Part shown: positions 1 to 64,000 of the stretch, one piece after another
How the letters are laid out: each line of letters begins with the position of its first letter
Position numbering within the stretch: the stretch's first letter is position 1
Assembly: GCA_017964005.1 (NCBI GenBank)
Contig: JAGCSR010000014.1
Location: 61,262 to 125,261 of the forward strand
Source: Clostridiales bacterium
GTDB taxonomy: Bacteria; Bacillota; Clostridia; Saccharofermentanales; Saccharofermentanaceae
DNA length: 64,000 bases
Reading direction: 5' to 3'
Translations under genes and position numbers: made by a program
Notes under the pieces: generated by a model
What the model was told of the DNA's origin: nothing
The model's input: the letters and a program-made list of their open reading frames with translations, nothing else
Database searches by the model: none

Positions 1-581
1 CTGCGATCATCAACATCGCTAAGCACATCGCTTCCAACGGCTGGCTTGCAGCTATCGTAGGCGGTATCATCCTCGCTGGCATCATGGCTTCCACCATGTC
101 CACTGCAGACTCCCAGCTCCTGGCCGCGTCATCGTCCGTATCCGAGGATATCTTCAAAGGTTTCTTCGGCATCAAAATGAACGAGAAGATCGCGCTCCTC
201 ATCGCAAGGATCATTCTTCTCGTTATCGGCGTCATCGGCGTCATCATCGCCTGGGATCCGGAGTCTTCCGTATTCAAGGTAGTATCTTTCGCATGGGGCG
301 GATTCGGCGCCGCTTTCGCACCCGCAATGCTCTTCTCGTTATTCTGGAAGAGAACAACAAAGTGGGGCGTATTCGCGGGAATGCTCTCCGGCGGTATCAT
401 GGTATTCGTTTGGGAGTACCTCATCGGACCTCAGTCTGAATACCTTGCAAAGATCTATGAGCTCTTCCCTGCTTTCGTTACGGCATGTATCTTCATCGTC
501 GTTGTAAGCCTTATCACACCTGCTCCTTCCCAGGAGATCCAGGACACCTTCGATAAAGTCAAGAAGATCGCTAAGAGCTGA
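1..581 (+). CDS. Sodium/solute symporter, PutP family (3' part)
   Basis: C-terminal part of a sodium:solute symporter (SSS family). The frame is open from the window edge, so the N-terminus is missing. A TADSQLLAASS stretch, a signature of PutP-type sodium/proline and related symporters, lies at the start, followed by about four hydrophobic helices and a short charged tail. The family couples Na+ entry to uptake of a small organic solute at the cytoplasmic membrane. Substrate cannot be told from this half. A hairpin terminator follows 20 bases after the stop. Confidence 0.85.
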   Translation, partial: AIINIAKHIASNGWLAAIVGGIILAGIMASTMSTADSQLLAASSSVSEDIFKGFFGIKMNEKIALLIARIILLVIGVIGVIIAWDPESSVFKVVSFAWGGFGAAFAPAMLFSLFWKRTTKWGVFAGMLSGGIMVFVWEYLIGPQSEYLAKIYELFPAFVTACIFIVVVSLITPAPSQEIQDTFDKVKKIAKS

Positions 582-600
582 TACGTTATCTGAATGACTT

Positions 601-646
601 AATGGCTGTCTCAAGTTTTTGAGGCAGCCATTATTATGTTTTTTTA
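601..646 (+). terminator. Rho-independent terminator after the symporter
   Basis: A 14-base stem (AATGGCTGTCTCAA pairing with TTGAGGCAGCCATT, one G-U pair) with a four-base loop, followed by TTATTATG and a run of seven T. It also sits at the 3' end of the convergent lipoprotein gene, but the T run favours the plus strand. Confidence 0.85.
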
Positions 647-686
647 TCTGTTATTTTTCGAAGGATAAACAAATACGTTTACATAG

Positions 687-1571
687 TCACTGAACTTTCA
701 TATCATACACGAACACTTCATGGATCTCTTCTGTGTAACCGTCGTAGAATCCTTTGGGCATGCCGAGGACTATCCTTGCACCCCGGTTATAGAGCAGTAT
801 AAACTGACCCTTGTTCTTATCGAAAGTAAGTCCTTCTATCTCTCCCTGCCTCGTCACATCATCGAAAACCTTATCCTTCGTAACCGTCCCCTTTGCTACA
901 TCGACCCTGTACATATTGTCCGGCTCGTCTTTATCCGCGTCACCGTCGTCTGCAGTCACATAGAGACTGCCGTCGTAGTAAGCTACGCCCTGGATCCACT
1001 TCGGCGAGGGATCCATTGTGAGAGTTCCCTTGTAAGCGCCGCTGTCAAGATCGTACATGTAAAGGTAATTACTGGACTTATCGTCTATCCAGGAACACAT
1101 ATAGACAGTCCTGGAATCCGGGTCAACCGCGATCCCCGAGCACTCCAGCTGACCTGTGGAATCGTTAAAGGGAAAAACGCGCTTAAGTTCCAACGTATCT
1201 CCGTCGTACACAGCCACCTGGATATTGCGCCCGACACCGTCCATGAAGTATTCCACACCCAGATACAGTTCATTGTTATAGACATCTATATCACCGATGT
1301 GATTTACTTCGATATCGTAACCTGCGAAGGGATCGTCGTTCTGAGCCAGAACATTCCAGTCCTTGTCGTACTTGGTAAGTGTCGTCGAACCTGACACCCA
1401 ATAGTATTCCCCTTCAACGCAAACACCCTGCCTGCCGTTCACCTGATGGACGGCGGACAGGGTATATTCGCGCTTTGTATTTTTCGTGCCGCATCCGGAA
1501 AAGCATGCCGCCATCAAAGATATCGTGATGATCGCTGTGACGGCGCGATTGGATTTTCCGGAATCAGTCAT
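687..1571 (-). CDS. Putative beta-propeller lipoprotein
   Basis: 294 aa, no family recognised with certainty. A signal peptide ends in a lipobox-like FSGC at about residues 24-27, so the protein is probably anchored to the outer face of the membrane. The rest is Tyr/Asp-rich with repeating strand-turn units such as VDPDSRTVYM and VAYYDGSLYV, which resembles a propeller of the SdiA-regulated or NHL kind. It is the last gene of the lar cluster, starting four bases after the preceding stop with no clear ribosome site of its own, so it is probably translated by coupling. A link to nickel-pincer enzymes is inferred from position only. Confidence 0.6.
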   Translation of the reverse strand: MTDSGKSNRAVTAIITISLMAACFSGCGTKNTKREYTLSAVHQVNGRQGVCVEGEYYWVSGSTTLTKYDKDWNVLAQNDDPFAGYDIEVNHIGDIDVYNNELYLGVEYFMDGVGRNIQVAVYDGDTLELKRVFPFNDSTGQLECSGIAVDPDSRTVYMCSWIDDKSSNYLYMYDLDSGAYKGTLTMDPSPKWIQGVAYYDGSLYVTADDGDADKDEPDNMYRVDVAKGTVTKDKVFDDVTRQGEIEGLTFDKNKGQFILLYNRGARIVLGMPKGFYDGYTEEIHEVFVYDMKVQ

Positions 1572-1575
1572 ATTA

Positions 1576-1893
1576 TCATACGGCTTTCTGGCTCTTAAGA
1601 AGACTCTTAAGCCTTCCGTCAGGATCTTTTACGATCAGAACGACAAGCCAGATGATAAGGCCCAATGCTACGACCGATATGCCGAGGAAAGCATCGTTGA
1701 GCATATCCTTGCCGGCAGGCTCGAAGAACTCTGCTCCGGCTTCGGCGTACTCGAATATGGCATCAACGAACCACATGATCGACGCGCCCCAATACATAAG
1801 GCACAATGTGCCGAGACAATACTTGCCGTTATTCTTGAAATACCAAGCCAAAGTAGCGGCGATAGCGGCGAAAACAGTGATCAGTAATGTCAT
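1576..1893 (-). CDS. Small membrane protein of unknown function
   Basis: 105 aa, about three hydrophobic helices (residues 1-17, 25-50, 70-90) and a basic C-terminal tail (RLKSLLKSQK). No family recognised. The ATG overlaps the stop of the upstream gene by four bases (ATGA), and GGGAGGT inside the upstream gene serves as ribosome site. The tight pairing suggests the two small membrane proteins form one complex. Confidence 0.6.
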   Translation of the reverse strand: MTLLITVFAAIAATLAWYFKNNGKYCLGTLCLMYWGASIMWFVDAIFEYAEAGAEFFEPAGKDMLNDAFLGISVVALGLIIWLVVLIVKDPDGRLKSLLKSQKAV

Positions 1894-2294
1894 GACGCCT
1901 TACCTCCCGCAAGTTCCTTCTTAGCGGCTTTCTTCATGATGATATCGGCTGCTACACACATAATCCCCCAGACAGCAGTTACGAGGACCGCCATCATCAC
2001 GCCTGCAGTTGCCATCTCATGGAACATCTCCATCGCGTCAGCCTCGCTTCCCATAGCAGTAAGGAACGGGAACCAGGGTGTAACCTCGCCGTGCCATACA
2101 TGCTCGAAAGCAAGAAGAGCCGAACCTCCCCAGAGCATTCCGTTAAGCCACTTGAGCTTGCGTGCGAAAGGGATCTTCTCAGAGATCTTCGATGCATCTA
2201 CTTCCTGAGTCTTTGACGCATCCTTATGATCCAATACCTTGGATACGATGGTAACGACTACTGCTTCAGCAGTAGGTACAAGAAAACAAGCCAT
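1890..2294 (-). CDS. Small membrane protein of unknown function
   Basis: 134 aa, no family recognised. A hydrophobic N-terminus (residues 1-18), a polar stretch (about 20-48), then further hydrophobic helices at about 50-65 and 90-115 and a basic tail. It starts with ATG behind AAGGAGGG, 50 bases after larC, and overlaps the next gene by four bases. Being co-directional with larB-larE-larC it could be a membrane partner of a LarA-type enzyme or of metal uptake, but nothing in the residues shows this. Confidence 0.6.
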   Translation of the reverse strand: MACFLVPTAEAVVVTIVSKVLDHKDASKTQEVDASKISEKIPFARKLKWLNGMLWGGSALLAFEHVWHGEVTPWFPFLTAMGSEADAMEMFHEMATAGVMMAVLVTAVWGIMCVAADIIMKKAAKKELAGGKAS

Positions 2295-2344
2295 AATAAA
2301 CCCTCCTTGAGATTATGTTTGTTGTTCGTATATTTTACACTCTT

Positions 2345-3610
2345 TTATGCTTCTTTGGTAATACTTCTTATGACTTCATCCCAGACCCGGGAAACAGGGA
2401 CACCCTGCTCTGTCGCGATCCTCACAACATCATCATGCTCGGGATAAGTTCTTACCGATCCGTCTGGAAGCGTTACGTTCTTTACTTTGACTTCACCGAA
2501 CGATGTGTTTACGACACCTGCGCTCCTCGGAAGGATAGTACGTTCCATACTGATACGTCTGATCCCGATGGTCGTAGTCTCGGTAAATATGATCTTCTCC
2601 AATACTTCCCTCTCATCTTCGTCACAGATAACCGTAAGTTCAATGCCGGGACGGTTCTTCTTCATCTGTATCTGCGAGTAGTGAACTTCCCTTGCGCCCT
2701 CTTTATAGAGCTTATCCATAAGATAGCCCAGTCTCTCACCTGTACAGTCGTCGATATCACTTTCGAGTTTTACTATCTTATCGGTATCATCTTCTGCGGG
2801 TTCGATCTCATAGATCCTTACAAGACTTGCCCTCTCGTAATTTCTCTTGCCTGCTCCGTAACCTGATCTTTTTACCTTGTATACCGAAGGCAGTTTCTTA
2901 CCGGAACGCATCGTTGCCGCGATCGCAGCACCTGTCGGGGTTACGAACTCACCCATGCAGTCGATCCTCTTAAGTGGAATAGCGTGATCTTCAACTATGT
3001 GCTGGACAGCAGGAACAGGGATCGGAAGGATCCCGTGAGCACAGCGGACAGTCCCGTGACCTTCCGCAAGGTACGGAACGATGATCTCATCGATACCGAG
3101 ATCGTCCAGACATACTGCTGCGGCAACGATATCAACGATCGAATCAACAGCACCGACTTCATGGAAATGCACTTCATCGGGAGAAGTTGCATGTGCCTTG
3201 GCTTCAGCTTCCGCAACCGTCTTAAAGATATCTTTGGCCAAAGACTTTGCCCTGTCGGTTATTACAGCGGAATCGATTATCCCGTATATATCGCTTAAGT
3301 GTCTGTGTTCGTGATGATGTTCATGTTCATGTCCGTGTTCATGCTCGTGATGATGATGTTTTTCGGCATGAACAGTACCATGAAGATACTCCATATCGTG
3401 GTCGTGATTCTGATGTTCTTCATCCAATACAACGTCAAAATCGCAAGCATCGATACCCGCTTTCTTTACCCTTGAGATCTTTATGTCAAAACCTTCCAGA
3501 GGAAGAGTCTTAAGCGCTTCAAGAAGTTTCTTCTCGTCCGCTCCAAGATCCAAAAGCGCCCCAACCGTCATGTCGCCGGCGATCCCGGCTTCGCATTCAA
3601 GATAATACAT
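2345..3610 (-). CDS. larC: LarC, nickel insertion into the pincer nucleotide cofactor
   Basis: 421 aa. LarC is the CTP-dependent cyclometallase that inserts Ni into pyridinium-3,5-bisthiocarboxylic acid mononucleotide, the last step of lactate-racemase cofactor synthesis. Recognised by the N-terminal LECEAGIAGDM, the VHFHEVGAVDSI block and GEFVTPTGAAI. A His-rich stretch at residues 66-104 (many HEH and HHHH units) is probably a nickel-binding loop. In Lactiplantibacillus plantarum larC is read as two pieces through a programmed frameshift; here it is a single open frame. Start ATG is preceded by GGGAG and overlaps the end of larE by 14 bases. Confidence 0.93.
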   Translation of the reverse strand: MYYLECEAGIAGDMTVGALLDLGADEKKLLEALKTLPLEGFDIKISRVKKAGIDACDFDVVLDEEHQNHDHDMEYLHGTVHAEKHHHHEHEHGHEHEHHHEHRHLSDIYGIIDSAVITDRAKSLAKDIFKTVAEAEAKAHATSPDEVHFHEVGAVDSIVDIVAAAVCLDDLGIDEIIVPYLAEGHGTVRCAHGILPIPVPAVQHIVEDHAIPLKRIDCMGEFVTPTGAAIAATMRSGKKLPSVYKVKRSGYGAGKRNYERASLVRIYEIEPAEDDTDKIVKLESDIDDCTGERLGYLMDKLYKEGAREVHYSQIQMKKNRPGIELTVICDEDEREVLEKIIFTETTTIGIRRISMERTILPRSAGVVNTSFGEVKVKNVTLPDGSVRTYPEHDDVVRIATEQGVPVSRVWDEVIRSITKEA

Positions 3611-4400
3611 CGTTCATACTCCCTGTCCTGTATCCTGCAAGATCTGCCGTAACGTATACAAATCCCGCTTTCCTGATCTCCTCTGTTATCTTTGTTCTGT
3701 TGTCCAAAACAAATAGAATGTCTTCCTGTGCTACCTCTATCCTTGCAAGATCTCCGTGTGCTCTTACCCTGTATTGCTTAAGCCCGAGATCTCTTAACAC
3801 GCCCTCTGCTCTCTCTATCTTACGGAGTGCTTCTTCGGTTATCTCCTGTCCGTAAGGGATCCTTGTTGCAAGGCATGCAAAAGACGGCATGTCCCATGTA
3901 TCAAGTCCCATTTCTTTCGACAGTTCCCGTATATCACTTTTCGACAAGCCTGCTTCTCTCAAAGGACTTCTGATCCCGAGTTCAGTAAGGGCCTTCATGC
4001 CCGGACGGTAATCACCTTCGTCATCGGTGTTCGTGCCGTCGGCAACATATTCCATACCTTTAGCGCGCGACTCTTCAGCCATCTTTGCGAAAATCTTTTT
4101 CTTGCAGTGATAGCAGCGGTCCTTGGGGTTGGACCTGATGAGATCATCTGACAGGACATCCGGAGTAATTACGATCTGATTTATCCCGTTCGTTTTACAG
4201 AAATCTTGAGCTGCCACCGCTTCATGCCGGGGTATCATCGGGGAGTCCGCTGTTATGGCAACGCACCTGTCGCCTAATACTTCCGATGCAACAGCGAGAA
4301 GAAAGGTGGAATCGACTCCTCCGGAGAATGCTACCGCGCACGATTCCATGTCACGGATGATGTTCTTAAGGCCTGTTAACTTATCACCGATTTCCGTCAT
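3597..4400 (-). CDS. larE: LarE, sacrificial sulfur transferase
   Basis: 267 aa from the chosen ATG. LarE is an ATP-dependent PP-loop enzyme that moves sulfur from its own cysteine to the bis-carboxylic acid mononucleotide made by LarB. The PP-loop SGGVDS lies at residues 26-31, an RCYHCKKKIF block near 95-104, and the PSFACLATRIPYG block places its Cys at residue 176, the position of the sacrificial cysteine in the L. plantarum enzyme. There is a GTG three codons upstream (4409) that is also in frame; ATG at 4400 is preferred for family fit. Overlaps larB by 17 bases. Confidence 0.92.
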   Translation of the reverse strand: MTEIGDKLTGLKNIIRDMESCAVAFSGGVDSTFLLAVASEVLGDRCVAITADSPMIPRHEAVAAQDFCKTNGINQIVITPDVLSDDLIRSNPKDRCYHCKKKIFAKMAEESRAKGMEYVADGTNTDDEGDYRPGMKALTELGIRSPLREAGLSKSDIRELSKEMGLDTWDMPSFACLATRIPYGQEITEEALRKIERAEGVLRDLGLKQYRVRAHGDLARIEVAQEDILFVLDNRTKITEEIRKAGFVYVTADLAGYRTGSMNDVLS

Positions 4401-5085
4401 AATCCTCACCCGGAGCTTTCACGGCAAGACGGTTGATCTGTATCGCAAGATATCCTGCGCAGTATCCGTTATCGATATTGACCGTGGCAACGCCGTTAGC
4501 GCAAGTTGAAAGCATCGCATGAAGAGCCGCCGTTCCTCCGGCTCCAACTCCGTATCCGACAGATGTGGGAACGCCGATCACGGGATTGGATACCAGACCT
4601 CCAATGACTGATGCCAGAGCTCCTTCCATACCCGCAACAGCGATGACGCAGTTGGCCTTTGCGATCTCATCTTTTACCGCGAGGAGACGGTGGATCCCGC
4701 TTACACCCACATCGTAGTAACGGAAGACCTTGCCTCCGAAGAATTCTGCAGTCTGGGCCGCTTCTTCGGCAACCGGAATATCAGCAGTGCCTGCGGTACA
4801 GACGGCGATATTGCCGATAAGAGTTTTGTCTGACTTTGAAGCCTTCAAAATTTTCGATGTCTTATCGTAGGTTATCTCAGGAATTACGGTCTTTACGGCT
4901 TCAAACTGCGCCGTTGAAGCGCGGGTGCCGAAGACTTCCCCGTACTCGTCAAAAATATTCTTATAGATCTTCTTTAAGTACTCTTCTTCTTTCCCCTCGC
5001 AGAAGACTACTTCGGCAAAACCCGTCCGCTCCTTGCGGTCCAGATCGAGCTTTGCAAATCCCAGATCCTTATATCCTTCGTTCAT
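4384..5085 (-). CDS. larB: LarB, pyridinium-3,5-biscarboxylic acid mononucleotide synthase
   Basis: 233 aa, close to the usual family length (about 246). LarB carboxylates and hydrolyses nicotinic acid adenine dinucleotide to begin pincer cofactor synthesis. The C-terminal half is PurE-like: the stretch from CTAGTADIPVAEEA through YYDVGVSGIHR and VIGVPTSVGYG is typical. ATG behind GGAGGAATGTT. First gene of the lar operon, with a good promoter 37 bases upstream. No larA is adjacent. Confidence 0.93.
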   Translation of the reverse strand: MNEGYKDLGFAKLDLDRKERTGFAEVVFCEGKEEEYLKKIYKNIFDEYGEVFGTRASTAQFEAVKTVIPEITYDKTSKILKASKSDKTLIGNIAVCTAGTADIPVAEEAAQTAEFFGGKVFRYYDVGVSGIHRLLAVKDEIAKANCVIAVAGMEGALASVIGGLVSNPVIGVPTSVGYGVGAGGTAALHAMLSTCANGVATVNIDNGYCAGYLAIQINRLAVKAPGEDYDGNR

Positions 5086-5122
5086 AACATTCCTCCGGGG
5101 ATCATCTTAAGATGTCTGCTTT

Positions 5123-5151
5123 ATTCTATCACGATAAGGACCTGTTATCGA
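5123..5151 (-). promoter_or_regulatory. Promoter of the larBEC operon
   Basis: On the minus strand: TCGATA, 17-base spacer, TAGAAT. Four of six and five of six matches to the sigma-A consensus, at a sensible distance (37 bases) from the larB ATG. No nickel-responsive operator was recognised around it. Confidence 0.55.
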
Positions 5152-5265
5152 CCGTGCGATGTAAGAAACAGTTAAGGATCTTATAAGGAACACATTAAGA
5201 CTTGGAAGATTTTGCGGAGTATAGTTAAGCTGTAACATAAGACAGGCATAAAGGAGTCTTGAATA

Positions 5266-6537
5266 ATGGATAACTCGGTTGCAGTAAAGAACAATTACAG
5301 GAAGTTCCTGCTTCTCTGGTCGGGAGAACTGATCTCCTCCATCGGCGGAGGTTTGTCCTCCTTCGGTCTCGGGATCTATATCTACCAGCAGACCGGAAGT
5401 GCCGCAGGAATGTCTTTCATGACATTGCTCGCATTCCTTCCGGGGCTCCTTCTTAAGGTACCTGCCGGAGTTCTTGCGGACAGATACGACAGAAGACTCC
5501 TCATGATGATAGGCGACGGCTTATCGGGCCTCGGTGTACTGTACATTCTCATCTGCATGATGACAGGCAAGTGCCAGATCTGGCAGATCTATGTGGGTGT
5601 TACGATAAGTTCCGTCTTCTCAGCATTGTTGGAACCCGCATTCACTGCAACCATCACGGACCTTCTTACCAAAGAGCAGTACTCGAAAGCAAACGGCCTT
5701 GTATCCCTCGCCGGATCTGCCCGTTATCTCTTCTCGCCCGTTATCGCGGGTTTCCTGCTCGCAGTATCAGATATCAAGCTGATCCTCATAATCGATATCT
5801 GTACTTTCTTCTTAACGGTCGTTTGTGCGGCAGTAGTAAGAAAAGGACTTGCAACAAAAGTCACCGAAAACAAGGATCCTTTCATGAAGAGCATGAAGGA
5901 CGGCTGGAAGGCAGTTGCGGGAATAAGGGGACTTCTCCTTCTGGTTATCGTATCTTCCTTCCTCACACTCTTCATCGGGTTCTTCCAGGTATTGGCCGAG
6001 CCCTTCGTCCTCTCCTTTTCCGATCCGAAAACAGTAGGCATCGTCGAGACAGTATGTGCATCAGGCATGCTCGCAGGCGGATTGCTCCTGGGGATCTTCG
6101 GCATCAAGAAAAACTTCGCCAGGATCCTCTCCATCAGCCTCATCTTGTCGGGTATCGGAATGACGGGCTTCGGACTCTTCCATAACTTCTATGTCATCAG
6201 CATATTCGGATTCATGTTCTTCCTGGGCATGGCATATGCAAACAACAGTCTCGACTATCTTGTCAGGACCAACATTCCCGACGAACTCCAGGGGCGCGCC
6301 TGGGGCTTCATAGGACTCATCTCCCAGATGGGTTATGTTGTGGCCTACCTATTCTCGGGGCTTCTCGCAGACGGTATCGGACATATAACAGAAAGAGGTT
6401 CAGGCTTTGGTTCGTCAGTGCTGATAATCGTATCCGGCATAGGACTTGCAGCGATCTCATTTGTACTCCTCTTCATAAAGAGCATCAGGCAACTGGAATA
6501 TGCCGATAAGAAGGAGAATATCTGTCTTGAATCTTGA
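5266..6537 (+). CDS. MFS transporter, drug-efflux type
   Basis: 423 aa with about twelve hydrophobic helices. The loop between helices 2 and 3 reads LADRYDRRLLM, the major-facilitator signature, and the N-terminus (LLWSGELISSIGGGLSSFGLGIYIYQQTG) matches the enterobactin/macrolide exporter-like branch of the family, described here from memory of those sequences. It probably exports a small hydrophobic compound. Start ATG behind AAAGGAG. Transcribed alone, divergently from larB, and closed by a hairpin terminator. Confidence 0.85.
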   Translation: MDNSVAVKNNYRKFLLLWSGELISSIGGGLSSFGLGIYIYQQTGSAAGMSFMTLLAFLPGLLLKVPAGVLADRYDRRLLMMIGDGLSGLGVLYILICMMTGKCQIWQIYVGVTISSVFSALLEPAFTATITDLLTKEQYSKANGLVSLAGSARYLFSPVIAGFLLAVSDIKLILIIDICTFFLTVVCAAVVRKGLATKVTENKDPFMKSMKDGWKAVAGIRGLLLLVIVSSFLTLFIGFFQVLAEPFVLSFSDPKTVGIVETVCASGMLAGGLLLGIFGIKKNFARILSISLILSGIGMTGFGLFHNFYVISIFGFMFFLGMAYANNSLDYLVRTNIPDELQGRAWGFIGLISQMGYVVAYLFSGLLADGIGHITERGSGFGSSVLIIVSGIGLAAISFVLLFIKSIRQLEYADKKENICLES

Positions 6538-6550
6538 TCCGGTTCACAAG

Positions 6551-6590
6551 AAAAACTCCGGCCGCCATCAAGGTGACCGGAGTCTTTATC
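6551..6590. terminator. Bidirectional terminator between convergent genes
   Basis: ACTCCGG (6555-6561) pairs with CCGGAGT (6577-6583), extended by GCC/GGT. On the plus strand it is followed by CTTTATCTTTG; on the minus strand the stem runs into TTTTTC. It serves the MFS gene and the fucose-isomerase-like gene. Confidence 0.8.
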
Positions 6591-6612
6591 TTTGTTTAAG
6601 CTCGGTTAAACC

Positions 6613-8088
6613 TTAGCCCCAGGGATTCTCCTTAGGATAAGGAAGTGACTTAGGCTGGTTGTATCCGATGTTCTGAACGCCCAGGAACTTGAATACTTCG
6701 AAGAGAGCCTTACCGTGATGACCGAATGCTACGGCACCGTGGTGAGGGAATCTGCCGGCGATAAGAACGTGACGGTAGAAACGGCCCATCTCCTTGATTG
6801 CGAATACGCCGATACCGCCGAAGCTGGTGGTTGCAACGGGGAGAACTTCACCCTCTGCGATGTAGGAGCGGAGAACGCCCTCGCTGTCGCACTGCAGACG
6901 ATAGAATGTGATCTCGCCGGGAGCGATGTCACCTTCGAGTGTTCCTCTTGTGAAATCAGGCTCAGAACCTGCGGGCTCCAGGAGACGGTGCTGGATGAGC
7001 TGATACTTAACAGCTCTGTCAGCGCACATCTTGCAGCTGGGTGTGTTACCGCAGTGGAAGCCCATGAATGTATCTGTAAGTGTATAGTCGAACTTGCCCT
7101 TGATCTGGCTCTCCCACATCTGAGCAGGAACGGAGTTGTTGATGTCGAGGATCGTAACTGCATCGAGGGAGATGCATGCGCCGATGTACTCGCTCAATGC
7201 ACCGTAGATATCAACCTCGCAGCTTACCGGGATACCGCGGGAAGCAAGACGGGAGTTAACATAGCAAGGCTCGAATCCGAACTGCTGAGGGAATGCGGGC
7301 CAGCACTTGTCAGCGAAAGCAACAAACTGGCGTGCGCCCTTGTGAGCTTCTGCCCAGTCGAGCAATGTGAGCTCGAACTGTGCCATTCTCTCCAGCATAT
7401 CAGGGAAGTACTTGCCTTCGCCCATCTCAGAAGCCATGTCATCACAGACTTCCTTGATACGGGGATCACCTGCGTGCTCCTTGTAGGATACGAGAAGGTC
7501 GAGCTCGGAGTTCTCTTCGATCTCAACGCCGATCTCATAGAGACCCTTGATGGGAGCGTTGCATGCGAAGAAGTCCTGGGGCCTGGGGCCGAAGGTAATG
7601 ATCTTAAGATTCTTAACACCGATAACGGCTCTTGCAACAGGAACGAAGTCCTTGATCATGGCTGCGATGTCAGAAGCTGTTCCGACAGGATACTCAGGGA
7701 TATAGCCCTTGAGATGACGCATGCCGAGGTTATAAGAGCAGTTGAGCATACCGCAATATGCATCACCACGTCCGTTGATGAGGTCTCCGTCACCCTCTGC
7801 TGCTGCGACGAACATACAAGGTCCGTCAAAGTTCTTGGCGATCAGAGTCTCAGGTGTCTCAGGTCCGAAGTTTCCGAGGAAAACAACGAGAGCATTACAG
7901 CCTGCGCCCTCAACGTCCTTAACTGCCTCGAGCATATCCTTCTCGTTCTCTACGGTAACGGGACACTCATAGATCTCATCACCATAAGCAGAGACGATGG
8001 CTGCGCGGCGCTTCTTGGACAGTTCGATAGGGAAACAGTCACGTGACACGGCGATAAGGCCAAGCTTTACTACAGGAATATTCTGCAT
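6613..8088 (-). CDS. L-fucose/L-arabinose isomerase family protein
   Basis: 491 aa, member of the L-fucose isomerase-like family (COG2407 type). Visible family features are the N-terminal Rossmann-like half with FLGNFGPETPE, a central SCEVDIYGALSEY block whose acidic residues would help bind the metal, and a C-terminal half with TDTFMGFHCGNTP and HHGAVAFGHHG. Family members convert aldoses to ketoses with Mn2+, but this branch has few characterised members and the sugar is unknown. No fucose kinase or aldolase is near. Start ATG behind AGGAGGT; the upstream promoter is close to consensus. Confidence 0.8.
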   Translation of the reverse strand: MQNIPVVKLGLIAVSRDCFPIELSKKRRAAIVSAYGDEIYECPVTVENEKDMLEAVKDVEGAGCNALVVFLGNFGPETPETLIAKNFDGPCMFVAAAEGDGDLINGRGDAYCGMLNCSYNLGMRHLKGYIPEYPVGTASDIAAMIKDFVPVARAVIGVKNLKIITFGPRPQDFFACNAPIKGLYEIGVEIEENSELDLLVSYKEHAGDPRIKEVCDDMASEMGEGKYFPDMLERMAQFELTLLDWAEAHKGARQFVAFADKCWPAFPQQFGFEPCYVNSRLASRGIPVSCEVDIYGALSEYIGACISLDAVTILDINNSVPAQMWESQIKGKFDYTLTDTFMGFHCGNTPSCKMCADRAVKYQLIQHRLLEPAGSEPDFTRGTLEGDIAPGEITFYRLQCDSEGVLRSYIAEGEVLPVATTSFGGIGVFAIKEMGRFYRHVLIAGRFPHHGAVAFGHHGKALFEVFKFLGVQNIGYNQPKSLPYPKENPWG

Positions 8089-8158
8089 TATGTGCTACCT
8101 CCTAAAAGAAAATATATGCGGTCCGATCTTGCGACCCCCCGCTAAAATCACATCTACT

Positions 8159-8187
8159 ATTGTAAACGAGCTTTTGGTGGTAGTCAA
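8159..8187 (-). promoter_or_regulatory. Promoter of the isomerase-like gene
   Basis: Minus strand TTGACT, 17-base spacer, TACAAT: five of six matches in both boxes with ideal spacing. The start point would give a leader of about 60 bases. A cre-like sequence overlaps the -10 box (8160-8174). Confidence 0.7.
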
Positions 8188-8284
8188 AGAATTGTTGATG
8201 ATTTATTTAACGATTTATTCTGATTATTTTTGTTGTATTTATCCTATGGTATTTCCGGCCGTCCCCTCCCCCAGGGCCTTGGAA

Positions 8285-8312
8285 TTGACGATGTTTTCGA
8301 ACATGTTATAAT
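8285..8312 (+). promoter_or_regulatory. Promoter of the glycosyltransferase gene
   Basis: TTGACG, 16-base spacer, TATAAT. It ends 38 bases before the ATG at 8351. Confidence 0.7.
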
Positions 8313-8350
8313 CTTGACAGACAAAAGCTTTAGGATCCCGGGGACAATCA

Positions 8351-9325
8351 ATGAGCGCACCCAAACTGATAATCGTCATACCCTGTTACTGTGAAGAAGA
8401 AGTTCTTCCCGTTACCGCGCCGCAATTCAAGGCGGAACTTGAAGAACTTACCGGCAAGGGACTGATCGCCTCCGACAGCAGGATATTGTTCGTCGATGAC
8501 GGATCGACCGACGGCACCTGGAAGATAATAACGGAACTTTCCAAAGAAGACAGTAAGTACTCCGGGATACGCTTAAGCCGGAACAGGGGACACCAGAATG
8601 CTCTTCTTGCAGGACTCATGGAAGCAAAGGCTTCCTGTGACATCACCATATCCATCGACTGTGACGGTCAGGACGATATACATGCCATGGAGAAGATGGT
8701 GGAAGAATACAGCAAGGGCGCCGATGTGGTATACGGTGTAAGGTCTGACAGAAGATCCGATTCCTTCTTCAAGAGAACAACTGCCAAGTTCTACTACAAG
8801 CTCTTAAGATCCATGGGCACAGACGTCGTATATAACCATGCCGATTACCGGCTGGTATCTTCACAGGTCCTTAATGAGTTTGCTCAGTTTGAAGAAGTCA
8901 ATCTCTTCTTAAGAGGCATGTTCCCGCTGGTCGGTTTTGACAGTGCGGAAGTCTATTACGAACGGCACGAGCGTATCGCCGGCAAGAGCCACTACCCTTT
9001 GGGCAAGATGATGAGCCTTGCCCTGAACGGCATAACCAGTCTGTCTGTCAAGCCCATAAGGATAATCACGGGACTCGGCACGATAGTCGCCCTCATAAGC
9101 TTCGGCTTGTTGGTCTATACATTCGTAAGATACTTCATGGGCGCCACCATCGAAGGCTGGGCCAGTACCGCGGCAATCATCTGCTTCATGTCAGGCATCC
9201 AGCTCGTATGCCTCGGTGTGATCGGAGAGTACGTCGGAAAGATATACCTTGAGACCAAACACCGCCCCAGATACATAATCAGCAAAAGGACAGATGATCC
9301 CGGTAAGGATCAGCCCCTGGCCTGA
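8351..9325 (+). CDS. Family 2 glycosyltransferase, GtrB/DPM type
   Basis: 324 aa. N-terminal GT-A domain (residues 4-230): IVIPCYCEEEVLPVT, the FVDDGSTDGTW nucleotide-binding motif, RNRGHQNALLAG and a SIDCDGQDD block with the metal-binding DxD-type acids. Two C-terminal membrane helices (about 235-258 and 270-292) and a short basic tail. This arrangement is that of polyprenyl-phosphate glycosyltransferases (GtrB, ArnC, YkoT), which load glucose, mannose or a similar sugar onto undecaprenyl phosphate for use outside the membrane by GT-C enzymes. Two GT-C-like proteins occur later in the window. The ribosome site is weak (GGGG, 10 bases before ATG). Overlaps the next, convergent gene by 16 bases. 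Confidence 0.88.
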   Translation: MSAPKLIIVIPCYCEEEVLPVTAPQFKAELEELTGKGLIASDSRILFVDDGSTDGTWKIITELSKEDSKYSGIRLSRNRGHQNALLAGLMEAKASCDITISIDCDGQDDIHAMEKMVEEYSKGADVVYGVRSDRRSDSFFKRTTAKFYYKLLRSMGTDVVYNHADYRLVSSQVLNEFAQFEEVNLFLRGMFPLVGFDSAEVYYERHERIAGKSHYPLGKMMSLALNGITSLSVKPIRIITGLGTIVALISFGLLVYTFVRYFMGATIEGWASTAAIICFMSGIQLVCLGVIGEYVGKIYLETKHRPRYIISKRTDDPGKDQPLA

Positions 9326-9729
9326 CGGATCATGTCCAAAAGACCTTTCTCCTTGATTATTGCGATACCCTGACCTTCATCTCCCAGGACGATAAGATTG
9401 TCGCCGGGATTGATGTCGAAGATCGCCCTCGCCTTGGCGGGGATCACGATCTGTCCTTTGTCGCCTACCTTTACCATTCCGAAGATGTGCTTGCCCTTGG
9501 GAGGAACATAGAGGCCCTGATTGCCGCTATCCCTGCGGTCGTAATTGATGAGGTCATCCATGCTCACTTCGAAGACATCGGCTATGAGCTTGCACTTTTC
9601 GATGTCAGGCAGAGACTCTCCCGTCTCATACTTGGAGAGAGTCTGCCTTGATACACCTATCCTGTCGGCAAGTTCTTCCTGAGACATGTTATTGAGTTTT
9701 CGAAGTTCCGTAAGATTGTCCTTAAACAT
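9310..9729 (-). CDS. HTH (Xre) plus SpoVT/AbrB DNA-binding regulator
   Basis: 139 aa. Residues 5-60 form an Xre-type helix-turn-helix (SQEELADRIGVSRQTLSKYETG). Residues about 83-130 form an AbrB/SpoVT swapped-hairpin domain (VKVGDKGQIVIPAKAR, then PGDNLIVLGDEGQGIAI). Two DNA-binding modules in one chain suggest a transition-state type regulator. An upstream extension of 34 codons is open but the ATG at 9729 has AAGGAG at good spacing and fits the HTH start. Overlaps the acyltransferase by eight bases, so the two are cotranscribed. Confidence 0.85.
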   Translation of the reverse strand: MFKDNLTELRKLNNMSQEELADRIGVSRQTLSKYETGESLPDIEKCKLIADVFEVSMDDLINYDRRDSGNQGLYVPPKGKHIFGMVKVGDKGQIVIPAKARAIFDINPGDNLIVLGDEGQGIAIIKEKGLLDMIRQARG

Positions 9730-10828
9730 TTTTCTTCTCCTTTTTCCTGCTGATGCCCAGCACCGCCCAGCGGTAGAATGGGATCCTTGAGATGATCTCA
9801 TAAAGACCGTAACCGAATACAAATCCTGCAATCAAGCTGATGATATAGCAAAGAGGAGCCGGTAACAATCCGGGCTTGGCGAATATGAGAGCCATGGATG
9901 AAATCCCGAGATAATGAAAAACATAGAGTCCGAAGTTCCTCTTGCTCATCCACCCGGTAAACTTGTTGCTGATGTCGCCGAACCTTGCAAAGCCCGCGAG
10001 CATTGCAAGGGAACCGAAATAAGAGCAGGCGACATAGAGAGGGCCAACGTTTACCGGCTTCTCGGCATAGTTCATTCCTCCTCCCAGCCAGAAGCAGATC
10101 ACTGTAAATGCCACACATAAAGCAGAGCCTGCTGCTATGAACCAAACTGCATATTTCCTAAGTTTTTCAATTACCGGATCGTTCGAGAATACGTAGTATC
10201 CGGCCAGAAAGAATGCAAGATAATATCCGAATCTGTAGACCGAGATCATGGGTGCATTGAGGATCTGCGCAGCTCCCCACAACGGGAAGAAGAGCAGCAA
10301 GATGAGCCACACCGGTGTCTTCGCGCCAAGGTTCAAAAGACGGCCTTTCTCGATCTTACGGATAAGAACGAGGATCAGGCTGTAGATCCAGAGGAGATGG
10401 CAGAACCAGAGGACTCCGCTTCCTGAAGCCACCATTATCAGAAAGATCACAGGAGCCGGAACGCCCTCATTCGCAAGAGCCGTAAAAGCGTCGCCGAACG
10501 ACATGCTGACGTATCCCTGGATGAAATGAAATACGAAAACGCCGATGGTCGAAGGGACCAGGAGCTTTCTTGTCCTGCTCCTGATGAATTCTTTATTTGT
10601 ATGCTTATCGAGAACGATCCTTGAGCTGATCCCCGCAACTATATACAGAACCGGCATTATCCACGGATAAACAAGATACATAAATGCATCGTAGTGCTGA
10701 ACGCTCAGGTCAGTTATCTTTCCGACTCCGCCTAAGATTCCCTCGGCGTTGTACATATAGAGAACGTGATAGAGCAAAACGATTACTACCGTTACCCATC
10801 TTAAGTTGTCCAAATAGTGCTTTCTCAT
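9722..10828 (-). CDS. Acyltransferase 3 family membrane protein
   Basis: 368 aa with about ten membrane helices. The N-terminus MRKHYLDNLRWVTVVIVLLYH carries the family's Arg-Trp and the catalytic His at the end of helix 1. Members O-acylate sugars, polysaccharides or lipids across the membrane; the acceptor here is unknown. The start at 10828 follows AGGTGGGAT and matches the normal family start, although the frame is open for 22 more codons. Followed directly by the HTH-AbrB gene, a possible regulator of it. Confidence 0.82.
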   Translation of the reverse strand: MRKHYLDNLRWVTVVIVLLYHVLYMYNAEGILGGVGKITDLSVQHYDAFMYLVYPWIMPVLYIVAGISSRIVLDKHTNKEFIRSRTRKLLVPSTIGVFVFHFIQGYVSMSFGDAFTALANEGVPAPVIFLIMVASGSGVLWFCHLLWIYSLILVLIRKIEKGRLLNLGAKTPVWLILLLFFPLWGAAQILNAPMISVYRFGYYLAFFLAGYYVFSNDPVIEKLRKYAVWFIAAGSALCVAFTVICFWLGGGMNYAEKPVNVGPLYVACSYFGSLAMLAGFARFGDISNKFTGWMSKRNFGLYVFHYLGISSMALIFAKPGLLPAPLCYIISLIAGFVFGYGLYEIISRIPFYRWAVLGISRKKEKKNV

Positions 10829-10884
10829 ATTTATCCCACCTTTGCCATTTATTTTAACACCATAATATTCCCAAACAAACTGAA

Positions 10885-10920
10885 AGACCACCAACTTCCG
10901 TTAACGGAAGGAGGCGGTCT
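10885..10920 (-). terminator. Strong hairpin between HTH gene and acyltransferase
   Basis: AGACC.CC..CTTCCGTTAACGGAAG..GG.GGTCT: an 8-base perfect core around GTTAAC plus a second 5-base arm. On the minus strand it is followed by TTCAGTTTGTTT, so it most likely ends the transcript of the HTH-desulfoferrodoxin gene. The T run is interrupted. Confidence 0.6.
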
Positions 10921-10956
10921 GTGTTAAAAATCGTGGCAGGATACTGTCTCCGGTAT

Positions 10957-11541
10957 TTATAGTCTTAATCTAAAGAGCCCGTGGCGGTTGCAGCAGGCGT
11001 AGATATACTTGTCTCCCGATATCCTGAATCTCGTTTCGGCCTCACCTTCGGGATAGAGCTTGACGAACTGAACGGATCTGTCAGAAACCGCCGCAAGGAA
11101 AGAGATATAGTGATCCTTGGTCATGGGATGATCAACGCTGCAATAGTATTCATCTTCGACCTTCTCGAGCTCGATCATGTGCTCCGGATCACAGTCTTCC
11201 GCTTCCGCCGCAGGCAAAGTTATGCCGCAGCAGCTTACCACGGTCTCTCCTATCGTCCTTATCACATTACCGCAAACGGGACATACATAGAACCGGCTCT
11301 TCAGCATATTGGACGCCTTGTTATTGTTCCTGATATCTTCACCCGACAGAAGTTCTATCACCGATATATCCAGAGCCTTCGCGAGCGGCTCGATGAGACT
11401 TATATCAGGGAACCCCTGACCTGTCTCCCATTTGCTGACTGCCTTAGCCGTGACACATATCTTCTGTGCCAGGTCCTCCTGTGTCATGTTCTTCTTTTCG
11501 CGGAGCTTTTTTATTACTGCTCCCGTAACATATCTGTCCAT
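10957..11541 (-). CDS. Xre-type HTH fused to a desulfoferrodoxin-like module
   Basis: 194 aa. Residues 8-65 are an Xre HTH (TQEDLAQKICVTAKAVSKWETG). The rest matches desulfoferrodoxin: a Dx-like iron site with Cys 87, 90, 104 and 105 (CPVCG and SCCG), then a superoxide-reductase-like site with His 121, His 138 (DHPM), His 144 (KDHY), Cys 184 and His 187 (CNRHGLF). All four His and the Cys that hold the catalytic Fe in superoxide reductase can be matched. The obvious reading is a redox or oxygen sensing regulator, or a regulator-enzyme hybrid. Start ATG at 11541 has AGGAGG eight bases upstream; a GTG at 11550 would lie on the ribosome site. Confidence 0.85.
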   Translation of the reverse strand: MDRYVTGAVIKKLREKKNMTQEDLAQKICVTAKAVSKWETGQGFPDISLIEPLAKALDISVIELLSGEDIRNNNKASNMLKSRFYVCPVCGNVIRTIGETVVSCCGITLPAAEAEDCDPEHMIELEKVEDEYYCSVDHPMTKDHYISFLAAVSDRSVQFVKLYPEGEAETRFRISGDKYIYACCNRHGLFRLRL

Positions 11542-11584
11542 AGATTCCACCTCCTGCTGCCTATACTAACACGGGCATATGAGA

Positions 11585-11604
11585 CACGCTACCTACGGTG
11601 CGTG
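11585..11604 (-). terminator. Possible operon-end hairpin
   Basis: CACGC-T-ACC / GGT-GCGTG with a three-base loop, lying three bases after the stop of the DinB-like gene. No T run follows on the minus strand, so this could equally be an operator for the downstream HTH gene. Confidence 0.3.
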
Positions 11605-11607
11605 GAG

Positions 11608-12264
11608 TTACGGACGGATCTTATTCTTTATTCGCAGAGACGCTTCAATATGCATTATCCAATGTCTTGAGAATGGCATCTGGATCAGTCCTCTTATGTC
11701 CTTACCGCACCAGTAATCTATGAGCCATTCCGCCGACTCGTCGGTGCTTACGACATTGAGGGATATCAATCTCTCTTTGCGGCCATTCGGGATCTTCATC
11801 TTAAGGTCATCGTAAGAAAGTCCTTTTATGATCTTCTCCGTGCTGCTCTTAACATCCGAAGCGTAAGAATACAGTTCATCTATATCAAGTCTTGAAGTGA
11901 AACCGGATATCTCTTCTTTGACCAGTTCATTGCCGGTGGTGATGATAGGAGATCCGGTCCTCTTCTGATAATCCTTTGCGAAAAATATCTGTTCATCATC
12001 GGCGATCAAAGTATGCGCGACTATATCTTCGATCCTCATGATATGCCATATGGAATACGCGATGTTCTTGCTGTGGTAACCGTCGGCATTGATGAACGGC
12101 ATGGCATCAAGATCCACCCTGGCAAGATCTGTCTTAAGATCTTCCATCGTGGCCATCAGGCTGTCGCGGAGTTCGATCATCGTATCGACACCTTCTTCGA
12201 AGGAATCCCTCTTCTTCAGAAGCACCTGCATCTTCTTATTCAGTTCGGACCATTCGCGGTTCAT
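11608..12264 (-). CDS. DinB-like four-helix protein
   Basis: 218 aa. Predicted mostly helical; the SIWHIMRIED block and the C-terminal RHWIMHIEASLRIKNKI block supply the His residues expected for the metal site of the DinB/YfiT superfamily. Family members include bacillithiol S-transferases and other thiol-dependent enzymes; the activity here is unknown. ATG behind AAGGAG and overlapping the GNAT gene by four bases (ATGA). Last gene of the rlmD-like operon. Confidence 0.7.
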   Translation of the reverse strand: MNREWSELNKKMQVLLKKRDSFEEGVDTMIELRDSLMATMEDLKTDLARVDLDAMPFINADGYHSKNIAYSIWHIMRIEDIVAHTLIADDEQIFFAKDYQKRTGSPIITTGNELVKEEISGFTSRLDIDELYSYASDVKSSTEKIIKGLSYDDLKMKIPNGRKERLISLNVVSTDESAEWLIDYWCGKDIRGLIQMPFSRHWIMHIEASLRIKNKIRP

Positions 12265-13208
12265 GAATTTCTCCTTAATGCCTTATGGTAAAAGCCTATC
12301 GTATCCTCTGTTATAAATCCTGCGGCGTTATAGAACTTTCTTCGCCAGTCATAGGAATTGACATAGCATTTCTCTACTCCCAGCTCCCTGCACCTTTGGA
12401 TCACTCCGTGCATCATGGCCGTGCCTATGCCTTTATGCCTGTAACGCTCTCTTGTGCTGACCGGTTCGATATATGCCGTCTTTGACGGAAGATCGACATA
12501 CACAAAACTATATGAACATACATCGTTGGGGTCTTCAGCGTTCTCATCGATTATCAGACATTCAAAGCTGTCCTTATACATCGTAGAGTTCTTTCTTGAG
12601 TTATAAGCGCTCATGCCGTTACGGTAAACGGGACTTTCAAGATCAGGATGGAATCCCATATTGCAGGCGCTCCACTTATTGTCCTCATCGGTATATTCGT
12701 CGCCGTAGGCAAGTCTGAATCCTTCCGGAAGATCCACGGATACATCTGCCTGCTGAGGATATACGAAATTATCGTAATCCTCTTCCTTTTGCCTGGAATA
12801 TCCGTTGGCTTCAAGATAGGCTTTGCGCGAAGTCAGACTGTCGTTATTGATCACCAGAAAATCTATAGTTCCGTCTTCATCCGGAGAGAATAACGGGAGC
12901 AGGTTTTCTTCTGCAAATCTTACCATTGATCCGTAAAGATCTTCGTAATCCTTATCAAGGCTGATATAGACTGCGTCGCCGTCCGGCAGGATACATCCTG
13001 CGATCCTGCCTTCATCTTCCCATAAGTATATGAAATCAGAAGATCTTAATAAGCCCGCGTCAGTATACTGGACATCCATTCGCCAGATAAGATCATTCAG
13101 CCTTTCGGGAAGCCATGAAGTCATATTCCGATTGGCAAGATATTCTTCCCTCAAATATACTTCCAGCTTCAGAAGGTCTTCTTCAAGATCAAATCTTCTG
13201 ATCGTCAT
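12261..13208 (-). CDS. GNAT-family N-acetyltransferase
   Basis: 315 aa. The C-terminal half holds the acetyl-CoA site: ERYRHKGIGTAMMHGVI is the R-x-x-G-x-G/A motif A, followed by KCYVNSYDWRRKFYNAAGF (motif B). The N-terminal half appears to be a second, degenerate GNAT-like domain. Substrate unknown. ATG behind GGAGTG, six bases after the lipoprotein gene. Confidence 0.8.
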   Translation of the reverse strand: MTIRRFDLEEDLLKLEVYLREEYLANRNMTSWLPERLNDLIWRMDVQYTDAGLLRSSDFIYLWEDEGRIAGCILPDGDAVYISLDKDYEDLYGSMVRFAEENLLPLFSPDEDGTIDFLVINNDSLTSRKAYLEANGYSRQKEEDYDNFVYPQQADVSVDLPEGFRLAYGDEYTDEDNKWSACNMGFHPDLESPVYRNGMSAYNSRKNSTMYKDSFECLIIDENAEDPNDVCSYSFVYVDLPSKTAYIEPVSTRERYRHKGIGTAMMHGVIQRCRELGVEKCYVNSYDWRRKFYNAAGFITEDTIGFYHKALRRNS

Positions 13209-13214
13209 TCAATA

Positions 13215-14225
13215 TCACTCCGCAAACTTGACGGTTCCCAGTATCTGTTCAAACTCTTTCATCTGATCTTCCGTTATCTTCTGATCGTAATTTGTGAATA
13301 TAAACTCGAATACGTAGTCGCCATAGCTTACGTAAGCTGCAGCCACCATATCGGGGGTGTCATCCGACTCGTTCGTTCCTATGTATCCGGTCTGCCCTCC
13401 GACAGTGATCTCGCGCTTGTCTGACAAAGTGTTCAGATATTCATTAAGGTCGAGTTTCTCTTCGATATCGTCGAAACATTTATAACCGTTGTAGGATAAG
13501 ATGGCAACACTGAAATTTCCGCTCTCATCACTTTCATAAGAATGTAAGATAATCGAAGTCCATTCCTCGTCGTTATATCTGTAATCCGAATCGGGAACAA
13601 AATATGTGGGCAAAGAGAATGTCATCAGATCATCCAGAGACTTAGGCATATTTACATAATCGATATCCTCTTCTTCGTCCCCTTCTTCCCTGTGGAAGAT
13701 CATCCAAACATCATCATGACCGAGCTTAAGTGTATCGCCGTCGAGTTCATACTGCAGAGTATCTCCCGAAGGGTCCAGCTTCCAGCAGGACGGCACGTCG
13801 AAATCATCCGTATTGAAAGTGCAGTCGACCGAGCTTCCGGTGTCATTGCTCATGAACCCGGATATCCCGGGATTGCCGGCCTCCTGATCGTAGATACTGA
13901 AGTATCCCACCTTCTTGATGTTCATGGCATAAAAACCCGTATCCGTCTTGCCGTCGGACGCAAGATCCTCACAACTCCAGGAACCTTTAAACCCTTCAGG
14001 GATAACCGCCTCGGAAGTCTCAGCCGTGGTCTCTGCCGTGGTTGTTTCCTCTGTCGGTGCCTCCGTCTGTTCTGTGGTTGCAGTAGTAGTCTCGCTTGTC
14101 GCAGGTACCGAAGAAGTGTCCGTTATTTGCGGAGTTTTTGCTCCGCATGAAGTCAGCATCAGTGTTGCCATAAGCGCTGCCGTAATGTTGATCCCTAATC
14201 CTGTTTTTCTCTTGAGCATTTTCAT
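13215..14225 (-). CDS. Lipoprotein with Thr-rich linker
   Basis: 336 aa, no family recognised. Signal peptide with lipobox LTSC at about residues 24-27, then a Thr/Glu-rich linker (about 35-75) such as is common on exported lipoproteins of Clostridia. Two folded parts follow: residues about 80-165, resembling small beta domains that measure GSWSCEDLASDG-like contents, and about 180-336, with alternating strands. ATG behind AAGGGG; overlaps the kinase gene by four bases. Function unknown. Confidence 0.65.
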   Translation of the reverse strand: MKMLKRKTGLGINITAALMATLMLTSCGAKTPQITDTSSVPATSETTTATTEQTEAPTEETTTAETTAETSEAVIPEGFKGSWSCEDLASDGKTDTGFYAMNIKKVGYFSIYDQEAGNPGISGFMSNDTGSSVDCTFNTDDFDVPSCWKLDPSGDTLQYELDGDTLKLGHDDVWMIFHREEGDEEEDIDYVNMPKSLDDLMTFSLPTYFVPDSDYRYNDEEWTSIILHSYESDESGNFSVAILSYNGYKCFDDIEEKLDLNEYLNTLSDKREITVGGQTGYIGTNESDDTPDMVAAAYVSYGDYVFEFIFTNYDQKITEDQMKEFEQILGTVKFAE

Positions 14226-15172
14226 TTTCCCCTTCTTTCATATTGATTGATAAACTCTTGTATTTGTTCACTGTTTTTCAATGCCGTGCAGGCTCCTATC
14301 TCCGATGCGCATACGGCGCCGCAAGCATTTGCGAAAACGAGAGCGCTTCCGGCATCACTCCCCGAGATGATCTTTGATGCGAAGCCCGAGAGAAAATTAT
14401 CTCCTGCTCCAGTGGCATCTAGTGCATCTATCTCATACGCAGGTAATGATATCATCTCTTCCCTGTTCTTGAAAAGGCACCCGCGGGCCCCGAGCTTTAT
14501 TATCACATTACGGACTCCCGCGTCAAGGAAAACATCCGCCATCTTCTCCGGATCATCCTGTCCCGTATAGAATCTTCCTTCGTCTTCGTTAGGTGTTATG
14601 AAGTCGATCATCGGGAGAGAATCGGAAATATCCGCAAGCTTAATCTTCGCAAAATTTGGAAGCTTTGTATCCGCGAAGACCTTTATCCCCCGCGCATGAG
14701 CTGTCTCAACAATCCTTCTGATAATACCGGGATCATCAAACGGCGCCCTGAACAAAGACCCCAACACCAAAGCCCTGGCATCGCAGAACCGGTCTTCGTA
14801 CTGTTCGGGATGAAAGTTATACCTGTGAGATCCGTTCGTTATGGACTTGCGGGACCCGTCCTCTGCCACGAACATCGTGGTTACTGGTGTTGCGTGTTCG
14901 CAGGATCTTACGATCAATCCGGTATCCACTCCCTGCCTTGCAAGTTCTGCTTCTATCATGGAACCAGCCGGATCGGATCCGAGATAACAGAGTATCCCCG
15001 TCTTCATCCCCAGCTTTGCTGCGGCGATCGCACCGTTTACGGCCTCGCCTCCGATATTGAGGGTTCCGCTGCCGGCAACAAATCCGGTAGCGGAAACAGG
15101 GTTCGGATCAAATCCTCTTATGATGGAATCGACTATCGCAGTCCCGATATATATGATGTCGTATCTGCTCAT
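14222..15172 (-). CDS. PfkB-family sugar kinase
   Basis: 316 aa. Ribokinase fold: N-terminal GGEAVNGAIAAAKLG (PfkB signature 1 region) and C-terminal DATGAGDNFLSGF (signature 2, with the catalytic Asp and anion-hole GAGD). Phosphorylates a sugar or nucleoside in the cytoplasm; substrate not readable. The start at 15172 has GAGGTAG just upstream and lies four bases after the stop of the methyltransferase gene; the longer open frame would overlap it. Confidence 0.85.
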   Translation of the reverse strand: MSRYDIIYIGTAIVDSIIRGFDPNPVSATGFVAGSGTLNIGGEAVNGAIAAAKLGMKTGILCYLGSDPAGSMIEAELARQGVDTGLIVRSCEHATPVTTMFVAEDGSRKSITNGSHRYNFHPEQYEDRFCDARALVLGSLFRAPFDDPGIIRRIVETAHARGIKVFADTKLPNFAKIKLADISDSLPMIDFITPNEDEGRFYTGQDDPEKMADVFLDAGVRNVIIKLGARGCLFKNREEMISLPAYEIDALDATGAGDNFLSGFASKIISGSDAGSALVFANACGAVCASEIGACTALKNSEQIQEFINQYERRGK

Positions 15173-15176
15173 TACT

Positions 15177-16535
15177 CTACCTCTTCGACATAAGGACAAC
15201 ATTCTCTATATGATAGGTCATCGGAAACATATCCACGGGCTGAACTTTATCTATCGTATAATCAGATCTGAGCATCTTAAGGTCCCTTGCAAGGGTTGCA
15301 GGATCGCAGGATACATACACGAGTTTTGGCGCTCCGAGCATCTTGATCTGCGCGATCACAGGCTCTCCCAATCCCTTGCGGGGAGGGTCCACTATCACGG
15401 CATCAGGGGCCGGGATCTGCCCGGACCTTATCATGCCGGCAAGATCGGTCTTGGCTGCGTCTTTCTTTATGAACTTTATCCTGTCCTGATCTTCCTGATA
15501 TGCGCTCTTTGCGTTGCGGACGGCAGAATTTACCGCCTCCTGAGAAGTCTCTATGCCCAGAAGCCTTGTGCCTTCGTCCATTACCGACAGTCCCAAAGTC
15601 CCGGCGCCGCAATACAAGTCGACAAGGGTTTTCGATCCGCTTACATATTCTCTTATGATGTTAACGATGGCCTCCGCCTGAGGGATATTCACCTGGAAGA
15701 AAGATCCCGCTTCGACTATGAATCTTCGGGAGCAGAATTCCTCTTCGTAAAAGGACTCCCCTTCCAGTACGAATCTTTTGCCTGACCTGGTCCTTCCCGA
15801 TATCCTGTCGGGACTTATCCTGAACAGGACACCCCTAAGTTCGTATCCTTCAGCCGCGTCTCTTATCGCTTCTATGATGCCTGCCGACTTTATGAGATCC
15901 TGCATCTGGCGTATGACTGTCTCGTGCGATCTTGTGTCACATGTTATGAATTCTGCCAAGACCTCCCCAGTCCTTAAAGATCCCCTTAATACAAGACCTG
16001 TAAGGAGTTTTGTGGGACACCTGTCAAGACAAGCTTCTACTGCCTTCACGATCTTTCCGAAAACAGGATATTCCAGGAAATCCTCTTCATAAGGAATGAT
16101 GCTCACGCCGTCGGACCCGGTCTGGCCGATGATGCTCCCTTCGATCTTATACTGCATATGATTACGGTAGAGTGTTGTTTCTGCCGAGGGAATGACAGGA
16201 GATAAGACCCTGTCGACATCTTCCGCTCCTATCTTTCCCAGACGGATCAGGCAGTCCCTGACCTTCTTATGCTTATACGCGATCTGACCCCCGTATGACA
16301 GGTGGGCAAGGGCTGCCCCCGGGATCTTCGGGGCACCATAAGGTCTCACCCTCTGATCCGAGGGCGTTATCACATTCTCAAGGATGCATTCTGCGAACTT
16401 GGGACTGTCTTTTACGATGGCGGCTTCAACGGTCTCGCCGGGCAGAGCGCCTTCGACAAAACAGCACTTGCCGGAAGGGAGCCTTCCTATCCCCGCACCT
16501 TCATTGGACAGATCTTCTATCTTTACCGTTACCAT
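15177..16535 (-). CDS. 23S rRNA (uracil-C5)-methyltransferase, RlmD/RumA type
   Basis: 452 aa. N-terminal TRAM domain (VTVKIEDLSNEGAGIGR..., residues 1-55), then the SAM-binding methyltransferase domain with LVDLYCGAGTLGLSV, DPPRKGL and YVSCDPATLARDL, the Cys of which is the catalytic nucleophile. It makes 5-methyluridine in 23S rRNA; the RlmD, RlmCD and TrmA branches cannot be separated here. No strong ribosome site: ATG at 16535 is chosen for the family start, ATG at 16556 is an alternative. Diverges from the PBP gene across a 102-base gap. Confidence 0.87.
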   Translation of the reverse strand: MVTVKIEDLSNEGAGIGRLPSGKCCFVEGALPGETVEAAIVKDSPKFAECILENVITPSDQRVRPYGAPKIPGAALAHLSYGGQIAYKHKKVRDCLIRLGKIGAEDVDRVLSPVIPSAETTLYRNHMQYKIEGSIIGQTGSDGVSIIPYEEDFLEYPVFGKIVKAVEACLDRCPTKLLTGLVLRGSLRTGEVLAEFITCDTRSHETVIRQMQDLIKSAGIIEAIRDAAEGYELRGVLFRISPDRISGRTRSGKRFVLEGESFYEEEFCSRRFIVEAGSFFQVNIPQAEAIVNIIREYVSGSKTLVDLYCGAGTLGLSVMDEGTRLLGIETSQEAVNSAVRNAKSAYQEDQDRIKFIKKDAAKTDLAGMIRSGQIPAPDAVIVDPPRKGLGEPVIAQIKMLGAPKLVYVSCDPATLARDLKMLRSDYTIDKVQPVDMFPMTYHIENVVLMSKR

Positions 16536-16637
16536 GTTTACGATAATATGCCTCATTTGTTTATTAATAATATGGATAATTATATCCGATATCGTGATAA
16601 AATGTTGAGAGTTAAAAGATCGTAAGGGAGCATAGTA

Positions 16638-18914
16638 TTGAGCAATAACAAGAACATGCAGCGTTCCACGAGCCCCGTCAATCCGGAGAATTCCGCGTTG
16701 GCGGATGAATTGCGCCGCAATCTCAAGGGCAAGCCTACCACTGCGGGATTCAACAGGAGTCTCCCTCATGAGATCTTCGGGTTCCTCGGGGATATAGTAA
16801 AGATCTTCGTGGTGCTTCTCCTGTGCGTATCATTTGCCGCCGGCGGATTCGGCGCGGGAATGCTCTTAGGGTACGCCTCCACCGCAAAGCCCCTGTCGAT
16901 CGGAGATCTTACCACAGCCGACGAGACCCAGACTTCATTCGTATATGATTCCGAGGGCAAGGTAATATCCAAGCTTACCGGAACCGAGAATGTCGACAGG
17001 ATATATATTCCTTTCGGAGAAGTAAAGGATACCTACATAGACGAAGCCATAACATCCATTGAGGATGAGAGATTCTACGAGCATTCCGGGATCGATCTTC
17101 GAAGGATCGGAAGCGCCGTTCTGTCAGCGCTTGCCAACAGCGGTTCGGCAACTCACGGCGGATCCACCATAACCCAGCAGACTGTAAAGCTCATAAGCGG
17201 CCAGGACGAGCACTCCACCTCCCGTAAGGTTCAGGAATGGTTCTCCGCCATGTCTTTGGAACAGGAACTCTCCAAGGACGAGATAATGGAGCTTTATGTC
17301 AATCTTGCTCCCATGGGCAATAACTATGTGGGCATCCAGGCTGCCGCCCAGAATTACTTCGGCAAGAACGCATCCGAACTCAATCTGTCGGAATGCGCGC
17401 TCCTGGCAGGACTTCCCAAGAGTCCTTCCTACTATAACCCGATGAGGGAGACCGGACGCCGCAACGCCCTCCGAAGGATGAGGATCGTTCTCGGCAAGAT
17501 GTATGAACTCGGCAAGATCAATGAGGAAGAATACCGCGCGGCATTGAACAGTGACGTTAAGTTCAAGGTCAGGCAGAAGGATTCTTCCACCAAAGTTAAT
17601 TCCTACTTTGCGGAATACGCGATCTCCGAGGTTATCGCAGACATCGCAAAGGCCCGCGGAATATCCAAGAGCCTGGCATCATCCATCGTGTATAACCGCG
17701 GTTACCACATCTATACGACTTTGGAACCTCAGGTCCAGAGCATCCTCGATGAAGCATTCCAGAACAAGGAACTGTTCCAGAAGAAGCCTTCCAAGATAGA
17801 GAACTACCCGGAGAAGCCTAACGGCTCCATGGTCGTAGTCAATGTCAAGACCGGCGCCATCGCCGCTATGCAGGGAGGGTTCGGCGAGAAGACCATGAAC
17901 CTCTCCTTGAACCGCGCCACATCCTCTCACAGGAACCCCGGATCTTCCATAAAACCTCTATTGGATTACGGACCGGCGGTTGAACTTGGGCTTGTGGCCC
18001 CTTCAACGGTATTTATCGACCAGAAGGTATATCTTGATCCGCAGAATCCCAAGAAGGCATGGCCTAAGAACTACGAGAATAACTACATCGGTCCCCTTAC
18101 GGTAAGACAGGCCCTCGTCAAGTCGCGCAACACAGTCGCTGCAATGCTGTGGTACGAAGTCGGCGGCGATACTGCTCTTTGGTATCTGTCACAGAACGGT
18201 ATCGACAGGACCAAGGAAGGATCCTTCCCTTCACAGGCGGTAGGCGGATTTACGACCGGTATGACAACCCTTGAGATGGCAGGAGCATACGCAACCTTTG
18301 CAAACGGCGGAACGTATGTGGAACCTTATGCATATACCCAGGTCTTAGACAGTGACGGCAATGTCATTATCCTTGCAGACCCCACCAAGCATAAAGTATA
18401 TTCCGAAGAGACTTGTTTTCTGGTATCCGATATGCTCATGGGTGTCGTAACTTCCGGAACCCCTTCCAAGTTTGGCGGACAGATCAAGGGCCAGGACGGC
18501 GCCAAGATAAGCACTGCCGGCAAGACCGGTACGACTTCCGACAACAACGATAAATGGTTCTGCGGATTTACACCTTATTACGCGGCAGCAGTCTGGTACG
18601 GTTACGACAACAGATTAAGACAGACGGAGATAATCAAGGATGACTACCGCAACGCCGTCCATATATGGATGTACTGCATGAAGAAGATCCATGAGAACCT
18701 GCCGGGCGCCAAGTTCAACAAGCCCGAGTCCATCGTACAGGTCTCCGTATGTACCGAATCGGGAAGATACGCAACAGATGCCTGCAAAGCCGCAGGTACC
18801 GTTGTCTCGGATTATTTCGTATCGGGATCCGATCTTTGTCCTTCATCGGACAAGCCGTGCAAGACACATAAGGCGGAACCTTCCGTCACGCCTACTCCTG
18901 CGCCTGAAAATTAA
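16638..18914 (+). CDS. Class A penicillin-binding protein (PBP1A type)
   Basis: 758 aa bifunctional peptidoglycan synthase. Cytoplasmic N-terminus, one membrane helix (about 52-80), glycosyltransferase domain with SIEDERFYEHSGID (catalytic Glu), THGGSTITQQ and NLAPMG, then the transpeptidase domain with SSIK (nucleophile Ser, about residue 437), SRN and KTGTT. A short Thr/Pro tail (VTPTPAPEN) ends the protein. The start codon is TTG at 16638: AAGGGAG lies seven bases upstream and no ATG is better placed. Confidence 0.95.
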   Translation: MSNNKNMQRSTSPVNPENSALADELRRNLKGKPTTAGFNRSLPHEIFGFLGDIVKIFVVLLLCVSFAAGGFGAGMLLGYASTAKPLSIGDLTTADETQTSFVYDSEGKVISKLTGTENVDRIYIPFGEVKDTYIDEAITSIEDERFYEHSGIDLRRIGSAVLSALANSGSATHGGSTITQQTVKLISGQDEHSTSRKVQEWFSAMSLEQELSKDEIMELYVNLAPMGNNYVGIQAAAQNYFGKNASELNLSECALLAGLPKSPSYYNPMRETGRRNALRRMRIVLGKMYELGKINEEEYRAALNSDVKFKVRQKDSSTKVNSYFAEYAISEVIADIAKARGISKSLASSIVYNRGYHIYTTLEPQVQSILDEAFQNKELFQKKPSKIENYPEKPNGSMVVVNVKTGAIAAMQGGFGEKTMNLSLNRATSSHRNPGSSIKPLLDYGPAVELGLVAPSTVFIDQKVYLDPQNPKKAWPKNYENNYIGPLTVRQALVKSRNTVAAMLWYEVGGDTALWYLSQNGIDRTKEGSFPSQAVGGFTTGMTTLEMAGAYATFANGGTYVEPYAYTQVLDSDGNVIILADPTKHKVYSEETCFLVSDMLMGVVTSGTPSKFGGQIKGQDGAKISTAGKTGTTSDNNDKWFCGFTPYYAAAVWYGYDNRLRQTEIIKDDYRNAVHIWMYCMKKIHENLPGAKFNKPESIVQVSVCTESGRYATDACKAAGTVVSDYFVSGSDLCPSSDKPCKTHKAEPSVTPTPAPEN

Positions 18915-18926
18915 TTCGGAATATCG

Positions 18927-19757
18927 TTATTCGTCGACGGATGCTGCGGCAAAGAATGTTCCGACGTTATCCTGATCCAGGATCTTCTCCAATATCTGTG
19001 AATCGGAACCTTCCGCAATAACTCCGTTGATGCCTTTCTCGGTGGCGGTCTTCATTGCCATGATCTTGGTGGTCATGCCGCCGGTGCCGAGCCACGAGCC
19101 TTTGCCTGTGGTTATATCGTTCAATGTCTCTGTGAAGTCTTCAACATAGGAGATCCTCTTGGCATCAGGATTGTCCTTGGGGTTGGAATCGTAAAGACCG
19201 TCAACATCCGACAGGATTATAAGAAGATCGGCATTGGACAGAATAGATACCAGAGCGGACAATGTGTCGTTATCGCCGAATGTGCCGTTATGCATGATCT
19301 CGGATGTGGAGACGGAGTCGTTCTCGTTGATGATCGGGACTATCTTCTTCTCGATGAGAGCCTCGACGGTGTTCGTGATGTTGGATCTTGTCAGTTTATC
19401 CTGAAGGTCGTCTTTTGTAAGGAGGATCTGACCGCACTTATAACCGTACTCGGCGAAGACTCTGGCATAAGCGTTCATGAGCTCAACCTGGCCTACTGCG
19501 GCGATCGCCTGCTTCTCACGGGTGGTCTCGGGTCTGGAATCGAGATTGAGATATCCTATTCCCACTCCGATAGCGCCGGAAGACACCAGGATAACTTCCA
19601 TTCCGCGGTTCATAAGATCTGATATGGAACGCGCAAGACGCTCGATGTTATTCAGGTTCATCTTGCCATTATCGTAGGTCAAAGTGGACGTGCCTACTTT
19701 GACAACGATTCTTTTCGCGAAATTAACCGCAACTCTGGATCCGCCCTCGTAATTCAT
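18927..19757 (-). CDS. proB: Glutamate 5-kinase
   Basis: 276 aa. First step of proline synthesis, phosphorylation of glutamate. Amino-acid kinase fold with VVKVGTSTLT, VSSGAIGVG, INENDSVS, FGDNDTLSALV and GTGGMTTK. Only the kinase domain is present; the C-terminal PUA domain of the 367-aa E. coli enzyme is absent, as in several Gram-positive lineages. ATG at 19757 follows AAGGAGAAAGTG; 19 more codons upstream are open but lack a ribosome site. proA is not adjacent. Separated from alr by 76 bases holding a small hairpin. Confidence 0.92.
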   Translation of the reverse strand: MNYEGGSRVAVNFAKRIVVKVGTSTLTYDNGKMNLNNIERLARSISDLMNRGMEVILVSSGAIGVGIGYLNLDSRPETTREKQAIAAVGQVELMNAYARVFAEYGYKCGQILLTKDDLQDKLTRSNITNTVEALIEKKIVPIINENDSVSTSEIMHNGTFGDNDTLSALVSILSNADLLIILSDVDGLYDSNPKDNPDAKRISYVEDFTETLNDITTGKGSWLGTGGMTTKIMAMKTATEKGINGVIAEGSDSQILEKILDQDNVGTFFAAASVDE

Positions 19758-19803
19758 CACTTTCTCCTTAAGGCATATATAAAGCCCGAATAAGAATATA
19801 CTC

Positions 19804-19824
19804 TTCTTGCTCAAAATGCAAGAA
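19804..19824 (-). repeat. Small hairpin between alr and proB
   Basis: TTCTTGC and GCAAGAA separated by seven bases, in the 76-base gap. On the minus strand it is followed by an AT-rich stretch with only a weak T run. It may be a weak terminator or a processing site; a promoter for proB could overlap it. Confidence 0.35.
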
Positions 19825-19833
19825 AGTTATATA

Positions 19834-20982
19834 TCAGTCGTATTGCACTTTTCCGTCAGATATATATATCCTCTTGACGCGTTTGCCGACATCGCAGGTT
19901 ATCTCGTAATTGATGGTCCCGATATATGATGCCAGTTCATCCGTGGGGTTCCCTTCGCCGAATATCTGAACGATATCGCCCCGTTTTACATCGCTTCCCG
20001 TTACATCCGTCATGCACATATCCATGCAGACATTACCGATTATCGGGTACTTTGTCCCCTCGATATTCATCATGAAGCCGTTCGACAGTCTCCTGGAGAA
20101 CCCGTCCGCATAGCCTATCCCGATGGTCGCAACCTTTGTGGTCTTATTAGCGGTGAAGTGCCTGCCGTAGCTTACGGTGGCACCTTCGGGGATCTCTTTT
20201 ACAAAGATAACCTTGGCAAGCCAGGTCATTACGGGCTTAAGATCCGGCATCTTGTCCCTGTCGGGGCATCCTTCGGGATACATTCCGTAGAGGATAAGTC
20301 CTGCCCTTACCGTATCTTCGTGGAATCCCGGGAATCTGAATATCCCGGCGCTGTTGCATATATGGTGTCTTGCAAAGCTTATCCCTTTTGTTTCCAATCT
20401 CCCGATCTTCGCCCGAAAAGCTTCGTACTGCTTCTTCGTATATTCGTCATCGGAAGTATCCGATACTGCAAAGTGGGTGAAGATCCCTTCCGGGACTATC
20501 CCGGGAAGTCTGCAGATATCTGCGATGGTATCGTCTGAAGATTCATCCGCCTTAAATCCGATCCTTCCCATTCCCGTATCGATCTTGATGTGGATCTTAC
20601 ATTCCCTGCCCTGCTTTACGGCCTCTTCGGACAGGAGCTTGGCATCTTCTTCCGTAAAAACGGCCTGACCGATACCGTACTTGACTATATCTGCAAATCT
20701 CTCCTGAGGCGTGAACCCCAATATCATCATGGGTCTTGTAATACCGTTATCCGCCAGGTCCTTAGCCTCATCGACGGTCGCAAGACAGAATCCCGCAGCG
20801 CCTTCCTCTTCCAGGACTTTTGCAAGACGGACAGCACCATGCCCGTAAGCATCGGCCTTGACTACACAAAAAACATCAGTATCTGGAGACGTGCATGACT
20901 TTATCTGCCTGTAGTTATAACTTACGGCATCCAGATCTATCAGCACACATGATCTGTCAAAATGAATGTCTTTGTTCTGCAT
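19834..20982 (-). CDS. alr: Alanine racemase
   Basis: 382 aa. PLP-dependent interconversion of L- and D-alanine for peptidoglycan. PLP lysine in VVKADAYGHGA (about residue 43), the MGRIGF block, CMDMCMTDV and the second catalytic Tyr in ATVSYGRHF. Four bases separate it from the nnrD stop and there is no clear ribosome site, suggesting translational coupling. Confidence 0.94.
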   Translation of the reverse strand: MQNKDIHFDRSCVLIDLDAVSYNYRQIKSCTSPDTDVFCVVKADAYGHGAVRLAKVLEEEGAAGFCLATVDEAKDLADNGITRPMMILGFTPQERFADIVKYGIGQAVFTEEDAKLLSEEAVKQGRECKIHIKIDTGMGRIGFKADESSDDTIADICRLPGIVPEGIFTHFAVSDTSDDEYTKKQYEAFRAKIGRLETKGISFARHHICNSAGIFRFPGFHEDTVRAGLILYGMYPEGCPDRDKMPDLKPVMTWLAKVIFVKEIPEGATVSYGRHFTANKTTKVATIGIGYADGFSRRLSNGFMMNIEGTKYPIIGNVCMDMCMTDVTGSDVKRGDIVQIFGEGNPTDELASYIGTINYEITCDVGKRVKRIYISDGKVQYD

Positions 20983-20986
20983 CTTG

Positions 20987-21862
20987 TCAGAGGGCTTTGA
21001 GGATACCGTTCATCACTTCGGGAACAAATCCCGGAAGATCCGACGGCAGCATTGCCCTGACCCCTTTCTGTTCCGCGGCGAACTTCCCGCAGAGCGAATG
21101 AATATATACAGCAGATAAGGCGGCTTCCATCGGAGCCATACCCTGAGCATAAAGGCCTGTCATGAGTCCTGCCAGAACATCCCCGGATCCGCCTTTAGCC
21201 ATTCCGGAATTGCTTCCCTTGTTAACATAACAGACACCGTTCGGATCTGAGATAACAGTATCGCTGCCTTTAAGTACGAGAACGCACTTGTGCTCTTTTG
21301 CAAATGCTCCGCATCCTTCTTCACCGCATCGGACATCTTTGCCGCAAAGCCTTGCAAATTCTCCCGGGTGAGGAGTCAGGATCGCAGGATCCAGTCCTTT
21401 ATCGGCTCTTGCAGCTATCAGGGAAAGGTAGTGATCCTTATAGCAGGATATGATATTAAGAGCAGAAGCATCTATTACGACAGCTTTGGATTCCTGCAGG
21501 ACATAGGTCAGCGCAGACTTGATCTTCTCATCCCCGGCATCACATCCGGGTCCTATGAGACAGGCGGTTGCTTTCGCAAGTCCCGTCTTAAGAGATGATA
21601 CCGTATCCTTGATATCTTCTCCCAAAGATGATGTCAGGGCGCAGGGGCAGTTGATCTGAACAGGAAGGAGAGCTTCTTCTTCAGAAAGATATCTTACCAT
21701 CCCGACTCCGGATCTTAAGCAGCTTTCGGTTGCCAGGACTCCGGCACCCGTCATGTAGCGGCTTCCGGCAATGACAAGAGCCGTACCGAACGTACCCTTG
21801 TGACCTTCTTCATCCCTTGCGGGAATAAGTGATCTTACGATATCTGCCGTAATCTCAATCAT
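20987..21862 (-). CDS. nnrD: ADP-dependent (S)-NAD(P)H-hydrate dehydratase
   Basis: 291 aa. Repairs hydrated NAD(P)H. Ribokinase-like fold: [15 protein letters not shown] near the N-terminus, [20 protein letters not shown] and the C-terminal [15 protein letters not shown]. This is the dehydratase domain alone, without the NnrE epimerase domain to which it is often fused. Start ATG at 21862 overlaps the end of metA by eight bases; a longer frame is open but would run further into metA. Confidence 0.9.
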
Positions 21863-22826
21863 TACGCTCTTCGTCCCTTCCCGCGGCAATGTCGCCGGGC
21901 TTGATATTTTCGATAAGACCGATATCGAACGGTGTCTCCTGATATACATAGTAGTTAAGCCAATTGGTGTACATCAGGGTAGCAGAAGATCTCCACCTCA
22001 AGATGAATCCTTTGTCGGGATCATCGTCCACATAGTAGTTTACGGGAAGATAAGGATCGATCCCGGCAGCGGTGTCTCTCTTATACTCACGGTCCAGAGT
22101 ATCGGCATCGTATTCCGAATGACCGGTAATGAATATCTGTCTTCCGGTAAGATCGGATACGGCATATATGCCGCACTCCTCAGATTCTGACAGGATACGG
22201 AGATCGGAGACCTTGGCAATGTCATCGCGCCTTACTTCCGTATATCTTGAATGAGGAACATAGAATATATCGTCAAAGCCGCGGAAGAGCTTTACCGGAC
22301 GGCTGTATGTCATGCTGTGTTCGTAGATGCCGGATACCTTCCTGTCAAGCACATACTTGGGTATGCCGTAGTGGTAGTAAAGCCCTGCGAAAGCACCCCA
22401 GCAGAGATGCAAGGTGGAATAGACATGACTCTTGCTCCACTCCATTATCCTGCACAGTTCATCCCAGTAATCGACCTCCTCGAAAGGCATCTTCTCGATA
22501 GGAGCTCCCGTGATTATCATGCCGTCGAAAAACTGATCCGATATCTGATCGAATGTAAGATAGTACTTATTCAGATGAGACTGGCTCGTATGGCGGGATT
22601 CATGGGACGCCATACACATCAGCTCTATATCTACCTGGATAGGAGTGTTGGACAGAGCGCGCAGAAGCTGGGTCTCGGTAGTGATCTTGTCAGGCATGAG
22701 ATTTACGATCACTATCTTGATCGGTCTTATGTCCTGAGTCAGCGCGCGGGTCTCTTCCATAACGAAGATGCGCTCCTTCTCGAGAGTCGCACGTGCGGGA
22801 AGATTATTAGGTATTCTTATAGGCAT
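21855..22826 (-). CDS. metA: Homoserine O-acetyltransferase (MetA family)
   Basis: 323 aa. Activates homoserine for methionine synthesis. The family's catalytic Cys is residue 142 (LHLCWGA) and the HESRHT and ITGHSEYD blocks are present. Residue 111 is Glu (TGAPIE), the residue reported to give acetyl-CoA rather than succinyl-CoA specificity in this family, so the acetyltransferase is predicted. ATG behind AGGAGATAATAT. Confidence 0.92.
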
Positions 22827-22855
22827 ATATTATCTCCTGGGTTCCGGGACTTTGT

Positions 22856-23866
22856 TTACGATCCGATGAATTCATTGAGGATGGACCGCTCCGGCACATG
22901 TGCCGGGTTGATGACGGGTATCATGTTCAGATGTTCTGTGAGTACTCCCGCTCTTGCCATTGCCTGCGACAGGTTGGCAAAGGGTTTGCCGGATGGTGAC
23001 TTCTCCAGGAATACATTCGGCTTGCAGGTTCCTTTGTTGACCATATCCACTGCGATCCTTATATCGTTCAATGCCATCGGAGCGATTACCAGCGGCTCAT
23101 AGGCAAGGAACGAATTGATATGGTAATCTGCCGCTTCAAGATATTCGTCAACAAAATCCTCTTCGGATCTTTCGATCATGGGCCAGTAATCTATGGTTGC
23201 GATCGCATGAGCATCCCTGTGTCGGTTATCCCTTACGATCCTCCTGATCATCCTGATCTCACGGCTGTCCATGAGCTTGGAATCACAGAAGACGTTGCCG
23301 TAGGGCATGATGAATACTTTGGAACACATATCCCCGTCGATATTGCCCGATATCCTCTGGGACAGACCGTGAAGGCCTTCGACGACCAAAACACCGTCGG
23401 AAGGCAGAGTGATCGCAGAATCCGGCGATCCTTCTTCCTGAACACGGGTCATGAAGTTAAAGTGGGGCGGTATAACCGTCTTATGATCGAGTATATCCTT
23501 GATATCCTGTTCGCACCTGGGGATATCCAGAGCTTCTATGCTCTCGAAGTCCGGTCTTCCCTCTTTGTCACAGGGGGGATTGGAAATATTGTAATAGTCA
23601 TCCAAAGACAGGAAATGGGCGGTCCTGCCGCCTCTTGTTATACCGTCGGCAAGCCTCATGGTAAAAGTGGTCTTACCGGAAGAAGTGGGGCCGGATACGA
23701 AAATGGCTTTTATCTTGTTGTCCGAACAAATCTGTCCTACGATCTTATCGATCCTGGCAAGGAACGAAGCCTCTGATTCCTCCACGAACTTCGGCAGTTT
23801 TACCTGCCCCAGGTTCTCTTCCAACTCTTCTATCGTAATATCTGTCTTATCCTGTAATCGGGCCAT
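22856..23866 (-). CDS. Uridine kinase-like nucleoside kinase
   Basis: 336 aa. P-loop kinase of the phosphoribulokinase/uridine kinase family: GPTSSGKTTFT (about residues 59-69), SLDDYY, and the lid region RRIVRDNRHR. Members phosphorylate uridine/cytidine or a related compound. The 45-residue N-terminal extension is acidic and unlike E. coli Udk; in some Clostridia this kinase follows a threonyl-tRNA-synthetase-like domain, which is missing here. ATG behind GGAAGG. Confidence 0.8.
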   Translation of the reverse strand: MARLQDKTDITIEELEENLGQVKLPKFVEESEASFLARIDKIVGQICSDNKIKAIFVSGPTSSGKTTFTMRLADGITRGGRTAHFLSLDDYYNISNPPCDKEGRPDFESIEALDIPRCEQDIKDILDHKTVIPPHFNFMTRVQEEGSPDSAITLPSDGVLVVEGLHGLSQRISGNIDGDMCSKVFIMPYGNVFCDSKLMDSREIRMIRRIVRDNRHRDAHAIATIDYWPMIERSEEDFVDEYLEAADYHINSFLAYEPLVIAPMALNDIRIAVDMVNKGTCKPNVFLEKSPSGKPFANLSQAMARAGVLTEHLNMIPVINPAHVPERSILNEFIGS

Positions 23867-23881
23867 GCCGGGTTTCCTTCC

Positions 23882-24490
23882 TTATCTTCTGTTAGGTATG
23901 AATCTCTTTATGATAAGCGTATTGATCACCCAGTCATAACAGAACTGAAGCAGTCTGTACGCAAGATAGATCAAGCCCGGGATCACAACAGCCAGGACAG
24001 CTATCAGCAGGATGACAAGGAGAACATGAAGTCCGCCGGCCAGAACGCCGATAACCGTAGCAAAGGATCCGGTATTGGACGCGAACTTCTCGGTATAGTT
24101 CTCCAGTGTGTTGTTGAGATAATCTATGACAAAAGACTGCAGGTCTCCTGCACCGACGGTGATCCTGGATGATATAAGGCTTACCGTGAAGCTTACGACT
24201 ATAAAGCTCTTGATGAGCTTTTCGATCATGACAAGAGCCTTACCCCAGGCAGGCATCCTGTAATATCTCATGTTAATGAACGGACATGCGATGAACAGCA
24301 GACCGAAGATGACAAGCTGGACAGTCGAAAAATCCCCGAGCAGGAACAGAGGCCTTCCGGTCAGGTAGTAATAAAGAACCAGCGACTCCACGAAAAGACC
24401 GTAGATCACAAAAAGCGCAGTGTGCCTCCTGTTCTCAAAGTCGGTATCGCTCCATAATCTCCCGAGAAACAATCCTTCGAGATAATCCAT
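23882..24490 (-). CDS. Multi-pass membrane protein, unknown function
   Basis: 202 aa with about four hydrophobic helices (27-45, 53-70, 88-108, 145-180) and a basic tail (KRFIPNRR). No family recognised. ATG behind AAGGAG; 15 bases before the uridine-kinase-like gene. Confidence 0.55.
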   Translation of the reverse strand: MDYLEGLFLGRLWSDTDFENRRHTALFVIYGLFVESLVLYYYLTGRPLFLLGDFSTVQLVIFGLLFIACPFINMRYYRMPAWGKALVMIEKLIKSFIVVSFTVSLISSRITVGAGDLQSFVIDYLNNTLENYTEKFASNTGSFATVIGVLAGGLHVLLVILLIAVLAVVIPGLIYLAYRLLQFCYDWVINTLIIKRFIPNRR

Positions 24491-24535
24491 GCCGTCTCCT
24501 TTGTGTCCTTTCTCTTTATTCTCTTGCTCCGGTCA

Positions 24536-24946
24536 TTATCTCAGGGCAAAAGTCGTTCCTGTAGTCATCTCTATGAGAGAACGGAGTTCTTCCCATTTCC
24601 TGGGAAAGTTCTGCTCACATCCGGACTTTATGACCGTCTTGTCCGTAAACTCGATCTTCATCTTCCACGATCCGTGGGCATCCACCTTCATGCCGTACTT
24701 TTCGGTGTCACCTTCATTATATGCTTCCATCCATTCGATCACACCGAGTTTGGGAAGTTTCTCTTTGAGAAGATTGAACTTGTCGTCGTTTATGAGGATC
24801 GTGAAATTATTGTTCCACATATAGTTATCTCTCCACGACAGGACTTTCCTGCGGAAATCATACTTGACCCTGTAGCCCTCGTCAGTAAATGAGATGATCT
24901 CCACCTCAAATACGGCTATGTCATTGTATCTTTCCTTTGTGCTCAT
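24536..24946 (-). CDS. Small soluble protein, unknown function
   Basis: 136 aa, no signal peptide or membrane helix. Rich in Trp, Lys and beta-type alternation (VKYDFRRKVLSWRDNYMWNNN). It begins 16 bases after the propeller-protein gene, with AGGTTAAT before ATG. No family recognised; position suggests a partner of one of its membrane-associated neighbours. Confidence 0.55.
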   Translation of the reverse strand: MSTKERYNDIAVFEVEIISFTDEGYRVKYDFRRKVLSWRDNYMWNNNFTILINDDKFNLLKEKLPKLGVIEWMEAYNEGDTEKYGMKVDAHGSWKMKIEFTDKTVIKSGCEQNFPRKWEELRSLIEMTTGTTFALR

Positions 24947-24962
24947 ATTAACCTGCCGTCCG

Positions 24963-26837
24963 TCATGCTAACTTCAGACCGAATACCGATCCTGATGTGG
25001 TACCGATAACTGCCGTATTTCCCCAGACAACCGGTGATGCTTCAAAGCAGACACCGGCAGATGTCTTCCCTTCTGTCTTGAAGAGCCTGGACGTCTGGAT
25101 ATATGTAACTCTCTTACCGTTGGATGCATTCACAAGATGGATCTGCCCTATGCTGTCTCCGATCAGGATATATGCATTGCCTTCGGAATCATATATATCG
25201 ACCGGGGAACTGTACGAATAGATATTCATCTTATATTCCCAGACAACGGTACCGAGTGTCTTGTCGTATGCCACGAGTTTGTTTCCGCTCAAAAGTCCGT
25301 TGGTCATGCTGTAGGAGAAGATGACCAGATTGCCGATGGAACGCTTGCCGATAATGGGATTACCGAAGCATCCGCCGCTCTGGTCAGTCTCGGAAGTCTG
25401 ACCGTTATAAGTATAACATGACTCGGATGTCTGCCAAACGATCTCACCCGTCAGACCGTTGATCTTATAGATATATGCGGCTCCGTTGTACTCGCCGACC
25501 TGACCCTGATTATCAACCTCGCATCCTATGTAGACGAAAGGCACACCGTCTTCCTCATCGATGACCGGAGTCACATCGGAATCATCGCCGAGCTTGACGC
25601 ACCAGACCATCTTCATTGCATTGATATCAAGGCATATGAGATTCTGTGTATTGTCAACAAAATACCCGTAATTGCCGTAGAGGGCAATCGAACTCTCAAC
25701 TCCAAGATGCGACGCGGTATTGTCATTGAATATATACTTGTAAGCGCATACTTCGGGATTGAGGGTGATGGCGGATGATCCGGGAGAATAAACGGTATTG
25801 AGCTTCATCGTGTAGATAAGTCCGTTCTCGCAGGGCCAGATCAATGTGTCTGTCTCCCCCGACACGATCGGAGAAGAATCAAAGGCATGCCAACCTCCCC
25901 TGTACGCACCGTCATCGGTGCCTTCGTAGCTGTAAAGACAGAGGCCGTCCACAAGGGAATATATGTACATACCGAACTTGCCGTCTGCGGCATTATCGTC
26001 AGTCTGTCCGATGTAAAGAAGCGGATATCCTCTCGGATCCAGTGCGGGAGTTCCCTTGATCGATGCACCCACGTCAATGGGATCACGGGTAAACTCGCCA
26101 GTCTCAAGATCCATGAAGTAGACCTTGCCGTCAAGGGCAGCTGCGATAACTTCAACCAGTCCGCTCTTGGACTTGGCGGAATCCTTCATGTTCATGACAC
26201 TCTTCATGGAATCCGGCCATTGAACGACCAGAGGCTGACCGGTCCAGCGGAGGCCCTTCCATTCGAACTGCATGGTAGAAGCAAGCTTGGATCCGATATC
26301 CGAGAATTCCCAGGACTGTTCAACAGTTCCCTGCTTGATGTCCGTATATCCGAAGGATGCACAGTTGCGGAAATTGTTGCCCCTGAATGTGAATATACCG
26401 GGGACCTTCCCGTAATTGATGGGGTCTGTAAAGAATATCGGTTCTGCCCTCAGATACTCTTCTGTATCGGTTCCGCCCACCGTTACCGACTCAACAAGTC
26501 CTCTTGCCGCAGGATCAGCCGCGGGAACCACCTGAGCAGTCCCGTCGATTATCACTGAATTGGATGCCGGATACAACAGAGGGTTCTGGTGCTCTTCCAG
26601 AGGAGGAGCGGGCGTCGGTGTGGGAGATGCAACGGAGATAAAGGAACTTACTTCGCTTCCGTCGGGACTGGTAACTTTGTCCTGCGCGTTGTTTTTCTTG
26701 AAAAATACCACGGCCAGAACTGCCGTAAGGGTAACAAACAATACCGTGATGATCACGACGAGCATGACCTGTCCCTCGTTAGGATCGCGGGAAGGCTTAT
26801 AGTAGCTGTTATCAGGCTCTATGTACTGTTGTCTCAT
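24963..26837 (-). CDS. Membrane-anchored PQQ-like beta-propeller protein
   Basis: 624 aa. Short cytoplasmic N-terminus, one membrane helix (about 25-47), a Ser/Pro/Thr linker (SPTPTPAPP near 72-80), then a large extracellular domain with repeated Trp-bearing blades such as KMVWCVKLGDDSDVTPVID, GEIVWQTSES and GTVVWEYKM, typical of PQQ_2 / YVTN-like propellers. Probably a cell-surface binding or scaffold protein; no enzyme active site seen. First gene of a probable operon through proB, with a consensus-like promoter upstream. Confidence 0.78.
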   Translation of the reverse strand: MRQQYIEPDNSYYKPSRDPNEGQVMLVVIITVLFVTLTAVLAVVFFKKNNAQDKVTSPDGSEVSSFISVASPTPTPAPPLEEHQNPLLYPASNSVIIDGTAQVVPAADPAARGLVESVTVGGTDTEEYLRAEPIFFTDPINYGKVPGIFTFRGNNFRNCASFGYTDIKQGTVEQSWEFSDIGSKLASTMQFEWKGLRWTGQPLVVQWPDSMKSVMNMKDSAKSKSGLVEVIAAALDGKVYFMDLETGEFTRDPIDVGASIKGTPALDPRGYPLLYIGQTDDNAADGKFGMYIYSLVDGLCLYSYEGTDDGAYRGGWHAFDSSPIVSGETDTLIWPCENGLIYTMKLNTVYSPGSSAITLNPEVCAYKYIFNDNTASHLGVESSIALYGNYGYFVDNTQNLICLDINAMKMVWCVKLGDDSDVTPVIDEEDGVPFVYIGCEVDNQGQVGEYNGAAYIYKINGLTGEIVWQTSESCYTYNGQTSETDQSGGCFGNPIIGKRSIGNLVIFSYSMTNGLLSGNKLVAYDKTLGTVVWEYKMNIYSYSSPVDIYDSEGNAYILIGDSIGQIHLVNASNGKRVTYIQTSRLFKTEGKTSAGVCFEASPVVWGNTAVIGTTSGSVFGLKLA

Positions 26838-26892
26838 TTCTTGCGTTCTTTCCGTGCAATAATTGCGGGCTCAAGTCCGCGTATAATAGTGC

Positions 26893-26921
26893 ATTGTACC
26901 ACGCAAGGCCGAATTCCTCAA
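26893..26921 (-). promoter_or_regulatory. Promoter of the propeller-protein operon
   Basis: Minus strand TTGAGG, 17-base spacer, TACAAT (four and five matches to consensus). It sits between whiA and the propeller-protein gene, about 55 bases from its ATG, and starts the chain of genes to proB. Confidence 0.65.
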
Positions 26922-26957
26922 CAAATGACTTAATATAATATGCTTATTAGGCTGATA

Positions 26958-27821
26958 TCAGAGGTCCTGGGCGATCCTCATGAGTTTTTGGAGACGGTTA
27001 TTCATGCCTGATTTGCTGATCGGCGGCGTCATCATGTTGCCCAGTTCGGCAATAGATGCACCCGGGTTCTCGATACTGGCCCGGGCAGCGCACAGGAGTT
27101 CTTCCGGCAGGTCTTTCGCCTTTTCGGAAGCCAGGAGTTTATTGAATAACTCGTATCTTTCGGCTCCGGCCTCCGCCTGCCTTCTGGTATTGCCGTCATC
27201 ACAGTTGACTTCACGTGTTATCTGTTTGCGGAGTTCATGTTCGATCCTTATATTCTCGAAAGAAAGCCTTGCGGAATCCGCCCCGCACATGCCGAGGAAA
27301 TCAGACACATAATCCCCGTTCTTAAACCTTATGCAGCAGATATTTCCCCTTTGGGTAATGCCGGGATCTATCCCTTCGAATGCCAGGACGGCAAATACCA
27401 CTTTGCCAAAAGACTCGCTCTTAAGGTGTATCTCGACTTTATAAGAATTTGCAGGATCGCTTATATGTCCCGCTCCGACACAAACACCGCCCAGGAATGC
27501 CCTGGAGTTGACATGTCCTTGTATCTCGGATCTTTCCGGCATACCGCCTTCCAGGAAAAAACGTGTCTTATCGGAGATTGCGGAAGGGATCTTCCCGATG
27601 TATAACCTGCCGTCCTTTACGGAACTTGAGATCCCGTATTCGGCCAGAAGATTGGAAAGCCTGCCTGCGACTTTCCCGCAGACCTTGATCCTGCCCGGAA
27701 AGCCTTCTCCGTCAGATGAAGATGCCAGCAGACCGGACGCGAACCACAGGAAGGATCCTTTGTTGTATCCCGCCTTGCAGATTTCATATTTGACATTGTC
27801 CGAGAATGACGATTCGCTCAT
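26958..27821 (-). CDS. whiA: DNA-binding protein WhiA
   Basis: 287 aa. N-terminal degenerate LAGLIDADG homing-endonuclease-like domain (FLGGVCVGAGHISDP corresponds to its core) and C-terminal HTH (ASIAELGNMMTPPISKSGMNNRLQKL). WhiA controls sporulation in Streptomyces and chromosome segregation and division in Firmicutes. ATG at 27821, four bases after the murB stop, fits the family start; a GTG six codons upstream lies inside murB. In most Firmicutes rapZ and yvcK/glmR precede whiA; here both are absent. Confidence 0.93.
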   Translation of the reverse strand: MSESSFSDNVKYEICKAGYNKGSFLWFASGLLASSSDGEGFPGRIKVCGKVAGRLSNLLAEYGISSSVKDGRLYIGKIPSAISDKTRFFLEGGMPERSEIQGHVNSRAFLGGVCVGAGHISDPANSYKVEIHLKSESFGKVVFAVLAFEGIDPGITQRGNICCIRFKNGDYVSDFLGMCGADSARLSFENIRIEHELRKQITREVNCDDGNTRRQAEAGAERYELFNKLLASEKAKDLPEELLCAARASIENPGASIAELGNMMTPPISKSGMNNRLQKLMRIAQDL

Positions 27822-27825
27822 CTTA

Positions 27826-28728
27826 TCAGCTGAAATCACCTATCAGGCGGACTTCCGGTTCAAGCCTTACGCCTGATGTCTCAAATACCTTATCCTGAAT
27901 ATACCGGATCAGCCGGTAAACATCGGAAGCGGAAGCGCTTCCTTTGCTGTTGACCACGAATCCCGCGTGTTTTTCCGATACCATGGCTCCGGAATCGTCA
28001 AGACCGAATCCTTTAAGTCCCGCATCTTCTATGAGCTTGCCGGCATAGTATCCTTCGGGACGCTTGAAGGTGGATCCTGCCGAAGGGAGGTTCAGAGGCT
28101 GGGAGTTTACTCTCTTCTGCCGCAATTCCTCTGCATATGCCTTTATCTGTTCTTTATCGCCTTCGGGAACCTCGCAGGTCATTCCAAGTATGACCGCATC
28201 CTCCATATTCTCGAAAATGCTGGTCCTGTATCCGAATCCAGCATCGCTCCCCTTAACGGTCTTGATATCCCCGTCCTTCCAATACGTGACCTCGGTCACG
28301 ATATCTTCCATCTGTCTGCCGTATGCTCCGGCATTCATATATACCGCGCCTCCGACATTACCCGGTATCCCGCAGCAGAATTCCGCGCCGGCAAGACCTT
28401 CCTTAAGGCATTCCGCCCCGAAGGATGCAAGGGTTGATCCTGCCTGACAGGAGATGACTCCGACACCGTCTCTTATCACGGTATCTATGGCACTCATGTT
28501 CCTGCCGATCTTTATTACCAGTCCGTCAAAACCCTTGTCCGAGATAAGCACATTGGATCCGGCGCCCAATACCTGCACGGGAATTCCTTCCTTAGCCGCA
28601 AATCCGAATGCTTCACCCACCTCGTCAGCGGAATCAGGCTCGGCAAAAAAAACCGCGGGGCCGCCGCACTTCATCGTGGTATAGGGCTTGAGGATAACGT
28701 CTCTTCTTATATCAAGGGTTGCTGCCAT
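27826..28728 (-). CDS. murB: UDP-N-acetylenolpyruvoylglucosamine reductase
   Basis: 300 aa. FAD-dependent reduction giving UDP-MurNAc. FAD-binding GAGSNVLISD, the GIPGNVGGAVYMNAGAYG block and the proton-donor Ser in SAGSTFKRP; GYRTS is also present. Start ATG at 28728 has GGGAAGAG upstream; an ATG at 28755 is open too but overlaps hprK by 44 bases instead of 17. Confidence 0.94.
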   Translation of the reverse strand: MAATLDIRRDVILKPYTTMKCGGPAVFFAEPDSADEVGEAFGFAAKEGIPVQVLGAGSNVLISDKGFDGLVIKIGRNMSAIDTVIRDGVGVISCQAGSTLASFGAECLKEGLAGAEFCCGIPGNVGGAVYMNAGAYGRQMEDIVTEVTYWKDGDIKTVKGSDAGFGYRTSIFENMEDAVILGMTCEVPEGDKEQIKAYAEELRQKRVNSQPLNLPSAGSTFKRPEGYYAGKLIEDAGLKGFGLDDSGAMVSEKHAGFVVNSKGSASASDVYRLIRYIQDKVFETSGVRLEPEVRLIGDFS

Positions 28729-29656
28729 ATGTCTGTTCTCTTCCCGGGAAAACACGGCTCGCGAGATTCTGGGCCGCGTTGAATCCCATCTTGTTCACTC
28801 TGTGGTTGATCGCCGCAGCCTCGACGATAATGGCAAGGTTACGTCCGGGTCCTACAGGGATCGTTACCGAAGGAACCTTTATCCCGAGGATCTCGGTAGT
28901 CTCGTCGGTAAGACCCAATCTGTCGTAGGTCTTCTTCTCATCCCACAGTTCGAAGTTAATGACAAAGTCGATAGTCTCCTGAGGTTTTACGGACGATACG
29001 CCGTAAAGCTCCTTAACATCCAGGATACCGATGCCCCGGATCTCGATAAGGTGCCTTATGACTTCGGGGGCCTGTCCGATCAGGGTCGTCTCGGAGACTC
29101 TCCTTATCTCAACCTGATCGTCGGCAACAAGCCTGTGTCCACGCTTAACGATCTCAAGAGCGGTCTCGGATTTACCGACACCGGAATCTCCCAGGATAAG
29201 GATACCTTCACCGTTTACCTCGACAAGGACTCCGTGCATGGATACTCTGGGAGCAAGCTCCGCCTTCAGGAAATCGATGAGCTCCGAATATATATCCGAT
29301 GTCGCTTCGCTTGTTCTTAAGACCGGTGTCGGATATTCCCTGGCTGCATCCAGCAGTTCTTTATGGACCTTATGATCACGGGTGATTATCAATGCCGGGA
29401 TCTTCTTTTCGAACAGGACCTTGAGGGAGTTATACCTCTCCTCCGGGGTAAGCTGCTCAAGATATGCATGCTCCATATTACCCATGATCTGGATACGGTC
29501 CGGACCGAAGTGATCGTAGTAACCTGCAAGCTGAAGACCGGGTCTCGTAGCATCCGCCACCTGGATCCTCCGCTGTTCTATATCACCTGTATCGAAAACG
29601 ACTTCCAGGTCAAATGTCTTTACGACTTCAGATAAAAATACGCTTGAGTAAGGCAT
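28712..29656 (-). CDS. hprK: HPr kinase/phosphorylase
   Basis: 314 aa. Phosphorylates HPr on Ser46 and controls carbon catabolite repression. Walker A GDSGVGKSE near residue 155, the EIRGIGIL signature, and the C-terminal PVGPGRNLA stretch; N-terminal domain of typical size. ATG behind AGGAGGGG, only 14 bases after the cellodextrin phosphorylase gene, so it is likely on the same mRNA. Confidence 0.95.
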   Translation of the reverse strand: MPYSSVFLSEVVKTFDLEVVFDTGDIEQRRIQVADATRPGLQLAGYYDHFGPDRIQIMGNMEHAYLEQLTPEERYNSLKVLFEKKIPALIITRDHKVHKELLDAAREYPTPVLRTSEATSDIYSELIDFLKAELAPRVSMHGVLVEVNGEGILILGDSGVGKSETALEIVKRGHRLVADDQVEIRRVSETTLIGQAPEVIRHLIEIRGIGILDVKELYGVSSVKPQETIDFVINFELWDEKKTYDRLGLTDETTEILGIKVPSVTIPVGPGRNLAIIVEAAAINHRVNKMGFNAAQNLASRVFPGREQTYGSNP

Positions 29657-29670
29657 GTGGACCCCTCCTG

Positions 29671-32613
29671 TCAGAAAGCTACCTCTACCTCATGTACGGC
29701 ACCGTCTTCAAATACCGGCACCTTTGTTCCGTCGATCATCTCTCCGTCGACCGTGATCTTAACGCCTTCTTTGGTCCTTACAAAACCCTCATCCTTGGTG
29801 ATGTGGATCTTATATGAACACCTTTCCGTCGTTATGTCGACTTTGAGTTCCCGATCCTCTTTGCGGAGGATAGGCATGCAGTCCATGTGGTCTGCCGTGA
29901 ACTCAACGCCGAAGCACTGAAAGAGGCAGAGAAGGAGCCATGTGGAAGTACCGGACAGCGTAGGTCCGATGTTCTCACCGGAATCGGAGTTGTTGTACTG
30001 CGTGCACCACCTGGGGTTGCCGCATACCGTGAAGGGAGATACGAGTGTCTTATAAGGCAGGATCCTGTCGATGATCCAGTAAGCCGTATCCGCAAGTCTT
30101 TCGGCAAGCTTTGCATCCTTTACGGTCTTGGCGTTCTTGAGCATAGCGGACGCTGCCATCATGTTGGCATGCTTAAAGACACCGCCGTTCTCACGGTCGC
30201 CCGGATAGTAGAGCATAACATCGATCTTAGGTGCGATCTTGGGATAATCTACCGTGGAACAGAGCCTGTATCCGTAAGGCGACTTGAGATACTTATCGAT
30301 GCTGTCGAGCATTGTCTCGATCTGCTCTTCATCAGCGCATCCGGAAAGGAGCGCCCAGGAGAAAGAGTTAAGGAAATATGTTCCGGGAGCGTCTTCCACT
30401 GCAAGTCCGTCACCGCCTGCACCCAGGTAATCGAGTTTGGGCTTATCGGATCTGTTGAAGAGCACTCTTGCGTAGAAATCACCCTTCCATGCATTCTCTC
30501 TTAATCCCTCTTTAACCGACTCTGAAAGACCGGCAAGTTCATCAGCATAAGCCTTATCACCCGAAAGTTCGAAGAGGGTCTTTGCCGCATCTACTGCGAC
30601 CTTCAGGAGGAAGCCGTTCATTACGGATTCGGAGTATTCGGACTTGAAAGGCACCTCTCCGTACTTAGCGCCGGACCGGGCCAGCTGCTCTTTGTACTTT
30701 TCGATCTTGTCGGCACCGCTGATGCAGTCAGGATCGACTCTTAAGCAGTCGTTCCAGTCAGCCCTGTCGATGAGAGGGATCCCGTGGGATCCTACCGAGA
30801 TCTTGGCGCTGTATGTGATTATGGCCTTTATCGTATCTAAGAGTGTCCTCCCCTCATCGGAACCTGCAACTGCAAACTTCTCCTTGAGGAAATCCACGTC
30901 ACCGGTAAGGCTTACGTAACGGTCCAGAGCCTGCAGGAGCCAGAGGGCATCGTCCGACCACCAGCCGGGTTCCTTGCCCTTCCAGTAGAAGTTGTGGTTG
31001 GCATATCCTTCGGTGTAAACATTTTCGATCCATTCGCGCAGGAGGCTCTTGATGAAGTCCGTGCGGCCCATTCCGGCGAAATAATACATGGATGCGAAGA
31101 TGTCCTGGATCTCGCGGAAACCTATCTCCCTGTAACCCTTCTGTGTCCAGTCCAAAGACCTGGATACGAAGGTCTGGTAGAAGACCTGGAAAGGCAGGTT
31201 GTTATTGACATACGCTTCGAAATCGCTGTCCTCGGAAGAGATCTTCATGTAAGAAGAATAGCGGTCTGCAAAATCACAAACGAAAGCATAATCTTCTGAT
31301 AAAACATTCCTGTCGGAATAAAGGTCTATGAGTCTTTCCATCTCAACCTTAACCGTCTCTTCGAAAACAAAATCCTCATTGACGGCATCAGATGAAAGAC
31401 AGGTAAAGTTATCTGCTCTTACGGATTCTCCGGCCTTGATCGCAAAAGGCGTGGATACAGCAAAGAATCCGGGGCCCTTTCTTGACTGAGCGGAAGCAAG
31501 AGGAGCTATGAACTGGGGATCGGAAAGCGTACCGTTGCCCACGAAATCATCGTACCTTGCGCAGTACTCATCGGGGAATATTGTCTCATCACCCTTATGG
31601 AGCATTGCCACATGGAATCTGATGTTGCCCTTGGTCCACTTAGGATTGGGATTAAAGCTTATTGCCTTGAGGTTCTCATCCTCATCGAAAAAGATCTCGG
31701 ACTGGGCAACGACTGTGGAGAAGATGACGTCTTCTCTTAAGGCATGCACTTCGGTAGTTCCGAACATACCGGTGTAGACGATGCGAAGATCCATGTCCTC
31801 GGTGCCTGCATTCTCAATATCGATCATCTGGGCTTCGGATGCCAGAGGAAGTCCTTCCTTTGCAGGCAGGATAAAGATAGTCCTTCTGATCTTAAGACCG
31901 TTATCCATCTCATACTCGATGACCGTTCTGTTCTGTGCATGGGTAGTCCTGCACGACTTGAGACCTTCTGCCTTGGCAAGCCCTGAATAAAAGATCTTCC
32001 TGCCGTCCTTTACGAGATAGAACTGGCGGTTTGCGGGGAACCCGTTTTCTTCGGGAAGATAATCCCACTTAGTAGCCAGAACCTGGGTATCGGCATGAGC
32101 ACGGAAGCATCCGCCGCCTAACATTCCTACGGCACTCTTAGGTGTACTCTGCAAAGGTCTTACATGGCCGATCCTGTTGCCGATCAGCATGTTCGTGTAA
32201 TAGTGAGGGCCCGGTGAAGGTGTCGCAGGATCGAAAGTAAGCTCACCCTTGGAACTCAATATGCCGCCCCAGGAAGATGCATCATTGATCATATCTGCTG
32301 CGGGATTGGCGGAGATATCACATTCCGTAACGGTTCCGTCTTTTGCAGCAAAGACCTTGTCAGCCAGGAACAGGATGCTGTATCCTTCGCCGGTCTTCTC
32401 CTGTATGAGATCAGAATAATCGGCAGAAGATGCGATCACCCGGATAAGCGGTGAATCGAACTTTAGACCTGCTGCACCGATAACGACAGGATCCTTACCG
32501 AATGAGATGAACTGTGCAGAAACCCCTCCCTGCACCCTGTCACCGAATCTTTCCTTAAGGACCGCTGCGGCACTGATCTTCTGTCCTCTTGCCGTTTGTC
32601 CGTGATAACTCAT
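29671..32613 (-). CDS. cdp: Cellodextrin phosphorylase (GH94)
   Basis: 980 aa. Reversible phosphorolysis of cellodextrins to glucose-1-phosphate and a shorter oligomer in the cytoplasm. Length matches C. thermocellum cellodextrin phosphorylase (984 aa), and blocks such as PGPHYYTNMLIGNRIG, YREIGFREIQD, GYANHNFYW, GDRENGGVFKHA and RADWNDCL (with the general-acid Asp of GH94) align with it by eye. Start ATG at 32613 has AAGGAGG; the longer open frame is ignored. A terminator-like hairpin lies just upstream, after cbp. Confidence 0.9.
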   Translation of the reverse strand: MSYHGQTARGQKISAAAVLKERFGDRVQGGVSAQFISFGKDPVVIGAAGLKFDSPLIRVIASSADYSDLIQEKTGEGYSILFLADKVFAAKDGTVTECDISANPAADMINDASSWGGILSSKGELTFDPATPSPGPHYYTNMLIGNRIGHVRPLQSTPKSAVGMLGGGCFRAHADTQVLATKWDYLPEENGFPANRQFYLVKDGRKIFYSGLAKAEGLKSCRTTHAQNRTVIEYEMDNGLKIRRTIFILPAKEGLPLASEAQMIDIENAGTEDMDLRIVYTGMFGTTEVHALREDVIFSTVVAQSEIFFDEDENLKAISFNPNPKWTKGNIRFHVAMLHKGDETIFPDEYCARYDDFVGNGTLSDPQFIAPLASAQSRKGPGFFAVSTPFAIKAGESVRADNFTCLSSDAVNEDFVFEETVKVEMERLIDLYSDRNVLSEDYAFVCDFADRYSSYMKISSEDSDFEAYVNNNLPFQVFYQTFVSRSLDWTQKGYREIGFREIQDIFASMYYFAGMGRTDFIKSLLREWIENVYTEGYANHNFYWKGKEPGWWSDDALWLLQALDRYVSLTGDVDFLKEKFAVAGSDEGRTLLDTIKAIITYSAKISVGSHGIPLIDRADWNDCLRVDPDCISGADKIEKYKEQLARSGAKYGEVPFKSEYSESVMNGFLLKVAVDAAKTLFELSGDKAYADELAGLSESVKEGLRENAWKGDFYARVLFNRSDKPKLDYLGAGGDGLAVEDAPGTYFLNSFSWALLSGCADEEQIETMLDSIDKYLKSPYGYRLCSTVDYPKIAPKIDVMLYYPGDRENGGVFKHANMMAASAMLKNAKTVKDAKLAERLADTAYWIIDRILPYKTLVSPFTVCGNPRWCTQYNNSDSGENIGPTLSGTSTWLLLCLFQCFGVEFTADHMDCMPILRKEDRELKVDITTERCSYKIHITKDEGFVRTKEGVKITVDGEMIDGTKVPVFEDGAVHEVEVAF

Positions 32614-32633
32614 AGTTGTACCTCCTTCATCGG

Positions 32634-32668
32634 GAAAAAGCCCCGCCGCTCGGAAGAGGGCGGGGTCC
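32634..32668 (-). terminator. Intra-operon terminator between cbp and cdp
   Basis: On the minus strand CCCCGCC, loop, GGCGGGG, then CTTTTT. A textbook intrinsic terminator, yet it sits only 20 bases before the cdp ATG, inside what is otherwise one transcription unit. It would lower cdp expression relative to cbp, or be an attenuator. Confidence 0.8.
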
Positions 32669-32692
32669 CGCGTCAATTATTTGAATGATGAT

Positions 32693-35176
32693 TTATCCGA
32701 GAATAACCTCAACCTTGTGAACTGCGCCGTCGCCTGCTGCGGGAACAACGCATCCGTCAACTGCAACGCCGTCAACGGTCATGGACTTAACGCCCTTGCA
32801 TACATGATCAGGGTTCTTGATATCGATATCATAGGTTGCGCCCCTGAACTGACGTGTAGCGCGGAATCCGTCCCAAGCCGAAGGAATGGAAGGATCTATC
32901 TTAAGTCCGTTGAAGTCTGCCATGATACCCAGGATGTACTGGGAGATGGCAACCATGTTCCATGCAGCGGTACCGGTAAGCCAGGAGTTCTTGCCCTGAC
33001 CGAAGTTATCTCCGGTCCTGCCGATATCGGAACCTGCGTCCTTACCGCCGATCATCTGGCCGTAAACATAAGGCTCGGTCTTGTGGATATCAGATGTCTC
33101 CTCCGTGAAGGCAGGAGCGATCTCGGAATAGTATTTGAATGCCTGGTCACCCTGTCCTGCGTATGCGGCAGCGCAGATGATCCATGCGTTATTGTGAGTG
33201 AAGATACCTGCGTTCTCCTTGTATCCGCCCGGATATGTGGAGATCTCACCGTACTGGATATAGTACTTGGTGAAAGCGGGATTATTGAGAACAAGACCGA
33301 ATTCGGTGTTGAGGCGCTCATCGATGGAAGCGAGGGTCTTAAGATCGCATCCCTCATCCTTGCCGATATCGGACATGATGGCAAAGCCCTGAGGTTCGAT
33401 AAAGATCTGGCCTTCTTCGCACTCCCTGGAACCCATCTTATCTCCGTTGGCATCATAAGCTCTCAGGAACCAGTCGCCGTCCCATGCGGATTCCATGATG
33501 TTCTTCTTCATCTTATCGATCTCTGCCTGAGCCTTGGCTGCTTCTTCATCCTTACCCAGATGCTTTAAGATCTCAACATAGTTGGGGCCTGCATATGTGA
33601 AGAGCGTTGCTACCATTACGGACTCTGCAACCTTGGAATAACCGCCTTCTGCGGCAAACTTCGGGTTGGTGTATGTCTGGAATGATTCACCGGGTGTGTC
33701 GGAGTAGCAGGACAGGTTGATACAGTCGTTCCAGTCTGCTCTCATTGCCAGAGGAAGCCCGTGAGGTCCCAGGTTATTTACGATGTGATAGAAGGATACA
33801 TCGAGGTGGTCGAGCATAGACTTTGCTGCAGACACATCATTATCGTAAGGAACATTCTCATCGAGGATGGACCAGTCGCCGGTCTCCTTGATGTAAGCGG
33901 AGACGGACAGGATGAGCCACAGGGGATCGTCGGAGAAGTCTCCTCCGATATCCGCATTACCCTTCTTGGTAAGAGGCTGATACTGATGGTAGCATCCGCC
34001 GTCAGGGAACTGTGTGGATGCGATGTCGATGATCCTCTCCTTGGCTCTGTCGGGGATCTGGTGGACGAATCCCAGGATATCCTGGTTGGAATCTCTGAAT
34101 CCCATTCCTCTTCCGATTCCGGACTCAAAGTAGGAAGCGGATCTTGAGAGGTTAAATGTAACCATGCACTGATACTGGTTCCAGATGTTGACCATCCTGT
34201 TGACCTTATCGTCAGGGGTTGCGACATTGAGGATGCCGAGGAGCTTATCCCAGTAAGCGGCAAGCTCTGCCATGCCGGCAGCAAACTTCTCGGGGGTGTC
34301 GAACTTGGCGATCATCTCTTCAGCCTTGACTTTGTTGATGGTCTTGCCGTCTGCTTCGAACTTCTGGTCGACAGGCATCTCGACATAACCTAAGACAAAT
34401 ACCAAAGTCTTGGATTCACCGGGAGCCAGTGTGATCTTCTTATAGTGGGATGCGATGGGAGACCAGCCGTCTGCGAAGGAGTCGTTGGACTTGCCTGCTT
34501 CTACGGCCTGAGGCTTATCGAATCCGTTGTAAAGACCGATAAAGGAATCTCTGTCGGTGTCATAACCGTCGATCTCATCGTTTACGGAATAGAATGCATA
34601 GTGATTGCGGCGGTCCCTGTATTCGGTCTTATGGTAGATAACGGAACCCTTGACCTCTACACGGCCTGTAGAGAAATTACGCTGGAAGTTATTGCTGTCA
34701 TCCTGGGCATCCCAAAGACACCACTCCGCAAATGAGAACAGGGAGAATGTCTTTGCCTCGGAAGAATCATTGGTCAATACCAGCTGCTGAACCTCTCCGT
34801 CATAATCCTGGGGAACGAAGAAAGTAACTTCTGCGGCAAGACCGTTCTTCTTACCGCGGATGACCGTGTAGCCCATACCGTGGCGGCACTCGTACTCATC
34901 CAGTTCAGTCTTGACGGGAGACCACCCGGGATTCCAGATGGTGCCGTTGTCGTTAATGTAGAAATATCTTCCGCCCATATCGATCGGGACGTTGTTGTAT
35001 CTGTAACGGGTGATCCTGCGCAGACGTGCGTCCTTATAGAAGCTGTATCCGCCGGCAGTGTTGGATATCAAAGAGAAAAAAGCCTGTGTTCCGAGGTAGT
35101 TGATCCAGGGATAAGGGGTCTTGGGGGAATCAATAACATATTCCTTCTTAGCATCGTCAAAATGTCCGAATTTCAT
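32693..35176 (-). CDS. cbp: Cellobiose phosphorylase (GH94)
   Basis: 827 aa. Splits cellobiose with phosphate to glucose-1-phosphate and glucose, saving ATP. Very close by eye to C. thermocellum cellobiose phosphorylase (811 aa): [60 protein letters not shown] and [12 protein letters not shown] behind ACGGAGG. First gene of cbp-cdp-hprK-murB-whiA. I did not find a strong promoter in the 90 bases upstream; TAGAAT at about 35229-35234 is the best -10 candidate. Confidence 0.95.
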
Positions 35177-35267
35177 TTGGGTTGCCTCCGTGGGTTGTTA
35201 TTTTTATTGACAAGTCCCTTAATTCTACACTATTTCGAAGACGATATGTTGCCTTTCTTTTAAATAA

Positions 35268-35308
35268 TCGTAAAGAGAAAGGGATATCCCTTCCCGGGAT
35301 ACCCCTTT
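35268..35308 (-). terminator. Terminator after the solute-binding protein gene
   Basis: Minus strand AAAGGGGTATCCC, five-base loop, GGGATATCCCTTT (13-base stem with one G-U), followed by CTCTTTA. Separates the solute-binding operon from cbp. Confidence 0.75.
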
Positions 35309-35330
35309 GCCGAAAAGCATATATTTTCGA

Positions 35331-36758
35331 TCATTCAGCCGGAGTTATGATCCCCAGGTCTTCCACCGTGGCCTTGAACTGGCGTTCAGCCTCCGCGATG
35401 GAGTCAACATCGCCTGCGCAGTAAGAGGATACTGCCGCGATCCAGGCTGCATTGACGGTCTCATCCTCCTCCTGGACAGAAGCCAGATTAAGGGATTCGG
35501 CAGCCCTTATAAGCACCGGAAGGGGATTTTGGCCTCCGAGGATGTCGCTTCCGAAGGAATCATCTGATGCCTTTGTCTGCATGACGGACTTGCTGTTGAC
35601 GAATTCGCCTCCGTCAGCCATATCCGCCAGATTTGTCTTGTTGATGCAAAGATCCCTGATGATCTGAGCCGATGAGGCTTTCATGTCACAGTATTTTGTA
35701 GCCGCGATCCAGGTTCCGCCCAGATATGAGGGAGAGGGGGCATCCACGATCGCCCATTCGCCGGAAGTCTTATTCTTGCCGTCGTTGAATCCCATGGAGT
35801 AGTTCAGCATCTGCATGGAACCGAAGTAAGCCAGGACCTTGTGGTTGGACATGTTATCCGCCCAGTCCCCGGACCACTGTGTCGTATTGAATGTCAGGTT
35901 CTCGCCCGTCAGTATCTTGGCGAAGTTGATATAGTCTTCCATCACGGGATCGATATTAAGCTGCCCGTCAACGATCCATCCCTGTGAACGGTTGTTTAGG
36001 AAGAATCTCCAAACATCATCTGTTCCGGACACTATCCTGACCTGACCGCCGGAAGCTTCCTTGACCTTGCGGGCAGTCTCCGTAAATGCGTCCCAATCCT
36101 TGAAGTAAGGAGCCACATCCTCCGGCTCCGAGACACCCAGGACCTCCTGGGCAACCTGCTTGTTATAGAACACACCGCAGGGGCATCCCTGCCAGGACAG
36201 TCCCTTGACGACACCGTCCCTGTCGGTTCCTGTCCTTACGACATAATCATAGGAGTCATCCATGAATTCATCGTAGGAGATCCCTATGTCATTCAGAGGG
36301 ATTACACTGTCCGTATTGAGGTATTTCTTCGCATATTCGGGTCCGAAGAAGAACAGGTCGGGAGCGTTCTCTCCGGAAGCCAGAGCTCTGTCAAGAAGTC
36401 CCGGGTATGCCGCCGGACCTGATGATACATTCTTCTTAAACTTGACATCACTGTATTTGCTGATGAGGTCTACACCTTCTTTGTTCCAGCCCCAGACCAT
36501 CAAAGACCCCTCATTGCCTTCGTCTGCAACTTCCTTCGTTGCAAACTCCACATATTCAAATACTTTGGGGACTTCTTTGGTATTCTCGGTCGCTTCAGTA
36601 GTGGCAGTGGTCTGCTCCGTAGCATTCGTCACCTGAGTCGGCTGGGTATCATCGCTTCCGGAAGCCGAAGTCTCCTCGGGTGTCGTGTTACAGGCCGAAG
36701 CCGTACCGACGGCCAAAGCCAGTGTAAGCGTCAGGGCCAATGTCTTTTTTATGTTCAT
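35331..36758 (-). CDS. Extracellular solute-binding lipoprotein (sugar type)
   Basis: 475 aa. Signal peptide with lipobox (SAC at about residues 21-23), a Thr-rich linker (about 30-62), then a family-1 solute-binding fold: KFKKNVSSGPAAYPGLLDRALASGENAPDLFFFG, VFYNKQV and Trp-rich segments. Such proteins feed ABC importers for oligosaccharides, but no permease or ATPase is adjacent. ATG behind GGGAGGA, 25 bases after the preceding lipoprotein gene. Confidence 0.87.
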   Translation of the reverse strand: MNIKKTLALTLTLALAVGTASACNTTPEETSASGSDDTQPTQVTNATEQTTATTEATENTKEVPKVFEYVEFATKEVADEGNEGSLMVWGWNKEGVDLISKYSDVKFKKNVSSGPAAYPGLLDRALASGENAPDLFFFGPEYAKKYLNTDSVIPLNDIGISYDEFMDDSYDYVVRTGTDRDGVVKGLSWQGCPCGVFYNKQVAQEVLGVSEPEDVAPYFKDWDAFTETARKVKEASGGQVRIVSGTDDVWRFFLNNRSQGWIVDGQLNIDPVMEDYINFAKILTGENLTFNTTQWSGDWADNMSNHKVLAYFGSMQMLNYSMGFNDGKNKTSGEWAIVDAPSPSYLGGTWIAATKYCDMKASSAQIIRDLCINKTNLADMADGGEFVNSKSVMQTKASDDSFGSDILGGQNPLPVLIRAAESLNLASVQEEDETVNAAWIAAVSSYCAGDVDSIAEAERQFKATVEDLGIITPAE

Positions 36759-36783
36759 CGATTATCTTCCTCCCGATCGAAAA

Positions 36784-37833
36784 TCAGCCATCGATCAAAA
36801 ATACTATCCTGCCGTAGGAATTGATAAGGTTCGCATAAGATCTCATATCGACAGTGGTATGACATCTGTTGCCGTCGACCATGCCGTAAATTTCCGCGGT
36901 TGCAGTCTCCGCACCGGGCTTCTGGGCAGCAACGAAGAAGATGGTGACCTCATGATCGCCCTTCTTGTCCTTAGCTTTCTTATCGTTTCCGTTCTCTTCA
37001 CCTGAAGTCTCATCCGTCTGATCTCCTTCAGGGTTCTCATATGCATAGACAAGCTTCTCGCAGAACAGTTCGTTCAACATATTGTAATCCGAAGCGATGG
37101 CGGCCAATGTTACATAGTGACCCGTAAGCATGTCAAATGTTGCGTAATCGGTTACGTCTTCAATGACTCCGTCAGCGCCTTCGGCAGATCTGTGCATGAT
37201 CACCGAGAATAACCTTCCGTTGTCGGAATAGCTCATCTCCTGTGTTACTTTGTAGGTCTCTTCGGGAAGTCCGGTGAGAGCAACATTTGCCATCGCCTTA
37301 TCGTAGCAGGACCCGTAGAGGCCGTCTGCTTCATCTCCGAACGCCTTAAGTATCAGATTGACTGCTTCCTGGATATTCTTGTTGGCACACTCGACTCTTA
37401 TGGTATTGCCTTCATACTTAACGAGCTCATTCTGCTTCTCATCAAGACCCGTCTGGGAGAATTCTTCGCTTAAGACAGTGAAGGAATTGCCTATCTCCTC
37501 ATCGGAAAGACGGGAGAAATCCACTCTCTCAGTAACCGGAGTGGGAGTAGGTGTCGGAGTGGCCGTAGGGGTCGGCGTCGCTGTGGGCTCAGCCGTTTCC
37601 GAGGTCTCGGTCTCCGAAGGTTCGGTATCGGAAGGCGCCTCGGTCTTTTCCGTCGGTTCAGCAGTTGTGGTACTGCTGCTCGCCATTCCCGATATGGAAT
37701 CCCCAAGTTCGGATAAACCCTGATTGAGCCTGTCGATATTAACCGTGCAGGCTGTAAGAACAAACACACCGGCCATGCTTACGCAGATGATACCGGAAAC
37801 CACTTTGCCCAGATCTTTTCTTACTCTTCTCAT
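36784..37833 (-). CDS. Lipoprotein with Pro/Thr-rich linker
   Basis: 349 aa. Signal peptide with lipobox LTAC, then a long Ser/Glu/Thr/Pro linker (about residues 50-100, with PTPTPTP repeats), and a C-terminal domain of about 250 residues with an acidic/Lys-rich insert (GEENGNDKKAKDKKG). No family recognised. ATG at 37833 behind GGAGG; 20 further codons upstream are open without a ribosome site. Probably cotranscribed with the solute-binding protein. Confidence 0.65.
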   Translation of the reverse strand: MRRVRKDLGKVVSGIICVSMAGVFVLTACTVNIDRLNQGLSELGDSISGMASSSTTTAEPTEKTEAPSDTEPSETETSETAEPTATPTPTATPTPTPTPVTERVDFSRLSDEEIGNSFTVLSEEFSQTGLDEKQNELVKYEGNTIRVECANKNIQEAVNLILKAFGDEADGLYGSCYDKAMANVALTGLPEETYKVTQEMSYSDNGRLFSVIMHRSAEGADGVIEDVTDYATFDMLTGHYVTLAAIASDYNMLNELFCEKLVYAYENPEGDQTDETSGEENGNDKKAKDKKGDHEVTIFFVAAQKPGAETATAEIYGMVDGNRCHTTVDMRSYANLINSYGRIVFLIDG

Positions 37834-37903
37834 GTTAATCCCTCCGGTGCTGTTTTGAGAGTTTAAACCTTCCTTATCACTTAATATTACCACTCTTTCG
37901 TTT

Positions 37904-38980
37904 TTATTCCGTCATCATGATATTCCCTTTTTGGAGAGCCGCGGTCAGCACAAGGCCGGAATTGCCGCCGGCTCTTCTGATCAGGATATTCCCGTCAGAT
38001 GATGCGAGGCATGCCGCAGCAGTGCAGACATCGTGCATCTTCTCCGGTGCAAAAGTCATCTGAAGAGGCACTACCACCTCCGACAGGCGCTTGGCCGGAT
38101 ATGCGGTAACGGATGCTCCAAGATCATCTGCGATCGCCCTTACTATCTGGCTCGAATGGGCAGACTGGGTTACGGCAACCGTAGACACCGCTCCCGGTTC
38201 TATCATGTGGTTGATCAGGGTATTCCTGACATACTTTACGGCATAATCCGGATCTGTCTTATCCTTGATCTCAAGACCGATACTGATCCTTCTTGGAGTC
38301 AGCACCAGCGGCCTTCCGGAGCCTTCGGCATCAGGCAGGTGAGAACAAGTTACAAATACAGCGGGACGGTCGGAATCCTCTTTCTTCTCGGAGATATAGG
38401 CCCTGGTAAACTCCTCTCTCGTATGAGTCCCATATCTGTTGATATCGAATATAAGACTGTCTATAACAGGTTCGGCAAAGGCCACGGGAAGATCGGTAAA
38501 TATGCTGACACGCCCGCCGGCACGGATATATGAATTAACCGTAAGCAAAAGTTCGGGATCGTTGGCCGTCATATTGTAGATCCGGGCAGTCTTGGTAAGG
38601 TCCGGCGCAAAATCCGAATTATCCCCGAAGGAAGTAAAACAATCCCTGCCCAATGCTCCGGTTATGGCTTTATATGCTTCATCCGTATCAGCAGGACTTA
38701 AAGCTCCGGCCCTTCTCAATACGGCAGCAAACCTGCCGTCGGGAGATACGCAAATAACCGGAAGATCCGATATCGCAGGAGAGTAATTGTCGCTTATTAT
38801 CCCGCAGGCGGCTTCCAGAGGAAGGATCATGACGATGCATGCCCCCTTCTCGGATTCTGCCAGGGGAGCCCTGGATGTAAAGAATTCCGCAGATTCTATC
38901 CTTCTTCCTCCGATGCGCCCGATCAGGTCATCTGCGAGTTTTTGGGACTTATCAGATCTTCCGTAACATAAAAGGTACAT
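37904..38980 (-). CDS. CbiG-like cobalamin biosynthesis protein
   Basis: 358 aa. CbiG is the cobalt-precorrin 5A hydrolase of anaerobic B12 synthesis. Matches include ISDLPVICVSPDGRFAAVL in the N-terminal domain, a linker like LVLTPRRISIGLEI, and a C-terminal domain in which KRLSEVVVPLQ resembles the CbiG_C end. The fit is partial: the usual His-Gly-Gly-Ala-Asn region reads LRRAGALSPA. No other cob/cbi gene is near. It may be a diverged or repurposed homologue. ATG behind AAGGAG. Confidence 0.6.
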   Translation of the reverse strand: MYLLCYGRSDKSQKLADDLIGRIGGRRIESAEFFTSRAPLAESEKGACIVMILPLEAACGIISDNYSPAISDLPVICVSPDGRFAAVLRRAGALSPADTDEAYKAITGALGRDCFTSFGDNSDFAPDLTKTARIYNMTANDPELLLTVNSYIRAGGRVSIFTDLPVAFAEPVIDSLIFDINRYGTHTREEFTRAYISEKKEDSDRPAVFVTCSHLPDAEGSGRPLVLTPRRISIGLEIKDKTDPDYAVKYVRNTLINHMIEPGAVSTVAVTQSAHSSQIVRAIADDLGASVTAYPAKRLSEVVVPLQMTFAPEKMHDVCTAAACLASSDGNILIRRAGGNSGLVLTAALQKGNIMMTE

Positions 38981-39305
38981 ATCAGAATGCTCCTTATCAT
39001 CTCATTTGCGGACCCCGTAATCCGGGCCTGCTCCGATAATTATAATATATATGCCGGAAATCAAGAAATCTTCCCCGGAAAACCCCGCAAATACCATGGG
39101 CGCCCGAATCTATTCGGACGCCCATGGCATGGAATAAGGGATAGATTAGAAAAATGTCATTGTCATGCGGTTGGCAGGATATCCTGATATGTATCAAATT
39201 ATCTTCCCTTCCGTGTATAAGCATAATATCAAGAATAAACCAAAAAGTAAACCATGCTGTGATTTCTTTTTTGTTAAAGTTTTTTAACGATGTCTGTGTT
39301 TATCC
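38981..39305. other. 325-base intergenic region with a strong hairpin
   Basis: No supported gene. It holds a near-perfect inverted repeat (39094-39126) and, on the minus strand, a TATAAT at 39039-39044 that could be the -10 box of the CbiG-like gene (a TTCTTG lies 17 bases further upstream). The plus strand also reads TATAAT at 39041-39046. The rest is AT-rich near 39240-39300. Small open frames here have no ribosome site and no family look. Confidence 0.5.
39094..39126. repeat. Strong inverted repeat (hairpin)
   Basis: CCATGGGCG-C-CCGAA, loop TCTA, TTCGG-A-CGCCCATGG: 14 paired bases with one mismatch. On the minus strand it is followed by TATTTGCGGGGTTTTCC, which is not a clean T run. It lies 180 bases after the membrane-protein gene and about 110 bases before the CbiG-like gene; it may be a terminator, a leader structure or a protein site. 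Confidence 0.6.
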
Positions 39306-39938
39306 TTATTTGTTCTTGGATGCCTTCATCTGGGCAATAAATCCGGCTGCTGCGAATATTATCATGATCAGCCCGGCAACGATGGATTCGGACGGCGCAG
39401 TCAACGTTTTGACCCCGAAAATAAAGTCCGCCATGGTGCTTGCGGCAGCTGACCCCTGAGCAGACGAGATCACACCCATAAAATACGGTGTTACGACGCT
39501 TCCGATGATCTTTGCCCCCGCAACACTGGTCACGGCAGCCACAATCGGACGTCTGGCCCTCCACAGCAGGAAACCCGCTATAAGTCCGACCGTAACTCCG
39601 GCTATGGCAGCCACAAAAGGGACCTTAAAGTACTGGGAATAATCGGTGTAGATCCACCAGCAGAAGAAAAGGCATGTTACTGCGATACAGGCTTTTTTGC
39701 AGAATACTCCCGACAGGATCGCGAACAGGATTATGCACAGTGCTATAACTATGTAACCTGCAAAGGGGATCCCGCTGATCATGGGTTCCAGTACAAGGGC
39801 TGCATATCTTCCCGCGATGAATCCCAGAAATGCGCCGAGCAGGGTCATCGTCAGACGGAAGAACCTGTATCCGTTAAAGCAGACAAATATACCCGCGACG
39901 AGCAATATCACACTGACTGCCAGATCTGTCAATTCCAC
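39306..39938 (-). CDS. Multi-pass membrane protein (DUF4203/TMEM198-like)
   Basis: 210 aa with about seven hydrophobic helices and small-residue-rich turns (GAFLGFIAGRYAALVLEP, FAAIAGVTVGLIAGFLLW). The pattern resembles the DUF4203/TMEM198 fold, function unknown. The start is GTG at 39938, eight bases after GGAGG; the longer frame begins at a GTG inside dus and lacks a ribosome site. Overlaps dus by ten bases. Confidence 0.65.
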   Translation of the reverse strand: MELTDLAVSVILLVAGIFVCFNGYRFFRLTMTLLGAFLGFIAGRYAALVLEPMISGIPFAGYIVIALCIILFAILSGVFCKKACIAVTCLFFCWWIYTDYSQYFKVPFVAAIAGVTVGLIAGFLLWRARRPIVAAVTSVAGAKIIGSVVTPYFMGVISSAQGSAAASTMADFIFGVKTLTAPSESIVAGLIMIIFAAAGFIAQMKASKNK

Positions 39939-40909
39939 AGGATATCCTCCACTTCTGCTACGGTCAAAGCTCTGCACAGGCGGTCCTTGAGGCCTGCAGC
40001 GCCAGGCATTCCTTTAACATAAAACACAAATACGCTCCTCATCGCCCTGACTGCAGCATCTTCCGAGGGAGCCAGTTCCACTTCCTCTTTGAGATGCTCT
40101 ATCAGCATCTTCTTGCGTTCTTCCAAAGAAGGTTCTGTAAAAACTTTACCTTCCATCTCCGATCTGATCTTTTCGAAGACCCAGGGATTGCCCTGCGCCG
40201 CACGTCCGACCATAAGCCCGTCCGCGAAGGTCTTCTCCTTCATGAGCTGTGCCGACGCACCGTCGCATATGTCCCCGTTGGCAAAGAAGGTGACACCTGC
40301 TTCTTTTGCGGCTTTGCCCATCACGGCTACCGCATCGATATCTGCCTGTCCCGAGTACATGGCAGCTGCCGACCGCCCGTGAACACAGATCATATCACAT
40401 CCTGAATCCGCCAGCACCTTTATAAATTCCGGATCCCCCCTGGCACCTTTGTCAAATCCTATCCTGGTCTTTACGGTCACGGGCTTGCCGCAGGCACTCT
40501 TCACCGCGGCCCTGACTATCTTTCCCGCAGTTTCCGGATCCTTCATCAACGCGGACCCCGCTCCTGTCTTTACCACCTTTGGGACAGGACATCCCATATT
40601 GATATCTATCATATCGGTTTGGGACAGGAGTTCATCATCCAGTATGGCCCCTATGGCATATTCGAAATCCACAGGGTCGAACCCGAAAAGCTGTATCGCG
40701 CATAATCCTTCCCTTGCCGGATCTATCCTTAAGTACTGGTAACTGGGCCCCGTTCCCCTGTATCTGATTGAGCGGGCAGAGCAAAGTTCCGTCGGCGCGA
40801 ACGACGACCCGAAGGTCCTGCAGATCACTCTGTAGGGTACGGTGGAGAACCCTGCCATCGGGGCAAGGCAAACGGGGTTATCTATCTGCAATTTTCCTAT
40901 GGTTGCCAA
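39929..40909 (-). CDS. dus: tRNA-dihydrouridine synthase, DusB type
   Basis: 326 aa. FMN-dependent reduction of uridine in tRNA. TIM barrel with APMAGFSTVPYR, INMGCPVPKVVKTGAGSALM (catalytic Cys), VTVKTRIGF, ICVHGRSAAAMYSG and GLMVGRAAQGNPWVF. The initiation codon is TTG at 40909, with GAGGAGC at a good distance and no ATG nearby. Confidence 0.93.
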   Translation of the reverse strand: MATIGKLQIDNPVCLAPMAGFSTVPYRVICRTFGSSFAPTELCSARSIRYRGTGPSYQYLRIDPAREGLCAIQLFGFDPVDFEYAIGAILDDELLSQTDMIDINMGCPVPKVVKTGAGSALMKDPETAGKIVRAAVKSACGKPVTVKTRIGFDKGARGDPEFIKVLADSGCDMICVHGRSAAAMYSGQADIDAVAVMGKAAKEAGVTFFANGDICDGASAQLMKEKTFADGLMVGRAAQGNPWVFEKIRSEMEGKVFTEPSLEERKKMLIEHLKEEVELAPSEDAAVRAMRSVFVFYVKGMPGAAGLKDRLCRALTVAEVEDILWN

Positions 40910-41009
40910 TTATCAGCTCCTCACCCGTATCATTCTTGTAAAGTTTTGAGGGTTGAAATTATTATAAACTAAGAATAAATTATATGTGCTTACAAAAGGA
41001 GACTGTTTT

Positions 41010-41960
41010 ATGGACGACTGTTTGGTCTATTTTTTTACGGGTTTTCTCGACAGCGGGAAGACTTCTGTCATCTGTTCCTGGATGGACGGTGACAACTTCA
41101 ACGATAAGAAGATAGTCGTTATCTCTACCGAAGAAGGCGAAGAAGAGTACATAAAGGACAACTATCCTTCGGCAGATCCCGTCATCATTAACTGCGAGAC
41201 CGACGAAGTCAATAAGGACATGACTTTCGATATCGAGAGGAAATACCGCCCGGATGTCATATTCATCGAATGGAACGGTTCCGTGTCTCCTTCTGAATTT
41301 TTCGAGAAGGTTGATGTTCCGAGAAGGTGGGCTCTGGCTGCCGCCATCGTAGTCGTTGACACCTCCACCTACAAGGTCTACTACAAGAATATGCAGATGC
41401 TGTTCGCGGATTACTTCAGGTATTCCGACACGGTCATCTTCAACCGTGTGGATCCTCAGGTCGACGACATCATGAACCTGAGAGGTTCGGTCAAGAGCGT
41501 TAATCCCGCAATGAGCATCAACTTCCTCGACAAGGACAACAACATCATAAGGATGACCGAACACCTTCCCTACGATCTTTCCAAGGACCCCTGCGACATC
41601 GCTGCGGACGACTTCGGTCTGTTCTTTACGGATGCCATCGACAATGCCGACAGATACGACGGCAAAAGGGTATCCCTTATAGGCAGAGCAACTCTCATGC
41701 GGGAATTCAAGGGTCAGGCCTTCGCTTTGGAGCGCCAGGCGTACACATGCTGCGCGGCGGACATCGGGGTCATGGCGATCCTGTGCCTCTATCAGATAAA
41801 GCCCGGGTTCCCCAAGGATTCCTGGGTCAAGGTAACGGGAACGGTCAAATACTATTCCGCAGGGCCCGGAGGCGACAACGAGCCGGCGCTGCCTTGTCTC
41901 GAAGTCGAGAGCTACGCCCTGACGTCTCCGCCGCAAAATGAAGTGATCTATTTCAACTGA
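41010..41960 (+). CDS. G3E (CobW/COG0523) GTPase with a C-terminal YcgQ-like domain
   Basis: 316 aa. N-terminal P-loop GFLDSGKT (residues 11-18) and IFIEWNGS match G3E GTPases that deliver metals. The usual CxCC metal motif after the P-loop is missing. From about residue 225 the chain (RVSLIGRATL...RQAYTCCAADIGV...WVKVTGTVKY) resembles the C-terminal domain of YcgQ/TIGR03943 proteins, normally partners of a permease. Start ATG at 41010 has AAGGAG upstream. Divergent from dus. The metal cannot be read. Confidence 0.75.
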   Translation: MDDCLVYFFTGFLDSGKTSVICSWMDGDNFNDKKIVVISTEEGEEEYIKDNYPSADPVIINCETDEVNKDMTFDIERKYRPDVIFIEWNGSVSPSEFFEKVDVPRRWALAAAIVVVDTSTYKVYYKNMQMLFADYFRYSDTVIFNRVDPQVDDIMNLRGSVKSVNPAMSINFLDKDNNIIRMTEHLPYDLSKDPCDIAADDFGLFFTDAIDNADRYDGKRVSLIGRATLMREFKGQAFALERQAYTCCAADIGVMAILCLYQIKPGFPKDSWVKVTGTVKYYSAGPGGDNEPALPCLEVESYALTSPPQNEVIYFN

Positions 41961-41989
41961 TACAACATAAAGGAAAAGAGGTAATTCAA

Positions 41990-43132
41990 ATGGCAACAAA
42001 AGTAGATGTTTTCTCGGGATTCTTAGGAGCCGGCAAGACAACTCTCATCAAGAAACTCATCGCTGACGGATATAACGGAGCCAAGCTCGTCCTCATCGAG
42101 AACGAATTCGGCCAGATCGGAATCGACGGCGGATTCCTCGCCGAGTCCGGCATAGAGATCACCGAGATGAATTCCGGCTGTATCTGCTGTTCCCTCGTCG
42201 GAGACTTCGGCACGGCTCTCAAGGAAGTCATCGACACATATTCTCCCGACAGGATCCTGATAGAACCCTCCGGTGTCGGCAAGCTCTCTGATGTTGTCGC
42301 AGCCGTCAAGAATGTGGAAGGCACCGAGATCTGCGGAACCGTAACCGTTATCGATGCTTCCAAGTGCAGGATCTACCTTAAGAACTTCCGTGAATTCTAC
42401 GAGAACCAGATCAAGTATGCCGGCACCATCATCCTGAGCCGCACCTCCGACATCAAGCAGGAGAAGCTGGACCAGGCTATCGAACTGATAAGGCAGATCA
42501 ACGATCATTCACAGATCATTACAACTCCCTGGGATCAGCTGTCAGGAATGCAGATCAGGAAGGCCATAGAAGAGCCGCTGACTGCAGCCGACATGGCTCA
42601 GGCATTGGCTGAGGCTGAAGAACACGAGCATGAGCATCACCATCATCACGATGATGACGATAACCATGAGTGCTGCCATCACCATGACCACGACGATGAC
42701 CACGAGTGCTGCCACCACCATGACCACGACGAAGACCACGAGTGCTGCCACCATCATGACCACGACGAAGAAGAGCACGAACATAATCACGAACATGGTG
42801 AGGAATGCACCTGCGGATGCCACGACCATGACCATGAACATCACCACCATCATGCTGATGAAGTCTTCGACAGCATCGGTTATGAGACATCCCGCACCTT
42901 CAGCAAGGAAGCGATCAAGGATATCCTGGGACGCCTCGATGACAGCGTAACATATGGTACGATACTCCGTTCCAAGGGCATCGTAGCAGGATCCGACGGC
43001 AAGTGGATCCACTTTGACTACGTCCCGGGCGAAGTCGAAGTCAGGGAAGGCCCTGCAGACGTTACCGGCAAGATCTGCGTTATCGGATCTTCCGTTAACA
43101 AAGAAAAAGTCAAAGAACTGTTTGGAGTCTGA
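41990..43132 (+). CDS. G3E (CobW/COG0523) GTPase with His/Cys-rich metal repeat
   Basis: 380 aa. P-loop GFLGAGKTT (10-18), the metal-binding GCICC motif (63-67), ENEFGQ and IEPSGVGK switch regions; the guanine-specificity position reads SRTSD in place of NKxD. Residues 211-288 are almost only His, Asp, Glu and Cys, including three 12-residue repeats HECCHHHDHD(D/E)(D/E), then the small C-terminal CobW_C-like domain. Probably a Zn2+ (or Ni/Co) chaperone. ATG behind AGAGGT, 29 bases after its G3E neighbour. Confidence 0.88.
   Translation: MATKVDVFSGFLGAGKTTLIKKLIADGYNGAKLVLIENEFGQIGIDGGFLAESGIEITEMNSGCICCSLVGDFGTALKEVIDTYSPDRILIEPSGVGKLSDVVAAVKNVEGTEICGTVTVIDASKCRIYLKNFREFYENQIKYAGTIILSRTSDIKQEKLDQAIELIRQINDHSQIITTPWDQLSGMQIRKAIEEPLTAADMAQALAEAEEHEHEHHHHHDDDDNHECCHHHDHDDDHECCHHHDHDEDHECCHHHDHDEEEHEHNHEHGEECTCGCHDHDHEHHHHHADEVFDSIGYETSRTFSKEAIKDILGRLDDSVTYGTILRSKGIVAGSDGKWIHFDYVPGEVEVREGPADVTGKICVIGSSVNKEKVKELFGV
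42665..42772 (+). repeat. Three tandem 36-bp repeats coding the metal-binding segment
   Basis: Units 42665-42700, 42701-42736 and 42737-42772, differing at only a few, mostly synonymous third positions. Each encodes HECCHHHDHD plus two acidic residues. In-frame unit loss or gain would lengthen or shorten the metal-binding arm. Confidence 0.9.
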
Positions 43133-43164
43133 ACCAATAAGGTTATAATGATACAGGGGTCTTT

Positions 43165-44538
43165 ATGGCAAAGCGCGGATTGAAGATAATTATTGTCGGT
43201 GTCGGCAAGATCGGACAGACTCTCGTAAAACTCCTTACGAGAGAACGCCACGATATAGTCATCATCGACAAGAACGAGAAGATAGTGGCCGAGATGGCCA
43301 ACGCCTATGACTGCATGGGCGTATGCGGCAACGGCGCCAGTCATTCGGTATTGGAAGATGCCGGCGTCATGGATGCCGACCTTATCATCTCCGTTACCGC
43401 ATCGGATGAATTCAATCTCCTGTGCTGCACGATCGCAAAACAATATAACGAGGACCTTGCCACCATTGCAAGAGTAAGAAGCCCCGAATTCGCAGAAGAC
43501 TCCGCCTACTTAAGAGAGACTCTCGGAATGGCCATGATAGTCAATCCGGAGCTTGAGACGGCAAGAGAGACGGCAAGGATCCTGTTCCTTCCCACGGCAC
43601 TGTCCATCAACACTTTCGCTCACGGTCAGGCGGAACTCATAAGGATCAAGATCCCCGAGAATAACTATCTTGCAGGAAAGACCTTAGGAGATCTTCCCCG
43701 CAACCTCACAGAGGGTCTCATCATCGTCGGCGTCGAACATGATGAAGAAGTTATCATACCTAACGGTTCTTCAAGACTCGAAGCCGGAGACATCATCTCC
43801 TTCGTATCAACGCGCAAGAAGACCATATCATTCTTAAAATCCATAGGCTTTGCCACAAGATCCGTATCAGACACTCTTATAGTCGGCGGCGGCTCTTCAT
43901 CTTATTACCTGTCTAAGGAACTCATAAGGTCCGGGATCGATGTCAAGATCATCGAATCTAATCCCGCAAGGTGCGAACAGCTGTCCATACTGGTGCCGAG
44001 AGCTTCCATTATCAACGGAGACGGAACCCGTGAGGAACTCCTCCTTGAATCGGGTCTTGCAGAAGCGGAGTCCTTCGTCCCTCTGACCGGAATCGATGAA
44101 GAGAATATCCTCCTTACCCTTTACGCGGGAACCGTGTCAAAGGCAAAGGTCGTAACCAAGATCAACAGGATATCCTTCGATAAGGTAATAGAATCTTTGG
44201 ACCTCGGAAGCGTCGTGTGCCCGAGGAATATCTGCGCCGAGACCATACTGTCCTATGTCAGGGCAAGACAGGCTTCCCTGGATTCCAACCTGGAAGTACT
44301 GTACAAACTTTTCGGCAACAGGGCCGAAGCAATGGAATTTACGGTCAAAGAACGGTCCGAGGTCACCGGGGTTCCCCTCAAAGACCTTAATACCAAACCC
44401 GGAGTCATCATATCGTTCATAGGACGCGGCAGAGACATGATAATCCCGTCCGGATCGGATACGATCGAGGTCGGAGACTCCGTAATGGTGGTCACGACCC
44501 AAAGCGGATTTACGGATCTTAGGGATATCTTAGGGTAA
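43165..44538 (+). CDS. trkA: Trk potassium uptake regulator TrkA
   Basis: 457 aa. Cytoplasmic NAD(H)-binding gating ring of the Trk K+ channel. Two RCK units: VGVGKIGQTLVKLL...IID (residues 9-35) with a TrkA_C domain near 135-220, then IVGGGSSSYYLSKEL (about 235-250) with a second TrkA_C at the end. Six bases before trkH. Ribosome site AGGGG. Confidence 0.94.
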   Translation: MAKRGLKIIIVGVGKIGQTLVKLLTRERHDIVIIDKNEKIVAEMANAYDCMGVCGNGASHSVLEDAGVMDADLIISVTASDEFNLLCCTIAKQYNEDLATIARVRSPEFAEDSAYLRETLGMAMIVNPELETARETARILFLPTALSINTFAHGQAELIRIKIPENNYLAGKTLGDLPRNLTEGLIIVGVEHDEEVIIPNGSSRLEAGDIISFVSTRKKTISFLKSIGFATRSVSDTLIVGGGSSSYYLSKELIRSGIDVKIIESNPARCEQLSILVPRASIINGDGTREELLLESGLAEAESFVPLTGIDEENILLTLYAGTVSKAKVVTKINRISFDKVIESLDLGSVVCPRNICAETILSYVRARQASLDSNLEVLYKLFGNRAEAMEFTVKERSEVTGVPLKDLNTKPGVIISFIGRGRDMIIPSGSDTIEVGDSVMVVTTQSGFTDLRDILG

Positions 44539-44544
44539 TCATAT

Positions 44545-46023
44545 ATGAACACTTCGATGATAAGAAAGATCTTAGGGCAGGTCCTGATGAGCGAAGGCGC
44601 GTTCATGCTCCTGCCCTGTCTTGTCTCCATCATCTATCAGGAACACGAAGGATTCGTTTACCTTATCGTGGCTTTGGCAGCAGGATTGTCGGGATTCCTT
44701 CTTAACTTCAAGAAACCCAAGAACACGAACATATACATCAAGGACGGTCTCGTCGTCACGGGCCTGTCCTGGATCGCAATGACCGTATTCGGATGCCTTC
44801 CGTTCTATATCACCCAGGAGATCCCATCCCTTATCGATGCTCTTTTCGAGACGGCATCGGGTCTTTCGACCACAGGATCTTCGATACTTACTGATATCGA
44901 GGCCATGTCACATACCGCTTTGATGTGGCGTTCGCTCACCCACTTTATCGGAGGAATGGGCGTTCTCGTCTTCCTTCTGGCGATCCTTCCGTCAAGCGGA
45001 GGATCCACCATCAATCTGATGAGGGCTGAAAGCCCCGGACCTTCAGTAGGAAAAGTTGTTCCCAAGATCTCCCAGACGGCAAGGCTCCTCTACACCATCT
45101 ACATAACACTTACCGTATTGGAGTTCATCCTTCTTGCCGCAGGCGGAATGCCTGTATTCGATGCCATCTGCTCATCCTTCGGAACTGCCGGCACCGGCGG
45201 ATTCGGTGTAAGGAACGACAGTTTCATGAGCTATTCTCCCTATGTACAATATGTCACTTCCGTGTTCATGTGCCTGTTCGCATGCAACTTCAATTTCTAC
45301 AGTTTCATCCTTCTTAAGCAATTCCGAAAAGCTTTCGGAATGGAAGAGATCATCGCCTTTGCATGCATAATCTTTGCTTCCGTCGCAACTGTCACAGTCA
45401 ATGTGCTTCCCCAGTCTGCAAACTTCGAGAACGCGTTCAGGAATTCCTTCTTCACGGTAAGCTCCATCATTTCCACAACAGGTTTTGCCAATGTGGATTT
45501 TGACACATGGCCCATGCTTTCCAAGTTCATAATCGTCCTTCTGATGTTTGTCGGCGCGTGCGCGGGTTCCACAGGCGGCGGTATCAAAGTATCAAGACTC
45601 CATATCCTTGCCAAGACCATAAGAAAATCTCTTAAGGGTTACTTCCATCCCAACAACATCAAGAAGATCCAGATGGACGGAAGACCTATAGAGCACGAAG
45701 TCATCCGTTCCGTCAATGTTTATCTTGCGACATTCCTTGCGGTATTTACGGTCTCCGTCTTCTTTATCTCCTTCGAAAACCTTGATCCCGTAACTACTTT
45801 CACATCCGTTGCGGCGGCCATCAACAACATCGGTCCGGGTCTTGCCGGTGTAGGCCCGACCTGCAACTTCTCGCAATTCTCCGACTTCTCGAAGCTGATA
45901 TTCATCTTTGATATGCTGGCAGGACGCCTTGAGCTCTTCCCTCTCCTGGTATTCATAAGCCCGGATTTCTACAAGGCCCTGACAGGTTCTGCCAAGACCA
46001 GGATAAAGAAACTCAAGGATTGA
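44545..46023 (+). CDS. trkH: Trk potassium channel subunit TrkH
   Basis: 492 aa, about ten to twelve helices with four pore-loop repeats; ETASGLSTTGSSIL, FGTAGTGGFGV, SIISTTGFAN and NNIGPGLAGVGP are the four selectivity-filter Gly regions and GACAGSTGGGIKV is also typical. Works with TrkA. Its stop directly abuts that of the convergent hydrolase, with no visible terminator between. Confidence 0.94.
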   Translation: MNTSMIRKILGQVLMSEGAFMLLPCLVSIIYQEHEGFVYLIVALAAGLSGFLLNFKKPKNTNIYIKDGLVVTGLSWIAMTVFGCLPFYITQEIPSLIDALFETASGLSTTGSSILTDIEAMSHTALMWRSLTHFIGGMGVLVFLLAILPSSGGSTINLMRAESPGPSVGKVVPKISQTARLLYTIYITLTVLEFILLAAGGMPVFDAICSSFGTAGTGGFGVRNDSFMSYSPYVQYVTSVFMCLFACNFNFYSFILLKQFRKAFGMEEIIAFACIIFASVATVTVNVLPQSANFENAFRNSFFTVSSIISTTGFANVDFDTWPMLSKFIIVLLMFVGACAGSTGGGIKVSRLHILAKTIRKSLKGYFHPNNIKKIQMDGRPIEHEVIRSVNVYLATFLAVFTVSVFFISFENLDPVTTFTSVAAAINNIGPGLAGVGPTCNFSQFSDFSKLIFIFDMLAGRLELFPLLVFISPDFYKALTGSAKTRIKKLKD

Positions 46024-47016
46024 TCATATCCTCTTAAGAAGATCTTCTATTACCCCTGCACATTCGGCAGGTCTTTGTTCGTATATAAGATGTATCCCCG
46101 GAAGCAGCACCATATTACAATTGCCCATCTTATCAAGATATGGCCATAAGATATTGTTCCTTGCGTCGATATATTTCTGATCAGTATCTGACGCCCAGGT
46201 TGCGCATATATAGGTCTTGGGAATATCATTTGCGACAATGGAATCCCAGGTCTCGTTGCAGTTGGCGCTGATAAGATCATATTCCGAGTTCATGGCTCTG
46301 TTCCAAAGAGTCGAATTGCCGATGGTATAAGACAGCGCAGAACACACTTCCTCATCATTAAGGTCTTTAGTTTCCGGAATATCAGATGCTTTGGGAATGC
46401 TGAACCTGTATAGGCCCAATCCGTTCAGGAATATCTCGGATGAGGTATGGCCGTTAACGAGCTTTCCTTCCGGAAATGTATCTTCCCTCAGCTGGGTTCC
46501 GTCAAGGAACACCACACCTTCTATATCTTCCGGGTAATGGCTCTCCCAATATGTGGCATACATCCCGCCAAGGGAATGTGCAACGAGAACATAAGGCCCG
46601 TCAATGCCGTCAGCTTCCAAAGCTTTCCGGTAGTCCTTGACGACCTTATCTGCAGTCATCTTATCGCCGGTATCGCCGCTCATGCCGTATCCTGCGCGGT
46701 CGACAAATACTATCCTGTTGTCTTCAGATAATATATCCGTCATGGGCCGGTAAGTAATGCTCATATCCTCAACGCCCAATCCGGAGATAAAGACTATCGT
46801 ATGGCCTTCGTCGCTGCCGTACGATACCACATTGAGTTTGTTGCCCCCGACATCGACGGGATGGTAAAGCCCGAATCTTTCCAGGAGCTTACGGTCTTCT
46901 TGTGTCCTTTGGATATCATAGATCTTGACGGCACCCACACCCACGGCCGCCACCGCTGCAACAGCCGCAAAGGTAATGAGGATCGTTTTTACGGCTTTGG
47001 TCCTACCCTTGCTCAT
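46024..47016 (-). CDS. Membrane-anchored alpha/beta hydrolase
   Basis: 330 aa. An N-terminal helix (residues 11-32) after basic residues anchors it outside the membrane. Alpha/beta-hydrolase core with VFISGLG, DRAGYGMSG and the nucleophile elbow AHSLGG (Ser near 147); a C-terminal His is in PGIHLIYEQRP. Substrate unknown; esterase, lipase or thioesterase roles all fit. Start ATG behind AAAGGA overlaps the sensor gene by 14 bases. Confidence 0.85.
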   Translation of the reverse strand: MSKGRTKAVKTILITFAAVAAVAAVGVGAVKIYDIQRTQEDRKLLERFGLYHPVDVGGNKLNVVSYGSDEGHTIVFISGLGVEDMSITYRPMTDILSEDNRIVFVDRAGYGMSGDTGDKMTADKVVKDYRKALEADGIDGPYVLVAHSLGGMYATYWESHYPEDIEGVVFLDGTQLREDTFPEGKLVNGHTSSEIFLNGLGLYRFSIPKASDIPETKDLNDEEVCSALSYTIGNSTLWNRAMNSEYDLISANCNETWDSIVANDIPKTYICATWASDTDQKYIDARNNILWPYLDKMGNCNMVLLPGIHLIYEQRPAECAGVIEDLLKRI

Positions 47017-48916
47017 CGGTCCTTTGTCTTCGGCTCTCCGTCTTAAACTGATACATCGCCTGATCTGCTCTTCTTATGCATCTGTGTATGTCGAGGTCTT
47101 TACCTGCTCTGACAGAATAGAAACCTGCGGATACTGACAACCGGTAGGGCTTGTTCGACTTCTCATTCCAGATCCTGACCTGCTCGAAAAACCTGCTTAC
47201 CAGGAATTCTCCGAACTCTTCATCTCCGATAACGGCCACAAGGAATTCGTCTCCGCCCATCCTGATGCAGCAACCGCCGTGGGGCATTATCTTGCGTATT
47301 GCCTGGGCGCATGCCTTGATTATCGTATCACCGGCTTCGTGCCCGTAAGTGTCATTAGTCTGTTTTAAGTAATCCAGATCCACGCTCATGAATACAAGGT
47401 CTTTGCGTCCCTTTATCCACTTGTCTTTATTCAGTTCGAAGAAATGCTCACCGCCTCTTCTGTTGTTCATGCCTGTCAGGTAGTCGGTAAGAGAATCCTT
47501 CTCGTATATATCCAGAAGGACTTCCGTTCTCTTGTGCATAAAGAAACGGGCAACTGTGATCCCGATCGTCAGATTAAACTCGTGGAAGTTGAGTCCTATG
47601 GTATCGCCGATATCCTTGAAGTTAACGACGGTAAAACCGAAGTTATCCTTACTGTCGTGAAGCATGGTGATGTAATAACACAAAGGCCCGTCACCTGCCG
47701 TTTCCGAAGGAAGGATATCCTTGGTATCAAATCTGGTATACCCGTCCTGAGGCAGCACCTTGCCGTCCTTCCAGGACAATACAAGGTCGGCCTTCTTAGA
47801 CAGCTTGCTGCCGAAGACCGGCAGGCCGAATTCGTCTCTCTCGCCGAGCAGGCACAGATAAAACTCGGACACATTGCCGTTGATGGGTATATTGTCGGAT
47901 ATGATCTTAAGGATATCGTCGAACTTGCCGCAGGCTCCCATATCTATCATGAAATAATTTTGGAGCGCATGCTGATCCAAGATCTCCTCATTCTCACGGC
48001 AGTAATGGCCGATGACGCTCGGCGCGATCGCGCCTTCCTGAGAAGGACACCCGCAGCTCTCTCTGAAATACATATTAGCCGGGACTCTTACGATCCGGTC
48101 TCTTGCATTATTCTCGTTTACATCCCTGATCAGACCGATCGCCTCTTTGGACATCTGATCTATATCGAAGCCTATCGTAGTTATCTTCGGTTCTATGACG
48201 AATGTGATCGCCTCATTATCCACACCGGTAACGGCGAGCTCTTCGGGAACTTTTATCCCTGCGATATATGCCGCATCCATCAGTGACCTTGCCATGGTAT
48301 CGTTGGCGCAGACAACTGCATCCGGCTTACGGGCAGGATCCGACATGAAGAATTCCAGGGCTTCCTGACCTTTGTACTTCCAAAGATCTCCGTAGAAGAT
48401 CGAATTATCGTGGATCTTAAGGCCCTTAGAGGCCATGAATTCCTTATAGATCTTAAGTCTCTCATTGCTGTCGTAATGACCCTCATATCCTGCCATGAAT
48501 GCTATGTCACGATATCCGTGTTTCTCATACAGGTGTTCGAGGATCTCTTCGATCTGACTGTTGACTTCAGTAGTAACATTGTAGAAATCATCGGATATTT
48601 CCCTGAAGGACACAACAGGACACTTCGCTCTCTTCTTGATCGAACTTATGAGCTTGTCCCTGAATTCACCCTTATCGTAAGTATCAAGGGCGATGATGAC
48701 ACCGTCCAGGTCTTCCAGCGGGGCAAGATCTATTATGATGCTCCCGTAGATATCATAATAGTTCATCACTTCCCTGATCTCATAACTAGTGAAGAACAGG
48801 ATGTTACAGTCGGCTTCCCGGGCATACTTTATGAGGGCAGAACTCATATTGCCCTGATATTCCTTCTCAGCCCTGTTGAGAAATACACCGATCGTCTTTC
48901 TTTTGTTATTAAACAT
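47003..48916 (-). CDS. LacI-type ligand-binding domain fused to GGDEF
   Basis: 637 aa. The N-terminus (residues 1-300) is a periplasmic-binding-protein-like domain of the LacI/Peripla_BP_3 class (KTIGVFLNRAEKEYQGN, DAVVCANDTMARSLMDAA, VTGVDNEAI). A middle region of about 180 residues links it to a C-terminal GGDEF domain with a canonical GGDEF at about 554-558 and KDSLTDYLTGMNNRR ahead of it. No HTH, membrane helix or signal peptide is seen, so the ligand would be cytoplasmic and the output c-di-GMP. No RxxD I-site precedes GGDEF. Start ATG at 48916 has GGGGGA upstream; an earlier ATG is possible. Confidence 0.85.
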   Translation of the reverse strand: MFNNKRKTIGVFLNRAEKEYQGNMSSALIKYAREADCNILFFTSYEIREVMNYYDIYGSIIIDLAPLEDLDGVIIALDTYDKGEFRDKLISSIKKRAKCPVVSFREISDDFYNVTTEVNSQIEEILEHLYEKHGYRDIAFMAGYEGHYDSNERLKIYKEFMASKGLKIHDNSIFYGDLWKYKGQEALEFFMSDPARKPDAVVCANDTMARSLMDAAYIAGIKVPEELAVTGVDNEAITFVIEPKITTIGFDIDQMSKEAIGLIRDVNENNARDRIVRVPANMYFRESCGCPSQEGAIAPSVIGHYCRENEEILDQHALQNYFMIDMGACGKFDDILKIISDNIPINGNVSEFYLCLLGERDEFGLPVFGSKLSKKADLVLSWKDGKVLPQDGYTRFDTKDILPSETAGDGPLCYYITMLHDSKDNFGFTVVNFKDIGDTIGLNFHEFNLTIGITVARFFMHKRTEVLLDIYEKDSLTDYLTGMNNRRGGEHFFELNKDKWIKGRKDLVFMSVDLDYLKQTNDTYGHEAGDTIIKACAQAIRKIMPHGGCCIRMGGDEFLVAVIGDEEFGEFLVSRFFEQVRIWNEKSNKPYRLSVSAGFYSVRAGKDLDIHRCIRRADQAMYQFKTESRRQRTDEQG

Positions 48917-49025
48917 ATATCCCCCGTAAACCATATATCTACGTTGTTAAGGATAACATATTTTCAACATAAAAATCACATATCGTAGTAAAATATCAAG
49001 CATGAATATTTAAAAGAAGGTCCTT

Positions 49026-51443
49026 ATGACAGATTACATCCTGGCATTTATTATCCCTGCCTTACTCGGCGCCGCAGCTCTCTTAGTCCTGATACTGACG
49101 GGGCATAGATCCTATGCAGACAAAAAATGTGTTATAGGATGTGCGCTTATCCAGGCTGCGGGAATGGAGATCGCAACTCTTGCCCTGAGGCTGTGGGGGA
49201 ACCTTGATCTTTGGAACGATCATGTTATCCCTCTTGCGGGACTTGTTATCGTAAGCCTTATTACCACTGTTTCCGTTACACTCTCCGTGGTATCAGGTAA
49301 AGATAACATCCGCCGCCTGTTCAGGATCACGGGATATTCGGCTTTCATATTCCTTATGGCAGAATGCCTTATCTTCAATGCAAAGTGCTTCTCGGGAGAT
49401 AATGACCATAAGATAGCTGATAACATTCCTCTCACCGGCATAACGAGCCTGGAAGAGGACTCTTCTCATAAGTACATCCTCGCCGGCAATGAGATCGTGG
49501 CCTTCGGCAGCACATATCTTGTCTATGAAGATCTTCCCGGAACAGTACGTTATATCTCCGTTAATCAGGAACGTCAGGAATCCCCGGACAACAAAGCTTT
49601 CGTGATCACGGCGGAGATAAAGGATTCTTCCATGTCCGACTCTTTCATGACGATAGGAGCCAAGAGATCTTTCGGATATATAGGAAGATCGGATTTTGCC
49701 GTAAAGCCTGCCGAATCCGGATTCACTTTGGGTATCAAGATCGATCCTGCCAAGAATTCGGGATTCGCATACGACACCGCCACCATCGAAGCCGGCAACA
49801 AGACCGCGCCCCTTGTGGTCAAGTCCGTTACCCTCTGGGATGCAGCTCCTTATGAGTTCATGTTTTCGCGTGTCATCATACTGTGGCTTATAACCTTATG
49901 CATTGCATCAGTAATCCTCCTCAAGTTGTATAAGATCAGATACGACAGGACAAACCCTAAGCACCGCATCGTCATCGAACTCGTGGTCCTCGCATGCGCG
50001 GCATCCACATTCACCGTGCAGGGTCCGGACAAGAACATTGTCGAGTATCCTCTGACGCAGCCGGTGGATTATTACGATATCTATGTTCAGACTTTCGATG
50101 CTTTCCAGAAAGGTCAGCTCAATATCGATTTCCCGCCGCCGGAGGGTCTGTCTCAGATCAACAATCCCTACGATTTTTCCGAGCGAAAAGCTGCAGGCCT
50201 CGAAGACCAGTTCCTTTGGGACCGGGCCTTCTATAACGGAAAGTACTATTCCTACTTCGGAGCAGCCCCGATCTTTACCAACTACTATCCCGTCTATTGG
50301 GTAACCGGAAGCATTCCCACATGCGATACTGTCATAGCGGTAAACGGCGCCCTTGCCGCCCTGTTCCTGGCCCTTGCTCTTCTTGCAGTGATAAGGATCT
50401 ACTGTCCTGAAGCTAAGCTCCTTGCCGTTATTGCCTGCATCACTTCCACCAGCGCGCTGAGTTATATCCTGCTTCTGATGAATTACGGCTATATGTATAA
50501 TGTGGCCTGCATCACAGCCATGATGTTTATGGGCTTGAGTCTGTGGTCCGGATTTACCGCCACCGTATCGAAAGGCGCGGCAAGATATATTCTTTATGTC
50601 TTAAGCGGCATATCCCTGGGATTATGCGCCGGATCAAGACCCATAATAGCCGTAACCGCGGCGGTAATGCTGCCGAGATTCATAAACGTCCTTTTGGACA
50701 AAAAGCAGAAGATGTCGTCCCGGGTTCTTCAGGCATCGGCATTTGTGCTGCCGGTTATCGCCCTCGTATCCTGTATCCTTTGGTATAACTATGCGAGGTT
50801 CGGAAGCCCCATGGACTTCGGAGCAGCGTATCAGCTTACCGTAGGTGATATCCGCAATATGAAGCTTATCCCTTCGGCCTTCCCTCTCTCGGTATATTAC
50901 TTCTTCCTGATCCCTCCAAGGCAGACAGATCTGTTCCCCTATTTTGATCTGTCGAATAATATCCTGTCCAATGCAGAAGCATACCGCTACACAGTTCTTA
51001 ATATGGGACTTTGGAATTTCCCGTACATACTTCTTGCTTATATACTCGCAGTGCCTGCGCTGTTTAAGTCAGGCAGGAACAATAAGACTCTGTCAAACGG
51101 CACGTCGTTGCCGGAGCGCCGTTTTGCGATCGCCATAGCATTCATCCTGCCCCTCATCATCGCGTGGGCTGTTTACTGCATGGCGGGTGCCTGCTTCAGA
51201 TACTCCGGAGATATAACGACCCTTGTCATTATCGGCTGCGCTCTGATACTCGTCCAGTGTCCCTCCGACAGCAAGTTAAGATATACGGCCATAATAACAG
51301 CGGCCGCATTATCTGCGGCCGCCATGTGGCTTCTTGTTATCTACTATGGCGGAGTTGCCCAGACTCCCGAAGGAGACAACTTCCGCAACAATTTCCCTAA
51401 TGCCGTCGAATACATTGAGAAGCTGCTGGTATTCTGGCACTGA
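49026..51443 (+). CDS. Large membrane protein, GT-C glycosyltransferase-like
   Basis: 805 aa with more than ten hydrophobic helices. A first, smaller block (about 1-290) holds four helices and a soluble part; the second half has the arrangement DYYDIYVQTFDAF..NPYDF...DRAFYNGKYYSYFGAAPIFTNYYPVYW followed by many helices, as in GT-C fold transferases using polyprenyl-phosphate sugars. Acts at the outer face of the membrane, acceptor unknown. ATG behind AGAAGG, divergent from the GGDEF sensor. Confidence 0.65.
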   Translation: MTDYILAFIIPALLGAAALLVLILTGHRSYADKKCVIGCALIQAAGMEIATLALRLWGNLDLWNDHVIPLAGLVIVSLITTVSVTLSVVSGKDNIRRLFRITGYSAFIFLMAECLIFNAKCFSGDNDHKIADNIPLTGITSLEEDSSHKYILAGNEIVAFGSTYLVYEDLPGTVRYISVNQERQESPDNKAFVITAEIKDSSMSDSFMTIGAKRSFGYIGRSDFAVKPAESGFTLGIKIDPAKNSGFAYDTATIEAGNKTAPLVVKSVTLWDAAPYEFMFSRVIILWLITLCIASVILLKLYKIRYDRTNPKHRIVIELVVLACAASTFTVQGPDKNIVEYPLTQPVDYYDIYVQTFDAFQKGQLNIDFPPPEGLSQINNPYDFSERKAAGLEDQFLWDRAFYNGKYYSYFGAAPIFTNYYPVYWVTGSIPTCDTVIAVNGALAALFLALALLAVIRIYCPEAKLLAVIACITSTSALSYILLLMNYGYMYNVACITAMMFMGLSLWSGFTATVSKGAARYILYVLSGISLGLCAGSRPIIAVTAAVMLPRFINVLLDKKQKMSSRVLQASAFVLPVIALVSCILWYNYARFGSPMDFGAAYQLTVGDIRNMKLIPSAFPLSVYYFFLIPPRQTDLFPYFDLSNNILSNAEAYRYTVLNMGLWNFPYILLAYILAVPALFKSGRNNKTLSNGTSLPERRFAIAIAFILPLIIAWAVYCMAGACFRYSGDITTLVIIGCALILVQCPSDSKLRYTAIITAAALSAAAMWLLVIYYGGVAQTPEGDNFRNNFPNAVEYIEKLLVFWH

Positions 51444-51476
51444 TCACTTATTCCCGTGTAATGATCGAGGTTAACC

Positions 51477-52775
51477 TCAGATATTGTTGACGGTTCCTAT
51501 GAAGACCGGCTTATTGTTCTCGCAGTCTACGATCATGTAACCGAAGGGCCTGTCACAGATAACCTCTTTCCTCTCCTTCTCATCCGGCATTATCCCGGCG
51601 CATTCCACCGATACGGCGGTAACAGCCGCAGCCTTTGTCCCGTTCTCATCAAGATCTATAAAGGTCTTATGGATCACCTTGGATATAAACAGGTTCTGAT
51701 CTGTATGAGCGATTCCCGTAAAGTCAGCGCCGGCAGGATCGAAAGCATCCTTTATACCCATATCCTTCAAAGCATCGTTAAGAAGAACATCATAGTCATT
51801 CTTGAACTTGGGGATCTTGGTGGTGACATCGTAATCCGCAGTCTTTGACGCGATGAACTTGGCATAATCGTCACCGGTAAACTGCGTCATGAAGGAATTG
51901 GCGTCCGTATTCTCATCCTTTGGGAGGATGGCGACAAAACAGTATCTTCCTCCCTCATACATCTTGGAGAATCCGATGGCTTTGTCTGATTCGTAATAGT
52001 AAGGTGATGCTTCAGTCATCATCATGGCATCGCCGTTGCCGTTCGTTCCTCTGAAAGTTCCGGGAGTTACCTGGTACGACTCGTACTTTTCTTCCCAGGC
52101 GCCTTCAAATGCGATGGCATTTACGAGGAATGCCGCTGTGGAAGGATCGATGTTATCGATGACCTTGTCGATCATTCCTTTGGTCTTCTCGTTTACCCAT
52201 TTATTGATATCGGATTTGGCTCCGTCATCGAACTTCATCGACTTGGCTTTGGCTTCATAAAGCTTCTCCACGAATTCGATATATTCGGGATTCATCTTAT
52301 CCCCTATCAATTCCTTATTGGACCAGATAGCATTAGCTACGGAGAACTTTACATCCTCGGAAGCATTAAGATCCTTCATCCATTGAGAAGCGAAGGCCTG
52401 CTGCTGTTCAGGTGTAAGATCTCCGCCTCCGATCACCTTGTTGATCTCAGCCAGAGTATTCTTGCAGGCACCTGCATCGGCAAGATCCAAAGCGAACATT
52501 ACGGACGCGGGGGACACCATAACATTAACGCCTTTATCCTCCGACTTTGCCACAGTCGAAAAAAGCTTAAGAGCGAATTCGTTATAGCCGTCTGCTGCCG
52601 CCTTCTGATTATAATCGGGGGATTCACCCTTACTGATCAAAGCTAAGTTTACTTCAGCCTTAGGCTCGGCAATATTTTTTATCGGACGGTCTCCGCCGTT
52701 GCCGGAACACCCTGCCAATCCTCCGAGGAGCATGCTCCCTGCCAGGACTGAAGTTAATAATTTCTTGGTTTTCAT
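51477..52775 (-). CDS. Serpin, membrane-anchored lipoprotein form
   Basis: 432 aa. Signal peptide with lipobox LAGC (about residues 20-23). The rest is a full serpin: VNVMVSPASVMFALDLADAGA, FLVNAIAFEGAWEEKY, the hinge DENGTKAAAVTAVS and the reactive-loop segment before ICDRPFGYMI and PVFIGTVNNI. Serpins trap serine or cysteine proteases; bacterial ones in gut species act on host or own proteases. ATG at 52775 has GGAGGTGAGG at good spacing, while a GTG three codons earlier overlaps that site. Confidence 0.95.
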   Translation of the reverse strand: MKTKKLLTSVLAGSMLLGGLAGCSGNGGDRPIKNIAEPKAEVNLALISKGESPDYNQKAAADGYNEFALKLFSTVAKSEDKGVNVMVSPASVMFALDLADAGACKNTLAEINKVIGGGDLTPEQQQAFASQWMKDLNASEDVKFSVANAIWSNKELIGDKMNPEYIEFVEKLYEAKAKSMKFDDGAKSDINKWVNEKTKGMIDKVIDNIDPSTAAFLVNAIAFEGAWEEKYESYQVTPGTFRGTNGNGDAMMMTEASPYYYESDKAIGFSKMYEGGRYCFVAILPKDENTDANSFMTQFTGDDYAKFIASKTADYDVTTKIPKFKNDYDVLLNDALKDMGIKDAFDPAGADFTGIAHTDQNLFISKVIHKTFIDLDENGTKAAAVTAVSVECAGIMPDEKERKEVICDRPFGYMIVDCENNKPVFIGTVNNI

Positions 52776-52862
52776 TATCCTCACCTCCAGTGGTTTCTAC
52801 TATAATATACAAGTGATGATCCAATATTGTTGCAAGATCGGATTTTTTTCGGAGGACTATAT

Positions 52863-53897
52863 ATGAGATATCCGTTGTTTATAAGATCAGGAGATCCCCT
52901 GGGGTTCATAGCGCCTTCCTTCGGCTGTTCCATAGAACCATACAAGTCGTGCCTGGATAACGCTCTTATCTATTGGAGGAATGAGGGTTACAACACATTG
53001 ACCGGCCCCAACGCTTATGCCGGCAAAGGAGTGGGAATAAGTAATGTCCCGGAGGAATGTGCAAAGGAGTTCTGCGACTTCTATACTTCCGGTAATAACA
53101 AAGCTCTGCTGTCCGTCGGCGGAGGTGAACTGATGTGCGAGATCCTTCCCTTCATCGACTTCGATAAGATCAGATCTTCCGATCCCAAATGGTTCATGGG
53201 ATATTCGGATAATACAAACATCACTTATCTCCTTACGACTCTTTGTGATGTCGCTTCCGTATACGGTCCCTGCGCGCAGTCTTTCGGAATGGAGCCTTTG
53301 CATGATTATCTTAAGGATGCCAAAGCTCTGCTGGAAGGAACTAAGCTGAAGTTTACGGGATATGACAGATATGAGAAAGAATCTCTCAAGAGCCCTGATA
53401 ATCCGCTCGCGCCGGTCAACGCGACGGAGCCCAGGAAGATCACGGTTTTCGACGGCCAAAAGTTTACAGATAACAAAGTATCTTTCAAAGGCCGTCTTCT
53501 CGGCGGATGTCTTGACTGTCTTGTAAACCTTCTCGGCACAAGATTTGACAAGACAGAAGAATTTATTAAGAAGTATTCCGGCGACGGGATCGTCTGGTTT
53601 ATAGAAAGCTGCGAACTCAATCCTTTCGAGATAAGGCGGGCACTGTGGCAGATGGACAATGCAGGTTGGTTCGAAGGGTGCGCCGGAATCCTGATTGGAC
53701 GCCCCGGAGGCACTCCGGACTTCGAAGGATTTGATCATATAGCCGCTTATAAAGACGGTCTTAAGCATCTTAATGTCCCGATCATCCTCGATATAGACTT
53801 AGGGCATGTGGCACCGCAGATCCCGTTTGTCTGCGGAGCTTTGGGTCAGGTCGAAGCTATGGGACAGAACATGTCAGTCGAATATATCCTGAAGTGA
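52863..53897 (+). CDS. S66 peptidase (LD-carboxypeptidase / MccF type)
   Basis: 344 aa. Catalytic triad can be placed: Ser in FMGYSDNT (about residue 103), Glu in VWFIESCE and His in DLGHVAPQIPF. LdcA removes the terminal D-Ala of L,D-linked muropeptides; MccF cleaves microcin C. Length and the GIVWFIESCE block lean to the MccF-like branch, but the substrate is open. ATG at 52863 follows GGAGG; closed by a hairpin terminator. Confidence 0.88.
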   Translation: MRYPLFIRSGDPLGFIAPSFGCSIEPYKSCLDNALIYWRNEGYNTLTGPNAYAGKGVGISNVPEECAKEFCDFYTSGNNKALLSVGGGELMCEILPFIDFDKIRSSDPKWFMGYSDNTNITYLLTTLCDVASVYGPCAQSFGMEPLHDYLKDAKALLEGTKLKFTGYDRYEKESLKSPDNPLAPVNATEPRKITVFDGQKFTDNKVSFKGRLLGGCLDCLVNLLGTRFDKTEEFIKKYSGDGIVWFIESCELNPFEIRRALWQMDNAGWFEGCAGILIGRPGGTPDFEGFDHIAAYKDGLKHLNVPIILDIDLGHVAPQIPFVCGALGQVEAMGQNMSVEYILK

Positions 53898-53915
53898 TCA
53901 TTCCATTACAACAGA

Positions 53916-53943
53916 AAGGGCTGTCTCATCCGAGACAGCCCTT
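53916..53943. terminator. Terminator between convergent genes
   Basis: AAGGGCTGTCTC, loop ATCC, GAGACAGCCCTT: a perfect 12-base stem. It separates the S66 peptidase gene from the convergent SLH gene. No long T run on either side, but A-rich and T-rich flanks are usable. The stem core GGCTGTCTC also occurs in the terminator at 601. Confidence 0.75.
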
Positions 53944-53970
53944 ATCATCATTGGCCCTTAAGCGATTCCG

Positions 53971-56193
53971 TCAGTTTACGAACTTATCATACTTATATAA
54001 GAACGTTACCATCTGACGTCTTAAGCACTTGCCGTCCGGCTTGAACGTGCCGTCCGAATATCCTGCGAGGATACCCTTCTCTGAAGCCCACAATGTAGCC
54101 TTGAAGAAATAGTCGGATTTACTTACATCCTTAAACTTATTCTTGGTGGAAGAGGGCTCAGGCTGACCTGCAAGTCTCCACAGGAATGTAACCGCATGCT
54201 TTCTCTGGCAGACCTTCTGGGGACCGAATGTTCCGTCCTTGTAGCCTTCGACTATTCCGTTCTCGTTGCCCCAGATAACCGCCTTATAGAAGTAGTTGCT
54301 CTTCTTGACATCGGAGAACTTGCACTCTTTTGCCTTAGGTGCGGGACATCCTTTAAGACGCCACATGAACGTTACCATCTGTCCGCGTGTGCATTCGTTG
54401 CCGGGACGGAATTCCGTCTCATTGTTATACCCTTTGACAACATCTTTGGCAGCTCCCCAATATGTGGGAATAAACCAGAAATCCTTGGTGTCGGTAACGT
54501 CATTGAACTTTCTGACTTTATTGTCCTTATTGATGGAACACTTGCTGATATTGTCGACCTTAACGGCATTCTTGTCGTTCTTCGGACAATTGATCGTGTT
54601 GCCGGTAAGAGTATTTACTGTGGCCTTGTTCGATACGAAGATGGAGATATCGCCCTTGGCTGCAACCACAGTGTTGCCGGTCACATTCTTTACGACGGTA
54701 TTATCTTCCGTTACCTTGATGCCGGCATCACCTGCCATCATCACCACATTATCCTTGATGTCCACATCCTTGATGAAGTCACCTTTGCTTCCCTTATTTA
54801 CAAAGATCCCGGTGGAAGGAGAATTCGACACGGTATTGGAGATTATCTTGATGCCGGAAGAATTCAATGTTGCGGAGATACCATAGTAATCCTTGTCCTT
54901 ATCCTTTGTGGTTCCCGTATCGACTTTGTTGCCTGTAATGGTTATATCATCGGCATAAACACATCTGATACCGAAGCCCGTTGCATCCAGGGTATTATCC
55001 TTTATCGTGATGCCTTTAACATGATATTTACCTGTCGGGATATCACCGGATTCGTCACCCATGATCTGCTTGTCGGTATACTCGGTTCCGTTTACGAGGA
55101 TACCGCTGTGAACATATCCTCTGTAATCCTTCTCGTTATTCAGGGTGATCCTGTTATTGCTGATAACTATGTTCATATCCGAAGGTTCCTTATATGAATC
55201 GGATATATCCGTAGTCGTTCCGCCTTTGGAAGTAATGTAAGATGCTTTGAACGTTCCGTTCGCAGACGAGGACTCACCGCCGTTGCAGTTGACGGAGAAC
55301 ACGGCAATTCCTCTGGGACAGTTCGTTATCGTATTGCCTGAGATCGTAACGTTCTTCCAGTTGCAGATCTGGATACCGGCGCTTATGCAGTCCTTGATGG
55401 TATTGTTCTCGATAACGATATCCGACATGGGAGCGTTGAGGATCGCCGTATGGCTTCCGACGGCTCTCGGAACATTCGTAAACTTACATCCGGATACCTT
55501 GACATTCTTGACCGGCAGAGGCTCCGCGTGGTACAGGCCGAAGTGCTTGGGAACGAGGATATCGAGCTGGATAGCCTCATAGAATGTCTCATTGTCTCCG
55601 GTAAGTTTCATGTCGCTGAATGAACAATCAGTGATGGTGAGCTTATCGATCGCAGCAAATTCAGACAGATGTGTGTGAACGGTATGTCTGAGCGTCATAT
55701 TGTCGATCTTGACGTTGGTGGCATGGGCACCTTTGAGAAGAGTTGAGGAATGCCCGTCTCCGTCAAGGGTTCCGTTCTTTATCGTGATATTCTCATATCC
55801 GTTGTATCCGGTTACACCGGTAGTATCCGTATCATAACTTCCGATATGGATCATGTTATATGCATCGCCTTCTGTCTCCATCATAAGGGTGGAACCGTTC
55901 AGGTCGAGGGTGGTATTGCTGAATACCTTAAGGGCGGAATACAGTTTATATGTCTTGCCGGAAGGCAGTTTGACGGTATAAGGATCGGATCCTGTCGCTT
56001 TGGATCTGGCCTTATCCAAAGCACCCTGGACAGCGATGGCGGGGTTAAGTTCCATATCGTTATCGGTCAGTTCTATGGTCGTTCCGGAATCCGCGGACAC
56101 CGTCTCCTGTGCAGGGATTGCGGCCGGGATCGCTGCCGTTACGGCTAATGCCAGAGCCGACGCAATGATCTTCCTCAAACAGATCTTTTTCAT
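53971..56193 (-). CDS. S-layer-anchored right-handed beta-helix protein
   Basis: 740 aa. Signal peptide (1-33). Residues about 50-550 are a right-handed beta-helix with repeated N-G-type turns (ITIKNGTLDGDG, ISGNTITNC, IEDNTI-like), the fold of pectate lyases and polysaccharide epimerases or lyases. Three SLH motifs follow (about 557-610, 618-672, 682-735: FNDV..., FSDV..., FKDV... each ending TFMWRL, TFLWRL, TFLYKY), which anchor proteins to the cell wall. No catalytic triad can be assigned, so it may bind or cut a polysaccharide. ATG behind AAAGGAG. Confidence 0.88.
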   Translation of the reverse strand: MKKICLRKIIASALALAVTAAIPAAIPAQETVSADSGTTIELTDNDMELNPAIAVQGALDKARSKATGSDPYTVKLPSGKTYKLYSALKVFSNTTLDLNGSTLMMETEGDAYNMIHIGSYDTDTTGVTGYNGYENITIKNGTLDGDGHSSTLLKGAHATNVKIDNMTLRHTVHTHLSEFAAIDKLTITDCSFSDMKLTGDNETFYEAIQLDILVPKHFGLYHAEPLPVKNVKVSGCKFTNVPRAVGSHTAILNAPMSDIVIENNTIKDCISAGIQICNWKNVTISGNTITNCPRGIAVFSVNCNGGESSSANGTFKASYITSKGGTTTDISDSYKEPSDMNIVISNNRITLNNEKDYRGYVHSGILVNGTEYTDKQIMGDESGDIPTGKYHVKGITIKDNTLDATGFGIRCVYADDITITGNKVDTGTTKDKDKDYYGISATLNSSGIKIISNTVSNSPSTGIFVNKGSKGDFIKDVDIKDNVVMMAGDAGIKVTEDNTVVKNVTGNTVVAAKGDISIFVSNKATVNTLTGNTINCPKNDKNAVKVDNISKCSINKDNKVRKFNDVTDTKDFWFIPTYWGAAKDVVKGYNNETEFRPGNECTRGQMVTFMWRLKGCPAPKAKECKFSDVKKSNYFYKAVIWGNENGIVEGYKDGTFGPQKVCQRKHAVTFLWRLAGQPEPSSTKNKFKDVSKSDYFFKATLWASEKGILAGYSDGTFKPDGKCLRRQMVTFLYKYDKFVN

Positions 56194-56300
56194 GATGCTA
56201 AGTCTCCTTTCGCGAAAACAAGAGGGTTATATTTTCGGAAATATATATATTATAATATCACAAGACCAAGACCGGTGACGAACATCAGGGGGAGTGGTAA

Positions 56301-57806
56301 ATGTCATCTTCGAAGAAGAAAACGCGTAAGAAACACGACATCAGGAAGATCATCCTTCGGATGGTCCTCATTATCTTCCTGCTTACGGTTGTAATCCCGT
56401 TCATCGGCGGTATCGGTTTCTACCGGTTCATGTTCGGCAAGAGATATGACCCCGACGACGAGGTCTTATATTCCGCCGAAGACTTCGAAGGGCTGTCCTG
56501 CGTAAGGAAAGATCTTACCGGCAACAGAGGACAGAACCTGGCAGGATATCTGTATTACGGTTCCGAGTATGACAGCGAAGATATCAGATCGATCCCTCAG
56601 CATTATAAGGGAATAGTTATATTCGCCCACGGACTCGGCGCAAGTCAGGCGGCATATGTTCAGATATATGACTATCTCGTTGACCGTGACCTTCTCGTAT
56701 TTGCCTACGATGCCACAGGAACGGCGACCAGCGAAGGATCTTCCATCAGGGGATTCCCTCAGGGAACCGAGGATATGAACAGCGCCATAGACTTTGTCTA
56801 TGACAATATAACCGGAAGGGATTATCCGGTCGCGACCGCAGGACACTCCGCGGGAGCTTTCGCGGCATGCTCCGTCCTGGGGCTTCATCCCGAGGTCCGG
56901 GCAGTTCTGTGCATTGCCGGGTTCAACAGTTCCCCGGATTACATCGCGGCACTCGCAAGACCATACGCGGGTCCTGCCATCGAACCTCAAAAACCCCTGA
57001 TCTCATTTTACGAATACTTCCTGTTCGGCAACACCATCTACTATACAGCCCAAAAAGGATTCGAGAGTTCAGATGCTAAGATCATGGCTGTTTATTCCGA
57101 TACAGACAAAACTGTTCCGGCATCGGGCGGCATCGATATCTGGAAGAGATCTTCCCTTCCGGAAGATAAGATCTTATATTATCCGGTAACGGGAAGAGCC
57201 CACGGCGATGTATGGCGCAGCGACTCAAAAGAAGGTGCCGATACGGCAATGCTCGATAAGTTCTGCGGCGTCTTCGATTCCGCGATATCTCAAAAAGCTT
57301 CCGTACCTTCCCCTGCCAAAACATGGGATCCGGTCTTATATGTCATTATCATATTGGGAGCTGCCGCGGTATTTGCCGTTATCCTGCTCATCGTAAGGCA
57401 CAGAGCCAAGATATTCCGACTGTCTTACATCGAAGGCGTCGATAAGATGGACGGAAGAGACTTCGAACTGTGGTGCGCTGATTTCCTTAAACACAACGGA
57501 TTCTCCCGGGTCGAAGTCACATCCGAGTCCCGGGATAACGGCGTTGATATCCTGTGCCGTAAAGACGGACAGACCTATGCCGTGCAGTGTAAGAGAATGG
57601 AATCGTCCGTTCCCAACAAAGCCGTTCAGGAAGTATATACCGGCATGGAGATGTACGGATGCGACCGCGCAGCTGTCATTACCAATAATCATTTCTCGCC
57701 GGCAGCATGTGATACCGCAGAGAAGACCGGTGTTGAATTATGGGATCGGGATTGGATCTTAAGCAGGATCTCAAAGGATCGGAAGGCCGGTGAAGACGAT
57801 GAATAA
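56301..57806 (+). CDS. Exported alpha/beta hydrolase fused to a cytoplasmic Mrr-type nuclease domain
   Basis: 501 aa. A basic N-terminus and membrane helix (about 18-40) put residues 45-335 outside: an alpha/beta hydrolase with nucleophile elbow GHSAG (Ser183), candidate Asp 267 or 269 and His301 (RAHGD). A second helix (345-366) is followed by RHRAK and a C-terminal domain (380-490) with the restriction-endonuclease-like Mrr_cat motifs: GRDFELW, RDNGVDI (Asp416) and the QCKR block (Gln429, Lys431), then VITNNHFSPAA. The reading frame is uninterrupted, so it is a real fusion, not a sequencing join. ATG behind GGGGAGTGG. Overlaps the next gene by eight bases. Confidence 0.85.
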   Translation: MSSSKKKTRKKHDIRKIILRMVLIIFLLTVVIPFIGGIGFYRFMFGKRYDPDDEVLYSAEDFEGLSCVRKDLTGNRGQNLAGYLYYGSEYDSEDIRSIPQHYKGIVIFAHGLGASQAAYVQIYDYLVDRDLLVFAYDATGTATSEGSSIRGFPQGTEDMNSAIDFVYDNITGRDYPVATAGHSAGAFAACSVLGLHPEVRAVLCIAGFNSSPDYIAALARPYAGPAIEPQKPLISFYEYFLFGNTIYYTAQKGFESSDAKIMAVYSDTDKTVPASGGIDIWKRSSLPEDKILYYPVTGRAHGDVWRSDSKEGADTAMLDKFCGVFDSAISQKASVPSPAKTWDPVLYVIIILGAAAVFAVILLIVRHRAKIFRLSYIEGVDKMDGRDFELWCADFLKHNGFSRVEVTSESRDNGVDILCRKDGQTYAVQCKRMESSVPNKAVQEVYTGMEMYGCDRAAVITNNHFSPAACDTAEKTGVELWDRDWILSRISKDRKAGEDDE

Positions 57807-59577
57807 AAACAATATTGCTGCGGACCGGGCCCGTACATTTTACATATGCATAGTCTCTGTTCTGAGCTTTGCGGCGGCATTCTATATTCTGGTACTGAAT
57901 ATCTTTACCACCTCGAGAGTCCTTTGTGATGAGCTTGAATTCAACTTCTACTGCGGCGACATATTCTTCATCAATATCCTGCTGATAGCAGCAGGTCTTT
58001 GCCTTTGTGTCCTTATCCGTAAGTCCGGGGTATATCCTAAGATAAGAGATTTCTTCAACAGAGGAAGGAATCTTCTCATATCCAAGCTCATCCTCCTGTC
58101 TTTGATCGCGGCAGCAGGTATTGTCATCATATCCATTTCCGACTACATACAGGTATTCGATTCCAGATCCATCCTCGATGCCGTGGAAGGACTTCATACC
58201 GGAGACTATTCGGCATTCCTCCATCTCGGATATCTTGATATCTATCCTCATCTGAACGGCCTTGTGATCTTCTACTATCTGCTGAGCTTTATCACGGGCG
58301 ATAAACTGGAGACCGTGATAATGCTCATTAATCTTGCTTTCCTGGTGCTCCTCTACGGCGAACTGTCATCCATCGGCAAAAGGCTGGGACTCGGGGCAGT
58401 CGGGCAGCTTCTGATACTTTTGGCAGGACTTATCTATCTTCCTCTCTTCTTTTATGTCCTGATAGTTTACGGCAATATAGAAGGTCTTGCCTTAAGCGCG
58501 CTGACAGCCCGCCTCCTGATAGATCTTGCCAAAGCTTCCGGCACACGCAGATGTATCTTTACCGGTATTGCGGCTGTAGTATGCGCAGGGCTTGCGTGCA
58601 TCTTCAAGCAGAACAGCTTCGTAATGATAATGGCTCTCATCATATGGCTGTTCTTCAGATGCGTCTCCTCCAAGAAGTTCCTGAGGCTGATCCCCATTGC
58701 AGGTCTTATCCTGGTCATGGCTGCATCCTCTTCTGTTCCCGGAGCTATACTGTCCCGCGTAACCGGATATAAGACACAGGGCACAAATTATATGTCCTAT
58801 CTTGCCATGGGAGCATCGGAAGACACCCAGAACTTTGCCGGCGGCTATAACGGCTTCAACGCCTTCTCCTTCGCGGAACTGGACGGTGATAAGAAGGCCC
58901 AGGGAGAGGTTGCGGCCGCAATGTATAAAGAGCGGGTCAATGTATTTCTTTCCGATCCGGCCTACATGCTGAACTTCATGACACGCAAACAGGTCCATCA
59001 ATGGTCGGACCCGACATACCGGGCCAACAGGAGCATTCAGGTCATGGAAGAAGGGCCTTCGAATTCCTCTCTCATGCATAACCTTACCGGACGAATGTCA
59101 ACCTATATCCAAAGTTATATATATGAACCCTTCCAGCTGTTGGTATGGGCCGGTGTCGCTCTTTTTATCTGGATCAACTGCAAAAGACGGGATGACTGGT
59201 TTTTCGACGGCCTCATATTCCCTCTTATGTTCCTGGGAGGATTCATTTTCCATACATTCTGGGAAGCCAAGTCCCCTTATGCCTACCCTTACTTTATGGT
59301 CCTCATTCCGGTGGCAGTACTGGGATTACGGGACTTTGCCGTCAAAGCAAAAGATCTTCGTTCCGATATAAAGAAGACAGACCTTAAGTCCTTAAACTTC
59401 AGCTGGTCAATGAGATTTACGATGGCAGCCGTTACCGTGATCCTTCTTATGGCAGCCGTTGCCGGCCTTTCTTCGATGAGAGTCCAGCTGTCGGAAGACG
59501 AAGCCCAATATAGAAAATACGCCCAGACGGGCGTATTTGTTCAGTCAGATAACAAAGATTCTTCAGGTATCAGTTAA
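57799..59577 (+). CDS. Polytopic membrane protein, GT-C/PMT-like
   Basis: 592 aa with about 10 to 12 helices and a large soluble segment near 340-430. Arrangement resembles PMT_2/GT39-type GT-C transferases (helix-loop with DELEFNFYC near the N-terminus and HLGYLDIYPHLNGL around residue 145), which use lipid-linked sugars outside the membrane. No certain catalytic residues. Start ATG at 57799 overlaps the hydrolase-nuclease gene by eight bases (GTG at 57790 also possible). Overlaps the convergent NlpC gene by eight bases. Confidence 0.65.
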   Translation: MNKNNIAADRARTFYICIVSVLSFAAAFYILVLNIFTTSRVLCDELEFNFYCGDIFFINILLIAAGLCLCVLIRKSGVYPKIRDFFNRGRNLLISKLILLSLIAAAGIVIISISDYIQVFDSRSILDAVEGLHTGDYSAFLHLGYLDIYPHLNGLVIFYYLLSFITGDKLETVIMLINLAFLVLLYGELSSIGKRLGLGAVGQLLILLAGLIYLPLFFYVLIVYGNIEGLALSALTARLLIDLAKASGTRRCIFTGIAAVVCAGLACIFKQNSFVMIMALIIWLFFRCVSSKKFLRLIPIAGLILVMAASSSVPGAILSRVTGYKTQGTNYMSYLAMGASEDTQNFAGGYNGFNAFSFAELDGDKKAQGEVAAAMYKERVNVFLSDPAYMLNFMTRKQVHQWSDPTYRANRSIQVMEEGPSNSSLMHNLTGRMSTYIQSYIYEPFQLLVWAGVALFIWINCKRRDDWFFDGLIFPLMFLGGFIFHTFWEAKSPYAYPYFMVLIPVAVLGLRDFAVKAKDLRSDIKKTDLKSLNFSWSMRFTMAAVTVILLMAAVAGLSSMRVQLSEDEAQYRKYAQTGVFVQSDNKDSSGIS

Positions 59578-60820
59578 GGATCCTCTTAATGGCCCTTATG
59601 GACATCATGTTCATATTGCCGTAGCAGACCCTGCCTCGGGATCTCGAGGCATGTATTACCTTGCCTCCGCCGGCATAGATCGCGACGTGTCCGCAATATC
59701 CGCCGTATTCATAGCAGATAATGTCTCCTAACCTGACATTGTTCCTGTCAACCCGGACTCCGTAGCCGTTACACTGGGCATTGGCACTGTGCGGCAGGCT
59801 TATACCGAGCTGTTTATAACAATACAAAGTAAGACCCGAACAGTCGATACCTCTGCTGGAAGCTCCGCCGAATACATATCTGACGCCGAGCATGGATGCT
59901 GCGATATTGACGATACTCTCGCCGTTTCTTCCGGTGATCGTAAATGTCCTGCCGTTCCTTATGTTGGATGATCCGCTGCCGCCGGACCTTCTTCCGCCGC
60001 CATTGCTTGTTGATCTTACGATAGGCGTAGGAGTAGGAGTAGGTGTCGGGGGAGGGTTATGCGTTGTATAAGAGATATAGACATATCCCGTTACGCCGCC
60101 CTTGGTCGTAACCTTATACCATTTATCGGATACACCGATAACGGAAAGTCTCTCCTCATCGTTTACGACGGTAAGCATATCCGCGCCCGTGGAAGGCTCT
60201 TTCCTGACGATAAGGCTACTCGTATCTACCCATACCGTATCATCTACTTCTGTCCATACCATCTCATCCGTAATGGAATTGGTAAGAACAAATCCTTCCT
60301 TGCCGTCATCTGTCCGAACCTTGGACCATGTATCGCCGATACCGATCCTCTTGACACCCTGACCGTATCTTAATGTGGTCAGTGTTGTAGAGTCCATTAT
60401 GGGAGTCTCTTTGAGGATGGAGTTCCTGGCTTTGATGTAATACTGGGTATCATCCGGCGCGAAGAACTGGGGATCGAGAAGCTCGACCGGAAGGTCCGCT
60501 TCATCGTAAACCTGAAATACCGTATATTTCTGGATGTCAGAATAATCAGCTGACATCTCTTCTGCTTCATGATCTCCCTCAACCACAACGTTCTCGGCAG
60601 AGATCATGTCTTCTTCTTTGCTGACGAGGGCCCAGTCTTCTATGACATCTCCCTCCTCCAATTCGTCCATACCAAATATGGAGGCATATGCCTGCTTTAC
60701 GGCCAGGGCCGGACTCAGACCGGATCTGATACCGACAGGAAGACATACCAACGGTACGGCAGCGGCCGAACCGACGATTATCGCAAGAATATGTTGTTTC
60801 TTATTTTTCTTAAAGACCAT
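59570..60820 (-). CDS. SH3-domain NlpC/P60 cell-wall hydrolase
   Basis: 416 aa. Signal/anchor helix (about 10-30), two bacterial SH3 domains (about 125-195 and 205-265), a Pro/Thr linker (PPPTPTPTPTP) and a C-terminal NlpC/P60 domain with catalytic Cys in GIDCSGLTLYCY, His in CGHVAIYAGGG and a further polar residue near IHAS. Cleaves D-gamma-glutamyl-diamino-acid bonds of stem peptides. Start ATG at 60820 has AAAGGAAG; the longer open frame is disregarded. Confidence 0.92.
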   Translation of the reverse strand: MVFKKNKKQHILAIIVGSAAAVPLVCLPVGIRSGLSPALAVKQAYASIFGMDELEEGDVIEDWALVSKEEDMISAENVVVEGDHEAEEMSADYSDIQKYTVFQVYDEADLPVELLDPQFFAPDDTQYYIKARNSILKETPIMDSTTLTTLRYGQGVKRIGIGDTWSKVRTDDGKEGFVLTNSITDEMVWTEVDDTVWVDTSSLIVRKEPSTGADMLTVVNDEERLSVIGVSDKWYKVTTKGGVTGYVYISYTTHNPPPTPTPTPTPIVRSTSNGGGRRSGGSGSSNIRNGRTFTITGRNGESIVNIAASMLGVRYVFGGASSRGIDCSGLTLYCYKQLGISLPHSANAQCNGYGVRVDRNNVRLGDIICYEYGGYCGHVAIYAGGGKVIHASRSRGRVCYGNMNMMSIRAIKRILN

Positions 60821-60848
60821 AAGCTTCCTTTCTGGTTCAAACACGCTC

Positions 60849-60880
60849 ATTATACCATCCGTCAAACGGTAAATCCCGTT
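60849..60880 (-). promoter_or_regulatory. Possible extended -10 promoter of the NlpC gene
   Basis: Minus strand TGG-TATAAT: an extended -10 with TATAAT at 60849-60854, about 30 bases before the ATG. The -35 region is poor. Located just after the rpoC terminator. Confidence 0.45.
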
Positions 60881-60892
60881 TAAATGAGGCAA

Positions 60893-60924
60893 AATAGCGT
60901 CGGAGACAATCCTCCGACGCTATT
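60893..60924 (-). terminator. Terminator of rpoC
   Basis: AATAGCGTCGGAG pairs with CTCCGACGCTATT (13 bases, six-base loop). On the minus strand TTTTGCCTCATTT follows. About 50 bases after the rpoC stop. Confidence 0.82.
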
Positions 60925-60975
60925 ATAAACCCTGTTCCTATCAATATGCTTTACAATTGTAAGACAATATAAGGC

Positions 60976-64000
<3,025 letters not shown>

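Follow-up and report, generated by a model that had tools for sequence, protein, structure and literature searches.

A clade-restricted fusion of a predicted exported alpha/beta hydrolase and an Mrr-type nuclease domain

A single intact gene in the window (the whole stretch of DNA analyzed, 64,000 nucleotides from a Clostridiales bacterium) encodes an alpha/beta hydrolase predicted to lie outside the cell, a predicted membrane helix, and an Mrr-type domain predicted to lie in the cytoplasm (Table 1). This fusion is real and under selection; it is lineage specific, being restricted to one clade, and its architecture is new as far as could be searched and built on a widespread tethered-Mrr theme. 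From the sequence we infer a nuclease and an esterase activity for the two domains. Tentatively, we propose that the protein is a membrane-tethered nuclease that cuts foreign DNA at its entry, with the outward-facing hydrolase as an anchoring, esterase-like enzyme. The observation behind the original prediction, which read the gene as a possible new defense or signaling unit, is confirmed, and that interpretation is partly supported.

Table 1. Features of the fusion gene and its downstream neighbor (positions in the window)
Feature	Position	Strand	Basis
Ribosome-binding-like sequence AGGGGGAG before the start codon	56287..56294	+	read directly
Gene for the 501-aa fusion, with helix 1, the hydrolase domain, helix 2, and Mrr_cat in this order	56301..57806	+	
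Predicted membrane helix 1, residues 17-35, N-side positively charged	56349..56405	+	hydropathy, model, flank charges
Alpha/beta-hydrolase domain, residues 41-330, predicted outside	56421..57290	+	Pfam, model, fold comparison, conservation
Presumed hydrolase triad codons	Ser183 56847-56849; Asp269 57105-57107; His301 57201-57203	+	
Predicted membrane helix 2, residues 347-365	57339..57395	+	hydropathy, model
Mrr_cat domain, residues 380-488, predicted cytoplasmic	57438..57764	+	Pfam, model, conservation
Mrr catalytic-type codons	Glu389 57465-57467; Asp416 57546-57548; Gln429-x-Lys431 57585-57593	+	
GT-C-like multi-helix membrane protein, downstream, overlapping the fusion by 8 bases; partnership not obligate	57799..59577	+	

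Architecture, conservation, and topology

The original prediction placed both domains in one uninterrupted frame, hydrolase first, and Pfam finds them in that order within the 501 codons: Hydrolase_4 (PF12146) at 56.6 bits (cutoff, 27) and Mrr_cat (PF04471) at 102.1 bits (cutoff, 21). The start codon is an ATG with the sequence AGGGGGAG just 5' of it; a promoter scan at the gene returned fewer sites than in shuffled sequences. The hydrolase part agrees with Hydrolase_4 in score, fold, and Ser-Asp-His triad, with Ser183 sitting within a GHSAG motif; we assign Ser183, Asp269, and His301 as the triad from family knowledge and conservation. Likewise, on the basis of family knowledge, we take Glu389, Asp416, Gln429, and Lys431 to be the catalytic E...D...QxK motif of Mrr_cat. 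By score and residues, the fusion is both an Mrr_cat protein and an alpha/beta hydrolase. It also passes the cutoff of NA-iREase1 (PF22722; 40.1 versus 27 bits), far below its Mrr_cat score. NA-iREase1 is an inactive version of the restriction-endonuclease fold that has lost its catalytic residues, and such an inactive identity is ruled out by the presence of these residues in the fusion.

The full architecture recurs in the protein database in the window's cluster and seven others, which are 70 to 83% identical to the window's protein, and both Pfam families are matched in all eight members. This conservation makes chance or misassembly very unlikely, and an assembly or frameshift artifact is ruled out. 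The catalytic residues, predicted to be intact, indeed are: all seven (S183/D269/H301 and E389/D416/Q429/K431) are invariant throughout the fusion clade (8/8). The Mrr domain is the most conserved part of the protein (85% mean pairwise identity, 80 of 109 columns invariant), followed by the hydrolase (76%, 152 of 290 columns) and by residues 1 to 40, which include helix 1 (65%). The least conserved internal parts are helix 2 (47%) and the linker (23%); the last 13 residues stand at 38%, and a well-conserved stretch lies just inside the membrane. The dN/dS ratio by the NG86 method ranges from 0.039 to 0.113 in the seven of nine comparisons for which it was computable, which, because synonymous sites are saturated, is a rough sign only of purifying selection.

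The topology originally suggested, with an exported hydrolase, a helix, and a cytoplasmic Mrr domain, is borne out by prediction from the helices and their positive-inside flanks. A hydropathy scan detects the two helices of Table 1, and the same simple scan picks up the second in all eight members, weakly in P0002 (1.71 versus a threshold of 1.6). The net charge before helix 1 is +6 to +8 in seven of the eight members, the eighth (P0007) being without that stretch, and -1 to -3 after it in all; around helix 2 it is +1 to -3 before and +3 to +4 after, again in all eight. These flank charges fit the positive-inside rule, from which the hydrolase is predicted to be outside and the Mrr domain inside. 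An AlphaFold2 model built from a 92-row alignment has a mean pLDDT of 90.3 (an 8-row version gave 45.9), and in it helix 2 forms part of one helix, residues 344 to 381, that runs straight into the Mrr domain. Fold comparison against the PDB matched hydrolases only, with the Mrr fold barely tested there, and by sequence the Mrr part has one weak PDB match, AF1548 (E, 0.012). Among the named rows of the top 50 from a viral fold library, hydrolases and restriction endonucleases each have entries of their own.

Distribution and origin

In the genus of the window, 39 of 85 genomes match the fusion protein at an E value of 1e-5: the fusion is present in 3, a separate hydrolase relative in 22, and a separate Mrr relative in 17, with separate relatives of both kinds occurring together in 3 of the 85. 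The identical three fusion genomes were recovered among 188 genomes of the order (alignment search, E 1e-70) and two of them among 391 of the class (E 1e-68); the class sample was drawn evenly and overlaps the genus and order samples, and at these limits a weaker or shorter fusion could escape. Public metagenome-assembled records with the fusion, Clostridiales bacterium RGIG8261 from water-buffalo rumen and Saccharofermentans sp. RUI411, are taken to be genomes G029 and G049 of our set and not additional carriers. The conservation that was to be sought in related genomes holds over eight clusters and extends to just 3 of the 85 genomes of the genus. Separation of the domains in homologues, which had been named as evidence against a unit, is likewise found in part: they are fused in all eight clusters of the one clade and encoded by separate genes elsewhere in the genus. 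These separate-gene relatives fit the notion that two genes were joined once and that their products act alone, without functional coupling; against it, the join has been kept across the eight clusters, with both sets of residues retained, and we consider such an idle union very improbable.

The three fusion genomes share one gene order, with a beta-helix/SLH protein, the fusion, an NlpC/P60 protein, and rpoC; nine rpoC regions outside the clade have no fusion, hydrolase, or Mrr gene near rpoC and the NlpC/P60 gene. The neighboring NlpC/P60 protein is 82 to 84% identical to that of the window in the other fusion genomes, the next best by score being 62% identical and the top identity elsewhere being 65% over residues 101 to 429 only (G035). 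Judged by this protein, the three genomes appear to be mutual closest relatives. A 99-row hydrolase tree places the eight fusions in one clade, with support of 100, on a long stem; 11 rows were left out of the tree (two Mrr-only and nine long-branched), an earlier tree having been distorted by an Mrr-only row. This clade and the close kinship of the three genomes together make a single origin the most likely, and the fusion looks to have been inherited vertically.

A mobile origin was rejected, as viral contigs (searched with two short peptide patterns) yielded no fused copy, phage records matched in the Mrr part only, with none fused at 80% coverage, and of the 216 plasmid records that matched none covered 80% of the fusion (the 12 rows examined all matched the Mrr part). 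The stand-alone Mrr genes found in the genus were likewise rejected as the source of the Mrr half, since the 16 examined have the Mrr domain first and the helices last and form a separate clade (100/98), with the fusions placed across a moderately supported fork (84/88).

Tethered Mrr domains and a possible function

By sequence, the Mrr half of the fusion has many relatives in which a membrane helix precedes the Mrr domain. A tree of 36 Mrr domains groups the fusions in a single clade (100/98); their half of the tree also holds P0093, P0095, P0102, P0114, P0115 to P0117, and P0121, in all of which the Mrr domain follows membrane helices, together with P0101, in which it comes first. Support for the fork that divides the two halves is moderate (84/88), and P0095, the nearest neighbor of the fusions, is weakly placed (81/79). 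The helix-then-Mrr "restriction endonuclease" proteins P0115, P0093, and VUE37434.1 of Roseburia phage Jekyll share with the fusion a helix, a C-terminal Mrr_cat domain 50 to 53% identical to its own, and an LWDRD end motif, but have no exported enzyme domain flanked by two helices. The Mrr region of P0115, used as a query, retrieved 1,268 relatives, and among the best 120 of these a helix precedes the Mrr domain in 89, is lacking in 28, and follows it in 3. The sole other protein among these 120 with two widely spaced helices before the Mrr domain is P0182, whose Mrr start is atypical and which may be a chimera. Stand-alone helix-anchored alpha/beta hydrolases (P0010, P0016, and others) provide a counterpart to the other half: they have an N-terminal helix and the same triad and are about 25 to 40% identical in local alignments, but end after the hydrolase with no Mrr domain.

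Mrr relatives also occur at 51 loci in viral contigs, some nearly identical, with a helix before the Mrr domain in 33 (one of which has a further helix after it) and none in 18; at none of the 51 is the domain preceded by two helices separated by over 60 residues. An integrase lies near 5 of the 51, by an insensitive test using three integrase queries only. Seven phage records match, of which four are unannotated; the three annotated ones are all helix-then-Mrr genes about 1 kb from an integrase gene: that of phage Jekyll, which has a putative toxin and a putative Xre-like antitoxin as neighbors; that of Moorella phage MCACPph1, flanked by the integrase on one side and a transcriptional regulator on the other; and that of bajarodcaudo virus 3. 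The position of these three genes (L114, L115, and L116) suggests superinfection exclusion, and helix-tethered Mrr proteins near temperate-phage integrases have the look of a block on incoming DNA. On plasmid pCY186 of Butyrivibrio proteoclasticus, an Mrr-family gene without predicted helices is flanked by the S and R genes within a type I restriction operon (L117, 3971-4753). Other relatives (P0116, P0163, P0188, P0203, and others) carry an FtsK_gamma domain, C-terminal in P0116, and are possibly directed by chromosome-polarity sequences. Still others (P0187, P0200, P0213, P0234, and P0235) combine an N-terminal Mrr domain with PF13540 or PF25390, presumably RCC1-type repeats, and have no predicted helices.

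The classic Mrr of Escherichia coli, a type IV restriction enzyme, has an N-terminal DNA-recognition domain, Mrr_N, for which the fusion has no Pfam match up to an E value of 0.1. Cutting of incoming DNA at the membrane, as by SNIPE and Zorya, is a recently recognized way to separate foreign from self. Zorya, Kiwa, and SNIPE are classed together by membrane localization in the available part of a review (PMC12904381). SNIPE is described as a nuclease bound to the membrane that cleaves phage DNA while it is being injected and is kept by its tether from damaging host DNA; like the fusion it is one protein with a membrane helix and a cytoplasmic nuclease, its N-terminal regions being variable, but it has a GIY-YIG nuclease and DUF4041, with the helix near the N terminus, and the accessible text of its report describes no outer enzyme (PMC13190303). 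Neither DUF4041 nor GIY-YIG is among the Pfam matches of the fusion up to an E value of 0.1, and it is not SNIPE. ZorD of type I Zorya, a system that acts on phage DNA at the membrane, has an Mrr-like nuclease as the fusion does, but joins it to an SNF2-type helicase and is recruited by the ZorAB motor, according to the available portions of two accounts (PMC11890865, PMC12904381). The PADLOC ZorD profile matches the fusion over its Mrr end only (positions 942 to 1058 of 1071), and no ZorA/ZorB motor or SNF2 helicase was found in the fusion or its 10 neighbors (PADLOC, E 1e-5); it is not Zorya. Four PDC-S02 profiles match the Mrr part alone (best, 35.4 bits, positions 238 to 341 of 390), with no match over a whole profile. 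The accessible part of a rumen survey lists 2,715 PDC-S02 annotations (PMC13356809); if PDC-S02 is read as Mrr-type, as the profile matches suggest, Mrr-type candidates would be common in the rumen. Mrr-like effectors and alpha/beta-hydrolase domains both appear in a large survey of conflict systems, but in the part available they are not combined in such a protein (PMC7159879). Searches of open-access PMC papers gave no description of a hydrolase-Mrr fusion.

Against this background, we envisage that the helices would hold the Mrr nuclease at the inner face of the membrane, where it would cut foreign DNA as it enters the cell. Tethering would limit cutting to DNA at the membrane and spare the chromosome, so that specificity would come from location and not from a signal passed through helix 2, and the hydrolase would keep an envelope activity of its own while holding the nuclease at the surface. 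By analogy, the fusion would be a nuclease of the SNIPE kind with a complete exported esterase-like enzyme as its anchor. In support of this tethered-nuclease role stand the architecture and both residue sets retained in all eight clusters, the strong conservation of the Mrr domain, the low dN/dS, the flank charges, the many helix-before-Mrr relatives, the integrase-near phage genes, the restriction context of the plasmid relative, the matches of the Mrr part to the ZorD and PDC-S02 profiles, and the precedent of SNIPE; the poor conservation of the linker and helix 2 favors a tether over a tuned relay. Against a tether, a predicted helix is absent from the 18 helix-free viral relatives and the plasmid relative, and tethering alone leaves the retention of an active hydrolase unexplained. 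Further, defense genes are usually patchy and mobile, and the fixed chromosomal place in 3/3 genomes, the vertical look, the 0/10 neighbors matching defense profiles, and the want of a fused copy in the viral, phage, and plasmid records searched all speak against defense, and the few viral relatives with an integrase nearby (5 of 51, by the insensitive test) also weigh on this side.

The intact triad is compatible with a sensor role for the hydrolase. One possibility is a transmembrane receptor-nuclease, in which the outer domain would bind or cleave an ester, be it from the cell surface or from a phage, and the resulting change would activate the Mrr domain via helix 2; the retention of both sets of active-site residues in all eight members, the continuity of helix 2 into the Mrr domain in the model, and the conserved stretch just inside the membrane are all consistent with it. 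However, the low identity of the linker and helix 2 argues the other way, as do the helix-before-Mrr relatives, which mostly lack a large outer domain (one doubtful case among the best 120 and none of the 51 viral loci), and we deem it unlikely. A more specific version, that the outward serine hydrolase reads or processes a surface ester, e.g., one changed or presented by a phage, and so licenses the tethered Mrr domain to cut the DNA that follows, is distinctly unlikely. Outside-to-inside signaling by the fusion is, in short, possible but unsupported.

The gene might instead encode a housekeeping envelope enzyme, with the hydrolase as the main activity, acting on an ester of a lipid, polysaccharide, or feruloyl type, while at the membrane the Mrr domain processes DNA to a cellular end other than defense, as with taken-up or damaged DNA. 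The mobile or restriction contexts of the phage and plasmid Mrr relatives and the inclusion of known restriction enzymes in the Mrr families weigh against this reading, which strikes us as somewhat unlikely.

If the tethered-nuclease proposal is true, the Mrr fold would join the membrane nucleases in a form that needs only one protein, and a nuclease of this sort would be shown to accommodate an entire exported enzyme. The fusion allows a clean test of tether versus sensor through its catalytic serine, and the helix-before-Mrr proteins, which appear numerous, would form a class of testable barriers to entry or superinfection.

The GT-C-like neighbor and defense associations

The association with defense islands that might have been expected of a defense gene did not materialize: none of the 10 neighboring proteins matches PADLOC at an E value of 1e-5, and no defense island was found. 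The original prediction also pointed to the next gene, encoding a GT-C-like protein, as a possible partner overlapping the fusion by eight bases. The overlap holds, since a start at ATG 57799 gives exactly eight bases up to the stop of the fusion (a mechanical list of open reading frames starts the gene at GTG 57790); the protein itself has no Pfam match up to an E value of 0.1. The gene stands between the fusion and the NlpC/P60 gene, and the overlap, 8 bases in the window and 11 in G049, is thus present in two of the three fusion genomes. In G029, however, the gene is missing from the locus, with no copy elsewhere in the genome at an E value of 1e-20, and the fusion is intact; an obligate partnership is rejected by this absence.

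A functional unit of the fusion and the overlapping membrane protein would also draw on four other genomes of the genus, in which a stand-alone Mrr gene adjoins, or lies one gene from, a GT-C-like homologue. These stand-alone genes, however, belong to another Mrr subfamily, and of ten close GT-C-like homologues outside the fusion clade (36 to 42% identical), six have no Mrr neighbor. With the intact fusion of G029, these points make such a unit the most improbable of the readings considered. The pairing of stand-alone Mrr genes with GT-C-like homologues is possibly a second, independent one; at L107 (G055), L109 (G050), L110 (G022), and L111 (G071), an Mrr-then-helix gene is found beside, or one gene from, the homologue, the pairs being divergent. 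Elsewhere in the window, a gene for a GT-C-like membrane protein (49026-51443) adjoins a serpin gene (51477-52784), and in the relative L023 (3-6513) both of these genes occur twice, in tandem.
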